From assembly GCF_002954665.1 (NCBI RefSeq), contig NZ_MSCM01000002.1, positions 1,243,718-1,307,717 of the forward strand: DNA of 64,000 nucleotides, in the 5' to 3' direction. Each line of letters starts with the position of its first letter. Position 1 is the stretch's first letter. Shown one piece after another: positions 1-64,000 of this stretch. A program made the position numbers and the translations under genes. This DNA comes from Polaribacter glomeratus (GTDB taxonomy: Bacteria; Bacteroidota; Bacteroidia; Flavobacteriales; Flavobacteriaceae). The notes beneath the pieces were generated by a model. That model had not been told where the DNA came from. It made no database searches and was given only the letters and a program-made list of their open reading frames with translations.

Positions 1-36
1 AAGAACCAAGACTTTTAGAGTTAAGAAATAAGACAG

Positions 37-64
37 AAACCCTTTTGAGAAATCAGAAAGGTTT
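37..64 (+). terminator. Weak terminator-like hairpin from upstream gene
   Basis: Eight-base-pair stem with one bulged C (AAACC-C-TTT pairing with AAAGGTTT) followed by TTTATT. It may close a gene that lies before the window start. The stem is short, so this is tentative. The rest of positions 1–320 is A+T-rich and shows no gene. Confidence 0.35.
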
Positions 65-320
65 TTTATTTGAATTTACCTTTTGCGAACCATGAAGTTC
101 TTTTTCATCTGTTCTAGATATAATTTCTTAATTTTTTAAAATTCACTCAAATTGACAGGAAAAAAATTGTTGTTTTAAACTGAGCTTAATCTGTTACCTT
201 TTTTTATTATGATAAAAACATGAATCCCAGCAAACTTTTTAGGAAGGATAAGGTTTTGAAAACACTTTACACTTTTTAAATATATAACAGAAATTACTAT
301 TCTCAAAAATTATCACAAAA

Positions 321-352
321 AAAATACTCTTGAAATTTATCAAGAGTATTTT
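321..352 (-). terminator. Intrinsic terminator after the zinc metallopeptidase gene
   Basis: A perfect 13-bp stem (AAAATACTCTTGA pairing with TCAAGAGTATTTT) has a 6-nt loop and T-runs on both sides. It lies about 40 bp past the stop of the minus-strand metallopeptidase gene and could also work on the plus strand. Confidence 0.8.
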
Positions 353-394
353 TTAATTTTAATTAGAGTTAAGCTACAAAAGGCGTTCTTTAGA

Positions 395-1093
395 CTAGTC
401 TCTTCCGCCTAAAACTTGTAAGCCCCAATATAAAAGCATTGCTAAAGAACCCAAGGCAGCAACTAAATACGTTCTTGCAGCCCATTTTAAAGCATCCGTA
501 GAGCCTGCTAACTCTTCTTGCGAAACCATATTTTTACTTTTTAACCAAGCCAAAGCTCTGTTGCTTGCGTCATATTCTACAGGCAAAGTGATAAAGCTAA
601 AAATTGTGCCTAATGCCATGAAAATTAAACCAGCAACCGCAATCATAAAGCCAATCCCCGTTTGTCCTGCACCGGCTCCTAATATAAGACCACCAAAAAC
701 CATCCATTGTGAAAGGTTTGAAGTAAGGCTTACAATTGGTACTAATTTAGAACGCATTGTTAGCCATTCATATGCTTTTGCGTGTTGCACAGCATGACCA
801 CATTCATGAGCGGCAACTGCTGCAGAAGCAGCATTTCTTTGGTTAAAAACAGATTCACTTAAATTTACTGTTTTATCAGCAGGATTGTAATGATCTGTTA
901 ATCTACCAGGAGTAGAAATTACTTTTACGTCATAAATGCCATGATCTGCCAACATTTTTTCAGCAATTTCGGCGCCACTCATTCCGTTTCGTAGCTGAAT
1001 TTCAGAATATTTTTTAAATTTCTTCTTAAGTGTATTGCTCACTAACCAACTTAATAAAGAGATCACACCTATTAAAATATAAAATCCTATCAT
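395..1093 (-). CDS. Membrane zinc metallopeptidase, YugP-like (Zn_peptidase_2 family)
   Basis: The 232-residue protein has an N-terminal membrane segment (residues about 3–20), the zinc-binding motif HECGH at residues 96–100, and hydrophobic segments at about 130–170 and 205–227. A Glu-Tyr-Asp stretch near residue 173 is a plausible further ligand site. Length and layout fit the YugP/PF04298 neutral zinc metallopeptidases, which are membrane proteins facing the cytoplasm with no well-defined substrate. The gene is divergent from the asparaginase gene and ends in a strong hairpin terminator. The family call is confident; the physiological role is not known. Confidence 0.9.
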   Translation of the reverse strand: MIGFYILIGVISLLSWLVSNTLKKKFKKYSEIQLRNGMSGAEIAEKMLADHGIYDVKVISTPGRLTDHYNPADKTVNLSESVFNQRNAASAAVAAHECGHAVQHAKAYEWLTMRSKLVPIVSLTSNLSQWMVFGGLILGAGAGQTGIGFMIAVAGLIFMALGTIFSFITLPVEYDASNRALAWLKSKNMVSQEELAGSTDALKWAARTYLVAALGSLAMLLYWGLQVLGGRD

Positions 1094-1189
1094 AATATAT
1101 ACTGTTTTAAAAATTTTAGTTCATTTTTGTTCGATAAATTTACAACATAAAGTATTCCATTTTTAATTTGGATTAAAAAAAATGCCAAA

Positions 1190-2227
1190 ATGTCAAAAAA
1201 ACCAAACATATTCATCGTTTACACAGGCGGAACTATTGGAATGATCAAAGATTATAAAACAAATGCATTAAAAGCATTTGATTTTAGTCGAATTTTAGAA
1301 AAAATACCTGAGCTAGAGCAGTTAAATTGTGTCATAAAAAGTGTTTCTTTTGATATTCCTATTGATTCATCCAACATGAATACGCAATATTATAAAGATA
1401 TTGTAGAAATTATTGAAGCTAATTATGACGATTTTGATGGATTTGTAATTTTAACAGGTTCAGATACGATGTCATATACATCTTCTGCGATAAGTTTTAT
1501 GATTGAAAACCTTCATAAACCAATAATTTTTACAGGATCTCAGCTACCAATTGGAGATTTAAGAACGGACGCAAAAGAAAATTTAATTACATCGATAGAA
1601 ATTGCAAGCGCCAGAAAAGACAATAAACCTATTATTTCTGAAGTTTGTTTGTATTTCGAATACAAGTTATACAGAGCAAACAGAACCACAAAAATTAATG
1701 CAGAACAATTTGAAGCTTTTGCTTCTATGAATTATCCGCCTCTGGCAGAAAGTGGCGTTCATTTAAACTTTAGTGAGCATTATATTTATAAACCATCTGC
1801 CGAAAAAAAGAAATTAATCATCAGAAAAAAACTAGTAACAGACATTTTAATCTTAAAATTGTTTCCAGGGATTACAGAAAAGGTTGTAAAAAGTATTTTA
1901 AATACTAAAGATTTAAAAGGCGTTATCTTAGAAACGTATGGATCTGGCAATGCGCCAGACGAAATTTGGTTCCTAAACTTATTAAAAGACGCGATTGCTA
2001 AAAATATTAGAATTATTAATGTTACGCAATGTTCTGGTGGAAATGTAATTCAGGGTCATTATGAAACGAGTGTTGCATTAAAACAAATAGGTGTTGTAAG
2101 CGGAAAAGATATTACAACAGAGTCTGCAATAGCAAAATTGATGTATTTATTAAACGAAAACCTCACCTTGGATACATTTACCTTTTATTACGAAAAATCT
2201 TTAAGAGGAGAAATTTCAGATAAATGA
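1190..2227 (+). CDS. ansA: Type I (cytoplasmic) L-asparaginase
   Basis: The enzyme hydrolyses L-asparagine to aspartate and ammonia. The 345-residue protein opens with the first catalytic motif YTGGTIG at residues 11–17 and has the second motif TGSDTM near residue 91. There is no signal peptide, and the length matches type I asparaginases. An ATG 8 bp upstream (1182) is out of frame, so 1190 is the start. In Flavobacteriaceae this gene commonly sits before the ExbB/ExbD block, as here; a 241-bp gap with no gene separates them. Confidence 0.94.
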   Translation: MSKKPNIFIVYTGGTIGMIKDYKTNALKAFDFSRILEKIPELEQLNCVIKSVSFDIPIDSSNMNTQYYKDIVEIIEANYDDFDGFVILTGSDTMSYTSSAISFMIENLHKPIIFTGSQLPIGDLRTDAKENLITSIEIASARKDNKPIISEVCLYFEYKLYRANRTTKINAEQFEAFASMNYPPLAESGVHLNFSEHYIYKPSAEKKKLIIRKKLVTDILILKLFPGITEKVVKSILNTKDLKGVILETYGSGNAPDEIWFLNLLKDAIAKNIRIINVTQCSGGNVIQGHYETSVALKQIGVVSGKDITTESAIAKLMYLLNENLTLDTFTFYYEKSLRGEISDK

Positions 2228-2468
2228 AGTGCCTAAATTCAATCGATTTATTAAAAAAGAAAGATTTCTTTAATAAAAATGCTAAAAAAACACAAATTGC
2301 ACAAAATAAATTTTTTTATGCATAACATTTTTTGTTACTTGGCAGTCTCGTATACGAAAGAGTCGAGATACCTAAATTTTAAAAATATTTAGTATCCAAT
2401 TTTTTCTGTATTTGAGATGAAAATTATATCTTTAACCCGTTAACTATTAAAATTAATTTATAACAGAG

Positions 2469-3191
2469 ATGAAAAAAGTAGTAAATGCCTTATCTGTAAC
2501 AGGATTTATGTTTTTTGGAGCTATTCAATCAACTTTCGCTCAAGAAGCGGCAACAGAAGCAAAAACATTTCACCAAATCTTAAAGCAAAACTTTATAGAC
2601 GGTGGCCCAGGATTCATGGGAATTGTATTAGTAGCATTAATCTTAGGATTAGCTATAGCCATTGAAAGAATTATTTATTTGAACATGGCAACTACAAATA
2701 CCAAAAAATTATTAGCAAATGTAGATGACGCCCTAAGTTCTGGTGGTGTAGAAGCAGCAAAAGAAGTTTGTAGAAATACAAAAGGTCCTGTAGCATCTAT
2801 TTTTTACCAAGGTTTAGATAGACTAGACGAAGGGGTTGAAGAAGCTGAAAAAGCAGTTGTTTCTTATGGTGGTGTTCAAATGGGGCAGCTAGAGAAAAAT
2901 GTTTCTTGGATTTCTTTATTTATCGCATTAGCACCAATGCTTGGTTTCATGGGTACTGTAATTGGTATGATTGGAGCCTTTAATGACATTGCTGTCGCAA
3001 ATGACATTTCTCCTGCAGTTGTTGCTGGTGGTATTAAAATTGCATTATTAACAACAGTATTTGGACTTGTTGTAGCTATCATTCTTCAAATTTTTTATAA
3101 TTATATCGTTGCAAAAATCGATAGCATTGTAAACAGTATGGAAGATGCTTCTATCTCTTTGATAGATTTATTAGTAAAGTATAAAAAATAA
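2469..3191 (+). CDS. exbB: MotA/TolQ/ExbB proton channel family protein
   Basis: The 240-residue inner-membrane protein is expected to form the proton-driven motor with ExbD, powering TonB-dependent outer-membrane transport or a Tol-like function. A hydrophobic N-terminus ends at about residue 24 (FAQ) and looks like a signal segment. Transmembrane segments lie at about 48–68, 148–172 and 186–213, with the family core LGFMGTVIGMI at 158–168. It is the first gene of a four-gene operon with gaps of 4–20 bp, ended by the terminator at 4795–4833. The exact partner system (TonB or Tol) cannot be told from sequence. Confidence 0.92.
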   Translation: MKKVVNALSVTGFMFFGAIQSTFAQEAATEAKTFHQILKQNFIDGGPGFMGIVLVALILGLAIAIERIIYLNMATTNTKKLLANVDDALSSGGVEAAKEVCRNTKGPVASIFYQGLDRLDEGVEEAEKAVVSYGGVQMGQLEKNVSWISLFIALAPMLGFMGTVIGMIGAFNDIAVANDISPAVVAGGIKIALLTTVFGLVVAIILQIFYNYIVAKIDSIVNSMEDASISLIDLLVKYKK

Positions 3192-3199
3192 AACTCAAT

Positions 3200-3661
3200 A
3201 TGAAAAGTAATAAAATTTTAAATATTTTAATTGCTGCCATAGCGCTTATTGGGGGTGTTCTTTTCATAAGAGTTCTTATGGAAGATTCTCAAGCAATAGT
3301 AGAGAGTGTAGATTTACAAAATAGTTTAGTAAGTCCACTTGTGTCTTTCTCTTATTGGTTATGTATTGCAGCTGTTGTAATTACAATTGGACTCGCTTTA
3401 TGGAGTTTAGTTAGAAACCCAGAAAACCTAAAGAAAACTTTAGGAGGATTAGCAGTATTAGGAGTTCTTTTAGCTGTTGCTTATTTCTTATCTGATAGTA
3501 ATGTAATTTACGATGCAGCAGGGAAAGTTCAACCAGGAGGCGAAGCAGGTTCATCAATTAATCATTGGGTAGGAGCAGGAATTTGGTACAGTATCATTTT
3601 AGGTGGTATTGCTAGTATATTCTTTGTTTTTGATTTAATAAAAGGATTAATAAAATCATAA
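3200..3661 (+). CDS. Four-TM membrane protein of the ExbB/ExbD operon
   Basis: I do not recognise a named family. The 153-residue protein has four predicted membrane segments (about 7–26, 46–71, 80–97 and 123–148), with a short Gly-rich loop (about 107–118) between the last two. It lies 8 bp after exbB and 4 bp before the first exbD, so it is almost certainly co-transcribed. A protein of this size in this position recurs in Bacteroidota ExbB–ExbD–ExbD operons, which suggests an accessory part of the motor complex; that is inference from context. Confidence 0.8.
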   Translation: MKSNKILNILIAAIALIGGVLFIRVLMEDSQAIVESVDLQNSLVSPLVSFSYWLCIAAVVITIGLALWSLVRNPENLKKTLGGLAVLGVLLAVAYFLSDSNVIYDAAGKVQPGGEAGSSINHWVGAGIWYSIILGGIASIFFVFDLIKGLIKS

Positions 3662-3665
3662 AAAT

Positions 3666-4289
3666 ATGGCAAGAAGAGAAAATCCAGAAATTAACGCAGG
3701 TTCTATGGCAGACATTGCTTTTCTGTTATTAATTTTCTTCTTAGTAACAACGACAATGAATGTAGATTCAGGTGTCTCTAAGAAGTTATCAGAAAAGCCG
3801 CCAGCAGATTATGTACCACCTATTATTAAGGAAAAAAATATATTTGTAGTTCTTATAAACAGAAACAATGAATTATTGGTTGAAGATTTAAGAATGGACG
3901 TAAAGGATCTGAAAGATGCCGCTATCGCTTTTATTGATAATGGTGGTGGAGTAGGAACTGCAGGTGAAGATGGTTCTCCAGGTAAATCTTGTGATTATTG
4001 CGAAGGTGAAAGAAGCGAGTCTTCATCAGATCATCCAAATAAAGCAATTATATCTGTTCAAAGTGATAGAGGTACAGAATATGGTACTTATATTCAGGTT
4101 CAAAATGAGCTTTTAAGAGCATATACAGATCTTAGAAATAGATTATCTAAGAAACGTTATGGTATGTCATTTGATGCGCTTGAAGAAGCTTATGATGCTG
4201 ACAAAACAAATGAAGCTTTAAAGAAAAAAGTGGAAGATATCAAAACATGCTATCCTCAAATCATTTCTGATGCAGAGCCAACATCATAA
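3666..4289 (+). CDS. exbD: ExbD/TolR family biopolymer transport protein with a long insert
   Basis: The 207-residue protein has a short basic N-terminus, a single membrane segment (about 15–31) carrying the conserved Asp16 expected for proton coupling, and a periplasmic ExbD domain. Compared with a standard ExbD of about 140 residues it is long. It contains a Gly/Ser-rich insert at about residues 95–125 with a CDYC pair, and a charged C-terminal extension with another Cys. Together with the ExbB-like protein and the second ExbD it forms one motor operon. Confidence 0.9.
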   Translation: MARRENPEINAGSMADIAFLLLIFFLVTTTMNVDSGVSKKLSEKPPADYVPPIIKEKNIFVVLINRNNELLVEDLRMDVKDLKDAAIAFIDNGGGVGTAGEDGSPGKSCDYCEGERSESSSDHPNKAIISVQSDRGTEYGTYIQVQNELLRAYTDLRNRLSKKRYGMSFDALEEAYDADKTNEALKKKVEDIKTCYPQIISDAEPTS

Positions 4290-4309
4290 TTAATATTAAA
4301 TTATAACAT

Positions 4310-4777
4310 ATGTCTAAATTTAGAAAGAAGAAAAAAGGAATGCCAGCTGTTAATACTGCTGCGTTGCCGGATATCGTTTTTATGTTATTATTCTTTTTCA
4401 TGGTAACAACAACAATGAGAGAGACAGACTTAAGAATTGAAAACCCAAGATTACCAAGTGCTTCTGAAGTTAAAAAGTTAGAACATAAAAGTTTGGTATG
4501 TACTATTTATGTTGGTAAATCTAAGGATCCTAACAGAGACGGAGTTGGTTTTAATAAAATTCAATTAAACGATAAGATTGCCTCAGCAGATCAAGTGCCT
4601 GCATTTATTATTAATGCAAGAACTAAAGTATCTGAAGCAGAGGTTCCTTTTATGACAACATCAATTAAAGCTGATAAAGAATCAAATGTTGGAACAATTA
4701 CTGATATTAGATTAAAATTAAGAGATGTAAATGCTCTTAAAATTAGTTATTCTGCATCCAAAGGATCTGGTAATTAA
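4310..4777 (+). CDS. exbD: ExbD/TolR family biopolymer transport protein (second copy)
   Basis: The 155-residue protein has a Lys/Arg-rich N-terminus, a single membrane segment (about 20–36) starting with the conserved Asp21, and a periplasmic domain of normal length. It differs from the upstream ExbD in lacking the Cys-containing insert. Two non-identical ExbD proteins beside one ExbB are usual in Bacteroidota and probably form a mixed dimer in the motor. It is the last gene of the operon; a strong hairpin follows the stop. Confidence 0.92.
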   Translation: MSKFRKKKKGMPAVNTAALPDIVFMLLFFFMVTTTMRETDLRIENPRLPSASEVKKLEHKSLVCTIYVGKSKDPNRDGVGFNKIQLNDKIASADQVPAFIINARTKVSEAEVPFMTTSIKADKESNVGTITDIRLKLRDVNALKISYSASKGSGN

Positions 4778-4794
4778 TCATAAAGGAAATTTTT

Positions 4795-4833
4795 AAAAAA
4801 GGGGTAATTCTTATGAATTACCCCTTTTTTATT
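4795..4833 (+). terminator. Intrinsic terminator of the exbB–exbD operon
   Basis: GGGGTAATTC (4801–4810) pairs with GAATTACCCC (4815–4824) around a 4-nt loop, preceded by an A-run and followed by a T-run. It lies 18 bp after the stop of the second exbD. Confidence 0.92.
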
Positions 4834-5285
4834 TTAAACATTACATCCGTTACATACTTTTAGAAATATTATTTCTCCTTCAAAAATCTCTTATGATTAT
4901 TTATCCATATTTTTCCTTACTTAGCAGCAAGAAAAATTAACTATCCTATTAATGAGATAAATTTTACAATTATATAAAATATATTGACATTCAATTAATT
5001 AGCAAAAACTATTATTAGCGAAGCTAATAAAAATATAGTAGTTCATCTATATAGATAGTTGCATTCGTTATAAATCATTATCATTTTATTCATTAGTTAA
5101 TGAATATTAGAACTTTATTATATTCTAAATAAATTCGATTCATAATTATAAATTATTTTGGGTTATTCTAGATACTTATTAAAACAGTATTTTTTACACG
5201 CTATATTATGTTAAAACTGTAAGTTAAAAAGTATTTATTCTTATAAAATCGATATATTTGGTAACTAAAAATAATCTGGCTTTTA
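4834..5285. other. 452-bp gene-free gap upstream of porP
   Basis: This stretch is extremely A+T-rich with stops in all frames. The only thing I can support in it is the -7-like element just before porP at 5253–5260. Confidence 0.6.
5253..5260 (+). promoter_or_regulatory. Bacteroidota-type -7 element (TATATTTG) of porP
   Basis: TATATTTG matches the housekeeping TAnnTTTG consensus of Bacteroidota and ends 25 bp before the porP start. I see no clear TTG at the -33 distance, so the assignment rests on the -7 box and its position. Confidence 0.5.
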
Positions 5286-6269
5286 ATGAAGTTACTCCAC
5301 TATATATTTTGTTTATTAATTTTCTCTCTTTTTTCAATAAAAAGTAATTCTCAAGAAACGTTACCTATCTACCAAGATTATCTTTCTGATAATGTGTTTT
5401 TAGTGCATCCATCGGCTGCGGGTATCGGTAATTCTAGTAAGCTTCGTTTTACGGCAAGACAACAATGGGCGGGTATCCCTAACGCGCCAGCTTTACAAAC
5501 AATGAGTTTTCATACAAGATTAAGCGAAGATTCTAATGCAGGTTATGGTTTTGTCTTATTCAATGATAAAAACGGTTTTCATTCTCAAAAAGGGTTACAA
5601 GGTGCTTATTCTTATCACCTACCTATGAGTAATGGTACTATATTTAATCAACTTTCTTTTGGATTGGCTTTTACGTTTGTACAAAATCAATCAGATCAAA
5701 GAACATTTACAGGCGATAGAGCAATTGCAGCAATTATAGAGAGTACAAGTTATTATAATGCAGATTTTAGCATGGCGTATCACTTAGGTGGGTTTTCGTC
5801 ATATTTTACAGTTAAAAACTTATTGTTAACAGCTAAGAATAATTTGAATGTTCAGGAACCTTTAGATTTAAAAAATTATATCTTTTCTACAGGATATTAT
5901 TTTGGAGAAGATCTTGCTATTCAATTAGAGCCGTCTGTAATGTTGCAGTTTAGAGAAGGAACAGGAGAAAGAATTGCCGATTTTAATATTAAAGCGTATA
6001 AAAATATTTCTAATACTCAACTTTGGGCAGCACTATCTTATAGAAAAAACTTTGACGCTAACGGTATTGAAAATGCTCAATTTATATCACCAATTATAGG
6101 TTTAAATTATGATAATCTAATGTTTTCTTATACATACACAAATCAAATGAATGAGACAGTTTTAACAACTTCTGGTTTTCATCAAGTTTCTGTAGGTATA
6201 AATTTATGGACGAAAGAGCCAAGAGCGGCAGCTTGTCCAAATATTAATTCTGCTTTTGGAGGGTTCTAA
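5286..6269 (+). CDS. PorP/SprF family type IX secretion membrane protein
   Basis: The 327-residue protein has a signal peptide (cleavage near residue 22, after SNS) followed by the typical PorP/SprF opening with a YQDYLSDNVFLVHPSAAG-like stretch. The rest is an alternating-pattern outer-membrane barrel ending in a Cys-containing tail. In Bacteroidota these proteins serve the type IX secretion system or anchor SprB-like adhesins used in gliding, usually beside a large adhesin gene. Here there is no adhesin next to it: the upstream neighbour is the ExbD operon and the downstream one is convergent murI. It may therefore serve a secreted protein encoded elsewhere. Confidence 0.9.
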   Translation: MKLLHYIFCLLIFSLFSIKSNSQETLPIYQDYLSDNVFLVHPSAAGIGNSSKLRFTARQQWAGIPNAPALQTMSFHTRLSEDSNAGYGFVLFNDKNGFHSQKGLQGAYSYHLPMSNGTIFNQLSFGLAFTFVQNQSDQRTFTGDRAIAAIIESTSYYNADFSMAYHLGGFSSYFTVKNLLLTAKNNLNVQEPLDLKNYIFSTGYYFGEDLAIQLEPSVMLQFREGTGERIADFNIKAYKNISNTQLWAALSYRKNFDANGIENAQFISPIIGLNYDNLMFSYTYTNQMNETVLTTSGFHQVSVGINLWTKEPRAAACPNINSAFGGF

Positions 6270-7063
6270 AAGTTTGTTTCGTCTATCGATATAAAATCAT
6301 TGTTTTTAGGAAGAAGCATTTCTAAAACAGATTTATTTTTATTGATATAGAATTGTGATGTACCTCCTTTTGTTTCGGTATTAAAAAGTTGATACTTATC
6401 CAATATAGCTTTTGTTTGTCTTGCAACAGCTTCCCCAGAATCTATTATTTGTATTTTATCGCCAACAATTTCTCTAATAATAGGCATTAAATAAGGATAA
6501 TGAGTGCAACCAAGAACCAAGCAATCTACGTGTTCTTCTAGCATAGGTTCTATATAAGATGTTAATAAATTTTTTATTTTTAGTGAATTAATATCTCCAC
6601 TTTCTATTAATTCGACTAAACCTGTGCCAACTGTTTCTTTGATGGTTATTGTTTGTCTTATTACGCTAGAAGTTATTTCAAATAACTCGCTATTTAAAGT
6701 ACCTTTCGTGGCAAGTATTCCAATTATATTTGTTTTAGTTTTTAGTGCTGCAGGTCTAATTGCGGGTTCAATACCAACAATAGGAACCTTATAATTTTCT
6801 CTTAGTATTTTTATAGCGTTTGTGGTAGCTGTATTACATGCAATAACAATTAATTTACAATTTTGGTTTAATAGAAAATTGGTGTTTTTTACAGATAAAT
6901 CGATAATCTCTTGTTTACTTTTTTCACCATAAGGAGCATTTTTACTATCAGAAAGATAAATAGTATTTTCATTTGGTAAAAGTGTCCTAATCTCACTCCA
7001 AATTGATGTACCACCAACTCCAGAGTCAAAAATACCAATAGCTAGGTTGTTTGATTTCATCAT
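6266..7063 (-). CDS. murI: Glutamate racemase
   Basis: The enzyme converts L- to D-glutamate for peptidoglycan synthesis. The 265-residue protein shows IGIFDSGVGGTS near the N-terminus and both catalytic cysteines: C76 in VIACNTATT and C186 in LVLGCTHYPYL. It starts with two consecutive Met codons (7063 or 7060). Its stop overlaps the porP stop on the other strand by two bases. Upstream, a terminator-like hairpin (7081–7100) separates it from the skp genes, so it depends on read-through or on a promoter inside the leader. Confidence 0.95.
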   Translation of the reverse strand: MMKSNNLAIGIFDSGVGGTSIWSEIRTLLPNENTIYLSDSKNAPYGEKSKQEIIDLSVKNTNFLLNQNCKLIVIACNTATTNAIKILRENYKVPIVGIEPAIRPAALKTKTNIIGILATKGTLNSELFEITSSVIRQTITIKETVGTGLVELIESGDINSLKIKNLLTSYIEPMLEEHVDCLVLGCTHYPYLMPIIREIVGDKIQIIDSGEAVARQTKAILDKYQLFNTETKGGTSQFYINKNKSVLEMLLPKNNDFISIDETNF

Positions 7064-7075
7064 ATTGTAAAAATA

Positions 7076-7105
7076 AAAAAACCTACTTTAAAAAGTAGGT
7101 TTTTA
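7076..7105 (-). terminator. Hairpin terminator between skp and murI
   Basis: ACCTACTTT (7081–7089) pairs with AAAGTAGGT (7092–7100), flanked by A/T runs on both sides. Read on the minus strand it ends in a T-rich tract about 18 bp before the murI start. It would end or attenuate the CBS–nadK–uppS–bamA–skp transcript before murI. Confidence 0.75.
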
Positions 7106-7127
7106 ATCTTAATTAATTATTGATTTC

Positions 7128-7634
7128 TTAGAAACCTAATTTTGTTTTTACTGCTCCAAATAGGTCATCTCCTTTAGAAACTAATAAACCTTTACCAACT
7201 GATGCATCTAAAACGTATAAAATACCTTTAGCAGCTGCAACCTCTTCAATAGCTTTTTGAGCCTTTTCGATAATAGGTTCTAATCCTTCTGCTTGCTTTT
7301 TTTGCATTTCTTGATAAGCAGTTTGTCTCAATTGTTCATATCTAGCTCTCTCTTGTTGAACTTCTTGAGCTCTAGTTTCATTAATTTCTTGAGTCTGAGC
7401 ATTTTGTTCAGCAGTATACTTTTTCATTTTGGCATCTAATTTCTTTGCCATTCCTTCAATTTCATCTTGGTAAGTTTTACCAAGCTTTTCGATATCCTGC
7501 TTTAATTTTTTTGTTTGAGGCATTTCAGCTACTAATTTTTCAAAGTCAATATGACCCGTCTTTTGTGCATTTGCAACACCACCTAAACCCAAAGTAAACA
7601 CAGCAATTAATAGTAACGTTTTTAAATTTTTCAT
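7128..7634 (-). CDS. skp: Periplasmic chaperone, OmpH/Skp family (copy 2)
   Basis: The 168-residue protein has a signal peptide (cleavage after VANAQ, about residue 24). A largely helical, charged domain with long coiled-coil segments (about 40–135) follows, with the KTGHIDFEKL-type opening of OmpH/Skp. Skp proteins hold unfolded outer-membrane proteins in the periplasm and hand them to the BamA machine; the adjacent bamA gene fits this. It is the last gene of the cluster, 35 bp after the longer skp-like gene. Confidence 0.92.
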   Translation of the reverse strand: MKNLKTLLLIAVFTLGLGGVANAQKTGHIDFEKLVAEMPQTKKLKQDIEKLGKTYQDEIEGMAKKLDAKMKKYTAEQNAQTQEINETRAQEVQQERARYEQLRQTAYQEMQKKQAEGLEPIIEKAQKAIEEVAAAKGILYVLDASVGKGLLVSKGDDLFGAVKTKLGF

Positions 7635-7669
7635 TCTTGTTTTAATTTAATTATTATTCCTTTTTTGAT

Positions 7670-8470
7670 TTAATTATTTTCTTTTTTATCTTCTTCCCTC
7701 TGTTTTCTTAGCGCTTCTTTTTTTTCTCTTAATATCTTTCTTTGTTCTTCTCTCTTTTTAATTAGAGCGGCTCTTTTTTCTGCAATAGCTTCTTTTTTTG
7801 CTATGTTATCTGCTACCCTTTTTTCAATAGCTTCTACTTTTTTATCTTTTGCCTCTTCTTTTAATTCTATTAGTTCTTTTTGTTTTTCTGTTAAATCTTT
7901 ATTAGGAACTTCTGTCTTTTTATTCATCATTTCCTTCTTTTCCTCAGACAATCTAGTTCTGTCTATCGTTGATAAAACAAGTTCGCTAATATCGTATTTT
8001 TTATTTGAATATAGCATAACCAACTCGCTAGATTTATCAAATACAAAATCATATTTTTTCCTTGCTGCAATGCTTTGTATCGCATTATAAACTTGATCTT
8101 GAATTGGCTTTACCAATTGTTTTCTTACTAAAAACATGTCACCATTTGGGCCAAAATAAAGAGACTCTAATCTCCTTAACTCAACCTGTTTTATTTCAAT
8201 TTCTTCTTCTTTTTCTTCAATTAAATCTTTTGTTAAAATTGCCTTTTCATTTGCCAAGTCAGATTTTAAAACTTCTATATGACGTGCTTGTTTGTCTAAA
8301 TTATTTTTCCATTTAGCTACTTTAGCATCTAAAGTATTTTGAGCTTGCATGTATTCTGGAACATTTTCTAGAATATACTCCATGTCTATGTAAGCTATAA
8401 TTTGACTTCTTTGCGACCAAAAAGTTGTTGCAGTAAATAAAAGAACGACTAATAAAAATATTTTTTTCAT
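7670..8470 (-). CDS. Periplasmic chaperone, OmpH/Skp family with charged tail (copy 1)
   Basis: The 266-residue protein has a signal peptide (about 1–19), a Skp-like helical domain (about 25–175), and an extra tail (about 180–266) almost entirely made of Lys, Glu, Arg and Ala. The tail is predicted to be a long single helix or coiled coil. A typical Skp is about 160–170 residues, so the tail is an extension. Tandem skp-like genes after bamA are usual in Bacteroidota, including Porphyromonas. The tail's role is unknown; contact with peptidoglycan or other periplasmic proteins is a guess. Confidence 0.88.
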   Translation of the reverse strand: MKKIFLLVVLLFTATTFWSQRSQIIAYIDMEYILENVPEYMQAQNTLDAKVAKWKNNLDKQARHIEVLKSDLANEKAILTKDLIEEKEEEIEIKQVELRRLESLYFGPNGDMFLVRKQLVKPIQDQVYNAIQSIAARKKYDFVFDKSSELVMLYSNKKYDISELVLSTIDRTRLSEEKKEMMNKKTEVPNKDLTEKQKELIELKEEAKDKKVEAIEKRVADNIAKKEAIAEKRAALIKKREEQRKILREKKEALRKQREEDKKENN

Positions 8471-8533
8471 CTGTATAGTGTATTAGAAAAAACCGTGCCA
8501 AAAAAACGTTGACATTACAAATGCAAAGTTTTT

Positions 8534-11059
8534 CTAGAATTGTCTTCCGATAATAAAATGTGTTTGCCAACCAGATTTTTCTGTAAATCCTGGTAAAGGA
8601 TCGAAACCATGCGCGAAATCTATACCTAATAAACCAAATGCAGGCATAAATATTCTTACACCTAATCCTGCTGAACGTTTTATTTCAAACGGATTAAATG
8701 ATTCAAAATTGTCATAAGAGTTACCACCTTCTAAAAAACCTAAGGTATAAATTGATGCAGAAGGAGAATCTGTAATAGAATATCTTAACTCTAATTGAAA
8801 TTTATTAAATATTGTACCACCTTCTGCAGATGATAATCTATTGTTTTCATAACCTCTTAAACCAACCGTTTCTCTACCGTCTAATTGAAACTGAGCAATA
8901 CCATCACCTCCAACAAAATATCTTTCAAATGGATTTTGACCTAATTCAGAATTATAAAACCCTAAATATCCCATTTCGGCATTTGTCATTAATACCAATT
9001 TATCTGTAAAAGCAGTATACCATTTTCCTTTTGCGGTAAATTTATAGTATTCTAACCATTTATATTTTTCTTGAGTTTCTAAATTAGCATAATCTTTATC
9101 ACTAAACAATGAATATGGTAATGTAGCCTTTACTGCAAAAGAAAACTCTGAACCATATGTAGGGAAAATTAAACTAGGACCTGCAGAGTTTCTGCTAAAA
9201 ACAGCACTGTAAGATAGGTTGTTTAAGGTACCATTATTTAAAATATTTGTCCCTACTCTAAACCCGTAGTTGTTTAAATTAAAACTTTGGTAGCTTATAG
9301 TTTGAGATAACTGAAAGTAATCATCTGGCCAATTTAAACGTTGTCCTAAACCAACCGATGCTCCAATAATACCTAAACTTTGATTTTTATCTACGTCTCC
9401 AGTTTGAAAATTAAACTGATATTGGCTTGAAGAGTAAACAGAAAATGACAATGATTTTGGTTTTCTACCACCTAACCAAGGTTCTGTAAATGAAAAACTA
9501 TAGGTATTAAAAGTTCTACTCGTTTGTAAACGTAATGCTAAGCTTTGACCATCTCCCATGGGCAATGGTTTGTAAGCCTCTCCATTAAAAATATTTCTGA
9601 TAGAAAAATTATTAAAAGATAAACCTAAGGTACCTATAAAAGATCCACCACCATAACCACCTTGCAATTCAATTTGACTACCACCTTTTTCTACAACCGT
9701 AAAATCTATATCTGCAGTTTTATTTTGATAATCAGGCACTACATCTGGGGTTACATTCTGATCAAAGAAACCTAATTGACCAATTTCTCTAATAGATCTT
9801 ATAATTGCGCTTCTACTAAATAAATCTCCTGGTTTTACTCTTAACTCTCTAAATATTACATGATCGTTTGTTTTATCATTTCCAGAAACTGTAACTTTTC
9901 TAATACGGGCTTTTTCGTCTTCTCTAATTCTAATTTCTACAGTTATAGAGTCGTTTTGCACTCTTGTTTCAACTGCGTTTACTTGAGAGAATAAAAAACC
10001 GTTGTCTTGATATAGGGTAGATAAATCGTCAGATGTTGGTTTTCCATCTCCTTTTACACGCTCTTTTAAAACTGCACCGTTGTAAACATCACCTTTATCG
10101 ATCCTTAAAACTTGTCTTAATTGATCGTCTGTGTATTCTTTATTTCCAACAAATAAAATATCAGCAAACCTGTATTGTCTTCCTTCTTCTAAATCAATAT
10201 TGATGTTAATTGTATTGTCATCATTCCAAGAAACTTCATCCTTTAAAATTCGAGCATCTCTAAAACCTAATCGGCTATACTTGTCTAAGATACTTTCTAA
10301 ATCTTCTTGATATTCTTCTTCAATATATTTAGATCCTTTCCAAAAACGGCCAAAAAACTTTCTTTTGGTGTTAGACATCACTTTTCTAAGTGCCTTATTT
10401 GATAGTTTTTTATTACCAGAAAAAAGAATATCTTTAATTTTAATTTTAGAACCTTTATCTATGAACACTTTCATGTTAACAGTGTTAATGTCTGAAGTGT
10501 CATTTTTTACATCGAGGTTAACTTTTGTTTTTAGAAACCCTTTGTCTGTATATTTTTTGGTGATGTAGTTTTTGGTAGTTACAATTAAATTATCTGTAAG
10601 CATTGCTCCAGTTTTTAATTCAGCATCTTTTATAAGTTCTTTAGCTTTCGCTTTTTTTATACCAATAATTTTTACGTTGTTTAGTTGTGGTAGTTCTTGT
10701 ACATCAAACTGCACATATACAGTCTGGCCATCTATTTTTGCTAAATAAACATCTACATTACTAAACTGTTTGCTTTCGTATAATTTTTTGATAGCACTTG
10801 TAAGTTTGTCACCTGGCAGTTTTATAGTTTGACCATCACGTAAACCTGTAAAAACTTTTACAGTTTCTTCGCTAAATTTTTTCAGCCCTGTAACGGTGAT
10901 TCCGCCCAAAATATATTCTTTTCCTTTTTCGAAGGAGACATTACTGTTAAGAGTAGTATCTTTTTTTACAATCGATAAACTGTCTTTTTTTGTTTGTGCT
11001 GTAGCACTAAAATTAAAAAAAAGTGCAAAAAGCACTAATGTTGCAGAAAATAATTTCAT
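8534..11059 (-). CDS. bamA: BamA/Omp85 outer-membrane protein assembly factor
   Basis: This is the central insertase for outer-membrane beta-barrels. I place the start at 11059 (protein begins MKLFSATLVLF with a signal peptide ending near TAQ), giving 841 residues. The longer reading from 11098 would overlap uppS and put 13 charged residues before the signal peptide. About five POTRA repeats (to roughly residue 460) are followed by a 16-strand barrel with Gly-rich turns and an aromatic C-terminal residue (RQF). It sits 7 bp after uppS and before two skp-like genes, as in other Bacteroidota. Confidence 0.95.
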   Translation of the reverse strand: MKLFSATLVLFALFFNFSATAQTKKDSLSIVKKDTTLNSNVSFEKGKEYILGGITVTGLKKFSEETVKVFTGLRDGQTIKLPGDKLTSAIKKLYESKQFSNVDVYLAKIDGQTVYVQFDVQELPQLNNVKIIGIKKAKAKELIKDAELKTGAMLTDNLIVTTKNYITKKYTDKGFLKTKVNLDVKNDTSDINTVNMKVFIDKGSKIKIKDILFSGNKKLSNKALRKVMSNTKRKFFGRFWKGSKYIEEEYQEDLESILDKYSRLGFRDARILKDEVSWNDDNTININIDLEEGRQYRFADILFVGNKEYTDDQLRQVLRIDKGDVYNGAVLKERVKGDGKPTSDDLSTLYQDNGFLFSQVNAVETRVQNDSITVEIRIREDEKARIRKVTVSGNDKTNDHVIFRELRVKPGDLFSRSAIIRSIREIGQLGFFDQNVTPDVVPDYQNKTADIDFTVVEKGGSQIELQGGYGGGSFIGTLGLSFNNFSIRNIFNGEAYKPLPMGDGQSLALRLQTSRTFNTYSFSFTEPWLGGRKPKSLSFSVYSSSQYQFNFQTGDVDKNQSLGIIGASVGLGQRLNWPDDYFQLSQTISYQSFNLNNYGFRVGTNILNNGTLNNLSYSAVFSRNSAGPSLIFPTYGSEFSFAVKATLPYSLFSDKDYANLETQEKYKWLEYYKFTAKGKWYTAFTDKLVLMTNAEMGYLGFYNSELGQNPFERYFVGGDGIAQFQLDGRETVGLRGYENNRLSSAEGGTIFNKFQLELRYSITDSPSASIYTLGFLEGGNSYDNFESFNPFEIKRSAGLGVRIFMPAFGLLGIDFAHGFDPLPGFTEKSGWQTHFIIGRQF

Positions 11060-11066
11060 GTAAACT

Positions 11067-11810
11067 TTATTCTGTAAGTTGTTCGCTTGTTTTTCCAAAT
11101 CGTCTTTCTCTGTTCTGATATTCTATGATTGCATCATAAAAATGTTCTTGTCTAAAATCTGGCCAAAGTATATCTGTAAAATACAATTCGGCATATGCCA
11201 TTTGCCATAATAAGAAATTACTAATGCGTTGTTCTCCACTAGTTCTTATCATTAAATCAACGTTGGGCAAATTAAATGTATATAAATGGTTATTTATAGT
11301 ATTTTCATCAATATTTTCTAAATCAAGCTCTTTATTAACAACTTTTTTAGATATGTTTTTGATTGCTTTAACAATTTCTTCTCTAGAACCATAACTTAAT
11401 GCTAAAGTTAAAATGATTCTGGTATTTTTTTTTGTTAGTTCGCGAACCTCTGCTAATGTTTTTTGGGCATTATCTGGTAAACTATCAATATTCCCTATTG
11501 CATTAACTTGTACCTCGTTTTTTTGAAATGTGGGAAGTTCTTTTTTGAGAGACTTAATTAGTAGTTTCATTAACGCATCTACCTCCATCTTAGGACGACT
11601 CCAGTTTTCTGTAGAAAATGCATAAAGAGTTATGGCCTCAACACCAATATCAGCAGCAGTTTCTATAGATTCTCTTACAGCTGTTAGCGCATTTTTATGG
11701 CCAAAAATTCTACTCATTCCTTTACCTTTAGCCCAACGACCATTACCATCCATAATAATGGCAACGTGTTTTGGTACTCTTAGTAAATCGATGCGTAGTT
11801 TTTTATCCAT
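11067..11810 (-). CDS. uppS: Isoprenyl (undecaprenyl) diphosphate synthase, cis-type
   Basis: The enzyme extends farnesyl-PP to undecaprenyl-PP, the lipid carrier for peptidoglycan and surface glycans. The 247-residue protein has the signature MDGNGRWAKGKG at residues 20–31, with the catalytic Asp21, plus TLYAFSTENW and the downstream RTSGEQRISNFLLWQ region. It lies 3 bp after the PorG-like gene and 7 bp before bamA, so these are clearly co-transcribed. Confidence 0.95.
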   Translation of the reverse strand: MDKKLRIDLLRVPKHVAIIMDGNGRWAKGKGMSRIFGHKNALTAVRESIETAADIGVEAITLYAFSTENWSRPKMEVDALMKLLIKSLKKELPTFQKNEVQVNAIGNIDSLPDNAQKTLAEVRELTKKNTRIILTLALSYGSREEIVKAIKNISKKVVNKELDLENIDENTINNHLYTFNLPNVDLMIRTSGEQRISNFLLWQMAYAELYFTDILWPDFRQEHFYDAIIEYQNRERRFGKTSEQLTE

Positions 11811-11813
11811 ATA

Positions 11814-12491
11814 TTATAGTCCGTTTGTGTAACAAGCTGGTCGTCCAAAAGTATAAATTAATGAAAAGCCAGTAAACATATACCAATCATTGCCGGTGCC
11901 ACCAAAATTTAGTTTCGCTATCTTTTCATTATTATAATCTAAATCATCTTCAAAAGTATATCTAAATTTTGTTTCTAATGCAAAAGCAAAAGAACCAGCT
12001 AATTTAGATTTAAATCCTACACCAAACGGAACAGAAAATGAATTTTTCGAATTGTATTCATATTGATCTGGTTGTGGTTCGGAAGCTATGTATTTATAAT
12101 TAAAAGCTGCTAATTCTAGAAGAATATAAGGTGTCCACGTTTTACCAGGTGATGATAAATCATATTCGTAAAAATTAAATTCTAAACCTACTGCCAACTC
12201 GTTTATTGTATTGTTAAAACTTAAACCCCTATCTCGTCTAAAATCTGTGTCTGCATCTAAATCATTTGCACTAATTGGTAAATAACTATAGGTTGCTCTT
12301 AATGCCATTCTTGGATTTTTATTGTACTTAAAAAACGCAGCTCCTGCAACTTTATTAGGATATATATAAGTGGTCCTGCCTATATCTCCAACATAATTAG
12401 CGCCCCCAACAGAAATTCCTATTTCATACACTTGTGCCAACGAGATACCCGTAAAGCTCATAAAAATTAGTAATAAAATATAGTTCTTCAT
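11814..12491 (-). CDS. PorG-like outer-membrane beta-barrel (DUF6089 family)
   Basis: The 225-residue protein has a signal peptide (about 1–19, SLAQ) followed by a small barrel opening with GISVGGANYVGDIG, typical of the DUF6089 family. Porphyromonas gingivalis PorG, a type IX secretion component, is a barrel of this type encoded directly before uppS–bamA–ompH–ompH, and the gene order here is the same. I therefore infer that this is the PorG counterpart, anchoring the periplasmic ring of type IX secretion. Assignment rests on family recognition and synteny, not an alignment. Confidence 0.78.
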   Translation of the reverse strand: MKNYILLLIFMSFTGISLAQVYEIGISVGGANYVGDIGRTTYIYPNKVAGAAFFKYNKNPRMALRATYSYLPISANDLDADTDFRRDRGLSFNNTINELAVGLEFNFYEYDLSSPGKTWTPYILLELAAFNYKYIASEPQPDQYEYNSKNSFSVPFGVGFKSKLAGSFAFALETKFRYTFEDDLDYNNEKIAKLNFGGTGNDWYMFTGFSLIYTFGRPACYTNGL

Positions 12492-12597
12492 CCCAAAAAA
12501 TAGCGTGCAAATATATGTATTTCAATTTGCTTTAAAGAGTTAATAATCGGTCTTTTTTGAATAACAACTATTTTGATGTTTTATTGTAATTAGTTTG

Positions 12598-13497
12598 TTA
12601 AAGATTGGTTTCGTTTCTGGTGTCTTCTCCCCACAATAATTTACTTCTTAAAGTCTTTAAAAATGATTGATTGCTGGGTGTAATACTTTTAATGGTAAAA
12701 TTAGCTTTTTCTATATACACTTTTGTGTTTTTTGGCACTGATGTAATTCTAGAATCTAGCGAGATTAAAAAGTCTTTTTCTCTAGAATCTATAGTAAGTT
12801 GAATACTAGTTTCATCAGAAATTACCATAGATCTTGCATTTAAATTATGAGGTGCAATAGGAGTAATGACTACATTTTTTGAACCAGGTGAAATTACAGG
12901 ACCATTACAACTTAAAGAGTAGCCCGTAGAGCCTGTTGGTGTAGCAATTATTAAACCATCTGCCCAGTAATTTGTTAAATATTCCTTATTTAAGCAAGTT
13001 CTAACACCAATCATAGATGTAGTGTTTTTTCTTGCAATTGTAACTTCGTTTAAGGCAAAATTAAGTTCTTTAAATGGCGCTAATTCTGGCACCGTTTTTA
13101 TTGAAAGTAGCGTTCTTTCTTGAATTGAGAATTCACCTTTTAAAATTTGTTCAACACTTTCTTTTATGTTGTTTTTGTTGATGGTTGCTAAGAACCCTAA
13201 TCGACCAGTGTTAATTCCTAAAATAGGAATCCCTAAGTCTCTTATATATGTTACTGCTCTTAATATAGTGCCATCGCCACCTAAAGTAAAAAAGGCATCA
13301 AAAGAGGTGTTTAAATCAGAAAAATGAGAAAAAGTTGGGTATTTTTTCTCTAAAACATTGCCTTCTACTAATAATTTATAAAACTGCTTTTCAATTAAGC
13401 AGGTTATATTATTTTCAAGAAGAACATCCAATAAAATCTGAATTTCTTTCTCTGCTGAAATTGAATAGGATTGACCGTAAATTGCAACTTTCTTCAT
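12598..13497 (-). CDS. nadK: NAD kinase
   Basis: The enzyme phosphorylates NAD to NADP using ATP. The 299-residue protein carries the diagnostic GGDGT motif at residues 73–77 and the glycine-rich PTGSTGYSLSCNGP stretch. The final residues do not seem homologous to anything else. It lies 60 bp after the CBS-domain gene and 106 bp before the PorG-like gene, in the same direction; the larger gap may hold a promoter for the envelope genes. Confidence 0.95.
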   Translation of the reverse strand: MKKVAIYGQSYSISAEKEIQILLDVLLENNITCLIEKQFYKLLVEGNVLEKKYPTFSHFSDLNTSFDAFFTLGGDGTILRAVTYIRDLGIPILGINTGRLGFLATINKNNIKESVEQILKGEFSIQERTLLSIKTVPELAPFKELNFALNEVTIARKNTTSMIGVRTCLNKEYLTNYWADGLIIATPTGSTGYSLSCNGPVISPGSKNVVITPIAPHNLNARSMVISDETSIQLTIDSREKDFLISLDSRITSVPKNTKVYIEKANFTIKSITPSNQSFLKTLRSKLLWGEDTRNETNL

Positions 13498-13557
13498 ACT
13501 TATTAATTGTCTTTAAAAAACACTAGAACTAAGTTTTAATATAATCAGCTAAGGTGG

Positions 13558-14217
13558 TTACATTTCTAAGTATTTTTGCAAATATTCAGATCTATTTTTT
13601 AAATCTTCTAGATACATATCATTTTCGTGCGTAGAAATAATTTCGTAATTATATCTTCTAAAAGTATGCATCATTTCATTGAGTTCGTTGGATACTACTT
13701 TTAACGTTATTTGTACAGAACCATCTTTTCTATCAGAAATATAGATTCCTAAAATTTTACCACCGTTCGTTTCTACAATTTGAGTAACTTCACTCATAGA
13801 ATAATCATTTTCTAATTTTTCTACAACTAAAGTTTCACTTTGTTCGAGCATAAAAGGACTTGAAGAAAAAACTTCTAAAACATCATTCAAATCATAATAG
13901 CCAATGTAATTTTTATCAGCATTTAAAACCGGAACAATCGATGCATTATTATCAGCAAAAATTTTTATCAATTCTAAAACTGTTGCTTTTTCTTCAGCAA
14001 AAAAAGAATTAAATAGATAACTATAATTTTCTAAAACATCTTCTTTGTTTTCTATAGTTTGTGCGTCATCCTCTGCAAAAGAGCCTAGTAAGATGTCATT
14101 TTCAACTACTGGAAAATGGGTTATTGGAAAGTTTTTAAATAGATTTTGTGCATTTTTTACACTGTCGTTTAAACGAAGTGCTGTAATGTCTTTTAATATG
14201 TAATCGTTTGTGTTCAT
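13558..14217 (-). CDS. CBS-domain protein
   Basis: The 219-residue soluble protein has two CBS motifs (about 5–55 and 65–125), which usually bind adenosine nucleotides. A C-terminal region (about 130–205) resembles an ACT-like regulatory fold (KVVSNELNEMMHTFRRYNYE). It is divergent from pdxJ and heads the run leading to nadK. A role in sensing adenylate state near NAD kinase is plausible but not shown. Confidence 0.82.
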   Translation of the reverse strand: MNTNDYILKDITALRLNDSVKNAQNLFKNFPITHFPVVENDILLGSFAEDDAQTIENKEDVLENYSYLFNSFFAEEKATVLELIKIFADNNASIVPVLNADKNYIGYYDLNDVLEVFSSSPFMLEQSETLVVEKLENDYSMSEVTQIVETNGGKILGIYISDRKDGSVQITLKVVSNELNEMMHTFRRYNYEIISTHENDMYLEDLKNRSEYLQKYLEM

Positions 14218-14252
14218 TCTCTACGAATATAGGATAAAATGATTTAATGAGG

Positions 14253-14260
14253 TATCTTTG
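14253..14260 (+). promoter_or_regulatory. -7 element (TATCTTTG) of pdxJ
   Basis: A perfect TAnnTTTG box ends 17 bp before the pdxJ ATG in the 60-bp divergent gap with the CBS gene. No TTG is evident at the -33 distance. Confidence 0.55.
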
Positions 14261-14277
14261 CAGTCTAATTTTATACA

Positions 14278-14991
14278 ATGACAAAGTTAAGCGTAAATAT
14301 TAATAAAATTGCAACTTTACGCAATTCTAGAGGCGGTAATGTGCCTAATTTATTAAAAGTTGCTGCGGATATTGAAGAGTTTGGTGCAAACGGAATTACC
14401 ATTCACCCAAGACCAGATGAGCGTCATATTCGATATCAAGATGCTAGAGATTTAAAACTAATGGTTAAAACCGAGTTTAATATTGAGGGTAATCCTGTTA
14501 AATCTTTTATGGATTTGGTGTTAGAAGTAAAACCAACGCAGGTTACTTTAGTGCCAGATGCGGTAAATGCAATCACATCAAATGCTGGTTGGGACACCAT
14601 TAAACATCAGGCTTTTTTGAAAGAAGTAATTGCTGAGTTTCAAAAAAACGGAATTAGAACTTCTATTTTTATTGATACGGATGCAAAGTTGATCGAAGCT
14701 GCTGCACAAACTGGTGCTGATAGAATTGAATTGTACACAGAATATTTTGCAAGCGAGTTTGATAAAGGGAATAAAAATGCGATAAAACCTTACACGGATG
14801 CAGCAATTTTAGCGCATAAATTAGGATTAGGAATTAATGCTGGTCATGATTTAAGTTTAGATAATATTAAATTCTTTAAAGAAAATATCCCTAATTTGGC
14901 CGAAGTTTCAATTGGTCATGCACTAATTACTGAAAGTTTGTATTTAGGTTTAGAGAATGTTGTAAGTATGTATTTGCATCGATTGAAGTAA
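14278..14991 (+). CDS. pdxJ: Pyridoxine 5'-phosphate synthase
   Basis: The enzyme condenses 1-deoxy-D-xylulose 5-phosphate with 3-amino-2-oxopropyl phosphate to make pyridoxine 5'-phosphate (vitamin B6). The 237-residue TIM-barrel has the conserved N-terminus [16 protein letters not shown], the phosphate-binding [13 protein letters not shown] stretch and [12 protein letters not shown] near the C-terminus. Length is typical. It is single-gene, or weakly coupled to the hydrolase 109 bp downstream. Confidence 0.96.
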
Positions 14992-14994
14992 TAT

Positions 14995-15060
14995 TTAGTA
15001 AGCAGTTTTTAGTTTCAGTTTGCAGTAGTAGTTCACAGTAACTCTGCGAATCTCTTTCGT
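14995..15060. repeat. Degenerate intergenic repeat (CAGTTT and CTCTGCGAATCT units)
   Basis: The gap between pdxJ and the hydrolase contains CAGTTTT, CAGTTTGCAGT and CACAGTA blocks and then CTCTGCGAATCT (15042–15053). The last 12 bp recur exactly at 48102–48113 in another gap. This looks like the remnant of a dispersed non-coding repeat. Confidence 0.45.
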
Positions 15061-15100
15061 TTTCTTGTTTAAATGCTGTGTAATAATTATAAGAACAAAA

Positions 15101-15874
15101 ATGTCAAAAAACCCAATATTACATTCAATTATTCAAGGAGAAGGTTTTCCGTTATTAATTTTACATGGTTATTTTGGTGCAAGTGATAACTGGAAAACGC
15201 TGGGAAACCTGTTTGCTGATGATTTTCAAGTTCATTTAATTGACCAAAGAAACCACGGAAGAAGTTTTCATGCAGATGAATTTAATTATGAAGTCTTAGT
15301 AGCTGATTTGTATACGTATATTCAACATCATCAATTAGAAAAAATTTATTTAATTGGGCATTCTATGGGCGGAAAAACAGCGATGTTATTTGCTGTAACG
15401 TATCCTAATTTGGTTGATAAATTAATTATTGTTGATATTTCGCCTAAAGAATATCAGCCACATCATAACGCTATTTTAGCAGGTTTAAACTCGATTGATT
15501 TTGCAATTCATACTTCTAGAAATTTAGTTGATGAACAACTTGCTAACTATATTCCAGAACTTGGTGTTCGTCAATTTTTGATGAAAAACGTCTATTGGAA
15601 AGAAAAAGGACAATTAGATTTTAGATTTAATTTACAATCGTTAACAGAAAATAATTTTGAAGTTGGTAAACCTTTGCCTGTAGGTTTAATTTTTAAAAAA
15701 CCAACCTTATTTTTAAAAGGAGAGAAATCTGGTTATATCATTTTATCAGAACAAATAATTATTGATAATTATTTCTCTAACAACAAAGTTGTAGAAATTT
15801 CAAATGCGGGTCATTGGTTGCATGCAGAAAATCCGAAGGATTTTTATGAAGAAGTTTGTGGGTTTTTAGGTTAA
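15101..15874 (+). CDS. Alpha/beta hydrolase, YbfF-like esterase
   Basis: I choose the ATG at 15101 (MSKNPILHS), giving 257 residues; an upstream in-frame ATG at 15065 would add a Cys-rich leader unlike the family. The fold shows LILHGYFGASDNW (oxyanion region), DQRNHGRS, the nucleophile elbow GHSMGG and a late His in NAGHWLHAENP. This is close to the YbfF type of esterases. The substrate is unknown; soluble and cytoplasmic. Confidence 0.88.
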   Translation: MSKNPILHSIIQGEGFPLLILHGYFGASDNWKTLGNLFADDFQVHLIDQRNHGRSFHADEFNYEVLVADLYTYIQHHQLEKIYLIGHSMGGKTAMLFAVTYPNLVDKLIIVDISPKEYQPHHNAILAGLNSIDFAIHTSRNLVDEQLANYIPELGVRQFLMKNVYWKEKGQLDFRFNLQSLTENNFEVGKPLPVGLIFKKPTLFLKGEKSGYIILSEQIIIDNYFSNNKVVEISNAGHWLHAENPKDFYEEVCGFLG

Positions 15875-15985
15875 TTTTATGGATTTTGTTAACGATTTAA
15901 ATAAATACATGTTTTAAACGCGGTTATTTATTGTTGACTAAAATTTTAGTATTATCCAATCAAAAAGAACATTTATATTTCTATT

Positions 15986-16390
15986 TTAGTCTCTAGACAA
16001 CATCCATTTCATGCCTTTGGCTTCGTTGTTAAAATTCATTGTATCAAACGGAATCATTTCAGTGGCTTTCGTTAATATACTGTTTACCGTAATTTGGTTA
16101 GCTACATGCTTTGAAGTAAGAATAGCCATTTTTGTGAGTTTCGATTTAACCATTTCTGGAAACCATACATCGTTTGTCCAATCCTGATCTCTCTGTGTAA
16201 CTATTTTCATGTCTAGAACATTTGCAAACCATCCTTCAAGGTTATTATCGAACACTAGCTTTAAACCAAAATTTAATGCTTTTCTGTAATATTCGCTTTT
16301 CGAAAAACCCACCCAAACTATTTTTAAATACTTATCATCTTTATTCAAATAAATTTGCGCATATTTTTCATCAAAGGCTAATTCTTCCAT
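15986..16390 (-). CDS. Small STAS/SpoIIAA-like protein
   Basis: The 134-residue protein has no signal peptide or membrane segment. Its alternating beta/alpha pattern (YLKIVWVGF, YRKALNFGLKLV, GWFANVLDMKIVTQRD, MAILTSKHVANQI) resembles the SpoIIAA/STAS-like small proteins common in Bacteroidota. It stands alone between the hydrolase gene and a non-coding gap. The family call is tentative and the function unknown. Confidence 0.65.
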   Translation of the reverse strand: MEELAFDEKYAQIYLNKDDKYLKIVWVGFSKSEYYRKALNFGLKLVFDNNLEGWFANVLDMKIVTQRDQDWTNDVWFPEMVKSKLTKMAILTSKHVANQITVNSILTKATEMIPFDTMNFNNEAKGMKWMLSRD

Positions 16391-16804
16391 AATATATCAA
16401 TTTATTTTGCCAATGCACTTATAAAGTTCCATTAAGCTAGGATTGAGGTCAATTACTATTTTTAGTTTAATTTTTTTTTCAGCACGGGTGCGTTGTGGAA
16501 AGTTGCGTTTCTGATAACAATGAACTGACTACTGAAATTCAGAATTCTGCAAAAAAGCAATACACTTTTATTTGGGTTAAAAGTAGTAATTTTTCTATAC
16601 AAGCTCTTTGCAAATTCGTGTTTTATTTTTTGGTTGTTATTGTATTCAGTTTTATCTAATTTTGAATTTAGTTTGTGTGAAAATTCTATAAATAAATTCA
16701 ATTTCAAAAATCGCTAAATTTCGATAAACATTTCTTGTAGCTTTTTTTTTTAGTTTAGAAGCAAATTAAATTATTTTGATACTTTGTGATTTGGGAATAG
16801 GAAA
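16391..16804. other. 414-bp non-coding gap with repeat-like segment
   Basis: No convincing gene. An 81-codon minus-strand reading frame (16462–16707) has no family features and unusual composition, and I rejected it. The stretch from about 16480 to 16740, starting with CAGCACGGGTGCGTTGTGG, is less A+T-rich than other gaps at its start. It resembles non-coding dispersed repeats that flank genes in Flavobacteriaceae; this resemblance is from memory only. Confidence 0.4.
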
Positions 16805-17704
16805 TTAAACTTGTTTTACATTTACTTTAAATTCAGGCGCTTCTACTAATTGAAAAGTTGCAGATGCAAATTTTACTTCGCCATTAGAACCCTCTATTTT
16901 TTCTAAAATACTTGTGAATAAAGCTGTCTTTGTAGCTCTTCGTTTTTTATAACTTACAACATATCGCAATGTAAATTCAATCCAATTATCATTGGCAATT
17001 AAAGATACCATAGGTGCTGTTTGGGCGTCTTCTAATTTATATTTTTGTTGTAAAACAGCCCATTCTTCTTTAGATTTCTCTGTTAAATTACCAACAATTT
17101 CTTTGCCACAATTTTCTAAAATTTCAGTTGCTTTTTTATAATTACTTCCAAACTGAACAGGTACTTTTATTTCATCCCATAAAAAAGGAAAGTCGCCACT
17201 GTAATTAAAAACGGGTTCTTTATACACAAAACTATTGGCAACTAACACAATTCGGCCGTTGTATAAATCGCCATCAACCCATTGGCCAGTTTCCATAATT
17301 GTTGTTCTTAAAACGCCAATATCCATTACATCACCTTTAATTCCGCCTAATTGTACTCTGTCTCCAGTTTTATAAAAACCGCCAAACATAATTGTAAGCC
17401 AACCCGCAAAAGATGCAATTACTTCTTGCAAGGCAAAAGCAATTCCTGCACCTGCAACACCTAATGCTACTGTAAAACCACCAAGTTTATCGCTAAAAGT
17501 AATTCCTATTAAAATGATTGTAAAAAAATAGCCTACAAAGCTTCCAATCTTTTTGGCTTTGTATCTATTATCAATATCATTAATTTTATTAAAGAGTTTT
17601 TTTTGAATTAATCTGATACTAAACCAAATTATGACAAGGCCAAAAATAATCGTTAATATTCTACTAAATAAAGGATTTGCATAAAGTTGTTCTATATTTT
17701 CCAT
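16805..17704 (-). CDS. MscS-family mechanosensitive ion channel
   Basis: The 299-residue inner-membrane channel would release solutes on hypo-osmotic shock. It has membrane segments at about 12–30, 50–68 and the pore helix region (GGFTVALGVAGAGIAFALQE, about 75–94). The MscS beta-domain follows (YKTGDRVQLGGIKGDVMDIG), then a C-terminal alpha/beta domain up to residue 299. It is a complete, three-TM MscS. It lies 113 bp after the antiporter gene; that gap contains a perfect 16-bp palindrome. It probably belongs functionally to the osmotic island that follows. Confidence 0.9.
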   Translation of the reverse strand: MENIEQLYANPLFSRILTIIFGLVIIWFSIRLIQKKLFNKINDIDNRYKAKKIGSFVGYFFTIILIGITFSDKLGGFTVALGVAGAGIAFALQEVIASFAGWLTIMFGGFYKTGDRVQLGGIKGDVMDIGVLRTTIMETGQWVDGDLYNGRIVLVANSFVYKEPVFNYSGDFPFLWDEIKVPVQFGSNYKKATEILENCGKEIVGNLTEKSKEEWAVLQQKYKLEDAQTAPMVSLIANDNWIEFTLRYVVSYKKRRATKTALFTSILEKIEGSNGEVKFASATFQLVEAPEFKVNVKQV

Positions 17705-17778
17705 ATTTATGTTTTTAACGATAATACTAAAAAACTTAGTTTTTATCAGCTTTAGCTAGTAAAGTTCTAGAGCAAAAA

Positions 17779-17794
17779 AGTATTTTAAAATACT
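17779..17794. promoter_or_regulatory. 16-bp perfect palindrome upstream of the mscS gene
   Basis: AGTATTTTAAAATACT lies about 75 bp upstream of the channel start, between it and the antiporter gene. It could be an operator or part of a weak hairpin; there is no strong T-run, so a terminator is less likely. Confidence 0.3.
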
Positions 17795-17817
17795 AGAAAA
17801 GCCACTATATATATATC

Positions 17818-19086
17818 TTATAATTCGGTTTGGTCTATAGAAGGTGCTTTCCATTTTATACTACCAACTTGTTTAGAGTTTGCTAATTTTGTAGATTTAG
17901 AGCTTCTTTTCATATCAAAAATCATAGCACCTGTCATAATAAGGCTTGTGCCAATAATTACAAATAAAAGAATACCAGGTTCAAAAGAGGCAATTTCTGC
18001 TTCTTTAGGAATTGCATAAAAAAGTAAAACGGTTATTAACCCACGTGGTGCAATAAATAATTGAGGTAAAATATCACTACCAATAAAAATTCTAAGTAAA
18101 ATAAATCTTATAATATAAATAGATGCAATAATTAAAAGACTAATTAAGGCAACATTTAAATTGAAAAGTGATGTGATGGCAATTGTTAAGCCAAATATAA
18201 CAAAGAAGAATGTTCTTACAACAAAGGCGGTTTCTAGTGTAATAATGTGCAATTCGTGGTAGATTTTATGAGCTTCTTTAAAATCAAGAAATTTTGCTAG
18301 CTTTCCGGCAAAAAATAGTTTCATATTAGCGATTACTAAACCAAAAATTAGAATTATAATAAGTGACGATAAATGCATTTTTTTACCAAGTGCATATAAT
18401 AGTAACAGCACAGCTATTAATAAAAATAATTTTGCCTGGCTTTTAATTTTTTGAAAAATAATAATAATGGCATAACTAGCTATTAAAGAAATAACAATAG
18501 TAAGTAATATGTTTCCTGTAAAACCAATAACACCAGAATCTTCTGCAGGATTTAATTTACCGATTAAGAAGTAAAACATCATAATTCCCATAATATCAGA
18601 AAATGTGCTTTCGTAAATATGAAATTCTTTTTTGGTAACATTTAAAACACTAACACTTGGTATAATAATAGCACTAGAAAGTATTGATAAAGGTGTTGCG
18701 TAGAGCCAAGCAGACTGCATTGTCATGTCTGGTATAAAATTATATAAAATTAAAGCAGCTACCCAAGCAGAGCTAATTAAACCAATTAATGCAATTGCCA
18801 TCGATTTTAAAATAGGCATTAGTTTTTCGCGCTTTAATTCTAGTTCTAAGGCCGCTTCTAAAACAATCATTATTAAACCAACAATCCCTAAAACTTCTAG
18901 TATCGGTAAAAAGTTTAAACTATCTGATGTAAAGTAGTTTAATGCGTATTGCAGACCAACGCCTAGTATAATAAGCATAAGAACTGCAGGTATATTTGTT
19001 TTCTTTGAAATTCCGTTAAAAATAAAAGAAATAATAATAATTAATGAAACCTCGATAATAAGGTTGTATGATGATAAAATTTCCAT
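17818..19086 (-). CDS. Cation/proton antiporter (CPA, NhaP/KefB type)
   Basis: The 422-residue protein has about 12 hydrophobic segments. The APRGLITVLLFYAIP stretch (about residues 345–360) is the conserved PRGL region of CPA1/CPA2 Na+ or K+/H+ exchangers. There is no C-terminal nucleotide-binding (RCK) domain; a short basic cytoplasmic tail ends the protein. It follows the 232-residue membrane protein by 5 bp and is co-transcribed with it and the ATPase-like gene. The ion specificity cannot be told. Confidence 0.88.
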   Translation of the reverse strand: MEILSSYNLIIEVSLIIIISFIFNGISKKTNIPAVLMLIILGVGLQYALNYFTSDSLNFLPILEVLGIVGLIMIVLEAALELELKREKLMPILKSMAIALIGLISSAWVAALILYNFIPDMTMQSAWLYATPLSILSSAIIIPSVSVLNVTKKEFHIYESTFSDIMGIMMFYFLIGKLNPAEDSGVIGFTGNILLTIVISLIASYAIIIIFQKIKSQAKLFLLIAVLLLLYALGKKMHLSSLIIILIFGLVIANMKLFFAGKLAKFLDFKEAHKIYHELHIITLETAFVVRTFFFVIFGLTIAITSLFNLNVALISLLIIASIYIIRFILLRIFIGSDILPQLFIAPRGLITVLLFYAIPKEAEIASFEPGILLFVIIGTSLIMTGAMIFDMKRSSKSTKLANSKQVGSIKWKAPSIDQTEL

Positions 19087-19091
19087 AAATT

Positions 19092-19790
19092 TTAATTTTT
19101 AGTCAAGCTAGTTGTTACGTTGTGTTGATTTAAATAAGCGATCAATGATTCCATTTTAGCCCCACTTTCTAGCGCAATTTGAAGTTGATGTATTTTTTGG
19201 TTTGGTATTTTTTTTAAGATTGGTTTGTTGTTGTAATCTATAATAGGATTTTCGAAAAGAAGATCTAGAACTGGCGTTGTTTTCTCTTGGTCATAAATAT
19301 ATATTGTTCTTCTAACCGAAGCACTGTCGTTTTGGTAAATACTAAAACCATTTTCGTCTACATAAGAGTAATTAATAAAACGATTGCCAACTTCTTCATT
19401 TATTACCACTCCAAAAAACATAAACTTACTTATGTCGCCTTTATATTTACCAGTAGAAATTGTAGAACCGATATTTACAAGCGGATTTATTTTGAATAAA
19501 ACACCATATAAATATCGCTTAATATGTAAAAAGCTAATAATTAGAAATAGTAAAAATAGAACACCATGAACTTTATAGTTAATACTTACAAAGCTTAAAA
19601 GAAGTGTAAGTATAGCAACAGGTTTGTAAATTTCTATAACTTTATTTGTAATTAAATTAGATTTGTTTAGTATTGATTTTCTTTTAAATACATGTGGTAA
19701 AATTCGTAGCACTAGTATTAAAAAAATATAGATACCTATTAAGATTGCTATTATTGTAAAGAATTTAAACCAGGTAATAGTAGTTTCCAT
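19092..19790 (-). CDS. Membrane protein with MscS-beta-like soluble domain
   Basis: The 232-residue protein has three predicted membrane segments (about 10–30, 55–70 and 74–95). A soluble part follows whose first stretch (about 104–150, NIGSTISTGKYKGDISKFMF) resembles the beta-domain of MscS channels. The normal MscS pore helix is not recognisable and the C-terminal part is unlike MscS. The gene starts 1 bp after the AAA-like gene stop, so the two are tightly coupled. It may be a divergent channel or a regulatory partner of the ATPase; that is inference. Confidence 0.7.
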   Translation of the reverse strand: METTITWFKFFTIIAILIGIYIFLILVLRILPHVFKRKSILNKSNLITNKVIEIYKPVAILTLLLSFVSINYKVHGVLFLLFLIISFLHIKRYLYGVLFKINPLVNIGSTISTGKYKGDISKFMFFGVVINEEVGNRFINYSYVDENGFSIYQNDSASVRRTIYIYDQEKTTPVLDLLFENPIIDYNNKPILKKIPNQKIHQLQIALESGAKMESLIAYLNQHNVTTSLTKN

Positions 19791-19791
19791 A

Positions 19792-22131
19792 TTATAAGTT
19801 AATTTTAGCAGTTATAATTTTTGTAATATCATTTACCACAACAGGGTTTATAAATAAGTAACCATTAATATGTCTAACCAGTATTTTTACATTCATTAAT
19901 CGCCTTAAAGCAGATTTAAAACCTGTATCAAAAGAAGTTGTTGTTACGTTTTTAATACCATATTCAGAAATAAAAGTAAATACGAGTGCTTGTTTGAGTA
20001 TAATAATTTCTTCGGATGTAAAAAAATCTAGAAACTCATGATCTGATTCTTCATATAATACTGTTTGATTCTCTTCAACCGAAGTGTTAAAAGTCCAAGA
20101 TTGAAGTGTATTACCAAAATTATAGTTGTTTTGTTTGCTAAGTTTTAGAGCAAGTATGCGAAGCTTATTGTTAGAAATGATTTCTAAATTTTTAGAAACA
20201 ATATCTCTATGTGCAGCACCATGACGTAAAAGAATAGCATTTACTATTTCATTTTCATCTGCCTCATTAAGATTCATAACGTGGCTAAAAGCATTAGAGA
20301 AGCTTAACCTATTGTCTAAATGTTTCACCATCATTTGTGTTGTAGATGCCATAACAAAAGCATTATCAGATTCTGTTTCTATAAAGTTTAATAAAGCTCT
20401 AATATTACTAAGTAGGCTGTGTTTGTCATCTCTCCATAACTCTAAGTCATCAATTATAATAATAGGCTTTGTACTTTTTATATTATTATTTTTAACATAA
20501 CTTAATGCCTCTTTTAAATTATTCGTTGTTTTAAACTTACGGCCGTCAATAGTTGCATTACTATTTGGTAATAACGTTACAATATCATTTCCAAAAAATT
20601 TATTGGCAGAGTATTCTATAAACGTACTTCTACCACTTAATCGATCACCAGTAACTAAAACCGATTTATTAAACCCTTGTTTCCAATGATCAAGTATAAG
20701 CCTTAGTTTGTAATCTTGATTTTTTCTAGGCACAAGAAATAAATCTCCAATAAACTTTTTATTTAGAAACAAAGAATCATAATGTGCACTTTCGTCTTGT
20801 AACATTCTGTGCGCAATACATTGTATAGACAGCTCTAAATTGGTTAAAGACTCGTATTGAAGCGATTTCTTATATTGTGAATTAAAATATGAAGCCCCTT
20901 TTTGAATGTTTTCCTTAATTTTTTTTAAAACAGTAATACTTTCAACATTTAGAGAAGAATTTAAAGTAACCTCTAAAAATGGTTTTCCAGCAATAAAATT
21001 ACTAATAAGCAACTCGTTTTTTACATCTTCTTTTAGGGTATTTGATATAATTTTACTTTTTGCTTTAATATCACAAATCTCGTTTTCTAAATGAGACAAG
21101 GTGTTTAAAATTGTGTTGAATTTAGTTTCTTCTTGTCTTTCTTTAGAATGTTGTAAGCTATTTTTTAAATTAAGAAGGTTAAGATTGTATTTGTTAATTA
21201 GATTTGTTTCTAATCCAATTAAGTCCATGAATTTTGGCAGTATTTGATAATCAAACCATTTTTGAGTACTTTTTTTTAGATCAACCTCTCTAATTGTTAA
21301 TAAACCATCTACAGTGTTTATTGGCATTTCAATTTTTTGCAATTGATTAATGTAATTATTTACACTGTCAGAGAAATTATATTGTTTATTTTCTGTAAGT
21401 GATTGCTGTGTTAATTGCTCTTCAACATAAGAAAGTACTAAGTTATAATCTTTATTATCTTTGGTGTTTTTTGATATAAGGTTTACATTATTACTTACCT
21501 TACTTACCAACATATCGTGGTCATTTGTTAAATCGGCTACAACCTTTTTTAGCTCATAAAAGGTTGTAATAGAAATAAAAGCTATTACTTTTTGGGTATC
21601 TATATTTTTAAGTTGACTTAAAATTGTTTCGTATTGAGAAGTATAAACTTCCCACGGATTTTTTTGTAACGAGATTGTACTCGCTATTTTTTTTAAAACA
21701 CTTTTCTCGTCCCCTAATTTTACTTTTTTAGGAGTAAAAAGTTCTTTAAAATCAATTAGTTTAGTTTCTAAAATAGTTTTGGATTCTTGAAAGTGTTCAG
21801 AAATTTGTTCATCATCTAGACGATTTTCTTGCTTATAAATAGAAACTTTATTTAATTCTAAAAATACATCTCTGTGTAAAATTGTTACGGTCTTAAAGTC
21901 TTCGGCTAAAATATAGTTTACTAGATATATTTGTGATTCAGAATCATATTCTGTAACCTCATTTCCTAGCTTTATAAAACAATTAACAAGATTGTTAAAC
22001 TCTATACTAATGAGTGATTTAAGCGCTAAACGGTCTTTAGTAACCTTAAGTTTTTCGTTATATAAATTAAGAACTCCTTCAAATTTAGATAAAATATTTT
22101 TATTAATATTAGAAGCAGTTTCTAAGTTCAT
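19792..22131 (-). CDS. AAA/STAND-like ATPase with Arg in Walker A
   Basis: I do not recognise a named family. The 779-residue soluble protein has a long, mainly helical N-terminal part (1–480). A P-loop-like motif GDRLSGRST lies at 495–503, with Arg501 where Lys is expected. Walker B IIIIDDLE is at 557–564, and a sensor-1-like stretch FVMASTTQM is near 592–600. The C-terminal region (about 735–779) looks like a winged helix. ATP binding is uncertain because of Arg501. It heads an operon with the MscS-beta-like protein and the antiporter, suggesting control of ion flux or turgor; that is inference. Confidence 0.75.
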   Translation of the reverse strand: MNLETASNINKNILSKFEGVLNLYNEKLKVTKDRLALKSLISIEFNNLVNCFIKLGNEVTEYDSESQIYLVNYILAEDFKTVTILHRDVFLELNKVSIYKQENRLDDEQISEHFQESKTILETKLIDFKELFTPKKVKLGDEKSVLKKIASTISLQKNPWEVYTSQYETILSQLKNIDTQKVIAFISITTFYELKKVVADLTNDHDMLVSKVSNNVNLISKNTKDNKDYNLVLSYVEEQLTQQSLTENKQYNFSDSVNNYINQLQKIEMPINTVDGLLTIREVDLKKSTQKWFDYQILPKFMDLIGLETNLINKYNLNLLNLKNSLQHSKERQEETKFNTILNTLSHLENEICDIKAKSKIISNTLKEDVKNELLISNFIAGKPFLEVTLNSSLNVESITVLKKIKENIQKGASYFNSQYKKSLQYESLTNLELSIQCIAHRMLQDESAHYDSLFLNKKFIGDLFLVPRKNQDYKLRLILDHWKQGFNKSVLVTGDRLSGRSTFIEYSANKFFGNDIVTLLPNSNATIDGRKFKTTNNLKEALSYVKNNNIKSTKPIIIIDDLELWRDDKHSLLSNIRALLNFIETESDNAFVMASTTQMMVKHLDNRLSFSNAFSHVMNLNEADENEIVNAILLRHGAAHRDIVSKNLEIISNNKLRILALKLSKQNNYNFGNTLQSWTFNTSVEENQTVLYEESDHEFLDFFTSEEIIILKQALVFTFISEYGIKNVTTTSFDTGFKSALRRLMNVKILVRHINGYLFINPVVVNDITKIITAKINL

Positions 22132-22402
22132 ATAATTAATTATTGTAAGAATTTGTAATCAAGATTTTTTAAAATAGTATACTAAAGGTTAGTGTATTTT
22201 AAAGTGCTAACACAATATAATAAAGATGTCACAGAAAAAATAGTAAAATTTAAATTATTTAATTAATTCTACTAAAGCCAAATAAGATTGATACTTTTAA
22301 GTTAATTCATTTTTAAGAGTATAACCAAACTATTTTTTAAAACTACTTTAAATAGAAATACTGTAGTTTTTGTTTTACCAAATAAGTTAGAAAGGCTATC
22401 TT

Positions 22403-22846
22403 TTAAAATTCAATTTTAGATTTAAATGGTTCAGACCATTTTGATGCTCTTCCAATTGCAGGTGTAATTGTAGCAAATACTTTTAGTTTTTTAGAAAAAT
22501 GAGAACTCATTTTTGATAGTTTCCCTAATTGTAACTGCATTGGTAATTGTATTGTTTCGTTCTTTTTAACGACTAAAACTTTTTGAGAAGATACCCCAAG
22601 ATATTCATCTTTTCTATCTAATGAAATAGGTATTACTTTACTTTCGTCCCAATTAGGTAAAATTAAAGGCTCATCTTCTTCACCGTGAATATCGTAGATA
22701 AAAGCATGTATATAGTACTCCATCTGAAGAGAAATATCTAAGTCATGAAACTCTAATTCTACAACAACAGTTAAATCATTAACAGTATCATTAACAACAA
22801 TTACTTCTGGAATAGAAAGTAAGCGAACCGATATAATTTTTGACAT
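22403..22846 (-). CDS. Uncharacterised 147-residue beta-rich protein
   Basis: I do not recognise this protein. There is no signal peptide or membrane segment; the pattern is mainly beta strands (VIVVNDTVNDLTVVVELEF, KVLVVKKNETIQLPMQLQL), with a possible Ig-like or C2-like fold. It lies between the ATPase operon (271 bp downstream) and the lipocalin-lipoprotein operon, from which it is separated by a strong terminator. It therefore has its own promoter. By position it may be a cytoplasmic partner of the envelope island; there is no direct evidence. Confidence 0.7.
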   Translation of the reverse strand: MSKIISVRLLSIPEVIVVNDTVNDLTVVVELEFHDLDISLQMEYYIHAFIYDIHGEEDEPLILPNWDESKVIPISLDRKDEYLGVSSQKVLVVKKNETIQLPMQLQLGKLSKMSSHFSKKLKVFATITPAIGRASKWSEPFKSKIEF

Positions 22847-22950
22847 GGTTTTAATTTTAGGGATTAATTATTTTTTAAAAGAACGATTAAACTTGTAGTT
22901 GTTAATTGCTTTTTACACACGAGACCATCTTAGTTTAAAATAGTTTTGTT

Positions 22951-22994
22951 TTTAAATAAATAAAAGGGCTTCTAAGCCCTTTTATTTATTTAAA
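22951..22994 (-). terminator. Strong 20-bp-stem terminator ending the OMP/lipoprotein operon
   Basis: TTTAAATAAATAAAAGGGCT (22951–22970) pairs perfectly with 22975–22994 around a 4-nt loop. The G+C core AAGGGCT/AGCCCTT is flanked by A/T runs, so it can work on both strands. It overlaps the stop of the predicted 33-residue peptide and closes the operon that starts at 27882. Confidence 0.9.
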
Positions 22995-23091
22995 GTTTAT
23001 GAACTTTGTATTTGTATAATGAAGTGCTTTTAGGTTTTTGCGGATATAAATTAGAAAAATTATTATTTAATTCTAATTCTTTTTTCTTCAT
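22990..23091 (-). CDS. Possible 33-residue basic peptide
   Basis: An open frame starts with ATG at 23091, 11 bp after the lipoprotein gene stop. It encodes 33 residues beginning MKKKELELNNNF and ending KVHKL, and stops exactly inside the terminator stem. It has Lys/Asn-rich composition and no membrane segment. The position between gene and terminator, with nothing else to explain the roughly 110 bp, is the main support. It is short enough to be chance. Confidence 0.4.
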   Translation of the reverse strand: MKKKELELNNNFSNLYPQKPKSTSLYKYKVHKL

Positions 23092-23102
23092 TTTATTTTA
23101 AA

Positions 23103-23519
23103 CTATTTCTTTGAAAACACTTCTGTTCTTGAAGCGCTAATCTCAGAAGAAAATTTTCTAAAATTATCTTGAAAAGTAATATTTAAATCCGGTCCAGCAG
23201 TTCCGCCATTAGGGGTAAGCTTGTAGTCATTATTTCCAATGTTTTCCCAAGTACCATTTATTTGCACTGCAGTAGCACAATTTGTAGTAGATGATCCAGA
23301 AAATGTAGTTACTTTATATGTTCTATTCGCAGAAAATATATATTCTACTAATTCATCACAAATTATTTCTTCTGTTAGTTTACCATCTTGAACATAATAA
23401 TCTAAATTCCAAGTACCAATCAAATCAGCAGAACCACCACCCATTGGGCCATCGTCATCCTTAGAACATGAAAAGATTAACACTAAAATACTTGCTGATA
23501 ATAAAATTATTTTTTTCAT
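23103..23519 (-). CDS. Lipocalin-like surface lipoprotein
   Basis: The 138-residue protein has a lipoprotein signal with lipobox LIFSC (Cys18), followed by SKDDD. This acidic pattern after the Cys resembles the export signal of Bacteroidota surface lipoproteins, so the protein may face outwards. The remainder is a lipocalin-like domain with two characteristic GTW motifs (LIGTWNLDYY and INGTWENIGNNDYKL). It follows the large barrel protein by 30 bp in the same operon. The ligand is unknown. Confidence 0.82.
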   Translation of the reverse strand: MKKIILLSASILVLIFSCSKDDDGPMGGGSADLIGTWNLDYYVQDGKLTEEIICDELVEYIFSANRTYKVTTFSGSSTTNCATAVQINGTWENIGNNDYKLTPNGGTAGPDLNITFQDNFRKFSSEISASRTEVFSKK

Positions 23520-23549
23520 AATTGTTTAATTTCTATTGTTTACTATTTA

Positions 23550-25889
23550 TTAGAATTTTAAGTTGTAGCCAATTGCTATTTGGTTGTATTTAAAAGAGTT
23601 ACGCATTGTGTAGTCTATATATAAGTTTTTATGAAGTACTGGTAATTTTGTACCTATAATCATATTATAAAAGCCAGTAGCTCCATTAACTAAATTTCCA
23701 AAACCTAGACCTGCTCCAGCGTAAGGTTTATACTTATCGCTACCAATTGAAATAGGATGTACAAAGTTACCAGATAATGCCCAAGTACTAGACTCTCCAA
23801 AACCTAGATATAATTCTGGCATAAATTCTATTTTTGTTTTTATAACGTCGTAATGCAATCGAACACCAAAATTAGCTGTTGATGCGCCGCCGTAATTAAA
23901 GCCTACCATTGTAGAAAAGCTATTGTATACTAATAAAGATTCATTAGCAAAAGTATTAATAGTTACTTCTCTTTCTGTCTCTATTGTAGGTTCTACAAGT
24001 ACGGTTTGATTTTTATTTGTGTCTATTTTTTTGTTTAATACATCAATTTTATCAAGAATAACACCATTCATTTTATCAACTTGTTGTTTTTCATTTACAT
24101 CATTAGAAGTGTTATTATCTAATTTTGTAGTTCCTTGAGCTTGTTTTGCATTAAGTTCTAATAATAGTTTTTCAAGTACTTCAACACGTTTATTTAACTG
24201 TTCTATTTTCTCATCTTTAATTGATTCATTAACCTTTGAAGGTGTAATGGTGTCTTTTTTCTTTAAAGAAGTAGTAGATTCGTCAAGATTGTTTATAATA
24301 CGTTGAATAAGAGTTTCAAATTGTTCTGGACTCATTTGAATAAGTCTAGACTTTTCTACTGTATTTTCAACTTTTTTTACAGCTTCTTTTTCCGAAGTTT
24401 TAGTTGAAGTAGTAGCCATAACTTTAGCTTCTTTTTGTTGTTGCACTTCTTCTACAGCTTCAACTTCTCCAAGAGACTTGGTAACTTGTTTCTTTTCTTC
24501 TAATATTTGAACGGCTTTATCAACATCTTTAGCTTTGTAAGCTTCTTTTAGATCGTTTTCTAGAACTTGAATCTTAGATTGATAATCTTGCTTTAATTGC
24601 GCAATCTTGTTGCTACTTATAGTTTGTTGCACAGATATTTCTCTATCTAAATTTTCTCTGTAAACGGTGTTAGGAGCTTTAGATTTTGCACCTAAAGTAA
24701 ATTTAAGTCCTGCGTTGTAGAAAATATGAGTTTGTATATCATCTGTATTAACAATGTCAGCAACATTTTCACCCGAAGTAATCATCGCTCTAGCGCCACC
24801 ACTAATTAAAACATGTTTTCCCAAAGGGATGTTAAGTCCTAAACCACCTGTTGCAAATTCACCACCTTCAAGTACAGAAAAACTACCATCTGCATTTGCC
24901 ATTGGCATATAATCACTACCAGGAGATAAATAACCACCACCCAAAATTAAGAAAGGTGTAACACCATTACCGTCGTTTAGGCGTGCTCTAAATTCACCAC
25001 CATACATTGCCATTTTATCAAAATCTGTAGAAATATTTTCATTCTGTGTTGCTTGAAAATAAAATGCGCGAATTCCTATATATTCATTTAAATCTAAACC
25101 AGCAAAACCTCCTAACCAATAAGTGTCTCTAAATAACGAGCTACTATCAAAATCTGTATACGCTAAACCAGGTTCAATAACCCATTGTAAACCTTTAAAG
25201 CCACCTTTAAATCTTTGTAAATAAGCTTCGTCTAATTCTGATAAAATTCCAGGTCTTCTACCGCCTAGGTAAAATTGTAAAGAACCTTGTAAAGACCAGT
25301 TTGTTAATCTTTCATTCTCAAAATCAGCATCGGTAACACCAAAATCTGTTTTATTACCGTCTGATAAAAGATGCATACCAGAATTAAATCTATAAGTAGT
25401 ATTTTTTGCTTCTAAAGAGAATACAATACGGTCAGATAATTTAAACTTAGTTCCTAAACCTAATGAGCCATAAACTTGTTCAAAGTCTCCAGAGTTTTCT
25501 GGGTTAATGTTTTGAACACCAGCACCAAGAGTAAGATAAGGTCTAATGCCTTTTGTGCCAAAATTAGCTTTAAATTCTCCACCCCAACGTGTTACAGTAA
25601 CATTTTGTGAATTAAACAATGCATCGTCATAACCTGCAATACCAAAATCTTTAAAATTTGTTTTTAAATCTAAAGATTGTAAATAAATTGCTCTAAGTTC
25701 TACAAATTCTCCAAATCCAAAACCTAGCTTACCACCTACAAAGAGGTTATCTTCAAAACCAGCTTTATTGTCCCACCAAGTATACTCAGCAGCAGGAGAT
25801 AGCGTAAAACTGATGTCTTTAACTTGCGCCTTACTAACTAAAATGGTTAGAAATAAAAGTGTTATTGTTATTTGTCTTGTTTTCATCAT
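23550..25889 (-). CDS. Large outer-membrane protein: two barrel domains, helical linker, third barrel
   Basis: I do not recognise a named family. The 779-residue protein has a signal peptide (about 1–21). Two successive regions of amphipathic beta strands with Gly/aromatic turns (about 25–210 and 230–400) look like small OmpA-type barrels. A charged helical region (about 410–640) is probably coiled coil, and a third barrel-like region (about 650–779) ends in Phe (NLKF). Three barrel-like segments with a periplasmic-type linker in one chain is unusual. It belongs to the operon starting at 27882, and may connect outer membrane and periplasm. Confidence 0.8.
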   Translation of the reverse strand: MMKTRQITITLLFLTILVSKAQVKDISFTLSPAAEYTWWDNKAGFEDNLFVGGKLGFGFGEFVELRAIYLQSLDLKTNFKDFGIAGYDDALFNSQNVTVTRWGGEFKANFGTKGIRPYLTLGAGVQNINPENSGDFEQVYGSLGLGTKFKLSDRIVFSLEAKNTTYRFNSGMHLLSDGNKTDFGVTDADFENERLTNWSLQGSLQFYLGGRRPGILSELDEAYLQRFKGGFKGLQWVIEPGLAYTDFDSSSLFRDTYWLGGFAGLDLNEYIGIRAFYFQATQNENISTDFDKMAMYGGEFRARLNDGNGVTPFLILGGGYLSPGSDYMPMANADGSFSVLEGGEFATGGLGLNIPLGKHVLISGGARAMITSGENVADIVNTDDIQTHIFYNAGLKFTLGAKSKAPNTVYRENLDREISVQQTISSNKIAQLKQDYQSKIQVLENDLKEAYKAKDVDKAVQILEEKKQVTKSLGEVEAVEEVQQQKEAKVMATTSTKTSEKEAVKKVENTVEKSRLIQMSPEQFETLIQRIINNLDESTTSLKKKDTITPSKVNESIKDEKIEQLNKRVEVLEKLLLELNAKQAQGTTKLDNNTSNDVNEKQQVDKMNGVILDKIDVLNKKIDTNKNQTVLVEPTIETEREVTINTFANESLLVYNSFSTMVGFNYGGASTANFGVRLHYDVIKTKIEFMPELYLGFGESSTWALSGNFVHPISIGSDKYKPYAGAGLGFGNLVNGATGFYNMIIGTKLPVLHKNLYIDYTMRNSFKYNQIAIGYNLKF

Positions 25890-25967
25890 TAATTATTTTT
25901 TTTTAAATTTTATTCATGCTGTTCATTATTAATAAATTAGCTATTTAAAAAACGATGTTCTTGTTTT

Positions 25968-26303
25968 TTAAAATTCGGCCGCTAAAATATTAATTTTTTC
26001 ATCAGCTTTTACAATATTTTTGGCTTCATTTTTAAGTTGCTGTATTTCAGCATTTTTTTGGAGCTCAATAATTTGTTTTTGCAATTTGGTAATAAGTACT
26101 TCTCTTTTTAAATCTTTCATCTTGTCCCAAATCATATAGACACCTAGAATAATAAACCCAAAAACTTGAAGTATTACTAAAGGCAGTGTAGAAATTATGC
26201 CAAACCCTAAATCAAAATCAAGAAATGTTGTAAACAAATCTATATTAAAAATGAATAGTAGAACATTAACTGCTAAGTAAATAAATATAATTATATATTT
26301 CAT
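25968..26303 (-). CDS. Small two-TM membrane protein with coiled-coil tail
   Basis: The 111-residue protein has two membrane segments (about 2–20 and 34–56). A Lys/Glu/Gln-rich cytoplasmic-type helix (about 62–100, KLQKQIIELQKNAEIQQLK) follows that should form a coiled coil. It starts 1 bp after the stop of the upstream 170-residue gene, so the two are translationally close. No family recognised; probably an inner-membrane partner in the ECF-controlled operon. Confidence 0.75.
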   Translation of the reverse strand: MKYIIIFIYLAVNVLLFIFNIDLFTTFLDFDLGFGIISTLPLVILQVFGFIILGVYMIWDKMKDLKREVLITKLQKQIIELQKNAEIQQLKNEAKNIVKADEKINILAAEF

Positions 26304-26304
26304 T

Positions 26305-26817
26305 TTAGTGGTTTTCTAATTCTTCAAGTTCTTTTAAAATAGCTGATAATCGGTTTTTGTTTGCTTCAAATTCTTCAACAATTTCTACAATGTTACTAGA
26401 GGTTAAAAAAGGTTTGTGTAAAGTGCCGTTTTCTAAATAATGATCAAATGAAATAACACCAAAACTGTGTTTAAGTTGTATTTGACGTTTTTGCAGCTTT
26501 GCTTCTTCTTTAAGTAATGTTTGCTTTTCTGTATAATCGTGTATTTTATCTGATGTTTCAGAAACTAACTCTGAACCAGCTACATAAGCCTTTGCTGATG
26601 TTTCTGCAACTTTACCACCTGCAACAGCCACTTTTTCACCTACATAAGACGCACCTTCCATTACATTTTCTGTAACATTATCTATAAGGTTTTTAAAAAA
26701 ACCTTTTTTTGGCTTAGTAGTGCTTTCTTTTTCTGTGTTTTTATTTTCAGACGAACTAGTTTCTGTGGCACTAATCTCTATAATTTTATTTTCTGTACTA
26801 TTATTTTCTGTACTCAT
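26305..26817 (-). CDS. Hydrophilic protein with amphipathic helix (YtxH/LEA-like composition)
   Basis: The 170-residue protein has no signal peptide. A Ser/Thr/Glu-rich disordered N-terminus (1–36) is followed by an Ala/Gly/Val amphipathic stretch (about 40–90) with KVAVAGGKVAETSAKAY-type periodicity, as in YtxH- or LEA-like stress proteins. A charged C-terminal helical part contains an HSFGVISFDHYLENGTLHKP segment. It lies 27 bp after the coiled-coil lipoprotein gene and 1 bp before the two-TM gene. The stress-protein resemblance is compositional only. Confidence 0.72.
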   Translation of the reverse strand: MSTENNSTENKIIEISATETSSSENKNTEKESTTKPKKGFFKNLIDNVTENVMEGASYVGEKVAVAGGKVAETSAKAYVAGSELVSETSDKIHDYTEKQTLLKEEAKLQKRQIQLKHSFGVISFDHYLENGTLHKPFLTSSNIVEIVEEFEANKNRLSAILKELEELENH

Positions 26818-26844
26818 TTTCTAAATTTTTTATATCTTAATTTC

Positions 26845-27882
26845 TTATGATTGTTGTTTTTTTGATTTTCTCATTTTTCCTACAAAATAAAATAGCACAA
26901 GAATTAAAGCGATAAGTCCTACAACAATAAGAGCCGTATTCTTCATTTTATCTTTTTTAGCGTTTTCTAAATCAGTTTTTTGCTTTTCTAACGCTGCGTT
27001 TGCTTCAATACTTTCTCTAATATTTAAAGCTGCTAACTCTTGCTTATTATATTGTTTTGTTTCAAAATTATTTTTATTACCAGAGTAATATTGAATTTGA
27101 CCGTTAATTGAATCGCTTTCTTTTGAGTTTGTTTCTAAGTTTGAGGCTATTACTTTAAGTTGATCCATTAACCTGCCTTGTTCTTCTTTAGCGTACTCGT
27201 CAAATATTTGTTTAGCAGTGTAATTATTTCTAATTTTATTACCAAGAGATTTACGTTGCTCATCAATAGATGTTACTTGATCTTTTACATCTGCAATAGT
27301 AGTTTTTAAGGTTTTAACTTTTAAAGTTTGTTCTCTTATTTTTCCATTTATACCAGCTAAAAGTGAATCTACTACTTTAAAATCTTCTGGTGCAGCACCT
27401 TTAGACCACAAAGCACTGTGTTGCGCGTCATAAACAGTTTTTTCTTCGTTTAATAAACCAATTTTCTTTTCAGCTAATACCGTTTCTTTTTCTTGCAATA
27501 CTAGTTGTTCAGAGGCATTTTCTCTTTGCCCTTTAAGTTCTGCTAATTTAGAATTAACACCTTCAATGCCTGGTGCAATTTTCTTAGCATTTACTTGTTC
27601 TAAAGATTTTTTAACTTCTGTTAATAACTTAGAAACTGAATCTTTTTTTCTATTAAGTATTGCTAATTTTTGTTTTGCTGATAACTGAGTGTTTTTTAAA
27701 TCGCTTAATTTATCGCTTATATTGCTTATCGAATCTTTATAAGAAACAACTTCTACTTTTACCGTTTCAGTAGTTTGTTGCTTGCTTTTTAATTCTTCAA
27801 GACTATTTGATTTTGATTTTTGTTCTCCACAAGCCATCAATAAACTTAAAAAGAGAGCATACATTACATATTTTGTTTTCAT
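26845..27882 (-). CDS. Coiled-coil lipoprotein with C-terminal membrane anchor
   Basis: The 345-residue protein starts with a lipoprotein signal with lipobox LLMAC (Cys18), with no acidic surface-export signal after it. About 290 residues of nearly continuous coiled coil follow (about 25–310). A single membrane helix (about 315–337, NTALIVVGLIALILVLFYFV) and a basic tail (GKMRKSKKQQS) end it. A lipid anchor at one end and a membrane helix at the other could bridge outer and inner membranes. First gene of the operon, 18 bp after an ECF-type promoter element. Function unknown. Confidence 0.78.
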   Translation of the reverse strand: MKTKYVMYALFLSLLMACGEQKSKSNSLEELKSKQQTTETVKVEVVSYKDSISNISDKLSDLKNTQLSAKQKLAILNRKKDSVSKLLTEVKKSLEQVNAKKIAPGIEGVNSKLAELKGQRENASEQLVLQEKETVLAEKKIGLLNEEKTVYDAQHSALWSKGAAPEDFKVVDSLLAGINGKIREQTLKVKTLKTTIADVKDQVTSIDEQRKSLGNKIRNNYTAKQIFDEYAKEEQGRLMDQLKVIASNLETNSKESDSINGQIQYYSGNKNNFETKQYNKQELAALNIRESIEANAALEKQKTDLENAKKDKMKNTALIVVGLIALILVLFYFVGKMRKSKKQQS

Positions 27883-27900
27883 CGATTAAATAATTTGTAT

Positions 27901-27941
27901 AGTTACTCTTATATGACTGTAACTTTTTAAATAAGTCACTT
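27901..27941 (-). promoter_or_regulatory. ECF-type promoter of the 27882→22951 operon
   Basis: Read on the minus strand: AAGTGACTT, 12 nt, ACAGTC, 8 nt, GTAACT, then 18 nt to the ATG. It contains TGAC–N17–GTC, the spacing of ECF sigma promoters. The same blocks with the same N12/N8 spacing precede the ECF sigma gene at 32167–32207, and with N12/N10 the OmpA-like gene. Confidence 0.75.
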
Positions 27942-27973
27942 AATAAAGTTATATTTTTGAAAAATATTTTATA

Positions 27974-28016
27974 AAGTGACTTTTAAGTCTTTTTACAGTC
28001 AAATAATTAAGTAACT
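27974..28016 (+). promoter_or_regulatory. ECF-type promoter of the OmpA-like gene
   Basis: AAGTGACTT (27974–27982), 12 nt, ACAGTC (27995–28000), 10 nt, GTAACT (28011–28016), then 16 nt to the TTG start. TGAC–N17–GTC is preserved. It faces the minus-strand copy at 27901–27941, so the 150-bp gap is a divergent ECF promoter pair forming a near-palindrome. Confidence 0.75.
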
Positions 28017-28032
28017 ATAAAACACAAGAAAA

Positions 28033-29127
28033 TTGAAAACTAATAACCACCTTACAATTCTATTATTGCTTTTTTTATCACTATCGGGAATTACAACTAA
28101 CGCACAACAAGTAGAGGTAGATAATTCTGAAAGTTTAATTGTGATGAGTGAAGATGATATTATCTCTTTAGCGAATACATTGAGAGAACTCAAAAAAAAC
28201 TATACAACTAGCGTTTCTTCAAATAAAGCTAATACAGCAAACACCAAAATTAGCACTTTAGATAAAAGCATTTTAGAAGTAGCGTATTTAAAAAAGCAAA
28301 TTGTTTTATTAGAAGCGCAAATAAAAGAGTATGAAACTGCTAAAAACAGCACAATCTCGAGTTCAGCAGCAATTAATAATACGAATAGTTTAAATCAAAG
28401 AGAACTAAATAGCATTAAGCAAGACATCAATCAGCTTAGAGATCTTATCAGTCAATTGGCAATTAAAACCAAAAGTGACCTTACTGTTATTGTGCCATCA
28501 ACTCAACTTATTACTAAAACAGAAATAATGCCAGTGGTAACTAAAACAAAAATAGTGCCAGCTGTAACCAAGGCAGAGATAGTGCCAGTGTCAACAATTA
28601 TTAAGGAGCAAATACCAACTGAAAACAAAGAAAATTTAGCGCTAAAAAAACAATTAGATAGCCTTACTGTTTTAGTTAAAAACTTTAAAGAGGCAGATTA
28701 TACTAAAGATTTTAAGACTTTAGAAAACAGAATTGAAGAATTAAAGAAAGAATTAGCTTTAAAAGAAGTTGCACAACCTGTTGTGGATAAAAATTTAATA
28801 AATAAATACAAAGGATTTACTAAAGACATTTATTTTTCTAATAACTCTAAAGTTTTAAACGACCAAAGCACTAAAATAATTGATGAATTAAATGAAATTC
28901 TTACTAAAAATAATAATATAGATCTCGTTGTCAAAGGATTTGCTAGTAATAAAGGTGCAGCGTTGTACAACGAAAATTTATCAATGATGCGAACAGAATC
29001 TGTGAAAAAAGCATTGATTTTAAAAGGTGTTAATCCATTAAGAATTTTAACAGAATACCACGGTATAGATTACAATGCAAAAGCTGATAAAGCAAGAAGA
29101 GTTGAAATTTCTATAATAGTTAGATAA
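28033..29127 (+). CDS. OmpA-family protein with coiled-coil and short repeats, TTG start
   Basis: The 364-residue protein starts at TTG (28033): the next in-frame ATG would remove the signal peptide (about 1–24, TTNAQ), and the promoter spacing fits this start. A helical/coiled-coil region contains three 9-residue units of the type KTEIMPVVT (codons at 28516–28596). It ends in an OmpA peptidoglycan-binding domain (about 258–364), with KDIYFSNNSKVLNDQSTK and late Arg-Arg-Val-Glu. There is no N-terminal barrel, so it is probably a periplasmic or outer-membrane-associated peptidoglycan tether. Divergent from and probably co-regulated with the coiled-coil lipoprotein operon. Confidence 0.85.
   Translation: MKTNNHLTILLLLFLSLSGITTNAQQVEVDNSESLIVMSEDDIISLANTLRELKKNYTTSVSSNKANTANTKISTLDKSILEVAYLKKQIVLLEAQIKEYETAKNSTISSSAAINNTNSLNQRELNSIKQDINQLRDLISQLAIKTKSDLTVIVPSTQLITKTEIMPVVTKTKIVPAVTKAEIVPVSTIIKEQIPTENKENLALKKQLDSLTVLVKNFKEADYTKDFKTLENRIEELKKELALKEVAQPVVDKNLINKYKGFTKDIYFSNNSKVLNDQSTKIIDELNEILTKNNNIDLVVKGFASNKGAALYNENLSMMRTESVKKALILKGVNPLRILTEYHGIDYNAKADKARRVEISIIVR
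28516..28596 (+). repeat. Three in-frame 27-bp tandem repeats in the OmpA-like gene
   Basis: Units at 28516–28542, 28543–28569 and 28570–28596 encode KTEIMPVVT, KTKIVPAVT and KAEIVPVST. They lie in the linker before the OmpA domain and could vary in number between strains. Confidence 0.75.
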
Positions 29128-29149
29128 TAATCGACACATATTTAATTTA

Positions 29150-29189
29150 AAAGAAGGCTACGAAATTATTTAATTTTTTAGCCTTCTTT
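29150..29189 (+). terminator. Terminator after the OmpA-like gene
   Basis: AAAGAAGGCTA (29150–29160) pairs with TAGCCTTCTTT (29179–29189) around an 18-nt loop, followed by a short T-rich stretch. The stop codon is 23 bp upstream. Confidence 0.7.
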
Positions 29190-29295
29190 CTTTGGATGAA
29201 TTTAGCGAAATTTAAAGTTATTAATTTGTTTTACAAACTATTTTCACTAGATTTTAGCAACTATTTATTGTTCTTTTAAAGGTGGCTCATAAAGC

Positions 29296-29332
29296 AAAAA
29301 GACCTAAACTTGATGTAAGTTTAGGTCTTTTT
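29296..29332 (-). terminator. Terminator after the LapA-like gene
   Basis: A 16-bp perfect stem (29296–29311 with 29317–29332) with core GACCTAAACTT, loop GATGT, and A/T runs at both ends. It sits 20 bp past the stop of the minus-strand gene and is symmetrical enough to act in both directions. Confidence 0.88.
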
Positions 29333-29352
29333 GTATAAAAAATTAAGTAAAC

Positions 29353-29562
29353 TTAATTGCCAATCTTTTTTGTTACAGGTTTCTTTATAGATGCCAAAAT
29401 ACCAACAATTACTCCAATCGCAAAACTACCAAGTATAATAAGTACTCTAGACATTGTTAATTTCCAGAATAAAAACTTAACATCGGTAACTTCAACATTT
29501 TGTATTGAAAATATTACGATAACGGTAGCAAATACAATTGCCAATACAGTTTTAAACTTCAT
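29353..29562 (-). CDS. LapA-domain small membrane protein
   Basis: The 69-residue protein has two membrane helices (about 4–22 and 38–58) separated by the QNVEVTDVKFLFWKLTMS loop, typical of the LapA (lipopolysaccharide assembly protein A) domain family. A short basic tail follows. It starts 4 bp after the head GIN protein gene, so they are co-transcribed. The role in this phylum is not well defined. Confidence 0.82.
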   Translation of the reverse strand: MKFKTVLAIVFATVIVIFSIQNVEVTDVKFLFWKLTMSRVLIILGSFAIGVIVGILASIKKPVTKKIGN

Positions 29563-29566
29563 AGAA

Positions 29567-30388
29567 TTACTTTTTTATAATTTGCGATTTATCGTTTAAA
29601 CCTTCAACTTTAATTTCTGGGTTTCCATAAACATAAATATCACTTTTACCTTTTGCATAGATATTTAAATCTTTGCTTGCATTTACACGTATTTTGGAAG
29701 AATCGGAAGCATTAATAACTGCACTCGTAGTCTTTAATTTTCTTGCATCAATATCCGAAGAACCTGTAGTAACAAGGTTTAAATTGTCGCTGCTACCTTT
29801 AATACTCATATCTGATCGTTTGTTCAATGCTAAATTAAAATTATCTGTAGAAATACTTCCTTTTAAATTAGCGTTGTCGTTTAAAGTCATAGTAGTTTCT
29901 TTACTATTTAATTTTAAATCTCCCTTAGCGTTACCATTCATTTGTAGCCTTAAATTATTCGATTTAATATCTAAATCAAAATCAGAACCATCTAAACTTA
30001 TCAATTCTACATCCTCTAATTTTAAATTATTTTGACCTTTAATTTTAGCATTTTGACCAATAGTAACTTTATTAAGTGATAAAAAGGTTACATAAATTTC
30101 TAATTTTTTGCTTGATACAATATTGCTGGTTGTTGAGATTTTTAATTTTCCGTTAAAAACCTCAAAACGAATAACTTCTGCTAAATTCGAGTCTGTTTTT
30201 AAACGATACCCTTCAGAGTTTGTTTGCATTAAGGATACTTCTAATCCATCTGTTACCTCTAATTCTGTGTAGCTGTCTAAGTCTTTGTAAACTTCAACTA
30301 CATCTTTATTTCCTTTAATTTTTTGTTTTTTCTGTGCAGTTATTGTTACAGAAAGTAATAGTAATACTGCTATTGTTATTGTTTTCAT
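29567..30388 (-). CDS. Head GIN domain (DUF2807) secreted protein
   Basis: The 273-residue protein has a signal peptide (about 1–18, ITAQ). A long right-handed beta-solenoid-like region follows of alternating short strands with Ser/Asp/Asn turns (GSDFDLDIKSNNLRLQMNG type), as in the DUF2807 or head GIN family of Bacteroidota. These are envelope proteins of unknown function, often near sigma or anti-sigma genes. The 136-bp gap to the MscS-type gene includes an ATT×8 microsatellite in the leader. Confidence 0.85.
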   Translation of the reverse strand: MKTITIAVLLLLSVTITAQKKQKIKGNKDVVEVYKDLDSYTELEVTDGLEVSLMQTNSEGYRLKTDSNLAEVIRFEVFNGKLKISTTSNIVSSKKLEIYVTFLSLNKVTIGQNAKIKGQNNLKLEDVELISLDGSDFDLDIKSNNLRLQMNGNAKGDLKLNSKETTMTLNDNANLKGSISTDNFNLALNKRSDMSIKGSSDNLNLVTTGSSDIDARKLKTTSAVINASDSSKIRVNASKDLNIYAKGKSDIYVYGNPEIKVEGLNDKSQIIKK

Positions 30389-30414
30389 TGTTTAAATTTT
30401 ATGTTAAAAAAGTG

Positions 30415-30438
30415 ATTATTATTATTATTATTATTATT
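30415..30438 (-). repeat. ATT×8 trinucleotide repeat in the leader of the DUF2807 gene
   Basis: Eight perfect ATT units lie 26–49 bp upstream of the gene start, in the 5' untranslated or promoter area. Such tracts can change length by slippage and alter expression. Confidence 0.85.
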
Positions 30439-30524
30439 TGTGATCTTATTTTTCTCGTACTTTAAAAGTATTTGTTTTAATTATAATTGATAAAATTTAA
30501 ACTAAACGCTTTAGAAAATCCTTT

Positions 30525-31370
30525 TTAATTAGTATTTTTTTCTTTTTTCTTTATTACTATTTTGCTAACAACCTCCTTAATAGGTATTACAATTTCATCG
30601 CCATTTGAAACTTGAACACTTAAGCAAATATTATCTATAGAAATAATTTTACCAGAGATATCGCCAATAGTAATTAATTGTCCTATTTCGAAATTGCGTT
30701 TAGAGTAAAATGAAAAAAGTAAACTGTTAATAATGTCTTTAGAGCCTAAACCAAACCCAATTACAACAGTTGTTAATAAGCCGCCTAAAATTAATGTAAG
30801 ATTGTTTGTAATTAAGTCTGTGTTAACACCAGCTTGATTCATTGCCGTAACTGTAATTGTAACAATAATTATATAAAACACGAAGCTGCTAATAATTGAA
30901 CCTCCTTGTAAATCAAAAGATTCAAACAAACCTTTAATTGTTTTTTTGATAAAATTAGCAATGTATAAACCAATCATAAATAAGGTAATTGCGCTAAATA
31001 ATTTAGGTAAATAACTTAATAATTTACCTATTTCTATAGATACAATCTCCCAGTTCATTATATCTGAAGCTATAATTAAAAAAACTAAAAAAAGCACCCA
31101 TTTTACAAAACCAACAATTACAGAAGTAACATTAAATTTTAAATCTGTTTTGCCAAATAAATTTTTTTCGTTGATGACTTCTGTTAATTTATCAACCTTA
31201 GAAAACTTTAAAGCTCGTTTTAAAAGAAAGGTTACTAATTTTGTAAGTATCCAACCAATCATTAATATTAATATTGCAAAAAGCACTTTTGGTGCAGCTT
31301 CTGCAATGTTATGCGCCATTTGGTTTAACGACGTCATTGTTAAATTTTTAATATCACTAATTGTTTCCAT
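30525..31370 (-). CDS. Short MscS-type mechanosensitive channel
   Basis: The 281-residue protein has about five hydrophobic segments (about 28–52, 80–103, 120–142, 158–178, 187–212). The last contains LILGGLLTTVVIGFGLGSKD, which matches the MscS pore helix plus linker. The beta-domain (FEIGQLITIGDISGKIISID) follows, but the protein ends soon after it (KKKEKNTN), so the usual C-terminal alpha/beta vestibule is missing. It follows the 60-residue gene by 24 bp, inside the sigma-factor operon. A tension-gated channel as direct partner of an ECF sigma factor is suggestive. Confidence 0.85.
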   Translation of the reverse strand: METISDIKNLTMTSLNQMAHNIAEAAPKVLFAILILMIGWILTKLVTFLLKRALKFSKVDKLTEVINEKNLFGKTDLKFNVTSVIVGFVKWVLFLVFLIIASDIMNWEIVSIEIGKLLSYLPKLFSAITLFMIGLYIANFIKKTIKGLFESFDLQGGSIISSFVFYIIIVTITVTAMNQAGVNTDLITNNLTLILGGLLTTVVIGFGLGSKDIINSLLFSFYSKRNFEIGQLITIGDISGKIISIDNICLSVQVSNGDEIVIPIKEVVSKIVIKKKEKNTN

Positions 31371-31394
31371 TTTTGTTACTTTTAAATTTATTGA

Positions 31395-31577
31395 TTATTC
31401 TTTCTTCTTTTTTTCAAAAAAGGTCTTCGCTGCTTTTGGATAATTGAACATAAACAAATTTGCCACTTCTTGAAACAATTTTATTCTTGCAATCTCAGAC
31501 ATGACTTTTACTTTAAAATCGCTTGGCGTTTCTTGAGGCGGATGTGCAATTTTTTTAAATGGGTTCTGTTCTTCCAT
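31395..31577 (-). CDS. 60-residue protein coupled to the ECF sigma factor
   Basis: I recognise no family. The small basic protein has no membrane segment: a Pro-rich start (MEEQNPFKKIAHPPQ), a helical middle (SDFKVKVMSEIARIKLFQEV) and a Lys-rich end. It starts 3 bp after the sigma gene stop and precedes the MscS-type gene. The place is where an anti-sigma factor is normally found, and no classic one (FecR, zinc-binding or TM anti-sigma) is present. It could be a soluble regulator of the sigma factor; this is inference. Confidence 0.7.
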   Translation of the reverse strand: MEEQNPFKKIAHPPQETPSDFKVKVMSEIARIKLFQEVANLFMFNYPKAAKTFFEKKKKE

Positions 31578-31580
31578 TAC

Positions 31581-32153
31581 TTAGTCTTTTAAATTATTGT
31601 AGGCTATTATTATTCTTGCTTTTGCTCTTTTAAGCCTCATCTTTACAGCACTTTCGTTAATTTCTAAAATATCCATAATATCTTTTATAGAAAAATCGTC
31701 TTGGTATTTTAATAATAGTATCATTTTATCTTCTGGTGCTATAATCTCTAATGCAAGCTTTAGTAAATTTTCTCTCATTTGAAAAAGAGAATAATCTTCT
31801 GTTTCTTCTTGAAAAGCATTCAAGTCTTCAAGTTCCATCTCATTAGAACTAACTGTTTTTATCACATTTTTATTTACATAATCTACACACATATTATAAG
31901 TTAAGGAATACATCCATGTAGAGAATTTTGATTTACCTTGAAAAGTTGATGATTTTTGATACAATTTTACAAAAACGTCTTGCGCCAAATCTTTAGCTTC
32001 TGCATTTGTTTTTGTAAAACCATAACATTTATTATAAACGATGTTCGAGTATCTCTCGTACAAAACTCCAAAGAGTAAGTCATTTTTAGTTTCATTTATT
32101 TGTTGCACAAGCTCCTCGTCTGTTAAATCGTGGAACGCATTTTTATTTTTCAA
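31581..32153 (-). CDS. ECF-type RNA polymerase sigma factor
   Basis: The 190-residue protein has sigma region 2 (about 28–95), including AEAKDLAQDVFVKLYQ and the FSTWMYSLTYNMCVDYVNK recognition helix. Region 4 (about 130–188) contains FSIKDIMDILEINESAVKM as the helix–turn–helix. Length is normal for ECF factors. The gene is preceded by an ECF-type promoter element that is shared with the OmpA-like and coiled-coil-lipoprotein promoters, so it is probably autoregulated. Next genes are the 60-residue protein (3 bp) and an MscS-type channel, suggesting a response to envelope tension or osmotic change. Confidence 0.93.
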   Translation of the reverse strand: MKNKNAFHDLTDEELVQQINETKNDLLFGVLYERYSNIVYNKCYGFTKTNAEAKDLAQDVFVKLYQKSSTFQGKSKFSTWMYSLTYNMCVDYVNKNVIKTVSSNEMELEDLNAFQEETEDYSLFQMRENLLKLALEIIAPEDKMILLLKYQDDFSIKDIMDILEINESAVKMRLKRAKARIIIAYNNLKD

Positions 32154-32692
32154 GGGTTTAAAAATTAGTTACAATTGTTTGACTGTGTTTTTAATAAAAA
32201 GTCACTTTAAATTTAATTAATAACATAGGTTTTCTGCTGTTTTTTAGAAAACAGGATGAATTATTTTAAAATATTTTGAACAGATTACTCGTATAAGAAA
32301 CTACATTCATCTATTTTTTAATTGATAAAGTTTTTTAAAGGGTAGCCTTTTTAGCTCGATATAGCAATCAAAGGCATTAAAAGAAACTTCTAAAAAGGCT
32401 GTCTTAAATTTAGTCTTTTAAAATTAAAATAGCTACAATAATAGGTAAATGATAGATTTAAAAATCAAATAAAAACGGACTATAATTAACCTATACCTTA
32501 CTTTACAATAAAAAGTTAATGAGGTTGTCATGATTGTTTTAGTTTTTAATTACTCTAAAAACAGAAGTTTATGATAATAATCTTGTGTTTGATAATTAGT
32601 CTAAAAATGAATCTTAACTTATTTTTAAGAAGCAATTTTATTTAAATATAAAATTACAATGCTTTAATAAAACAACCAAAAACTATAATAAT
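32154..32692. other. 539-bp gap holding the sigma-factor promoter and an inverted repeat
   Basis: It contains the ECF-type promoter at 32167–32207 and a perfect 11-bp inverted repeat, AGCCTTTTTAG (32345–32355) with CTAAAAAGGCT (32391–32401), with a 35-nt loop. No reading frame of interest. A segment like AAGGCTGTCTTAAATTTA near 32395 recurs approximately, in inverse orientation, near 63690. Confidence 0.6.
32167..32207 (-). promoter_or_regulatory. ECF-type promoter of the sigma-factor operon
   Basis: Read on the minus strand: AAGTGACTT, 12 nt, ACAGTC, 8 nt, GTAACT, then 13 nt to the ATG. TGAC–N17–GTC fits a typical ECF -35/-10 pair. Identical blocks and N12/N8 spacing occur at 27901–27941. 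Confidence 0.78.
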
Positions 32693-33097
32693 TTACACTT
32701 TTAAAGAATCGACAATTTTTTGTAAAACTTCTGCGGTTATTGGTTTTGTTACAAAATCTGAAATTTCCTTAAAGTTTTTTGATCGTTCTAAATCTACAGG
32801 GTCAATTGACGAAGTAACCATATAAATGATTATCTTTTTGGCAATTTGGGGTGCCAATTTTGTGTATTCTTCCATAAACTGAAACCCATTCATAATGGGC
32901 ATATTAATATCTAAAAAAATAAGATCTGGCAGTTTTTCTGGGTTTTGCTTGTTTTCATTTATAAAATTATAAGCTTCTTCACCATCAGGAAAAGTAATTA
33001 TATTTTCTGTTAGTTTCTTTATTTTTAATATCCTTTGCATAAAGAATTTATAAACTTCATCATCGTCTATAATACAGATACTTTGATTTTGTAGCAT
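32693..33097 (-). CDS. Single-domain response regulator (CheY-like)
   Basis: The 134-residue receiver domain has acidic residues DDDE at 11–14, the phospho-acceptor Asp63 in FLDINMPIMNG, Thr/Ser in MVTSS and Lys in TKP. There is no output domain. It lies 9 bp after the sensor kinase gene, so it is the probable cognate regulator, acting by protein contact or in a phosphorelay rather than by binding DNA. Confidence 0.92.
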   Translation of the reverse strand: MLQNQSICIIDDDEVYKFFMQRILKIKKLTENIITFPDGEEAYNFINENKQNPEKLPDLIFLDINMPIMNGFQFMEEYTKLAPQIAKKIIIYMVTSSIDPVDLERSKNFKEISDFVTKPITAEVLQKIVDSLKV

Positions 33098-33106
33098 AAT
33101 TTTATT

Positions 33107-35230
33107 TTAAAATGTTATTACAAAGGTGGTTCCTTTATCTACTTCACTAATGCAAGAAATAGTACCTTTTAAAGATTCAATTTGATTTTTTATAATATAC
33201 AAACCAACACCTTGCGAATCTTTGTGTCTATGAAAAACTTGATTAAGTCCAAAAAGCCTATGTGCGTGTTTTTTTAAGTCTATACCAAGGCCGTTATCTG
33301 TAACTAATAGTTGAACTTTACCTTCTTTTAAGGTTGTTTTAAATTCTATTTTTGGTGTTCTTTCTGGCGATGAATAGCGCAAAGAATTACTAATTAGGTT
33401 ACTAATAATATTTTCTAAATAAGGTTCGTTGTAGTTTATGGTATCAATAGCAGAAAAATCCGAAGTTATTATGCCATTTAGTTTGCTAATATCTTTGGAT
33501 AAACTTTCATCTATTTTCTGAAGCATTTCTTTAAAATACAATGGTTTAACTTCTATTTCAGACTCTGTTTTTGCTCTTATTTTAATTGCTTCTATTAAAG
33601 TATGCAGCGTTTCAGATAAATGATCAATTACGGTTCTAAATTTATCGAACGTAAAATCTTTTTCTTCTTGTGTCTCAGAAATATCATATAAATCTAGTAA
33701 TGAATTTAAATTACTAATAGGTGCTCTTAAATTATGTGAGGCTATTTGCGCAAAATTTGCCAATTGGTTGTTCTGTTCCGTAACTTCTGTAATATCTGTA
33801 CCAACCCAAATAAAAGCGATAATAGTACCAAAGCTATCCTTTACGGCATTGATACTTAGTTGTACATATAAGAAGGTTCCGTTTTTTCTAATATATTTCC
33901 ATTTGCTAGATTCTTTTCTGTTTTCTTTTGTTAATTTAGTAAATACATCAAAGCCTTTAATTTCTTCTTTAAATTCTTTAGAAAGTTCTTCACCTCTTTC
34001 TAAAACTTCTTCTTTGTCGTGAAATATAATAGGAGTTTCTTTATTAATTAATTCTTTACTTTTATATCCTAATAATAATTCTGCACCTTCATTAAAATAG
34101 GTAATTAATCCATTTATATCTGTTCTTATAATTGAAATAGTACCCGAGTCAAAAATAGCATTCAGCTCTTCATTCACTTTATTTAATTCAATTTGTGCTA
34201 TTTTAACCGTATTAATGTCTTGGAAAGTTCCGTACAAACGCACACACTTATCATCTTTAAATTCAGGTTTACCTATTGCTCTTACCCAAATAGTTTTTCC
34301 TTTTGTAGTAACTATTTGTAGTTCTTCGTCCCAAGAAGTATTGTTTGTAATCGAATTTTCGATTACAGTTGTAATTTTATCTCTACTATAACCCTCTTTG
34401 TAGAAGTCAATGCCAGTTGCTATAGACGGAATAAAGGTTATATCTGTGTCATGAATTTCTTTGGTAACTTTACTCCATAAAACTTTTTGATTTATAAAAT
34501 CTACTTCCCAAGTACCAATTCTTGCTACAGAGTTTGTTCTGTCTAAAATTTCCTCAACTCTTTTTGTAGCTTCTTCTTTTTGTTTTATTGTTTGTTTAAA
34601 TCGCTCTAAATTTGAATTTAAGGATGTAAGTTCTTTGTTTTTTCTAAAAATTGGTAAAAACATAAAAAAGACGATACCTAGAAGTGAAAAAGAGGTAAAC
34701 GTGATAAAAAAGTATTCCATCTTTTTTAAAAAGTTTAATCGATCTTCAGAAATTTTTTGATATTCATTTACGATAGCATCCATAGTTGTTAAAAAAGGTG
34801 CTTCGTTTTTTTTAACTGTTGCTATAAAGCGATTAAAAAATACTTCATTTTCTGGGTTTTCTGCTAAATTGTTGAAGGAATTAATGATTTCATTAAAATA
34901 AAGAATATTTTTTTCAAAAAGAATATTTATAGATTCATTATTGTAGGTTGTTTTGTTTTTTTGCTTTAGGTAAGTATCCGCTTTTTTAAAACGGTGCATT
35001 ATTTTTTTTAAAGCTTCAATGTTTTCAATGTAAGAAGAAGTGTTTCTTATTTTATTAGAATAGAACGCTATTTTAGTAATCTGCTGGCTATACATTCTCT
35101 GTTTACCCGCAATATTTATAGTTTCTACATCATTACCTTGTTGCGAAATAGCATTATTAATTAGTACCTGATTACAGATAATGATCAAAATAAAAAATAT
35201 AACTAGTACTTTGTATTTGTTTTTTACCAA
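33107..35230 (-). CDS. PAS-containing sensor histidine kinase with PilJ-type sensor domain
   Basis: The 707-residue protein has an N-terminal membrane helix (about 6–24) and a periplasmic PilJ-type helical sensor with the INIAGKQRMYSQQI stretch (about 40–150). A second helix (about 172–194) is followed by two PAS domains (about 230–345 and 355–480). The kinase core has the phospho-His in SHNLRAP, an N-box with SNSLRYSS, and the G-box DNGLGIDL and GVGLYIIK. It pairs with the CheY-like protein 9 bp downstream. The PilJ-type domain is known from nitrate/nitrite and pilus sensors; the ligand here is unknown. Confidence 0.9.
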   Translation of the reverse strand: MVKNKYKVLVIFFILIIICNQVLINNAISQQGNDVETINIAGKQRMYSQQITKIAFYSNKIRNTSSYIENIEALKKIMHRFKKADTYLKQKNKTTYNNESINILFEKNILYFNEIINSFNNLAENPENEVFFNRFIATVKKNEAPFLTTMDAIVNEYQKISEDRLNFLKKMEYFFITFTSFSLLGIVFFMFLPIFRKNKELTSLNSNLERFKQTIKQKEEATKRVEEILDRTNSVARIGTWEVDFINQKVLWSKVTKEIHDTDITFIPSIATGIDFYKEGYSRDKITTVIENSITNNTSWDEELQIVTTKGKTIWVRAIGKPEFKDDKCVRLYGTFQDINTVKIAQIELNKVNEELNAIFDSGTISIIRTDINGLITYFNEGAELLLGYKSKELINKETPIIFHDKEEVLERGEELSKEFKEEIKGFDVFTKLTKENRKESSKWKYIRKNGTFLYVQLSINAVKDSFGTIIAFIWVGTDITEVTEQNNQLANFAQIASHNLRAPISNLNSLLDLYDISETQEEKDFTFDKFRTVIDHLSETLHTLIEAIKIRAKTESEIEVKPLYFKEMLQKIDESLSKDISKLNGIITSDFSAIDTINYNEPYLENIISNLISNSLRYSSPERTPKIEFKTTLKEGKVQLLVTDNGLGIDLKKHAHRLFGLNQVFHRHKDSQGVGLYIIKNQIESLKGTISCISEVDKGTTFVITF

Positions 35231-35537
35231 TTTTCAAGGGGGATTTGGATTTAAACTAAAATTATAATATTTACTATATAAAATGAGTACTCGTTATATA
35301 TTTTTAAAACGTACTACCTGTAAATATAAATTAATATTTAATGAAATTGTATTTTTTTAAATAATAATTTTTGGTAGCTGATTCATATTGAAAATAAAAA
35401 TAGTAATAAACGAATAGTTTTTGAATAAAATATTTGTTTTTTTGTCACTTAGTTATTTCTTTTTGATGCCATTTTATGCTGGATAATTTTTATTTTAAAA
35501 TTGAGAATCAAACCCATTAAATTAAGATACTTTATCT
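35231..35537. other. 307-bp gap upstream of the sensor kinase and mazG-like genes
   Basis: This is divergent regulatory space. The only element I can support is TATCTTTG at 35533–35540, just before the mazG-like gene. An AAGTGAC sequence on the minus strand near 35452 lacks the ACAGTC partner at the right distance, so it is not an ECF site. Confidence 0.5.
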
Positions 35538-35540
35538 TTG
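35533..35540 (+). promoter_or_regulatory. -7 element (TATCTTTG) of the mazG-like gene
   Basis: A perfect TAnnTTTG box ends 36 bp before the ATG at 35577. No TTG at a normal -33 distance (the nearest is 29 nt away). Confidence 0.5.
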
Positions 35541-35576
35541 ATTTTTTTAAATTTTCAATACCTTAATAAGAGAATA

Positions 35577-35903
35577 ATGAACATAGAAAATGCGCAAATA
35601 CAAGTAGATGATTGGATTAAAAACCATGGAGTTCGTTATTTTAACGAGTTAACAAATATGGCACAATTAACAGAAGAGGTTGGTGAAGTTGCCCGAATTA
35701 TTGCAAGACGTTATGGCGAGCAAAGTGAAAAAGAATCGGATAAAAATAAAGATTTAGGAGAAGAATTGGCAGATGTTGTGTTTGTTGTTTTGTGTTTGGC
35801 AAATCAAACCGGAATTAATTTACAAGATGCTTTTGAAAAAAAATTAGATATTAAAACAAAACGCGATCACGATCGCCATCAAAATAACCAAAAATTAAAA
35901 TAA
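35577..35903 (+). CDS. MazG-like nucleotide pyrophosphohydrolase
   Basis: I choose the ATG at 35577 (MNIENAQIQ), giving 108 residues; a longer reading from 35538 starts within the promoter element. The EExxE (EEVGEVAR) and ExxD-type (EELADVV) metal-binding motifs mark the MazG/dUTPase-like all-helical fold, which hydrolyses nucleoside triphosphates to monophosphates. The stop overlaps the next ATG by one base (TAATG), so the two genes are translationally coupled. Confidence 0.88.
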   Translation: MNIENAQIQVDDWIKNHGVRYFNELTNMAQLTEEVGEVARIIARRYGEQSEKESDKNKDLGEELADVVFVVLCLANQTGINLQDAFEKKLDIKTKRDHDRHQNNQKLK

Positions 35904-36184
35904 TGAGTTTTATTCAAAATTTTACAGCAGGGGCAAAGATTGTTTTTGCAAGATTACAGACCAAACTTTTTTGGCAAAACTTTGTAAAAGTGGCGGTTCC
36001 TTTTTTTATAATTGTTACCCTAATTTCTTTGCTGATGAATAGTTGGAGAGAAATTTTTGCAGGCGATTTTGCAGCTGTTGCTCAAGTTAACTTCAATGAC
36101 GGCAAATGGGAAGATTTCTTTGGTTTTAAATTATTTTTTAGTGCTTTTTATGCCTTGTATGTAACTAATAAAAAAATGAAGTAA
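35903..36184 (+). CDS. Small membrane protein coupled to the mazG-like gene
   Basis: The 93-residue protein has an N-terminal amphipathic helix, a membrane segment (about 28–46, VKVAVPFFIIVTLISLLM) and a weaker hydrophobic stretch near 73–86. The start overlaps the mazG-like stop (TAATG). No family recognised with certainty; flavobacterial genomes often carry a short gene of this kind here. Confidence 0.75.
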   Translation: MSFIQNFTAGAKIVFARLQTKLFWQNFVKVAVPFFIIVTLISLLMNSWREIFAGDFAAVAQVNFNDGKWEDFFGFKLFFSAFYALYVTNKKMK

Positions 36185-36355
36185 AGCACCTGTTTAGATA
36201 CGTAACCAATTAAATGGACCATGTAATTAACAAAAAAATGCCTGTGATCTTTATCAAAAACTAGAAAACTAAATAAAAACTAGATTTAAATTATAAGTAA
36301 GAGAATAGCGCTCATAGAAGAATAGATAAAGATACTTTTAAGGTTCTTTTAAAGT

Positions 36356-36387
36356 AAAAATCCATCGCTTTTGGCGATGGATTTTTT
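36356..36387. terminator. Bidirectional terminator between the mazG operon and CHRD gene
   Basis: TCCATCGC (36361–36368) pairs with GCGATGGA (36374–36381) with a 5-nt loop, with A-run before and T-run after. It serves the convergent genes on both sides. Confidence 0.88.
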
Positions 36388-36404
36388 ATACCTGTGAAAT
36401 TTTA

Positions 36405-37223
36405 TTATCTAATTTGACCACGTAATAAACCAGAAGCTACCTTTGTAGAATGGATGTTTACATATAATGCATCAGTATTAACTTTCGTTACGTTTTCTGC
36501 ACTTAGGGTTAAACTTTTAGTAATGTTTAATTGAGCATTGTTTGTCATTTCTAAGTTCAATAAAACTCCACCATTTACAGTTGAAGCTCCGCTATGAATA
36601 TGACCAGCAGCAATTGCATCCGTAGGGTCTAAATTGTTTACAACAACTTTGTAAAACATTTTTGTACCTACAAGTCTAACATAAGCAGTTCCTGTTTCAT
36701 TTCTTCCCGTTACCGCAGGAATTTCATTTGCAGGCGATAACATTACGTTATAAGCATTGTCTACAGTTACATCTATTTGACCTCTTAAAAGTCCAGCAGG
36801 GCTTTGAGTTGAGTGTACATTTACATATACATCGCTACCTTTTAAAGTAGCAGTTTGTTCTGCAGTTAATTGTAATGTTCCTGAAGCTTTGTTTCCAGAA
36901 AAAGCAATGTTTGTTCCATCAACTAAGGTAATAGCAACGCCTCCTGTAGAAACAACGTCTCCTGTATGCACATGAGCTGCAACTAAAGCATCTGTGGTAG
37001 AAAGGTTATTTACTGTTAATGTAAACATTAATGAATTGTCATCATATAGATTCATTTCAATTGTTCCTGTTTCTGCTCTGCCCATTACCATTGGTATAGA
37101 ATTGGCATTATCTAAACTAACAGTAAAAGATTCTACTAACATTTTTGATTCAGTATCATCGTTGCTGTTACAACTAACCATAAATAAACTGATACTTAGC
37201 ATTAAAAATAAAATTTTCTTCAT
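36405..37223 (-). CDS. Lipoprotein with two CHRD domains
   Basis: The 272-residue protein has a lipobox ending in Cys18 (MVSC), then an NSNDD acidic stretch that may direct it to the cell surface. Two tandem CHRD (chordin-like) domains follow (about 32–148 and 155–272). Each has the typical HVHTG/HIHSG and YVNIHS or YVNVHS motif and closes with LLRGQI. CHRD domains are beta-sandwiches of unknown molecular function in bacteria. A single-gene unit between a terminator and a -7 box. Confidence 0.9.
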   Translation of the reverse strand: MKKILFLMLSISLFMVSCNSNDDTESKMLVESFTVSLDNANSIPMVMGRAETGTIEMNLYDDNSLMFTLTVNNLSTTDALVAAHVHTGDVVSTGGVAITLVDGTNIAFSGNKASGTLQLTAEQTATLKGSDVYVNVHSTQSPAGLLRGQIDVTVDNAYNVMLSPANEIPAVTGRNETGTAYVRLVGTKMFYKVVVNNLDPTDAIAAGHIHSGASTVNGGVLLNLEMTNNAQLNITKSLTLSAENVTKVNTDALYVNIHSTKVASGLLRGQIR

Positions 37224-37668
37224 AATTGAATTATTAAATTGTGTCTACTTCTATCTTATAGTCTTTTTTCGACATATTCAGACTTCTTGTTTTTTTGTTG
37301 AGACAAAAGTAATAAAACTTAAACAATAAAAGTATATTCCATGGAATATTTATTTCTGTGATTTGGAAAGTAAAGATTCTAATACACAGAAAAAACTAAA
37401 GTAATTAAGCTGGAGATTATTTTTAATTCATTTATCTGTAATTAGTTAGGTATTTAAGTGATCGTTTTAGTTCGCTGATATTTATCTATGAGTATAAATT
37501 TAAAGTTAAAAACTTTATGTTTTTTTTAAGATTTTGGAAATAGAATTTTATAGCTTTTTTTTTTAAAAAAGCACCAAAAAAAAATGATTCTAATCCAACT
37601 TTAAGAAGGAAAAAAAATCATTTTTTATATAATTGAAAAATTTACCTGTGCAAATAACCCATCTTTAT
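37224..37668. other. 445-bp gap between the CHRD and beta-propeller genes
   Basis: It includes the CHRD promoter element at 37304–37311. Near 37580–37630, AAAAATGATT and AATCATTTTT form a loose inverted repeat in an A-rich tract. No gene. Confidence 0.5.
37304..37311 (-). promoter_or_regulatory. -7 element (TACTTTTG) of the CHRD gene
   Basis: On the minus strand TACTTTTG matches TAnnTTTG, about 80 bp upstream of the start codon. No good -33 TTG seen. Confidence 0.4.
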
Positions 37669-40600
37669 CTAGTCTATTTGAATCAAATCAATGGTACTTT
37701 CTTTTACTTTTTGATTCAGTTCTTTTACGCTATTGTCAAATAACGAATACAATTTCTTTAATTCAATATCAATTTCTGCAACAATCTCGCTTTTAAAATC
37801 AATTGCTTGTTGAGTAGGAGCGAAGTTGCCAATACTTGTAAGCGAATTTAAATGTGCTAATTTATTGTTTAATCGAATAGGGAAATTTAAAGGGTCTTGC
37901 CCACTTTTAGATTTTGTTTGATATAAAGTTTCCTCAATTTTTGTCATGTCTTTAAGCAAAGTATCGGCAAAATCTAATAATGCTTTATGAGTTTCTTTGT
38001 CTTTAATCGCTTTCTTTAAAACATCCACCTGACTTTTTACTTTTTGTATATTTTTTAAGCCTTTATGAATCTCTGTCATCTTAGTGTTGATGTCATTTAT
38101 GAAATCAAACTGTGCTTTCATTTCACTTTCAGAAGCCTCAGAAATAGGGTTTTTTATGATAGTGAAAAGTTGAGTTTCTTTCTTTCCGTTAACTGCCAAT
38201 TCAACTTTATAATTGCCAGGTAAAGCCATTGGCCCGTCTAAAGACGCCCACCATAAAATCATTTCTTCTACTTTTTCTGCCCCAGGATACGTCATGTCCC
38301 AATTAAAAATATTGTTTCCGTCTTCTAATTTTAACTCTTCTTCCTCTTTTTCTTTGTCAGGTTTTGAAGCATATTTTTTGATAAGAACACCATTTAAATC
38401 AAAGAACGAAATTGAAATAGAATCCTTTTCACTTACTTTTTTGATAAAATAATTTACAGCAACTCCGCCTGCATGATTTGTTCCTGCAGTTTTAGAAGTT
38501 TTTCCGTTTCCGCCAGATAGATTATACGCATCTTTTGGTTTGTATAGAACTATTTCTTTCTTTAAAGTTGCTTCGTTTAGCTGATGTAAAGGCGTTAAAT
38601 CGTCAATAATCCAAAGTGAACGACCTTGTGTTGCCGCAATTAAATTATCGTTTTTAATAGCTAAATCCGTAATTGGAACAATTGGTAAGTTTTGCTGAAA
38701 ATTTTGCCAGTTTTCACCGTCATCAAAAGAAACATACATACCTCTTTCTGTACCCGCATATAACAACCCTTTTCTCTTTAGATCTGCTCTTAACGCACGT
38801 GTAAAGTCTTCATTTGCAATTCCGTTTGTAATTTCTGTCCAAGTTTTACCATAATTTTCTGTTCTGTAAATATAGGGTTTGTAATCGCCCGTTTTGTATT
38901 TTGTACCAACAATATATGCGCTACCTTTTGTAAACGGATTTACCTCAATACAATTAATCATCATCCATTCTGGCATGTTTTTAGGCGTTACATTGTCCCA
39001 AGTGGTACCATTATTTTTGCTGATATGCACCAATCCATCATCAGAACCCGTCCAAATTAAACCAGGTTCTAGAGCAGATTCTGTTGCGGCAAAAATAGTT
39101 CCGTAATATTCAACACCTGTGTTGTCCTTTGTAATAGGGCCGCCAGAAGGACCTAATGTTTTTGGGTCGTTTCTTGTTAAATCCGGACTAATAACTGCCC
39201 AAGATTGCCCCTCGTTTTCTGTAATATGCAAATGATTAGAAGCCGCATATAATTTCTTTTTATTATTTGGTGAAAAGAAAATTGGAAAATTCCACTGAAA
39301 ACGATATTTAAAATCTTCTGCACCGTGGCCCATCGGGTCGTCCGGCCAAACGTTTATGGCACGAGTTTCATTTGTTTTGTGATTCATCCTAGTTAATAAT
39401 CCACCATAACTACCTCCATAAACAATCTCATCGTTTAATGGATCTACAGCAATATGAGCACTTTCGCCACCGGCAGTTTCTTGCCAATCAGAATTTGTAA
39501 TATAACTTCCAGAAGTTCTATGAGAAATCCGAATGGTAGAATTGTCTTGTTGCGCCGCTAAAATTCTGTACGGAAAATGATTGTCTGTAGCAACTCTATA
39601 AAACTGCGAAGTTGGTTGATTGTTCATTGTACTCCAATTTTCGCCTGCATCAAAAGAAACTTGAGCACCACCATCATCACCAATAATCATTCTTTGGTTG
39701 TCTTCTGGCGCAATCCATAAATCATGATGATCTCCATGTGGTGCATTATACGTTTTATACGTTTTTCCGCCATCCGTAGATTTGTGGTAATTTACATTTA
39801 AAACATAAAAAATATCTTGGTCTTGCGTGTCTGCATAAATACGTGTGTAATACCAAGCTCTTTGACGTAATTTTCTTTCAGAATTAATAAGTGTCCAAGT
39901 TTTTCCAGCATCCGTAGATTTGTAAACACCACCTTTTTCGTTTTCAATTATAGCCCAAATGATATCAGAATTTACGGGCGAAACGGTTACACCGCTTATT
40001 CCCCAAATGCCATTTGGTAACCCTTTGTTTTTAGAAATATTGGTCCAAGTTTCACCTTCGTCTATACTTTTCCACATTGCAGAGCCTTTTCCACCAGAAG
40101 ATAAACTGTACGGAGTTCTTCTAACATCCCAAGTGGTAGCGTATAAAATTCTTGGGTTGTTAGGATCGATAATTAAATCTATTGCGCCAGAATTTTCATC
40201 AGAAAACAACACTTTTTTCCAATTTTCTCCACCGTCAACAGACTTATAAACACCTCTTTCTTGAGGTGGTTTGTATAAATCTCCTAAAACTGCTGCAAAA
40301 ACAATATCCGCATTTTTTGGATGAATTCTCATTCTAGGAATATGTCTTGAGGTTTTTAAACCCATATGTTTCCATGTTTTACCCGCATTTTCAGATTTCC
40401 AAATTCCGTCGCCAGACGAAACATTTCCACGAACTGTTTTTTCTCCCATTCCAACATAAATTACATTATTGTCAGCTTCAGAAACGGCAACGGCACCCAC
40501 AGAACCGCCAAAAAAGTCATCAGAAATATTCTGCCAAGTATTACCAGCATCGGTAGTTTTCCAGACTCCACCACCGGTAGAACCCATATAAAATAAGTTA

Positions 40601-40776
40601 GTTTTATTAGCAACGCCAGTTACAGTGGCACTTCTTCCGCCTCTAAAAGGACCAATATTTCGCCATTTTACAGCACTAAAATATTCGTCAGAAACTTTGG
40701 TAAGTTTTTTTTGTGCAGTAACTTTGACATTCGCAGATAAAAAAATGCAAATTACCAGTAAAAGAATTTTTTTCAT
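37669..40776 (-). CDS. Large secreted sortilin/Asp-box beta-propeller protein
   Basis: The 1035-residue protein has a signal peptide (about 1–21, VTAQ) and at least ten Asp-box motifs of the type SxDxGxTW. Examples are TTDAGNTWQ, SENAGKTWK, SIDEGETWT, SFDAGENWS and SFDDGENWQ. These form one or two beta-propellers over residues 30–750, followed by a beta-sandwich and a helical C-terminus. Databases often label such proteins as glycosyl hydrolases because of BNR/sialidase-type repeats; I see no catalytic sialidase residues. There is no type IX C-terminal sorting domain that I can recognise. The substrate is unknown. Confidence 0.88.
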   Translation of the reverse strand: MKKILLLVICIFLSANVKVTAQKKLTKVSDEYFSAVKWRNIGPFRGGRSATVTGVANKTNLFYMGSTGGGVWKTTDAGNTWQNISDDFFGGSVGAVAVSEADNNVIYVGMGEKTVRGNVSSGDGIWKSENAGKTWKHMGLKTSRHIPRMRIHPKNADIVFAAVLGDLYKPPQERGVYKSVDGGENWKKVLFSDENSGAIDLIIDPNNPRILYATTWDVRRTPYSLSSGGKGSAMWKSIDEGETWTNISKNKGLPNGIWGISGVTVSPVNSDIIWAIIENEKGGVYKSTDAGKTWTLINSERKLRQRAWYYTRIYADTQDQDIFYVLNVNYHKSTDGGKTYKTYNAPHGDHHDLWIAPEDNQRMIIGDDGGAQVSFDAGENWSTMNNQPTSQFYRVATDNHFPYRILAAQQDNSTIRISHRTSGSYITNSDWQETAGGESAHIAVDPLNDEIVYGGSYGGLLTRMNHKTNETRAINVWPDDPMGHGAEDFKYRFQWNFPIFFSPNNKKKLYAASNHLHITENEGQSWAVISPDLTRNDPKTLGPSGGPITKDNTGVEYYGTIFAATESALEPGLIWTGSDDGLVHISKNNGTTWDNVTPKNMPEWMMINCIEVNPFTKGSAYIVGTKYKTGDYKPYIYRTENYGKTWTEITNGIANEDFTRALRADLKRKGLLYAGTERGMYVSFDDGENWQNFQQNLPIVPITDLAIKNDNLIAATQGRSLWIIDDLTPLHQLNEATLKKEIVLYKPKDAYNLSGGNGKTSKTAGTNHAGGVAVNYFIKKVSEKDSISISFFDLNGVLIKKYASKPDKEKEEEELKLEDGNNIFNWDMTYPGAEKVEEMILWWASLDGPMALPGNYKVELAVNGKKETQLFTIIKNPISEASESEMKAQFDFINDINTKMTEIHKGLKNIQKVKSQVDVLKKAIKDKETHKALLDFADTLLKDMTKIEETLYQTKSKSGQDPLNFPIRLNNKLAHLNSLTSIGNFAPTQQAIDFKSEIVAEIDIELKKLYSLFDNSVKELNQKVKESTIDLIQID

Positions 40777-40788
40777 GTTGGTTCGTTG

Positions 40789-40796
40789 TAAGTTTG
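40789..40796 (+). promoter_or_regulatory. -7 element (TAAGTTTG) of aroA
   Basis: A TAnnTTTG match 35 bp before the aroA start, in the 55-bp divergent gap. No clear -33 box. Confidence 0.4.
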
Positions 40797-40831
40797 GAGG
40801 TTAAAAATAAGAATTAAAATTAGGTTTTAGA

Positions 40832-42061
40832 ATGGACATATTGTTAAATGTTTTAGCGGATAAAAGAATAAACGAAAATATTACCATTTCTGGTTCTAAA
40901 AGCGAATCGAATAGATTGCTGATTTTACAAAAACTATTTCCAGAAATTGTTATCGAAAACTTATCAGATTCAGATGATTCTGTGCACATGCAACACGCAC
41001 TTTCTACAAGCGATGAAATTGTAGATATTGGTCATGCAGGTACAGCAATGCGTTTTTTAACATCCTATTTTGCTGCAAATGAAGGTAGAGAAACTGTTTT
41101 AACAGGTTCTGAAAGAATGCAAAATAGACCTATAGAAATCTTGGTAAATGCACTAAAAGATTTAGGTGCAACTATTAGTTACCAAGACAAAGTTGGGTAT
41201 CCGCCAATTAGAATTCAAGGAACAAAAATTACTACAGAAAAAGTTCAAATTAACGGGAATGTAAGTAGTCAATATATATCTTCATTATTGCTGATTGCCT
41301 CTAAACTAGAAAATGGATTAGAAATAGAATTGATTGGTAAAATTACTTCTGTACCTTATATAAATATGACGTTGAGTTTGTTAACGCAATTAGAAATTAA
41401 GAATTCTTTTGAAGGGAATACCATAAAGGTTTATCCGAAGAAAGAAATACAAAAACAAACGGTTGTTGTAGAATCCGATTGGAGCTCGGCAAGTTATTTT
41501 TATTCAATTATTGCTTTGGCGGATGTTGGTTCAGAAATTAATTTATCAGCCTATAAAAAAGAAAGTTTACAAGGCGATTCTTGTTTGGCAGAAATCTATG
41601 AGCACTTTGGAGTAGAAACTACTTTTAGCGAGAATTCCATTAGCCTAAAAAAAGTAAAAGCAAGTACTAAAGAAATTTTAGAAATCGATTTAAAAAATGC
41701 GCCAGATATTGCACAAACCATTGCTGTAACTTGTTTTGCAGAAGGTGTTGCTTGTAATTTAACTGGTTTACACACGCTAAAAATTAAAGAAACAGACAGA
41801 TTAATTGCTTTAAATGACGAGTTAACAAAATTAGGAGCTACGATTTCTGTAACAGATGTAAGTTTGCATTTAGATAAATCATCCGCAATTATTAAAAATA
41901 TTGCTATAAAAACCTACAATGATCATAGAATGGCGATGGCTTTTGCACCTTTGGCTTTAAGAGTTCCTATCAAAATTTTAAATGCGGAGGTTGTTACCAA
42001 ATCATACCAAAAATTTTGGGATGATATGCAACAAATTGGCATTAAAATAGATAAACTATAA
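40832..42061 (+). CDS. aroA: 3-phosphoshikimate 1-carboxyvinyltransferase (EPSP synthase)
   Basis: The enzyme joins shikimate 3-phosphate and phosphoenolpyruvate in the chorismate pathway to aromatic amino acids. The 409-residue protein has SGSKSESNRLLIL near the N-terminus, GHAGTAMRF (equivalent to the family GNAGTA), and NDHRMAMAFAPLAL near the C-terminus. It is slightly short for the family but has the expected double-domain layout. A 74-bp gap with the queA promoter follows. Confidence 0.95.
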   Translation: MDILLNVLADKRINENITISGSKSESNRLLILQKLFPEIVIENLSDSDDSVHMQHALSTSDEIVDIGHAGTAMRFLTSYFAANEGRETVLTGSERMQNRPIEILVNALKDLGATISYQDKVGYPPIRIQGTKITTEKVQINGNVSSQYISSLLLIASKLENGLEIELIGKITSVPYINMTLSLLTQLEIKNSFEGNTIKVYPKKEIQKQTVVVESDWSSASYFYSIIALADVGSEINLSAYKKESLQGDSCLAEIYEHFGVETTFSENSISLKKVKASTKEILEIDLKNAPDIAQTIAVTCFAEGVACNLTGLHTLKIKETDRLIALNDELTKLGATISVTDVSLHLDKSSAIIKNIAIKTYNDHRMAMAFAPLALRVPIKILNAEVVTKSYQKFWDDMQQIGIKIDKL

Positions 42062-42079
42062 ATATAAAGTGCCAAACAC

Positions 42080-42111
42080 TTGACAACGCCTATTCCGATA
42101 TCGTATATTTG
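42080..42111 (+). promoter_or_regulatory. Housekeeping promoter of queA
   Basis: TTG (42080–42082), a 21-nt spacer and TATATTTG (42104–42111) fit the Bacteroidota -33/-7 pattern. The ATG is 24 bp further on. Confidence 0.7.
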
Positions 42112-42135
42112 CCTCTTTTATAGCTAAATATACAT

Positions 42136-43185
42136 ATGAAATTATCACAATTTGATTTTGAATTGCCAGAAGAATTGTATGCAGTATATCCTGCAGAACA
42201 TAGAGATGAATCTCGTTTAATGGTGTTAAATAGAAAAGACCAAACTATAGAACATAAAATGTTTAAAGACGTTATTGATTACTTTGAAGAAGGTGACGTA
42301 ATGATGTTAAACAATACAAAAGTTTTCCCTGCAAGAATGTTTGGAAACAAAGAAAAAACTGGCGCAAGAATTGAGGTTTTCTTACTTAGAGAACTAAATG
42401 CAGAAAATAGATTGTGGGATGTTTTGGTAGATCCGGCAAGAAAAATTAGAATCGGAAACAAATTATTTTTTGGAGATGACGATAGTTTAGTTGCAGAAGT
42501 TATAGACAACACTACATCTAGAGGTAGAACTTTACGTTTTTTATACGACGGAAGTTACGAAGCTTTTAGAGAAAAATTACTAGAATTAGGGCAAACTCCT
42601 TTGCCAAAAACGCTTAATAGAGAAGTAGAACCAATAGATGACGAACGTTATCAAACAATTTATGCAAAACATGAAGGCGCAGTTGCTGCACCAACCGCTG
42701 GTTTGCATTTTTCTAAACACTTATTAAAGCGATTAGAAATTAAAGGAATTGATTTTGCAGAGATGACATTACATGTTGGTTTAGGAACTTTTAGTGCTGT
42801 AGAAGTAGAAGATTTATCGAAACACAAAGTAGATTCTGAGCAAATTGTGATTCCTGCCGCAGCCGTTACAAAAATTAACCAAGCAAAAATTGATAAAAGA
42901 AGAATTTGTGCAGTTGGTACAACGGTAATGAGAACGGTTGAATCATCAGTTTCTTCTAAACAAGAATTAAATGCGTATGAAGGATGGACAAATAAATTTG
43001 TTTTTCCTCCGTATGATTTTAGCATCGCAAACAGCATGATTACAAATTTTCATCCACCAAAATCTACATTAATGATGATGTCTGCTGCATTTGCAGGATA
43101 CGATTTTTTAATGGATGCTTACAAAGTTGCCATTAAAGAAGGTTATAAATTCTCTACATATGGAGATGCAATGCTAATTATATAG
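42136..43185 (+). CDS. queA: S-adenosylmethionine:tRNA ribosyltransferase-isomerase
   Basis: The enzyme transfers the ribosyl part of SAM to 7-aminomethyl-7-deazaguanine in tRNA, making epoxyqueuosine. The 349-residue protein has the family opening [19 protein letters not shown], then [19 protein letters not shown] and the C-terminal STYGDAMLI. Length is normal. A strong terminator follows, so it is probably a one-gene unit. Confidence 0.96.
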
Positions 43186-43204
43186 GTAACTTTACTATTT
43201 AAAA

Positions 43205-43240
43205 TTTAAAAACTGACAGTTTATAATTGTCAGTTTTTTT
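43205..43240 (+). terminator. Terminator after queA
   Basis: AAAAACTGACA (43208–43218) pairs with TGTCAGTTTTT (43228–43238), followed by more T residues; the stop codon is 23 bp upstream. Confidence 0.9.
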
Positions 43241-43247
43241 TTGTTTT

Positions 43248-43340
43248 GGGCGTTCCCTAAAAAGGGCGCGCTTTCCATTACAATCTTTTGTTTGTACCTC
43301 ACAAAAGGATTTTCATTACAATCGCTAACGCAGAGGTACT
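43248..43340. repeat. Dispersed-type intergenic repeat (GGGCGTT…CTAACGC)
   Basis: A block less A+T-rich than its surroundings runs from GGGCGTTCCCTAAAAAGGGC to CGCTAACGCAGAGG. Inside are two near-identical copies of TTTCCATTACAATC (43272–43285) and TTTCATTACAATC (43311–43323), and CTTTTG pairing with CAAAAG. I recall similar non-coding blocks in many flavobacterial genomes, but could not compare sequences here. Confidence 0.5.
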
Positions 43341-43424
43341 TATAAAAGACACTCATAAGCTCAAATTATATGCGTATTTTTGTAGAAATAAATCTTCAAT
43401 TTTTTAAAACTTTAAAGTAATATT

Positions 43425-44462
43425 TTGGATAACAAGAAAGACATTAGAGCCTTAACTAAAGAACAATTACGCGATTTTTTTGTAGAAAATGGCGATAAAT
43501 CTTTTCGTGGAAATCAAGTTTATGAATGGCTTTGGAGCAAGTCTTTGCATACTTTCGAAGACATGACCAACATTTCTAAAGAAACCAGAGAAATGTTAGA
43601 AGCAAATTTTGTAATCAATCATATTAAGGTAGATTCTATGCAAAAAAGTGCAGATGGTACGATCAAAAACGGCATTAAATTACACGATGGTTTTGTAGTA
43701 GAATCCGTTTTAATTCCAACCAAAAAAAGAACAACAGCGTGTGTTTCTAGTCAAGTAGGTTGTAGTTTAGATTGTAAGTTTTGTGCAACTTCTCGTTTAA
43801 AAAGGATGCGTAATCTAAATCCGGATGAAATTTACGATCAGGTGGTAATTATAGACAAACAAAGTAGATTATATCACAATCGTAAATTAACAAATATTGT
43901 TTTTATGGGAATGGGCGAGCCCTTAATGAACTATAAAAACGTGCTGAAATCCATCGAAATGATTACTTCTCCAGAAGGCTTAAACATGTCGTCAAAAAGA
44001 ATAACTGTTTCTACTTCTGGTGTGCCAAAAATGATAAAAATGATGGCAGATGAAGACGTTAAATTCCATTTAGCAGTTTCCTTACATTCAGCTATAGATG
44101 AGGTTAGAACCTCTATAATGCCTTTTAATACGAATTTTCCTTTAAAAGATTTAAAAGAGTCTTTAGAATATTGGTACGAAAAAACAAAACGAGCAATTAC
44201 TTACGAATATATTGTTTGGGAAGGGATTAATGATAAAAGAGAAGACATCATTGCATTGGTAGATTTTTGTAAAGCGGTGCCTTGTAAAGTTAATTTAATA
44301 GAATACAACCCTATTGATGATGGCGAATTTCAGCAAGCAAGTTCATCAGCTATAAATAATTATATTTCTAATTTAGAAATGAATGATATTACTGTAAACG
44401 TAAGAAAAAGTAGAGGTAAAGATATTGACGCTGCGTGCGGACAATTGGCGAATAAAACTTAA
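43425..44462 (+). CDS. rlmN: 23S rRNA (A2503-C2)/tRNA methyltransferase RlmN, TTG start
   Basis: This radical-SAM enzyme methylates A2503 of 23S rRNA and A37 of some tRNAs. The 345-residue protein has the iron–sulfur Cys113, Cys117 and Cys120 (CSLDCKFC) and the second catalytic Cys338 in DAACGQL. The start is TTG: the region DIRALTKEQLRDFF immediately after it is conserved in RlmN proteins, and the first internal Met lies at residue 47, far inside the domain. Confidence 0.94.
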   Translation: MDNKKDIRALTKEQLRDFFVENGDKSFRGNQVYEWLWSKSLHTFEDMTNISKETREMLEANFVINHIKVDSMQKSADGTIKNGIKLHDGFVVESVLIPTKKRTTACVSSQVGCSLDCKFCATSRLKRMRNLNPDEIYDQVVIIDKQSRLYHNRKLTNIVFMGMGEPLMNYKNVLKSIEMITSPEGLNMSSKRITVSTSGVPKMIKMMADEDVKFHLAVSLHSAIDEVRTSIMPFNTNFPLKDLKESLEYWYEKTKRAITYEYIVWEGINDKREDIIALVDFCKAVPCKVNLIEYNPIDDGEFQQASSSAINNYISNLEMNDITVNVRKSRGKDIDAACGQLANKT

Positions 44463-44517
44463 CAAATTTTTAGACTTTACGAGTTCCTAGAATGGGTAAG
44501 GTTTTAGTTATATTTAG

Positions 44518-44525
44518 TATTTTTG
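44518..44525 (+). promoter_or_regulatory. -7 element (TATTTTTG) of the polyprenyl synthase gene
   Basis: TAnnTTTG match ending 8 bp before the ATG at 44534. That is very close for a promoter, giving an almost leaderless transcript; tentative. Confidence 0.35.
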
Positions 44526-44533
44526 CAACATAA

Positions 44534-45511
44534 ATGAAGCCAGTAGAACTTATTAAACTTCCTATTAAAAAAGAGATGGAACTTTTTGAAAAAAAGTTCA
44601 AAGACTCGATGCTCTCTAAAGTTCCGCTTTTAAACAGAATTACGTATTATATTGTTCGAAGAAAAGGAAAACAAATGCGACCAATGTTTGTTTTTTTAGT
44701 AGCAAAAATGGTTTCTGATGGTGGTTTTGATGAACGAACGTATAGAGGCGCATCTGTAGTAGAATTAATTCATACAGCAACTTTAGTACACGATGATGTT
44801 GTTGATGACAGCAACAGACGTAGAGGTTTTTTCTCTATTAATGCACTCTGGAAAAATAAAATTGCAGTTTTAGTAGGCGATTTTTTATTGTCTAAAGGAT
44901 TATTATTATCGATTGATAATGAAGATTTCGATTTGTTAAAATTAATTTCTATTGCAGTTCGTGAAATGAGTGAAGGCGAATTATTACAAATAGAAAAAGC
45001 AAGAAAGTTAGACATTACAGAAGATATTTACTTTGATATTATTCGTCAAAAAACAGCCACTTTAGTTGCTGCATGCTGCGGAATTGGAGCGGCCTCTGTT
45101 GGTGCAAATCAAGATACAATTCAGCAAATGCGAAAATTTGGAGAATACATAGGTATTGCTTTTCAGATAAAAGACGATTTGTTTGATTATACAGATGAAA
45201 AAATTGGTAAACCTACTGGGATTGATATTAAAGAACAAAAAATGACATTGCCTTTAATACACACTTTAAACACCTGTACATCTAAAGAAAAAAGTTGGAT
45301 TATTAACTCTATTAAAAAACACAATAAAGACAAAAAACGTGTAAAAGAAGTCATTGCTTTTGTAAAAGAAAATGGCGGTATAGCGTACACTACAAATAAA
45401 ATGTACAATTATAAAAATAAGGCTTTAGCTATTTTAGAAAACTACCCAGAATCGCCATATAAAAATTCTTTAATGATGATGATTGATTATGTTGTAGAGC
45501 GTAAAATTTAG
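44534..45511 (+). CDS. Trans-polyprenyl diphosphate synthase (IspA/IspB family)
   Basis: The enzyme builds all-trans polyprenyl diphosphates, in this phylum probably the side chain of menaquinone. The 325-residue helical protein has GKQMRPMF, the first Asp-rich motif HDDVVDD (near residue 91) and the second DDLFDYT (near 215). The chain-length product cannot be deduced by eye. It is convergent with the GH3 gene, with only 2 bp between the stops. Confidence 0.93.
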   Translation: MKPVELIKLPIKKEMELFEKKFKDSMLSKVPLLNRITYYIVRRKGKQMRPMFVFLVAKMVSDGGFDERTYRGASVVELIHTATLVHDDVVDDSNRRRGFFSINALWKNKIAVLVGDFLLSKGLLLSIDNEDFDLLKLISIAVREMSEGELLQIEKARKLDITEDIYFDIIRQKTATLVAACCGIGAASVGANQDTIQQMRKFGEYIGIAFQIKDDLFDYTDEKIGKPTGIDIKEQKMTLPLIHTLNTCTSKEKSWIINSIKKHNKDKKRVKEVIAFVKENGGIAYTTNKMYNYKNKALAILENYPESPYKNSLMMMIDYVVERKI

Positions 45512-45513
45512 TT

Positions 45514-47022
45514 TTATAACGCTAACAATTCTTCTACAAACTCTCTAGAATTAGATAATCTTGGTACTTTGTGTTGGCCGCCAAGTTTTCCTTTATTCTT
45601 TAACCAATCGTAAAATAAACCACCTTTTGCAACATGAATTTTTGGCATTGCAAGTGTTAACGAGTTGTAACGTTTTGCTTCGTAATCAGAATTGATAGAC
45701 TTTAGTGCATTGTCTAGTAATTCTGTAAAATAGTTCATGTTTTCTGGTGTTTGGTTAAATTCAATTATCCATTCATGACCACCACTTTTTTTATCTTTCA
45801 TAAAAATAGGACCAACCGTATAATCTGTAATTAGAGCACCTGTTTTTTCGCAAGCTAATTTTAAAGCATCTTCAACATTTTCAATATTTAACTCTTCGCC
45901 AAATACATTTATAAAATGTTTTGTTCTACCTGTAATCTGAATTCTAAATGGTAATAATGAAGTAAACCGAATTGTATCACCTATTAAATAACGCCACAAT
46001 CCACTATTTGTAGTGATAATTAAGGCATAATCAACTCCTGTTTTTACTTTTGATAAAGGAATTGTTTTAGAGCTTTCTCCTTGATACTTTGACATCGGAA
46101 TAAATTCATAGAAAATACCGTAATCTAACATCAGTAATAATTCTTTAGAATCATTTCTATCCTGAATTGCAAAAAATCCTTCGGATGCATTATAGATTTC
46201 ATAATATTTAAAATCTGCTTTCGGAATCAGTTTCTTATACTGTTCTCTGTATGGATTAAAGTTTACACCACCATGAAAGTATACTTCTAAATTAGGCCAA
46301 ACTTCTGTAATATTATTTTTACCTGTTCTCTCTAAAACCCTGTTTAAAAGCACCAACATCCAACTTGGCACACCAACCAAACTGGTAATATCTTCATTGA
46401 TAGTTTCATCAATTATGGCTTCCATTTTGGTTTCCCATTCGGCCATTAAAGCAACTTCTTGACTAGGAGCAGAACTGTAATCTGCCCAAAAAGGCAAATT
46501 TTCTGTAATAATAGCAGACAAATCGCCAAAGTAAGAATTGTTGTCTTCGTAAATAGCCGAGCTCCCGCCTAATTTTAAGCCTTTACCAGTAAATAATTGT
46601 GTTTCCTCGTTGTTATTGATGTACAAACACAACATGTCTTTACCAGCTTTCATGTGGCAATACTCTAAAGCCTCATCACTAACAGGAATAAATTTACTTT
46701 TTGCGTTGGTCGTTCCGCTAGATTTTGCAAACCATTTTATATGTGTTGGCCAAAACAAATTTTGCTCTCCTTTTCTACAACGTTCAATTAAAGGCTCTAT
46801 GCTTTCGTATTTTTGAATAGGAACATTTTTCCTGAATTCTCTATATTTTTGTATGGACGAAAAATTGTGCTCTTTTCCAAATTCAGTGTTTTTTGCAGCT
46901 GAAACAAGTTTTAATAAAAGTTCTTCTTGTACATCAAAAGGATATTTTACAAATAGTTCTATTTGATGTACTCGTTTTTTTAAAAACCAAGAAATTATAG
47001 AATTTACAATAGGAAAAGGCAT
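45514..47022 (-). CDS. GH3 auxin-responsive-promoter family protein (acyl-adenylating)
   Basis: The 502-residue protein belongs to the GH3 family of adenylate-forming acyl-amide synthetases. Visible features are the SSGTTNAKSKFIPVS phosphate loop and, in the C-terminal half, DYALIITTNSGLWRYLIGDT and the ITGRTKHFINVFGEEL hinge region. In plants GH3 enzymes conjugate hormones to amino acids. The bacterial homologues, common in Flavobacteriaceae, have no established substrate. It is divergent from the DUF2797 gene and single-gene. Confidence 0.9.
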   Translation of the reverse strand: MPFPIVNSIISWFLKKRVHQIELFVKYPFDVQEELLLKLVSAAKNTEFGKEHNFSSIQKYREFRKNVPIQKYESIEPLIERCRKGEQNLFWPTHIKWFAKSSGTTNAKSKFIPVSDEALEYCHMKAGKDMLCLYINNNEETQLFTGKGLKLGGSSAIYEDNNSYFGDLSAIITENLPFWADYSSAPSQEVALMAEWETKMEAIIDETINEDITSLVGVPSWMLVLLNRVLERTGKNNITEVWPNLEVYFHGGVNFNPYREQYKKLIPKADFKYYEIYNASEGFFAIQDRNDSKELLLMLDYGIFYEFIPMSKYQGESSKTIPLSKVKTGVDYALIITTNSGLWRYLIGDTIRFTSLLPFRIQITGRTKHFINVFGEELNIENVEDALKLACEKTGALITDYTVGPIFMKDKKSGGHEWIIEFNQTPENMNYFTELLDNALKSINSDYEAKRYNSLTLAMPKIHVAKGGLFYDWLKNKGKLGGQHKVPRLSNSREFVEELLAL

Positions 47023-47044
47023 AAAGTAAGTTATGTTTTTTACG

Positions 47045-47052
47045 TAAGTTTG
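47045..47052 (+). promoter_or_regulatory. -7 element (TAAGTTTG) of the DUF2797 gene
   Basis: TAnnTTTG match 29 bp before the ATG at 47082, in the 59-bp divergent gap. No -33 TTG evident. Confidence 0.45.
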
Positions 47053-47081
47053 TTCGAAGCTAAAAATACTAAAAATTGGTT

Positions 47082-47873
47082 ATGAAATATCAAGGAGTGC
47101 TAAAAAAAATGAAAACTGAAAATTTAGAGGAAATTCAGTATTATTTAGACATGAAATCTGATTTTTTGAATATTAATCAATTGTTAAACAGGGAGGTAAC
47201 GATTAGTTTTGTTACTTACGAATGTTTAAATTGTCACTTAGAAAAGAAAATTTATAGACAAGGTTTTTGTAAAAACTGCTTTTTTGAGATACCGAATGCT
47301 GCAGATTGGATCATGAGACCAGAATTAAGTACTGCACATTTAGATGTTGAAGACAGAGATTTGGCCTATGAAAAGTCTGTACAATTACAGCCACATATTG
47401 TGTATTTAGCAAATTCTAGCAATGTAAAAGTTGGTGTAACTAGAAAAGGGCAAATACCAACAAGATGGATTGATCAAGGAGCGCACGAAGCGATCGAAAT
47501 TGTTGAGGTGCCAAACCGTTATTTAGCAGGAATTACAGAAGTTGCTTTAAAAAATTATGTTGGTGATAAAACTAATTGGCGTAAAATGCTTAAGAATGAT
47601 ATTGAAGATGAAAATTTGTTAGAGTGGAGAGAAAAGCTAAAACAATACATTCCTGATGAAGCAAAACAGTATTTTATTGAAAATAATACGGAAACTCATA
47701 TCAACTTTCCTGTTTTAAAATATCCAGATAAACCAAAAAGTTTAAACTTAATTAAAACGCCAAGTTATACCGGTAAATTAGTTGGTATAAAAGGACAGTA
47801 TTTAATTTTTGAAGATGAAACTGTTTTTAATGTGAGAAGTAATGAAGGTTTGGTGGTTTCAATTGAGGTGTAG
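47082..47873 (+). CDS. DUF2797 zinc-ribbon protein
   Basis: The start is ATG 47082 (MKYQGVLKKM); a TTG two codons upstream is less likely. The 263-residue protein has a four-Cys zinc ribbon (CLNCHLEKKIYRQGFCKNC). A GIY-YIG-like region then begins HIVYLANSSNVKVGVTRKG with TRWIDQGA, as in DUF2797 proteins. A nuclease-like fold is suspected for the family, but its function is not known. Confidence 0.85.
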   Translation: MKYQGVLKKMKTENLEEIQYYLDMKSDFLNINQLLNREVTISFVTYECLNCHLEKKIYRQGFCKNCFFEIPNAADWIMRPELSTAHLDVEDRDLAYEKSVQLQPHIVYLANSSNVKVGVTRKGQIPTRWIDQGAHEAIEIVEVPNRYLAGITEVALKNYVGDKTNWRKMLKNDIEDENLLEWREKLKQYIPDEAKQYFIENNTETHINFPVLKYPDKPKSLNLIKTPSYTGKLVGIKGQYLIFEDETVFNVRSNEGLVVSIEV

Positions 47874-47879
47874 AAATAA

Positions 47880-48130
47880 TTTTTTTGCGTGAATATTCCA
47901 CAAAGTAACACAGGGTTTTTTCGCAGAGATTCACAGAAGCAAAATTAAAACATTATGAAAATTATACGCCCATGAATTTTAATTTTATTTCTAACCAAAT
48001 AGCAACATAGGAAAAATAATTTTTCCGCGTAAATCTTTACAAATTTGCGGGATATAAATACAAATCAATGTTTTTTCTCTGTGGATCTTTGCAAAAAAAA
48101 CCTCTGCGAATCTTTGCGAAATTACTATTA
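47880..48130. repeat. Degenerate tandem-like repeats (TTTGCG/CGCAGAG units)
   Basis: The gap between the DUF2797 and HAD genes is filled with related blocks: TTTTTTGCGTGAATATTCC, CGCAGAGATTCACAGAAG, CCGCGTAAATCTTTAC, TCTGTGGATCTTTGC and CTCTGCGAATCTTTGCG. The 12-mer CTCTGCGAATCT (48102–48113) also occurs at 15042–15053. It has the look of old dispersed non-coding repeats and holds no gene. Confidence 0.55.
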
Positions 48131-48140
48131 AGCGAAACAA

Positions 48141-48950
48141 CTATTTACTTTGAATAAGCTCTTCTAAAACAGCCTCAACTCCAAAATTATCATTGCTTTC
48201 TGTTTCATAATTTGCCAATTCTTTAATGTCTTTATGAGCATTTTTCATAGCAAAACTAAAGTTGGCTTCTTGCAACATTTCGATGTCATTATGATAATCG
48301 CCAAAAACCATCGTTTCTTCTTTGGTAACATTTAATCGTCTTTGAACTTCTCTTAAAGCGTTTCCTTTATTGGCTTTTTCATCAGAAATATCTAACCAGT
48401 TTTGACCAGATATTTTTAAAAGATAATCGTTTTTTAAATGTTGTATTACGGGATAAATAAAAGCTTCGGATGAATCAAAATGATAAATTGCAATTTTTAA
48501 AACAGTCGTTGTTTTTGCAATTTCCATTAAGTCATCAACTACTTCAAAACTGTGATAATATTCTTGAAATAAAGAAATAAAACGCTCATCTCTACTTTCT
48601 ATAAACGCAGAATTTTGCGAACACAAAACTATGTTTGCATCTTTAATATTTCTTAAAAGAGGAATAATATTCGTAATTTTTTGGGATGCTAAAGAATTTA
48701 TTAAAAGAATTTCTTCACCTTTTTTAGCAATTGCACCATTTTCTGCAATTACATGAATATCATTTTTTATGGCTGCTAATTTATCAACAATACTATTATG
48801 TTGTCTGCCACTTGCTGCACAAAAATGAATGTTGTGTTTTTGTAGTTCTTTAAAAAGGGTAAAAAATTGTGGACTCACTTTACCTTTTGAGTTTAGTAAC
48901 GTTCCGTCCATATCAGAAACTACTAATTTTACTTTAGAAAAATCAATCAT
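48141..48950 (-). CDS. Cof-type HAD-IIB phosphatase
   Basis: The 269-residue cytoplasmic phosphatase has the catalytic DMDGTLL (residues 13–19), a C2-type cap, a conserved Lys in the KISGQNWLDISDEKANKG region, and GDYHNDIEML near the end. Members act on sugar phosphates, FMN or similar small phosphates. It lies 2 bp after the preceding LacI-type gene stop, so the regulator and phosphatase are co-transcribed. The substrate is unknown. Confidence 0.92.
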   Translation of the reverse strand: MIDFSKVKLVVSDMDGTLLNSKGKVSPQFFTLFKELQKHNIHFCAASGRQHNSIVDKLAAIKNDIHVIAENGAIAKKGEEILLINSLASQKITNIIPLLRNIKDANIVLCSQNSAFIESRDERFISLFQEYYHSFEVVDDLMEIAKTTTVLKIAIYHFDSSEAFIYPVIQHLKNDYLLKISGQNWLDISDEKANKGNALREVQRRLNVTKEETMVFGDYHNDIEMLQEANFSFAMKNAHKDIKELANYETESNDNFGVEAVLEELIQSK

Positions 48951-48952
48951 TT

Positions 48953-49966
48953 TTATCTTGTAGAATCTCGAATTACTAAATCAGTCTTTATCACTTTAGT
49001 AACAATTTCTGTATGTTTTTTTTCTAATTTATCAATTAAGATTTTAGCAGCGGTTTCTCCCATTTGCTCACCATGCTGACTAATTGTTGTCATTTTAGGG
49101 CTTGAATGTCTTGCTAAAATTCCGTTAGAGAACGCAATTACAGATAAATCTTTAGGTATTACAAGACCTACTTTTAAGCCTGCTTTCATGGCAGCAACTG
49201 CCGCAGATTCTCCTGTTGTAATAATGCTGTCGATTTTATTATTTTGTAAAAAAGGAATTAAAATAGCTTCATATTTTTTGTAATCTCTTTCAAAAATATT
49301 AATCACTAAATTGTCATTGTATGATAAACCAACATTTTCTAATCCTTTTTTGTATCCCAAAAAGCGTTGCTTCCCAATATGAAAATCACTCATAGTAGAA
49401 ACAAAAGCAATGTTTTTATGACCACTTTTATATAAAGTTTCAACCGTGTTTTGTGCGCCATTAAAATCATCAGTAATTACTTTGTCACAAGCAAGAGTTT
49501 GTGCAACCCTATCAAACATTACTACTGGTGTACCATTATCGATAGCTTCTTGTAAGTGCTTATAATTTTCTTTTAATTCGGTTTCTTTGGCTAATGAAAC
49601 AATAAAACCATCGATACTGCCATTAGAAAGCATTTCTATAATCTCAACTTCTTTAGTATACGATTCATTAGAGATGCATGCAATTACTTTATAACCTCTT
49701 TCTAAAGCTGTTTTTTCTATCCCTTTAAACACTTGTGCAAAGAAATATTTTAACATGGTAGGAATGATAATTCCGATAGTTTTAGTACTTCTGTTTTTTA
49801 AACTTAGTGCATTAAAGTTAGGCTTGTAATTATGTTCTTTGGCGTATTTTTGAATTTTAGATTTGGTAGCTTCGCTAATTTCATAGCTGTCATTCAGTGC
49901 TTTAGAAACAGTAGAAATAGAAACATTAAATTCTTTTGCAATATCTTTTATCGTAAGCTTTCCCAT
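48953..49966 (-). CDS. LacI-family transcriptional regulator
   Basis: I choose the ATG at 49966 (MGKLTIKDIAKEF), giving 337 residues; the reading from 49984 adds six residues outside the domain. An N-terminal LacI helix–turn–helix (LTIKDIAKEFNVSISTVSKA) is followed by a periplasmic-binding-protein-like sugar sensor domain (about 60–337). It is next to a HAD phosphatase and 58 bp after a glycosyltransferase gene, so it may respond to a sugar and control this local cluster; the ligand is not predictable. Confidence 0.92.
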   Translation of the reverse strand: MGKLTIKDIAKEFNVSISTVSKALNDSYEISEATKSKIQKYAKEHNYKPNFNALSLKNRSTKTIGIIIPTMLKYFFAQVFKGIEKTALERGYKVIACISNESYTKEVEIIEMLSNGSIDGFIVSLAKETELKENYKHLQEAIDNGTPVVMFDRVAQTLACDKVITDDFNGAQNTVETLYKSGHKNIAFVSTMSDFHIGKQRFLGYKKGLENVGLSYNDNLVINIFERDYKKYEAILIPFLQNNKIDSIITTGESAAVAAMKAGLKVGLVIPKDLSVIAFSNGILARHSSPKMTTISQHGEQMGETAAKILIDKLEKKHTEIVTKVIKTDLVIRDSTR

Positions 49967-50024
49967 AGAAACAAAATTAACCACTAATATATAAAAATAT
50001 ACTCACTCATTTTTTAATAAATTA

Positions 50025-51455
50025 TTAAATTGTAAGCTTTTTAACGTTTATATTTTTTATTTCATAAATTAAAAAGGAAAACACGATACTATATTCAATT
50101 GCAACAATCCACAAATTTTCTTTCCATGTAGGATTAGAATATCCTTGATAACTTAAAATAACTACTAAGCTCCAAACGATTGGAAATTTATACTTGGTAA
50201 AAACCGATAAAATTATAGGAGTTGCTAAATACCAAGGATGAATTGTAGTTGCTGTAAAGTAGTAAAAACACAAGCCAAATAAAAGAGCAGTTATTAACTG
50301 AATCATTGTTTTATTCTTTCTAAATAAACTAATTACAATTAAAAAAAGAATAGTTAAAATTGGTAATATTTTTCCAAGAATTGCAATTTCATTATAGCCT
50401 CTAAAAAGGTAGCCAATTTCTCTAAAAAGGTAATAGAAACTTGCGTTAAACTCAAAATCTTTAAACCATAAACTTACGGAATTTGTATAGTTTGCAATTA
50501 ATTCTGATGCGTAAAAAGGAAGAAAAAATAATAATGTTGTTGATAGAACTATACTGTAAAATAAAAATAATTTACTTAATTCGGATAAGCGGGGAATCCT
50601 TTTTTTTAGTTGAGTAAACTTCCAAATTATGTCTTTTTCAGAAGCAGATTGCTTCATTTTGTTTGTACTAATATTCGTTTTTACGAACCATTGATAAAAT
50701 AAAGGAAGAAATAACAACGGAATTAATTTTACAGAAATAGAACAGGCAATTAAAATTGCTGCTAAAACCCATTTTTGTTGTTGTAATTTGTACAGTGCCC
50801 AAATTAAAAAGAAAATCATTACCGGTTCAAAATGTAGATTACCAGTTAACTCTATGATTACAAAGGGATTTAATGCATACCAAAAAATATTTTTAATTGG
50901 TAGGTTTAAAGTTTCCAAAAGTTTTTTCCCAAAATATAATATTCCTATATCAGCAAAAATAATTAGCAACCTTAAAACAATTACTGATCCAAAGATACTT
51001 TTGCTAGAAAATAATGCAGCAATTAAAAAGCACAATTGGTTTAAAGGTGGATAGTTAGAGAAATGGCTTCCGTTTAGTTCGCCCATGCCTTGATACAATT
51101 CTGAAGCCTGAGAAATTGGATAAAATTCTTGTTGAATAAATACTTCTGGTACAAATAAATATGGATTAAATCCTTTTAAAATCATCCTTCCATCCCATAT
51201 AAATCTATAAAAATCTTGTGATAGATTAGGTATTGAAAATAAAAAAATCAATCTAAAAAGAATAGAAATAGCCGCTAAACTAGTAAAAGATAGATTGTTT
51301 TGCTTTATCAGAAAGTAAAAACAACCAAAAAGAAAAACCCACAAAAATGTGAGTTTATAAAATTCTGTTCTTTCTAAAAAATAGGCAAATAAAAAATAAA
51401 GAATTGTGCTAATTAAAGTTAGTAGCACATTTTTATTTTTTATAAAAAAAGACAT
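50025..51455 (-). CDS. Integral-membrane GT-C type glycosyltransferase (mannosyltransferase-like)
   Basis: The 476-residue protein has about 11 membrane segments. An early loop with QDFYRFIWDGRMILKGFNPY resembles the loop of polyprenyl-phosphate-dependent mannosyltransferases (GT-C fold). There is a conserved YPPLNQL motif. Such enzymes transfer a sugar from a lipid-phosphate donor. It overlaps the upstream GT2 gene by one base and completes a three-gene glycosyltransferase set. The sugar and acceptor are unknown. Confidence 0.85.
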   Translation of the reverse strand: MSFFIKNKNVLLTLISTILYFLFAYFLERTEFYKLTFLWVFLFGCFYFLIKQNNLSFTSLAAISILFRLIFLFSIPNLSQDFYRFIWDGRMILKGFNPYLFVPEVFIQQEFYPISQASELYQGMGELNGSHFSNYPPLNQLCFLIAALFSSKSIFGSVIVLRLLIIFADIGILYFGKKLLETLNLPIKNIFWYALNPFVIIELTGNLHFEPVMIFFLIWALYKLQQQKWVLAAILIACSISVKLIPLLFLPLFYQWFVKTNISTNKMKQSASEKDIIWKFTQLKKRIPRLSELSKLFLFYSIVLSTTLLFFLPFYASELIANYTNSVSLWFKDFEFNASFYYLFREIGYLFRGYNEIAILGKILPILTILFLIVISLFRKNKTMIQLITALLFGLCFYYFTATTIHPWYLATPIILSVFTKYKFPIVWSLVVILSYQGYSNPTWKENLWIVAIEYSIVFSFLIYEIKNINVKKLTI

Positions 51456-52945
51456 TATGCTTTTGAAAAAATCGATTTAAAAAATACGTAACCAAACCCA
51501 ACAAAAAGCATAAAGTGAAAAGGAAATAGTCCAAAATCACCACCTTGATCGCCTACCACAAAAGCGCTATACATTCCAAAAACAAAATATAGAGCTAATA
51601 ATCCTTCTAAAATTACGTGAATAGATGGTTTTTTCTTGATGTATTTGTTGTTTTTCCAGCCATCTTTTAGCGTTATGATATTAAATTTCGGAGTTCTAAC
51701 AAACTCACTCTTTTTACCAAAATGACCTTCTAAAACCGCTATAGTATTGTGTAGTGAAAAGCCCATTGCCACAGAAAAGAAGGTGAAAAAAGCAAATATA
51801 TATCTAAAGAAATTTTTAAATCCTTTGCCATAAATATTTTTGTACATGTACCAATAACAAACAAAAAATATTAATGAACTAAGTACAAAAAAGCTCATCA
51901 CATAAAAATAATTTTTTAAATGTGCATATTCGTTTTTAATGTACAACATTGGTATGCTTAAAACAGCTACTAAAAATATGCAGATAAACATAGAGCTGTT
52001 TAGCAAGTGTAATAAACCGTGAATTTTTGTTTTAACAGAAATGTTTTTACTGGTAATAATACGTTTTGCCATTTTTTGAAAATTTTCAGCTCCACCTTTA
52101 TTCCATCTAAATTGCTGCGTTCTAGCAGCACTAATAACCACTGGTAGTTCGGCAGGAGTTTCAACTTTTTCTAGGTATTTGAATTTCCAATTTTTAAGTT
52201 GTGCTCTGTAGCTTAAATCGATATCTTCTGTAAGTGTATCACCTTCCCAGTTACCAGCGTCATAAATACATTCTTTACGCCAAACACCTGCAGTTCCATT
52301 AAAATTAATAAAATGGCCTTGACTATTTCTACCTACTTGTTCTAAGGTAAAATGTGCATCTAGCATAAATGCTTGAATTTTTGTTAGTGTAGAGTAATTT
52401 CTGTTGATATGACTCCATCTTGTTTGAACAACACCTATTTGTGGATCCTTAAAATAAGGAACAGTTTCATACAACCAATTAGGTTTGGGTAAAAAATCTG
52501 CATCAAAAATGGCGATAAATTCTCCTTTTGCAGTTTTTAAACCTTCTTTTAAAGCTCCGGCTTTGTAACCTTGTCTGTTAGTTCGTCTAATATGCTGAAT
52601 ATCAATACCTAATTCTTGTACTTTTTTAATATGTTTAGCCGTCATTTCTACAGATTCATCCGTAGAATCGTCTAAGACTTGAATTTCTAGTTTATCAATA
52701 GGATAATTTATTTTGGCTATGTTTTTTAGCAACCTTTTCATAACATACAACTCGTTGTAAACGGGCAATTGTATAGTTACGTAAGGAATCTCTTCTGAAT
52801 TCGTGAAATCGAATTTGACTGAGTTATCTTCTTTGTTTTTATACTTTAAATAGTTAAAAAGTAAATTTAATTGCGCTACTGCGTACATAAAAATGAGCAA
52901 CAACGAAATGGTGTAAATGACGATAATAAAATATTCTAAAAACAT
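51455..52945 (-). CDS. Processive-type GT2 glycosyltransferase (cellulose-synthase-like)
   Basis: The 496-residue protein has an N-terminal membrane helix and a GT2 domain with LQVLDDSTDES, DADFLPKP (the DxD), the TED motif (GDTLTEDIDL) and QxxRW (QQFRWNKGG). Five or so membrane helices at the C-terminus follow. This layout matches cellulose/hyaluronan-type or glucosylceramide-type synthases. The gene overlaps both neighbours by one base and is therefore co-translated with them. The product could be a polysaccharide or glycolipid; not decidable here. Confidence 0.9.
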   Translation of the reverse strand: MFLEYFIIVIYTISLLLIFMYAVAQLNLLFNYLKYKNKEDNSVKFDFTNSEEIPYVTIQLPVYNELYVMKRLLKNIAKINYPIDKLEIQVLDDSTDESVEMTAKHIKKVQELGIDIQHIRRTNRQGYKAGALKEGLKTAKGEFIAIFDADFLPKPNWLYETVPYFKDPQIGVVQTRWSHINRNYSTLTKIQAFMLDAHFTLEQVGRNSQGHFINFNGTAGVWRKECIYDAGNWEGDTLTEDIDLSYRAQLKNWKFKYLEKVETPAELPVVISAARTQQFRWNKGGAENFQKMAKRIITSKNISVKTKIHGLLHLLNSSMFICIFLVAVLSIPMLYIKNEYAHLKNYFYVMSFFVLSSLIFFVCYWYMYKNIYGKGFKNFFRYIFAFFTFFSVAMGFSLHNTIAVLEGHFGKKSEFVRTPKFNIITLKDGWKNNKYIKKKPSIHVILEGLLALYFVFGMYSAFVVGDQGGDFGLFPFHFMLFVGFGYVFFKSIFSKA

Positions 52946-53637
52946 TATTTAAAACTGTATTTAAAAATCCAACCTAAAATTTTAATTCCTGCAAATATAG
53001 TACCTTTTATTGTACCTGACACTTTAGAAACACCAATTCTGTTTCTGTATTTCATAAAAATTTCTGTATATGTTAATTTTTGCTTTAAAGCCTTTAATTG
53101 CATCTCTACTGTCCATCCATAAGTTTTGTCTTGCATATTTAACGCTAACAGTTTACCATACTTTATAGCTCTAAAAGGGCCTAAATCTGTGAACTTTGCT
53201 CTAAACAATAGTTTCATTAAAGAGGTTGCCAGCCAATTTCCAAAAACTTGTTGTGGGGTCATAGAACCCTTTTCTCTTAATTCTTTTACACGAGCACCAA
53301 TTACAAAATCAATATTATCATTTATAATTGGAGCTATAATTTCGGTTAATTGTTCTGGATAATCAGAATAATCACCGTCTAAAAATACAATAATTTCTGG
53401 TTTTATTTCTTGTTTTGAAATATAATCCATTCCTTTTAAACAGGCATAACCATATCCTTTCCTTTGTTCTTTTAAAACGGTTGCACCTGCATTTTTAGCA
53501 TTTATTTCTGTATTATCCGAAGAATTATTACTGACAACTATTATTTCGTCTACAATTTCTGGGATGTCATTAATAACTTTGGCAATAGAATCCTGCTCAT
53601 TATAAGCAGGAATAATAACTTTTATAATTGGTTTCAT
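52945..53637 (-). CDS. GT2 glycosyltransferase, dolichyl-phosphate-mannose-synthase-like
   Basis: The 230-residue protein has VIIPAYNEQDSI, the DGDYSDYPEQL donor-binding motif and a late hydrophobic stretch. This resembles DPM1/DPG synthases that charge a polyprenyl phosphate with a sugar. It could make the lipid-linked sugar used by the GT-C enzyme two genes downstream. Its start directly abuts the stop of the MORN gene, and its end overlaps the next gene by one base. Confidence 0.9.
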   Translation of the reverse strand: MKPIIKVIIPAYNEQDSIAKVINDIPEIVDEIIVVSNNSSDNTEINAKNAGATVLKEQRKGYGYACLKGMDYISKQEIKPEIIVFLDGDYSDYPEQLTEIIAPIINDNIDFVIGARVKELREKGSMTPQQVFGNWLATSLMKLLFRAKFTDLGPFRAIKYGKLLALNMQDKTYGWTVEMQLKALKQKLTYTEIFMKYRNRIGVSKVSGTIKGTIFAGIKILGWIFKYSFK

Positions 53638-54114
53638 TTATTGTAAATCGCTAAGGGTATTTTCTTTTTTAAAGGATGAAAAATCTCTCCATTCATTTAA
53701 CTTTTTTCCGTCTTTATATTTAGAAGCTTTTATCAATTTACCTTCTAGATATACCAAACAATACCCGTTTTTTTGATTGTTTTGCAATTGACATTTATGA
53801 TGAATGTTCCCGTTTTTATCATAAAATAACCACCAACCATATTTTTTTCCAAATTTAAAATGCCCTTGTTTTTCTTTACCCGCATTTTCGCTGTAAAAAT
53901 ACCAATATTTTGTTTCTAAATTATCTTTAAAAAGACCTTCTTTTTTTAGGCTCCCGTTTTCGTAGTAAAATTTCCAATAATCAACCTTAGAGCTATTGAA
54001 TGTCCAACCTTCTTTTTCTATTTGTCCGTTTGAATAGTATTCTTTTTGATATTTCTTCTGATTAGAAAAACCAAAGGTTGATAGTATAATATATAGTGTA
54101 AAGAAATATTTCAT
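53638..54114 (-). CDS. MORN-repeat protein (YwqK-like)
   Basis: The 158-residue protein has a signal peptide (about 1–17). About five MORN-type repeats of the pattern YYxNGxIKKEG/GxWxFYYExG follow (YYSNGQIEKEG, YYENGSLKKEG, YSENAGKEKQG, YDKNGNIHHK). These form a beta-strand ladder of unknown function in bacteria, sometimes called YwqK-like. It abuts the DPM-like glycosyltransferase gene, so it is co-transcribed with the glycosyltransferase set. Confidence 0.85.
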   Translation of the reverse strand: MKYFFTLYIILSTFGFSNQKKYQKEYYSNGQIEKEGWTFNSSKVDYWKFYYENGSLKKEGLFKDNLETKYWYFYSENAGKEKQGHFKFGKKYGWWLFYDKNGNIHHKCQLQNNQKNGYCLVYLEGKLIKASKYKDGKKLNEWRDFSSFKKENTLSDLQ

Positions 54115-54153
54115 TTTATTTTTCGCAATAATTGATAATTGATCACTGAAAAC

Positions 54154-55776
54154 CTATTTTTTATTAATTAATGACATTAAATCAACATCATTTCCTAACA
54201 AAATTTCTGTAGGATTAATTCTACCATCTTCTGGTCCATTTTCTAATTTTAGAACACCTCTTGGGCAAACTGCCGAACAAATTCCGCAGCCAACACAACT
54301 AGAACGCACAATGTTTTCGCCCTTTTGCGCGTATGCTCTTACATCAATTCCTTGCTCACAATACGTAGAACAATTTCCGCAAGAAATACATTGACCACCA
54401 TTTGTTGTAATTCTAAAACGCGATTTAAAACGCTGAACAAATCCTAAATAAGCCGCTAAAGGGCAGCCAAATCTACACCAAACACGGTTGCCAAAAATAG
54501 GGTAAAATCCGGTACCAATTACACCTGCAAACCAAGCGCCAATTAAGAAACTGTAGGTGTCTTTTATCCATTGAGATTTAATGCCTAAAAAAGACTGTGT
54601 TCCAGAAAAATAACAATACAAAGTAACGGCAGTCATCAGTAAAGAAAATGCTAAAACAGCATGAATTAACCATCGTTCTAGTTTCCAGGATTTTAATGTT
54701 TTGTCTGAGTTTTGTCTGTAAGGATCGCCTAAAGTTTCTGCCAAACCACCACAACCACAAACCCAAGAACAATACCATCTTTTACCAAAGAAATATACCA
54801 TTACTGGTACAATTACCAGGGTTAAAACAATCCCCCAGACTAAAATAAAGATTCCAATTCCGCCACTATTTTTAAGACTTTCTATATTCCATTCAAAGAA
54901 AAAATCATAGTCTAAAGGAAAGGCACTTTTAAAATCGTAACCAGGCATATTTAAACTGGTCATTATTTCTGGAATTAAAAAAGCAAATACAATTTGAAAG
55001 AATAAAACAGAAGTTGTTCTTACAATTTGATATTTATTATGTCTATACTTAATGTACATTCTGGTACCCATTACCAACATAATTGTACAGTATAAAAAGC
55101 CATAAACAAACCATTGGCTTGCATCGCCGCCATTTAAAAAGTTGCTAATTGGATCAAAAATAAACGTCCAGTTTACCAAATAATCTGGTCTAAAATAAAG
55201 CACTAAATAAAAAGTAACTAAATAAACAAGCACTAACCAAGCTATCCAACCACGATTTGTAGCCGATTCGTGGTAAATTCCGTCGTTTTTTATACCTGGT
55301 TTTCCTAACAAAATAAGATTCGGAAGAATAAATAATAAAGCACCGATAATACCTAGTCCAAAAGTTAAAAACCAAACGAGACCAGGGTTCTCTTTAATGA
55401 ATCCTTTGCCTGATTTTTTAGCTAATTCGTAACTTAAACTGTGAGGTTTTCCAAAGATTTTATATTCGTATTGTTCACTTTTTTTAGCCCAGTTTTTTTC
55501 TGCGCTATATTTTGCAATTTGTGCATCATAATAATTATTTGAGGTTTCAAAAGCTGCGGTTACTTTGCTCGAAAATTCAAAAATATTAATGTTATTAGAG
55601 GTAACAATTGCTTTAGAAAGGGCTTCTTTTAAAACATCACTTTTATAGCCCTTATCAGAGATATAAGAATTTAATTCTTTTTGCGTTAAGTTAAATGAAC
55701 CTGTAAAAATGGATGTCGTAAAGATTGTTAATCCAATAATAAAGACAACTAAACCTATGTTTTTTATAAATTTCAC
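54154..55776 (-). CDS. NosR/NapH-like membrane protein with two 4Fe-4S clusters
   Basis: The 540-residue protein has an N-terminal anchor and a periplasmic part (about 25–130). Then come about six membrane segments with the CxxxCxCG-type (CSWVCGCGGLAETLG) and CRFGCPLAAY motifs of the NosR/NapH/CcoG group. A ferredoxin domain near the C-terminus has CISCGNCSTYCEQGID and CVGCGICSAVCPRG, two 4Fe-4S sites. No FMN-binding domain like that of true NosR is seen. It lies 59 bp from the FAD oxidoreductase gene, which may feed it electrons. Electron acceptor unknown. Confidence 0.85.
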   Translation of the reverse strand: MKFIKNIGLVVFIIGLTIFTTSIFTGSFNLTQKELNSYISDKGYKSDVLKEALSKAIVTSNNINIFEFSSKVTAAFETSNNYYDAQIAKYSAEKNWAKKSEQYEYKIFGKPHSLSYELAKKSGKGFIKENPGLVWFLTFGLGIIGALLFILPNLILLGKPGIKNDGIYHESATNRGWIAWLVLVYLVTFYLVLYFRPDYLVNWTFIFDPISNFLNGGDASQWFVYGFLYCTIMLVMGTRMYIKYRHNKYQIVRTTSVLFFQIVFAFLIPEIMTSLNMPGYDFKSAFPLDYDFFFEWNIESLKNSGGIGIFILVWGIVLTLVIVPVMVYFFGKRWYCSWVCGCGGLAETLGDPYRQNSDKTLKSWKLERWLIHAVLAFSLLMTAVTLYCYFSGTQSFLGIKSQWIKDTYSFLIGAWFAGVIGTGFYPIFGNRVWCRFGCPLAAYLGFVQRFKSRFRITTNGGQCISCGNCSTYCEQGIDVRAYAQKGENIVRSSCVGCGICSAVCPRGVLKLENGPEDGRINPTEILLGNDVDLMSLINKK

Positions 55777-55835
55777 AATAATATATTAGTTTTATGATAA
55801 ATTAATTTGGTTAATTTTTTTCTATCTAATGATTC

Positions 55836-57182
55836 TTAAATACTAAAAATCCGTTTCCAACTTTTCTTTTTTAATTGGATGTTTGTATTGTTTTCTTGAT
55901 TGAATTTCGCCACAATTTCTGCTTCATGCAGTTTGTAAAATTCAGGATCAAAATTAGCATCCGCTAAATATTCTAAAACATGTTCAATCGTTTTATTTTT
56001 GGATAACCATTTATCAAAAATTTCATGGCGCATTCGAATCCCGAAGGTATTAATTCCTAAAAATTGTCGAGAGTTTGCATTATAAGAAATTGTAATGCAT
56101 TTATTTTCTTTTGGATGCTGCCATTGAAAATAAGTTTCATTTTCCTGCTTATTTCGTTCACTAAAAACCCAACCATAGGTTTGGTATTCTATGTCTAAAA
56201 ATTTAGCCGAATTAAACCAATGACCTGGTTTGTATTCGGTTTTATTGTCGCAAATTGTTTGCGCAACCGTTTCTCCCATCATTCTACCTGTATACCAAAC
56301 TGCTTCAATAGTTCTTCGTTGCCCAATTGCTTCGTGTTGTTCGGCACAATCGCCAATTGCATAAACATCAGCAATATTAGTTTCTAAAAAGCGATTTACT
56401 AAAACACCTTTTTTTATGTCAATTTTTGAACCTTTTATAAAATCGATATTTGGCGTAACACCAGCAGTTAAGCCAACAACATTACATTCAATTTCTTCGC
56501 CAGTTTCTTCTATAATTACCGAAGTTACTTTACTGTTTTTATCCGCTTTAATTTCTTTTAAATTGGTGCTTAAACGTAAATCTATATGATGTTCTAAAAT
56601 ATGTTTATTAATCATTTCTGATTCTTGAGCAGGTAAAACCCCGTTCCAAAAACTATCTTCTCGAACCAAAAAAGTAACCGGAATTTTTCTGCTTACTAGC
56701 ATTTCTGCCAATTCAATTCCTATTAATCCGCCACCAACAATTACCGCTCTTTTGCAAACGATATTATTAGGCGCATGTTTTTCTAAGTTTTCTAAATCTT
56801 GTTTGTGATACATGCCCATAACACCTTCTAAATCTTGACCTTTCCATCCAAATTTATTAGGTTTAGAACCTGTGGCAATAATTAATCGGTCATAAGAAAT
56901 TGTAGAAGTATCTTTAAAAATTAATTTTTTTTGATCAGTATTTATATTTTCTACCAAACCTTCTTTTAGATCGATGCGATTTTTTTTCCAAAACCAATTT
57001 TCATAAGGTTGCGTATGTTCAAATTTTTGATGCCCCATGTACACATACATAAGCGCAGTTCTAGAAAAAAAGAATTTAGATTCTGCCGAAACTACTGTAA
57101 TTTTTTTGTCAGAATTTTTTCTGATATGTCTTGCAGCGGTAATTCCTGCAATTCCATTTCCAATAATAACAACATGCTCCAT
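55836..57182 (-). CDS. FAD-dependent NAD(P)H oxidoreductase (rubredoxin/nitrite-reductase-like)
   Basis: The 448-residue flavoprotein has the FAD dinucleotide fold VVIIGNGIAGITAARHI (residues 4–20), a second nucleotide fold AVIVGGGLIGIELAEML (about 145–161) and DVYAIGDCAE (about 268–277) near the FAD end. A C-terminal extension (about 300–448) is beyond the usual two domains. It is the first gene in the minus-strand run before the ferredoxin protein, so an NAD(P)H-to-membrane electron route is plausible. The exact substrate is not known. Confidence 0.88.
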   Translation of the reverse strand: MEHVVIIGNGIAGITAARHIRKNSDKKITVVSAESKFFFSRTALMYVYMGHQKFEHTQPYENWFWKKNRIDLKEGLVENINTDQKKLIFKDTSTISYDRLIIATGSKPNKFGWKGQDLEGVMGMYHKQDLENLEKHAPNNIVCKRAVIVGGGLIGIELAEMLVSRKIPVTFLVREDSFWNGVLPAQESEMINKHILEHHIDLRLSTNLKEIKADKNSKVTSVIIEETGEEIECNVVGLTAGVTPNIDFIKGSKIDIKKGVLVNRFLETNIADVYAIGDCAEQHEAIGQRRTIEAVWYTGRMMGETVAQTICDNKTEYKPGHWFNSAKFLDIEYQTYGWVFSERNKQENETYFQWQHPKENKCITISYNANSRQFLGINTFGIRMRHEIFDKWLSKNKTIEHVLEYLADANFDPEFYKLHEAEIVAKFNQENNTNIQLKKKSWKRIFSI

Positions 57183-57347
57183 AATTGATTGATTTCTGCT
57201 TTAAGTCGATGTTAAAGTTAAGACCTTAATAGCGAAAACTAATTTAGAATAGTTATAAATAGAAAAACATTTTAAAAAATTGTAAGTATTTAGAGGTTCT
57301 AAAGACATAAAATAGAATAATAGTAAAGCTACAAAACTATCAGAAAA

Positions 57348-58217
57348 ATGAAAAATAGATTTTTAAAGAGTACCTGTATTGCAATGATATTTGTCAGTTT
57401 TAATGCTGTTGCTCAACAAGATGATAGTGTAAAAAGTAACATACAAACGTATACGCCATCAAAATTATTAAACAAAGGTCAGTGGGATATTAAGTTTTTT
57501 AACAATCTATATACAGAAACGAAAGGTAATTATAACGGTGTTAAAGCGGATAAAGCAAGAGCAACCTTTTTTACATCAACCGTAGATATTTTTACAGGTA
57601 TTTCTGACAACAACCGCCTAAATATTGGTTTATTATTAGAATACAGAACAAATGTAATAAATGGTAAAAGTGCAACAACTGTTTTTAATTTTGCTGATGA
57701 TACTAGTTCAAGAAATGGAGTATCCTCTTTTGCACCCGCTTTAAAATGGCAACCAATATCAAAGGTTGGTAATTTTTCTGTTCAAAGTGCGTTCCATATT
57801 CCCTTAATTGCTGATGAAATAGATGTAAACGGAGTTTTTTTAGATCAAACTGCACTTACATTTCAAAATCGTTTTTTCTATGATTACACGTATCCAAGCG
57901 GAAAATGGCAGTTATTTACAGAATTAAATACAGAGTATAATTTTGGTGATGAAGCTAGTTTTGCAAACAAAACTTTTGTGTTAGCGCCGGGTATTTTTAT
58001 GAGTTATTTTCCAAGTGATAAAACAACTGTTTTAGGATTTGTACAACATTATCAAAGAATAGGTGATTTTAATCAAGACTTTACATCCGTAGGTTTTGGA
58101 GGAAAATACCAGCTAAATACCACCTTAAATTTAGAGGTTTTATATAGTAAGTTTGTAAGAGGAAATGATACCGGTTTAGGACAAAGTTTTAACATTGGCT
58201 TAAGAGCTTTGTTTTAA
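57348..58217 (+). CDS. Putative outer-membrane beta-barrel protein (transporter-like)
   Basis: The 289-residue protein has a signal peptide (about 1–22, VAQ). The rest is a barrel-like series of strands with aromatic girdles (NRLNIGLLLEYRTNVI, GKWQLFTELNTEYNFG), ending in a Phe (RALF) typical of outer-membrane proteins. The family is not recognised. It is separated by 27 bp from the GH113-like gene, so the pair may form a unit for a carbohydrate. Confidence 0.75.
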   Translation: MKNRFLKSTCIAMIFVSFNAVAQQDDSVKSNIQTYTPSKLLNKGQWDIKFFNNLYTETKGNYNGVKADKARATFFTSTVDIFTGISDNNRLNIGLLLEYRTNVINGKSATTVFNFADDTSSRNGVSSFAPALKWQPISKVGNFSVQSAFHIPLIADEIDVNGVFLDQTALTFQNRFFYDYTYPSGKWQLFTELNTEYNFGDEASFANKTFVLAPGIFMSYFPSDKTTVLGFVQHYQRIGDFNQDFTSVGFGGKYQLNTTLNLEVLYSKFVRGNDTGLGQSFNIGLRALF

Positions 58218-58244
58218 TTAAAATTAGTATTTTTAAAGAGATTT

Positions 58245-59246
58245 ATGAAAACAACGAAATTTCTTTTTTTAGCACTCATCTTTTTACAAATATCTTGTAA
58301 AAGTCAAACCAAAAAGATTAACGGACTAAGTTTTGTGGCGTCAAGAGATAAAATTGATACTACACACACGAACCCTGTTTTAAAGGTTCAAAGTAATTAT
58401 GTTGCATTGATGCCTTTTGGTTTTATAAAAGAATTGGCATCGCCTAAAATTACACACAATACAGACAGACAGTGGTTTGGCGAAACAAAAAATGGCTTGT
58501 TGCAATATGCAAAAGAGTTTCAAAAGAATGATGTAAAAATTATGGTGAAACCTCAAATTTGGGTTTGGCGAGGAGAGTTTACAGGTTTAATAGAAATGCA
58601 TTCTGATGAGCAATGGAAAATTCTAGAAGATTCGTATTCAGCATTTATTTTAACATACGCAAAAGCAGCCCAAGAAATAAGTGCAGATATGTTTTGTATA
58701 GGAACAGAACTAGAAAAATTTGTGATGCAAAGGCCTCAATATTGGCAAAGCCTAATTAAAGAAATTAGAAAAGTGTATAAAGGAAAACTAACCTATGCCG
58801 CAAATTGGGATGAGTATAAAAGAGTGCCTTTTTGGAATGAAATCGATTTTATTGGTATTGATGCATATTTTCCTTTAAGTGATAAAAAAACACCAACTGT
58901 GCAAGAGTTAGAAATTGGCTGGAAACCTCATAAACAAGAAATTATAAGAATTCAGAAACAATATAATAAACCAATTTTATTTACAGAATTTGGGTATAGA
59001 AGTGTTGATTATAATGCAAAAAAACCTTGGTTTGTAGATAATATAGAAGGTACTATTAATTTACAAGCACAAGTAAATGGCTTGCAAGCTATACATAATC
59101 AATTTTGGAAAGAAGATTGGTTTGCTGGTGGTTTTGCCTGGAAATGGTTTCACAAACACCAAGAAGTTGGTGGCGGAAACAACAACAGATTTACGCCACA
59201 AAACAAACCAGCAGAAGAAACACTTAGAAGATTATACAAACAATAA
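58245..59246 (+). CDS. GH113-like glycoside hydrolase, lipoprotein
   Basis: The 333-residue protein has a lipobox ending in Cys19 (LQISC), then a TIM-barrel domain. The catalytic-acid region contains DMFCIGTELEKF, and the second Glu is in LFTEFGYRS, as in GH113 and related beta-mannanase or endo-glycosidase families. DFIGIDAYFP is also conserved. The cell location is the outer or inner membrane with a lipid anchor. The substrate is not determined. Confidence 0.82.
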   Translation: MKTTKFLFLALIFLQISCKSQTKKINGLSFVASRDKIDTTHTNPVLKVQSNYVALMPFGFIKELASPKITHNTDRQWFGETKNGLLQYAKEFQKNDVKIMVKPQIWVWRGEFTGLIEMHSDEQWKILEDSYSAFILTYAKAAQEISADMFCIGTELEKFVMQRPQYWQSLIKEIRKVYKGKLTYAANWDEYKRVPFWNEIDFIGIDAYFPLSDKKTPTVQELEIGWKPHKQEIIRIQKQYNKPILFTEFGYRSVDYNAKKPWFVDNIEGTINLQAQVNGLQAIHNQFWKEDWFAGGFAWKWFHKHQEVGGGNNNRFTPQNKPAEETLRRLYKQ

Positions 59247-59267
59247 CTTTTTTAAATATGATAAATG

Positions 59268-59301
59268 TTGTAAATTAAAAAGTGAATTATAAGTAACTTT
59301 G
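59268..59301 (+). promoter_or_regulatory. Promoter of the universal stress gene
   Basis: TTG (59268–59270), a 23-nt spacer and TAACTTTG (59294–59301) fit the Bacteroidota -33/-7 pattern; the ATG is 22 bp downstream. Confidence 0.6.
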
Positions 59302-59323
59302 TGTTACAACCTCTAAAAATTTT

Positions 59324-60160
59324 ATGATGAAAAAAATAATAGTACCTATAGATTTCTCTAACCATTCTGAATATGCATTAAAAGCTGCAGCACTTTTATC
59401 AAAAAAAGTAGACATAGAAATTTATGCTTTGCATATGTTAGATATTCAAGAAGTTAACTTGTCTCAAAGCGCAGACTTTAGTCAAGAAAAAGCAGTTTTC
59501 TTTTTAAAATTAGCAGAGGTTCGGTTTAAAAAGTTTTTGCAAAAAGACTATTTAAAAGGGGTTAAGGTTATCCCTATTATTAAACATTACAAAGTTTTTA
59601 GCGAAATAAATGCCATTGCAAAAGAAGTAAGTGCAGATTTAGTTATTATGGGATCTCACGGCGCTAGTGGTTTAAAGGAATTCTTTATGGGTTCTAATAC
59701 AGAAAAAGTTATTAGATATTCTGATTTGCCAGTCTTGGTAATTAAAAACGATTTGTTAGATGTAGATTTTTCTGATATCGTTTTTGCAACTGATTTCTCT
59801 GAAGAATCCATACCAGCATTTAATAGAATGTTAGCTTCTTTAGCGTTTTTAAACGCAAAAAAGCATCTGTTGTATGTGAATCTACCCAATGAAAAATTTA
59901 AAACTACTCCAGAAATGGATGCTTTAGCAAACAATTTTTTAATGAAAGCAGAAGGAAATACAGACAGATTAATAAATGTTAATTTTGTTTGTGCAAAATC
60001 TATCGAAAACGGAATTTTAAGTTTTTCAAACGCAGTTGGCTCAGACTTAATTGTGCTAAGTACGCATGGTAGAAAAGGCTTGTCTCATATTTTTGCGGGT
60101 AGTATTTCTGAAGATATTTCAAATCATTTGGCATTACCAATTATGACATTTAAAATTTAA
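59324..60160 (+). CDS. Tandem universal stress protein (two UspA domains)
   Basis: The 278-residue protein has two UspA folds (about 1–145 and 148–278). Both carry the nucleotide-binding loop: GSHGASGLKEFFMGSNTEKV near 108–127 and STHGRKGLSHIFAGSISED near 248–266. Two adjacent ATG codons allow a start at 59324 or 59327. Such proteins bind ATP and help survive starvation or stress; the exact role here is unknown. Confidence 0.92.
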   Translation: MMKKIIVPIDFSNHSEYALKAAALLSKKVDIEIYALHMLDIQEVNLSQSADFSQEKAVFFLKLAEVRFKKFLQKDYLKGVKVIPIIKHYKVFSEINAIAKEVSADLVIMGSHGASGLKEFFMGSNTEKVIRYSDLPVLVIKNDLLDVDFSDIVFATDFSEESIPAFNRMLASLAFLNAKKHLLYVNLPNEKFKTTPEMDALANNFLMKAEGNTDRLINVNFVCAKSIENGILSFSNAVGSDLIVLSTHGRKGLSHIFAGSISEDISNHLALPIMTFKI

Positions 60161-60240
60161 TTTTTTGTTTATAATTTAAGGTTCTAAGGCTGAATCTTAT
60201 TTGATAAATCGAACACACTAAAATTAGTTGTTGCACAAAA

Positions 60241-61518
60241 ATGAAATTTAAACATTGGCTACTTTTTTTGCTTTTTTTTACATTGATTTCGGCTGTTTTT
60301 TCGCAAGAAAAAAAAGTTTTAGAAGTTGAAATTAAAGGAGCGAAAAAAACAAAAATTTCATTTTTAAGAAACTTTTTAAGCACCAAAATAAATACTACTT
60401 TAGATTCAACGATTTTAGAGAAAGACATAATTCAGTTAAAAAGATTACCAGCAATTAGTCATGCATACTACCAAATTTCTCATAACTATGATAATTATTA
60501 CAACGTTTTAATTACTGTTGAAGAAAACTTAACGATTACTCCAGATATTAATTTCTGGACAACTACAAACAAACAGTTTGCGTATAAATTAGGGTTGTAC
60601 GATTATAATTTCTTAGGAAGAAATATTGCCTTCGGCGGATTTTATCAAAACAACCGATTTGATTCGTACGCCATTAATTTTAGTGCTCCAAATCTGTTTT
60701 CTAGAAAATGGGGGTTAAAAATAAATCATCAAAACTGGAAGAGCGAAGAGCCCTTGTATTTTAAAGATAAGAGCGCAAATTATGTGTACAATAATATTTC
60801 TTTTGAAGTTTTAGGCGTGCATCAAATTAATTTTGAAAATCAAATTCAATTCGGGTTCAACCTTTTTAAAGAAAAGTATCAATATTTATCTGGCTTTACA
60901 GATCCAGAAATTCCACAAGCTTTAAATCTCAATAAAACACTTTTTAAACTCGTTTATACGTTTGACGATTTAGATTATTTGTATCAATATGTATGCGGAT
61001 TTAAAAGCGTCTTGTACGCACAATACGTGCTTACAGAAAATGATTATCAGAATGATTTTTATATTTTTTGGAATGATTTTTTCTATTACAAAAGAATTGG
61101 CGAAAAGGGAAATTGGGCAAATAGAATGCGTTTTGGTTTATCATCAAATGAAAACACACCTTTTGCACCTTTTGCTTTAGATAACAACGTGAACCTGCGA
61201 GGTGTTGGTATTTTGGTTGATAGAGGAACAGGAAGCATTGTTTGGAACACAGAATACAGACACACAATTTACGATAAAAATTGGCTAACAATACAAACAA
61301 ATCTGTTTACAGATTTTGGCGCTTGGAGAAATCCTGGAGGCGAAATTAATGACTTTTTAAAAAGTGAAAACTTGCACATGTATTCTGGTTTTGGGCTGCG
61401 CTTTATTAGTAAAAAAATATACAATGCTACTTTTAGAATCGATTATGGTTTTAGGGTAAATAATAATCAAAATGATTCAAGAGGAGGCTTGGTTTTTGGT
61501 ATTGGGCAATATTTTTAA
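60241..61518 (+). CDS. POTRA-plus-barrel outer-membrane protein (Omp85-related)
   Basis: The 425-residue protein has a signal peptide (about 1–21, VFSQ) and a single short POTRA-like region (about 25–100, SHAYYQISHNYDNYYNVLITVEE). The beta-barrel (about 115–425) shows the conserved late NVNLRGVG segment and ends in GQYF. It is only half the size of BamA and has about one POTRA domain, so it belongs to a smaller Omp85-related group. Possible roles are secretion or membrane assembly; unknown. Confidence 0.82.
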   Translation: MKFKHWLLFLLFFTLISAVFSQEKKVLEVEIKGAKKTKISFLRNFLSTKINTTLDSTILEKDIIQLKRLPAISHAYYQISHNYDNYYNVLITVEENLTITPDINFWTTTNKQFAYKLGLYDYNFLGRNIAFGGFYQNNRFDSYAINFSAPNLFSRKWGLKINHQNWKSEEPLYFKDKSANYVYNNISFEVLGVHQINFENQIQFGFNLFKEKYQYLSGFTDPEIPQALNLNKTLFKLVYTFDDLDYLYQYVCGFKSVLYAQYVLTENDYQNDFYIFWNDFFYYKRIGEKGNWANRMRFGLSSNENTPFAPFALDNNVNLRGVGILVDRGTGSIVWNTEYRHTIYDKNWLTIQTNLFTDFGAWRNPGGEINDFLKSENLHMYSGFGLRFISKKIYNATFRIDYGFRVNNNQNDSRGGLVFGIGQYF

Positions 61519-61807
61519 TTATTATTGTATTATTAAAAATAGTTTAGTTTTATAGATACTTCTGAAATAAAGAGTTTTTTTTTAAAGAGCAGCTTATTTT
61601 TTTAGAATTCGTTTTAAGACAATAAAAAAGAGATTTTTTCCTTTTATTTACAGTTCATGGTTAATTGCAGTCAAGTTTTGGTTCTTGGCGCTAGAATCGA
61701 TAGCAGTCTTGTCATTGCTTATCGGTCAAGATTGATTTTTAATCTAATTTTAATCCAAAATCCTTTTCTTTTTTTTGATAAATAGTTAATTTTACAAAAA
61801 AAATTAC

Positions 61808-62536
61808 ATGAGCACTTTTGCAATTGGCGACATTCATGGCGGATTAAAAGCCTTACTTCAGGTTTTAAATAAGCTAGAAATTAAAGAAGAAGATACACTT
61901 ATTTTTATGGGCGATTATGTAGATGGTTGGAGCGAATCTGCACAAGTCATCGATTTTTTAATCAATCTTTCAGAGAAATTTAATTGCATTATTATTAAAG
62001 GAAACCATGATTTTTGGTGTCAAAATTGGTTAAAAACTGGTGTTGTGCACCCTTCTTGGTACATGCACGGCGGTAAAGAAACAATGGATAGTTATGACGG
62101 TTTTGCTGATGAAAAAAGACAACAGCATCTACTTTTTTTAGAAAACTTGCCATTATATTATTTAGACAATCAAAATAGATTGTTTCTGCATGCAGGTTTT
62201 ACTTCTGTTCATGGCGTTGAACATGAAAAATTTCAAGAACTTTTTTATTTAGATAGATCTTTGTGGGAAATGCTTTTGGTAATGGATACAAGTATTCAAA
62301 AAGTCTCTATGTTTTATCCGAAGAGATTATTACACTATAAAGAAATATATATTGGTCATACACCAACAACAAATTACAATGAACCTTGGCCAATGAATAT
62401 TGCCAACGTTTGGAATATTGATACTGGTGCTGCTTTTAAAGGAAAAGTAACCGGAATAAATATTGATACAAAAGCTTTTGTTCAAAGCGATAGTTTACCA
62501 AGTTTATATCCTGATGAAAGAGGTCGTAATAAGTAA
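61808..62536 (+). CDS. Metallophosphoesterase (serine/threonine-phosphatase-like)
   Basis: The 242-residue cytoplasmic protein has the three metal-binding motifs of calcineurin-type phosphatases, GDIHG (residues 7–11), GDYVDGW and GNHDFW, plus a late GHTPTT. This is the PP2A/PrpA-like or bis-tetraphosphatase group. The stop is 2 bp from the convergent sterol-desaturase-family gene. A 289-bp gap upstream (61519–61807) shows no clear feature. Confidence 0.9.
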   Translation: MSTFAIGDIHGGLKALLQVLNKLEIKEEDTLIFMGDYVDGWSESAQVIDFLINLSEKFNCIIIKGNHDFWCQNWLKTGVVHPSWYMHGGKETMDSYDGFADEKRQQHLLFLENLPLYYLDNQNRLFLHAGFTSVHGVEHEKFQELFYLDRSLWEMLLVMDTSIQKVSMFYPKRLLHYKEIYIGHTPTTNYNEPWPMNIANVWNIDTGAAFKGKVTGINIDTKAFVQSDSLPSLYPDERGRNK

Positions 62537-62538
62537 TT

Positions 62539-63423
62539 TTATTTTTTTTCTAAAGGATAAAATTCTTGTTCGATGAAATTTTTCGGAAAATGTTCATCAC
62601 CGTCAAAACCTAATTCGATATCTCTACCAGAATACGGAATGTAATTTGTTTTAAAAAGATAATCCCAAATGCTTAAAGTAATGGCAAAATTAACACCATT
62701 GCTTCTTTCTTTTGGCAACTCTTTTGCATGATGCCAAATATGCATTTTTGGGTTGTTTAAAACATATTTTAAAAAACCATAATCCCAATTAATATTTGCG
62801 TGATTTAAATGCCCAATGGTAATATTAAAGAAATGAACTAGTGCAACATCTTGTGCAGAAAAGCCACCAATAATTGCCAACGGAATGTATTTTATAGAAC
62901 TGTAAATTACTGGTTCCATCCAATGATAACGCAAATGAGCAGCAAAACCCATTTGTTTTACAGAGTGATGTACTTTGTGAAAATTCCAAAGAAACTCGAA
63001 TTGATGTAACAATCTATGAGTGCACCATTGCACAAAATCTACCACCACAAAAAAGATTAAAATTCTAGCCCAAAAAGGCAGCGCGTTGATTTCTACTAAT
63101 TGAAAATCAGCAATTGATATATTTATAACTCCTAAAACGTCATTAAACAATTGTGCCGCTGTATTTGACAAAGCAATAAGTACAATTAGGTTTAATAAAA
63201 AGAAGTTGAAGAACATGTAAAAGATATCTAGCCAAAAATCTTTTCTAAAAATAGCTTGATTTTTGCGCCATGGAAACAGCATTTCTAAACCCCAAACAAC
63301 CAACGAAATTAGGATTAATCCGTAGAAATAATTTTCCCAATTAAGCTCCATCAATACAGATTTTTGGATGTAGTTCCAATAACCAGTGTAAGAGTTTTTT
63401 ATGATGTCTAGGTATTTGTTCAT
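62539..63423 (-). CDS. Sterol-desaturase/fatty-acid-hydroxylase family protein
   Basis: The 294-residue membrane protein has about four hydrophobic segments and the di-iron His cluster of the fatty-acid-hydroxylase superfamily: HRLLHQ, HKVHH, a middle His (GHLNHANINWD) and HIWHH. This suggests an O2-dependent hydroxylase or desaturase of a lipid. Substrates for the bacterial members vary (carotenoids, fatty acids, sterol-like lipids) and cannot be told here. Confidence 0.92.
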   Translation of the reverse strand: MNKYLDIIKNSYTGYWNYIQKSVLMELNWENYFYGLILISLVVWGLEMLFPWRKNQAIFRKDFWLDIFYMFFNFFLLNLIVLIALSNTAAQLFNDVLGVINISIADFQLVEINALPFWARILIFFVVVDFVQWCTHRLLHQFEFLWNFHKVHHSVKQMGFAAHLRYHWMEPVIYSSIKYIPLAIIGGFSAQDVALVHFFNITIGHLNHANINWDYGFLKYVLNNPKMHIWHHAKELPKERSNGVNFAITLSIWDYLFKTNYIPYSGRDIELGFDGDEHFPKNFIEQEFYPLEKK

Positions 63424-64000
63424 AATACATGCAAAGTTACGAAGACTATCGCTATTTTTAAAGTTATGAGTACGTAATTACTTGGGTTAAAAGTTTAAAT
63501 ATCCATTTTAAATATTTGGAGTACGCCGATCGTTTGTGAAAAAAATAATATTTATCAAAAGATTATCACAAAGAAAAACAGAGTATGTATTCTAGTTTTT
63601 TTTATTTACTAAATTACTACTTGTTAATGTTTCATTAATACTAATATGATCTGGCGCTAGACCTTAACCTATGCATAGGAAATCGTCTCATAAATTAAGA
63701 CAGCTTTTTTGTTTATCTTAAAAGAGAAAAAATAGAATTTAAATTGTTGCAATTTTTATTCTTTTATTAGAAAATGTGCTATTATTTATGAGCATTAAAA
63801 AACAGGTTTTAACATTCTTTATAAAGTATTTGGGTTTAATTGATAATAAAAATACTTAAATTAAGTAATTAATGTATATTTGCGCAATTATCTTTACGTT
63901 TTTTTACTTAAACATAAGATTGGCCCTAAACATTTTTATTGGAGCGTTCCTCACCGCTGAAAAGTAGAATTATCTACAGATATTAATAATGTTATAAAAC
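63424..64000. other. 577-bp gap at the window end
   Basis: No gene starts convincingly here. It contains TATATTTG at 63875–63882, a -7 match on the plus strand that may belong to a gene beyond the window. A hairpin-like GTCTCATAAATTAAGAC lies near 63685–63705, with AAAAGCTGTCTTAA-like similarity to 32395–32410. Confidence 0.45.
63875..63882 (+). promoter_or_regulatory. -7 element (TATATTTG) for a gene beyond the window
   Basis: TAnnTTTG match in the terminal gap. A downstream transcript of at least 118 nt shows no coding start inside the window, so it may be a leader or a non-coding RNA. No -33 TTG at the usual distance. Confidence 0.35.

Follow-up and report, generated by a model that had tools for sequence, protein, structure and literature searches.

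A putative autoregulated ECF sigma factor module with an MscS-type channel, and its candidate promoters, in Polaribacter glomeratus and other Flavobacteriaceae

Gene content of the locus

The window, a 64,000-nt stretch of the 4.06-Mb genome of Polaribacter glomeratus (GCF_002954665.1, NZ_MSCM01000002.1, positions 1,243,718-1,307,717), contains a gene for an ECF sigma factor, here called SigX1, followed by genes for a 60-aa soluble protein and an MscS-type mechanosensitive channel (Table 1). SigX1 matches sigma regions 2 and 4 above the Pfam cut-off while region 3 is not among its matches, and its gene appears to be preceded by a promoter with -35 and -10 boxes at fixed spacing; both are features by which ECF sigma factors are recognized. 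The best NCBIfam match is the Pseudomonas-type SigX model (NF007222), with 98.9 bits (98.2 in a genome-wide run), which lies below the curated cut-off of 194 bits and does not place the protein in that family. Nineteen matches to this model were found in the genome, headed by two channel-associated sigma factors (98.2 and 90.4 bits), with the next at 73.9 bits.

The 60-aa protein has no Pfam match above cut-off and no NCBIfam match. Residues N5, P6, F7, P18, K22, V25, M26, K33 and L41 are invariant in 16 aligned sequences, and the structure model has a pLDDT of 79.2 and a pTM of 0.42. No anti-sigma family was found among the Pfam and NCBIfam matches of ten neighbouring proteins, and the downstream neighbours of the sigma gene are the 60-aa protein and the channel rather than a membrane-bound (class I) anti-sigma factor. 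A gene for an MscS-type channel adjacent to the sigma gene is also a feature by which SigX/CfrX/CmpX modules are recognized. This arrangement recurs widely: an MscS gene lies at most 600 nt downstream of the sigma gene in 90 of 95 loci, the 60-aa protein was detected in 80 of them, and each of 20 larger loci that were inspected, chosen among the best sigma matches, has both.

Next to this module are envelope genes. By eye, the OmpA-domain protein has a signal peptide and a coiled-coil-rich middle. It is divergent from an operon headed by a coiled-coil lipoprotein, for which a search of the other 198 family genomes gave no relative at E<=1e-10; farther along, the 779-aa protein resembles an outer-membrane barrel by eye and from weak matches below cut-off, and the 138-aa protein is a lipoprotein by eye. 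These genes form an island that interrupts a gene block which is unbroken in relatives. In L046, L047 and L048 the 69-aa gene is followed directly by a homologue of the 147-aa gene at the far edge of the block; no such homologue was found in the stretch covered for L045. The OmpA-type gene does not lie beside the sigma gene in L045-L048.

Table 1. Features of the sigma factor locus and its surroundings (positions in the window)
Feature	Position	Strand	Evidence and remarks
147-aa protein, far edge of interrupted block	22403..22846	-	49.7, 52.8 and 63.9% identity in L046, L047 and L048
Island: OmpA-like gene and leftward operon	22847..29352		inside block contiguous in relatives
Rest of leftward operon (170, 111, 779, 138 aa)	23103..26817	-	ORFs 1-78 nt apart
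Coiled-coil lipoprotein, 345 aa, first gene of leftward operon	26845..27882	-	lipobox by eye
Putative promoter element, lipoprotein operon	27901..27941	-	core identical to sigma-operon element
Putative promoter element, OmpA-like gene	27974..28016	+	same core; divergent from 27901..27941 element, 32 bp between
OmpA-domain protein, 364 aa, TTG start	28033..29127	+	Pfam OmpA 1.1e-13, no other domain
69-aa membrane protein, LapA-like by eye	29353..29562	-	conserved neighbour; 61.9-76.6% identity in L045-L048
DUF2807 (head GIN domain) protein	29567..30388	-	Pfam 1.1e-37; same order in L045-L048
MscS-type mechanosensitive channel, CmpX-like by position	30525..31370	-	Pfam MS_channel_1st_1 1.5e-18, MS_channel_2nd 4.5e-5
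60-aa soluble protein, CfrX-like by position only	31395..31577	-	predicted helices 19-44, 46-59
ECF sigma factor SigX1, 190 aa, TTG start	31581..32153	-	Pfam Sigma70_r2 1.8e-15, Sigma70_r4_2 9.2e-10
Putative promoter element, sigma operon	32167..32207	-	GTGACTT (-35), N15, GTC (-10, CA before GTC), GTAACT in leader

Three copies of a putative promoter element

A preliminary description of this DNA had reported one element upstream of the sigma gene, the lipoprotein operon and the OmpA-like gene, and direct reading confirmed all three copies. The pattern AAGTGACTT-N12-ACAGTC-N8-GTAACT (41 nt) precedes both leftward transcribed operons, and the same pattern with N10 before GTAACT (43 nt) precedes the OmpA-like gene. 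As had also been described, TGAC-N17-GTC keeps an identical spacing at every site, and the elements end shortly before the start codons: 13 nt (sigma, TTG), 18 nt (lipoprotein, ATG) and 16 nt (OmpA-like, TTG), with TTG thus used in two of the three genes.

A scan of the whole genome for AAGTGACTT-N12-ACAGTC returned three exact copies, none with one mismatch and one with two, while a reversed-pattern control allowing up to two mismatches returned none. Occurrence at random rates throughout the genome, which the earlier description had named as evidence against its reading, was not observed. Three exact copies inside 4.3 kb are far above chance. Within the window, TGAC-N17-GTC has six matches against 1.63 expected, all at the three sites, and none of 100 shuffles of the window reached six; three sites yield six matches because TGACT...AGTCA is a dyad, so that the two strands of each site both match, with an offset of one base. 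When 58 genomes of the genus, this one among them, were scanned with up to one mismatch, 10 further matches were found, each with one mismatch and one per genome in 10 other genomes, compared with 7 for the control. One-mismatch copies elsewhere in the genus are therefore at chance level, and exact copies are confined to this genome among the 58.

The earlier inclusion of GTAACT in the element holds in part: the sequence is present at all three sites, but does not belong to the promoter core. AACC or AACT occurs in the leader of 52 of 69 relatives' sigma promoters (shuffled mean 25.1), and GTAACTA in full is present in 2 of 69 (shuffled mean 0.32). Because GTAACT lies at the expected transcript start and at variable spacing (8 or 10), it is better seen as loosely conserved leader sequence, and its role as a promoter box was rejected.

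Conservation of the motif across the family

Alignment of the regions upstream of orthologous sigma genes, a check suggested beforehand, revealed GTGAC-N17-GTC within 150 nt of 69 of 95 related genes (shuffled mean 0.02). The same 95 regions contain N16 twice, N18 twice and N11 once, and no other spacing from N10 to N24. The core is kept before the orthologous genes of L045, L046/L050 and L047; 26 of the 95 genes are without the exact motif, some of them having near variants such as GTTTC.

The strict family motif also follows the sigma gene among genomes. In a set of 199 family genomes from 198 genera, it was found in 50 of the 75 with such a sigma factor, being missing from 25, and in 1 of the 124 without (Fisher 6.6e-27); when the sigma factors' own promoters were removed, the counts were 43/75 and 1/124 (Fisher 6.3e-22), these Fisher values ignoring kinship. 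Sigma-positive genomes were defined at E<=1e-30, with one (G103) counted on a 38% match with an internal stop. The correct spacing gave 83 matches versus 2 for the reversed control, and a motif with the spacing shifted by one base and one extra fixed T gave a single match. Sequence comparison establishes the conservation and spacing of the putative promoter, its link to the sigma gene among genomes and the conservation of the operon. It also supports the original proposal that the boxes are -35 and -10 elements of an ECF sigma factor that would regulate itself and the adjacent envelope genes.

Motif sites in relatives precede genes for MscS, MscL, aquaporin, LysM proteins, DUF2853, DUF3078 and rpoD, and 18 of 71 resemble sRNA promoters. 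Rfam searches of 17 loci holding 17 of these 18 candidate sRNAs (all but L179) gave two hits, which fell far short of the gathering scores. Candidate sRNAs include those at G000:C1:1767329 and C2:1587067. In L185, the motif lies 26 nt before a gene for a 63-aa protein of the 60-aa kind, followed by an MscS gene. For the barrel/OmpA pair, no exact motif was found before either gene in the four relatives inspected (L269-L272); L269 has a GTGAC-N17-GTC site downstream of the barrel gene, and the N-terminus of its OmpA-like protein looks truncated. Because such a promoter is absent from the region between the two genes in L269 and L270, sigma control of the barrel and OmpA genes does not appear to be ancient.

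Which regulator reads the element

The genome contains a second sigma/channel module, whose paralogous sigma factor (C1:2143574) is the likeliest alternative reader if the elements are genuine ECF promoters used mainly by another sigma factor. GTGACTT and the GTC core are common to the own promoters of both sigma factors, and the two proteins differ little in the loop that recognizes the core base. This alternative is nevertheless unlikely, as the paralogue's own promoter has GTGTC (TGTGTC) where that of SigX1 has CAGTC, and the -10 flank and residue 91 differ together. The four sigma factors of the window clade (support 100/99) have CAGTC or CCGTC promoters and Asp91, and the 61 with GTGTC promoters have Asn91. 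Residue 91 is one of 13 positions that are uniform in the clade of four and almost always different in the 61, so its choice rests on structure. In the cultured relative Mariniflexile gromovii KCTC 12570, which has both types, 6 of 10 relaxed-motif matches end in GTGTC, versus 0 of 7 in L046 and L047 combined, which have the SigX1 type only by this search; these numbers are small, the reversed control giving 3 matches on each side. The second sigma factor of M. gromovii has no clear motif of its own. Judging from the bases next to GTC, SigX1 rather than the paralogue is the probable reader of the three sites. The paralogue might recognize CAGTC promoters as well.

The co-change of Asp91 and the -10 flank was seen in one clade and counts as one event. 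A fifth Asp91 sigma factor (L054) has GGGTC at another spacing and offers no independent confirmation, and GTTTC-type sigma factors show no difference at residue 91.

Less probable still is a dimeric transcription factor, for which TGACT...AGTCA would be an inverted repeat and GTAACT a half-site. Both strands of each site do match TGAC-N17-GTC, with an offset of one base, but the symmetry is confined to the CAGTCA form, the distance to GTAACT varies (8 or 10) and the motif follows the sigma gene from genome to genome; a dyad-binding factor is disfavoured because the form usual in the family, GTGACTT...GTGTCTTA, is asymmetric yet keeps N17. A chance occurrence, or the recent duplication of a single promoter without common regulation, can practically be dismissed: two sites are merely 32 bp apart, but the sequences flanking and separating the boxes differ among the three, the exact core occurs three times against none in the control, and it is kept in the sigma promoters of other genera. 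The three elements are very probably SigX1-type ECF promoters with autoregulation of the sigma gene.

Proposed working of the module

The sigma factor, the 60-aa protein and the channel would form one autoregulated operon, with the sigma factor as its output arm. Membrane tension or envelope damage would be sensed by the MscS-type channel; the chances that a channel-linked module of this kind senses tension seem to us about even. The 60-aa protein, which may be an anti-sigma factor or an adaptor, would relay the state of the channel, most simply by keeping the sigma factor inactive at rest. Once freed, the sigma factor would join core polymerase and direct transcription from TGAC-N17-GTC promoters, boosting its own operon and turning on the OmpA-domain protein and the coiled-coil-lipoprotein operon, so that the envelope would be reinforced.

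Comparison with known systems

Pseudomonas SigX is described as contributing to its own transcription and driving oprF and cfrX-cmpX, with a mechanosensing complex proposed (PMC3832394, PMC7641640, PMC8999054). The present locus resembles this SigX (ECF102)-CfrX-CmpX-OprF system in combining an ECF sigma factor, an adjoining small soluble protein, an MscS-type channel and an apparent promoter of its own, with an OmpA-domain envelope protein as a likely target. The L185 motif likewise recalls the cfrX promoter, reported to be SigX-dependent (PMC7641640). The systems differ in gene order, with sigma first here and cmaX-cfrX-cmpX upstream of sigX in Pseudomonas, in the size of the small protein (60 aa versus 84 aa for CfrX), and in the OmpA-like protein, which, unlike OprF, has no porin domain match; SigX1 scores about half of the Pseudomonas model's cut-off. 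Three strict sites were found here, versus 307 genes altered in a sigX mutant (PMC3832394), and the SigX promoter consensus is said to lack a precise definition (PMC7641640).

Escherichia coli sigma-E (RpoE) is likewise an ECF envelope-stress sigma factor, and SigX1 matches its structure (1or7) at 1.1e-11. Sigma-E is autoregulated, recognizes a GTC-type -10 box and exerts sRNA control. Unlike sigma-E, SigX1 has no anti-sigma family match among its neighbours, a GTGACTT -35 box and an associated MscS channel. Within the same family as P. glomeratus, an ECF-type promoter class with a CGT box at -10 was experimentally mapped in Flavobacterium psychrophilum (SM6; PMC9723704). In contrast to the present module, SM6 accompanies T9SS genes and a sigma/anti-sigma pair; the part of PMC9723704 considered here names no GTGAC-N17-GTC class and no channel-linked sigma factor, the word "mechanosensitive" having 0 occurrences in that text.

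Implications

The question of how a mechanosensitive channel might control a sigma factor has so far been studied in a single system, that of Pseudomonas SigX (PMC8999054). We tentatively suggest, with the odds somewhat against the picture as a whole, that an ECF pathway responding to tension, a counterpart of Pseudomonas SigX, is widespread in Flavobacteriaceae and is encoded by one autoregulated operon of sigma factor, 60-aa adaptor and MscS channel, mostly with a TTG start. Its regulon would take in MscS and MscL as safety valves against osmotic stress, together with an aquaporin, LysM proteins, rpoD for the housekeeping sigma factor and undescribed sRNAs. Duplicate modules in one cell would be kept distinct by altered bases ahead of the -10 GTC, with a corresponding Asn-to-Asp change at region 2 position 91. 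The module is compact, its sigma factor is found in 75 of the 199 family genomes searched and has a sharply defined putative promoter, and P. glomeratus carries the module twice, each copy with its own promoter class. Environmental flavobacteria therefore lend themselves to direct tests of how the signal is sensed, which genes make up the regulon and how the promoter classes are told apart.

Promoter elements in the genome and genus

The three elements are real: direct reading of the window returned them at the positions and with the sequence given in the preliminary description. In the own genome (GCF_002954665.1; 4,064,562 bases in 4 contigs), AAGTGACTT-N12-ACAGTC has three exact copies, one copy with two mismatches and no copy with a single mismatch, while its reversed control has 0 matches, so the element does not recur at a random genome-wide rate. 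When up to one mismatch was allowed, 11 of the 58 genomes of the genus had a match, own genome included, the only exact copies being the own genome's three; the remaining 10 matches compare with 7 for the control. The relaxed core GTGACYT-N15-GTC gave 9 matches in the own genome versus 1 in the control. One of the nine (C1:2369624) falls within coding sequence and is probably a chance match.

Features of the sigma module in the window and of related sites in the genome
Feature	Position	Strand	Remark
Predicted ECF promoter	32167-32207	-	
Predicted ECF promoter	27901-27941	-	
Predicted ECF promoter	27974-28016	+	
Window sigma (SigX1)	31581-32153	-	start codon TTG, 32151-32153
60-aa protein	31395-31577	-	CfrX-like by position
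MscS-type channel	30525-31370	-	
Start codon of OmpA-like gene	28033-28035		likewise TTG
Barrel-like protein	23550-25889		779 aa, coiled-coil middle
Second sigma-60aa-MscS operon	C1:2143574		paralogue of window sigma
Motif site L227	G000:C1:1767329		terminator-like hairpin 74 nt past -10
Motif site L228	G000:C2:1587067		terminator-like hairpin 103 nt past -10

Conservation of the promoter with the sigma factor

The upstream regions of orthologous sigma genes were compared, as the preliminary description had proposed. From 114 loci, 116 matches above 100 bits with ~160 nt or more upstream were reduced to 95 non-identical genes. GTGAC-N17-GTC lies within 150 nt upstream of 69 of these, versus 0.02 in dinucleotide shuffles; N16 and N18 were each found twice and N11 once, with zero at the rest of the spacings from 10 to 24. 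An MscS gene follows within 600 nt at 90 of the 95 genes, and the 60-aa protein was detected at 80. In 72 of the 95 genes, the first in-frame start is a TTG that no ATG follows by codon 12; the others have TTG with a later ATG (7), GTG (10) or ATG (6), so that TTG starts most sigma genes of this kind (L015-L129). A short inverted repeat, TAGC...GCTA, was often seen by eye just before the TTG of common-type genes (L056, L057, L058, L059, L061, L064, L065, L066).

Among 199 family genomes (198 genera; up to 16 candidates scored per genome), the sigma was found at E<=1e-30 in 75, with genome G103 counted on a weak match containing a stop. The strict motif GTGACTT-N13-GTGTCTTA gave 83 matches in 51 genomes, and its reversed control 2. 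The sigma is present in 50 of these 51 genomes (Fisher 6.6e-27, kinship ignored) and, once 21 matches marked as the sigma's own promoter are set aside, in 43 of 44 (6.3e-22, kinship again ignored); 25 of the 75 sigma-carrying genomes lack the strict motif. Through this motif conservation and co-occurrence, the reading of the elements as predicted ECF promoters of the window sigma, its own included, is well supported.

The sigma module and its neighbors

The window sigma, whose top NCBIfam match is Pseudomonas-type SigX at half of the cut-off score, is followed by genes for the 60-aa protein, the MscS-type channel, a DUF2807 protein and a 69-aa membrane protein. This order is conserved in all four named loci (L045-L048), from Mariniflexile gromovii, Flaviramulus multivorans, Mariniflexile sp. 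AS56 and an uncultured Psychroserpens. Leftward of the module are back-to-back predicted promoters, one for an OmpA-domain gene and the other for an operon of five genes that begins with a coiled-coil lipoprotein gene. The OmpA and lipoprotein genes had no match in the stretches examined of the four loci, and because a 147-aa gene directly adjoins the conserved block after the 69-aa gene in three of them, the envelope genes form an island in the window's genome. The barrel-like protein is partnered by the OmpA-like gene, a pairing also seen in four other genomes (L269-L272; two divergent, two tandem).

No relative of the MscS protein above 45% identity was found in the other 57 genomes of the genus, while sigmas 68-71% identical to the window sigma occur in other genera; the module is thus accessory in its genus, through transfer or loss elsewhere. 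At L060, L061, L108/L119 and L194/L117, a second, shorter sigma of the same kind adjoins the first, with no MscS gene detected within 600 nt and no motif.

Genes and candidate small RNAs behind the motif

Inspection covered 71 motif sites, two from the relaxed search of the own genome and 69 from the strict search, whose 83 matches include a further 14 located before sigma genes. Target classes were set by eye, with one to two members per class confirmed by Pfam: sigma genes (7 sites), LysM or LysM/BON (6), DUF2853 (4), MscS (4), DUF3078 (3), M48 peptidase (2), and the 60-aa/MscS pair (L185), MscL, aquaporin and rpoD (1 each). In the own genome, relaxed-motif sites stand ahead of two genes, one for a DUF3078 protein and one for a T9SS-sorted protein. 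By eye, a relaxed motif precedes rpoD in all three genomes of L045-L047, and in M. gromovii also MscL, DUF2853 and DUF3078 genes; this looser pattern gave 17 matches in these three genomes versus 6 in a reversed control that is not small. At L190, L238, L240 and L245, in four genomes, the motif lies ~110 nt before rpoD, a hint that the ECF module may feed into the housekeeping sigma.

An intrinsic-terminator-like hairpin precedes any 50-aa ORF downstream of 18 of the 71 sites, with 0/31, 0/31, 2/34, 11/70, 4/70, 3/69 and 4/67 at other offsets. The excess is modest relative to the +400 offset, a position that may often coincide with gene ends. For 17 of the 18 candidate sRNAs, comparison with Rfam gave no match near a gathering score. 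The own genome's L227 and L228 sites are candidate small RNAs, without a 50-aa ORF or Rfam match. Two short, AT-rich words, GCTATTA in eight of the 18 (L165, L166, L168, L172, L177, L207, L215, L221) and GGTTAG in five (L184, L186, L187, L192, L228), could be the seeds of two sRNA families.

Two modules and two promoter classes

In the sigma tree, the window sigma groups with Flaviramulus and Mariniflexile (support 100/99), and its paralogue with its own genus. The alignment comprised 92 sigmas, three short sequences having been dropped, and the last five bases of their -10 elements are GTGTC (61), GTTTC (6), CAGTC (3), GGGTC (2), CCGTC (1) and AATTC (1), with 18 not assigned. CAGTC occurs in three members of the window clade and CCGTC in the fourth; the paralogue has TGTGTC. 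All four window-clade sigmas have Met88 and Asp91, versus His, Phe or Tyr at 88 and Asn at 91 in the 61 GTGTC sigmas; these are two among 13 positions that separate the groups, and the loop forming the core-base pocket is nearly constant between them, with one variable residue. In E. coli sigma-E, the residue aligned with position 91 is the second Asn of NTAKNYL. Structural work on a different ECF sigma (PMC6372665) suggests that loop L3 sets the core base, with bases -14 and -13 as possible contacts of the C-terminal helix of region 2. The bases altered here are -15 and -14, if the C of GTC is counted as -11 (our own mapping), so that the fit to those contacts is partial.

GTGTC was found in none of 7 relaxed matches in two SigX1-only genomes versus 6 of 10 in M. 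gromovii, which has both types. As a parallel to the window's lipoprotein, coiled-coil envelope proteins, 32.5% identical to one another, lie behind a CAGTC site in M. gromovii and a TCGTC site in AS56.

Broader significance

Judged by titles and the start of abstracts, with subscription journals partly covered and the ECF classification papers unread, the literature listed for Bacteroidetes or flavobacteria showed no ECF sigma tied to a mechanosensitive channel, which is no proof of novelty. The literature consulted consisted of parts of PMC7641640, PMC8999054, PMC3832394, PMC9723704, PMC6372665, PMC10861873 and PMC12596196. The sensing mechanism, the sRNAs and promoter discrimination between the modules are what we infer. 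A joint reading, in which a tension-responsive pathway would be widespread in the family and its modules separated by the -10 flank and residue 91, is tentative and somewhat more apt to fail than to hold; two points lower its standing slightly, the 12 other positions that separate the groups as residue 91 does and the incomplete match to the structural contacts. More broadly, the comparisons point to a channel-associated, putative envelope-stress sigma module that is found widely in Flavobacteriaceae.
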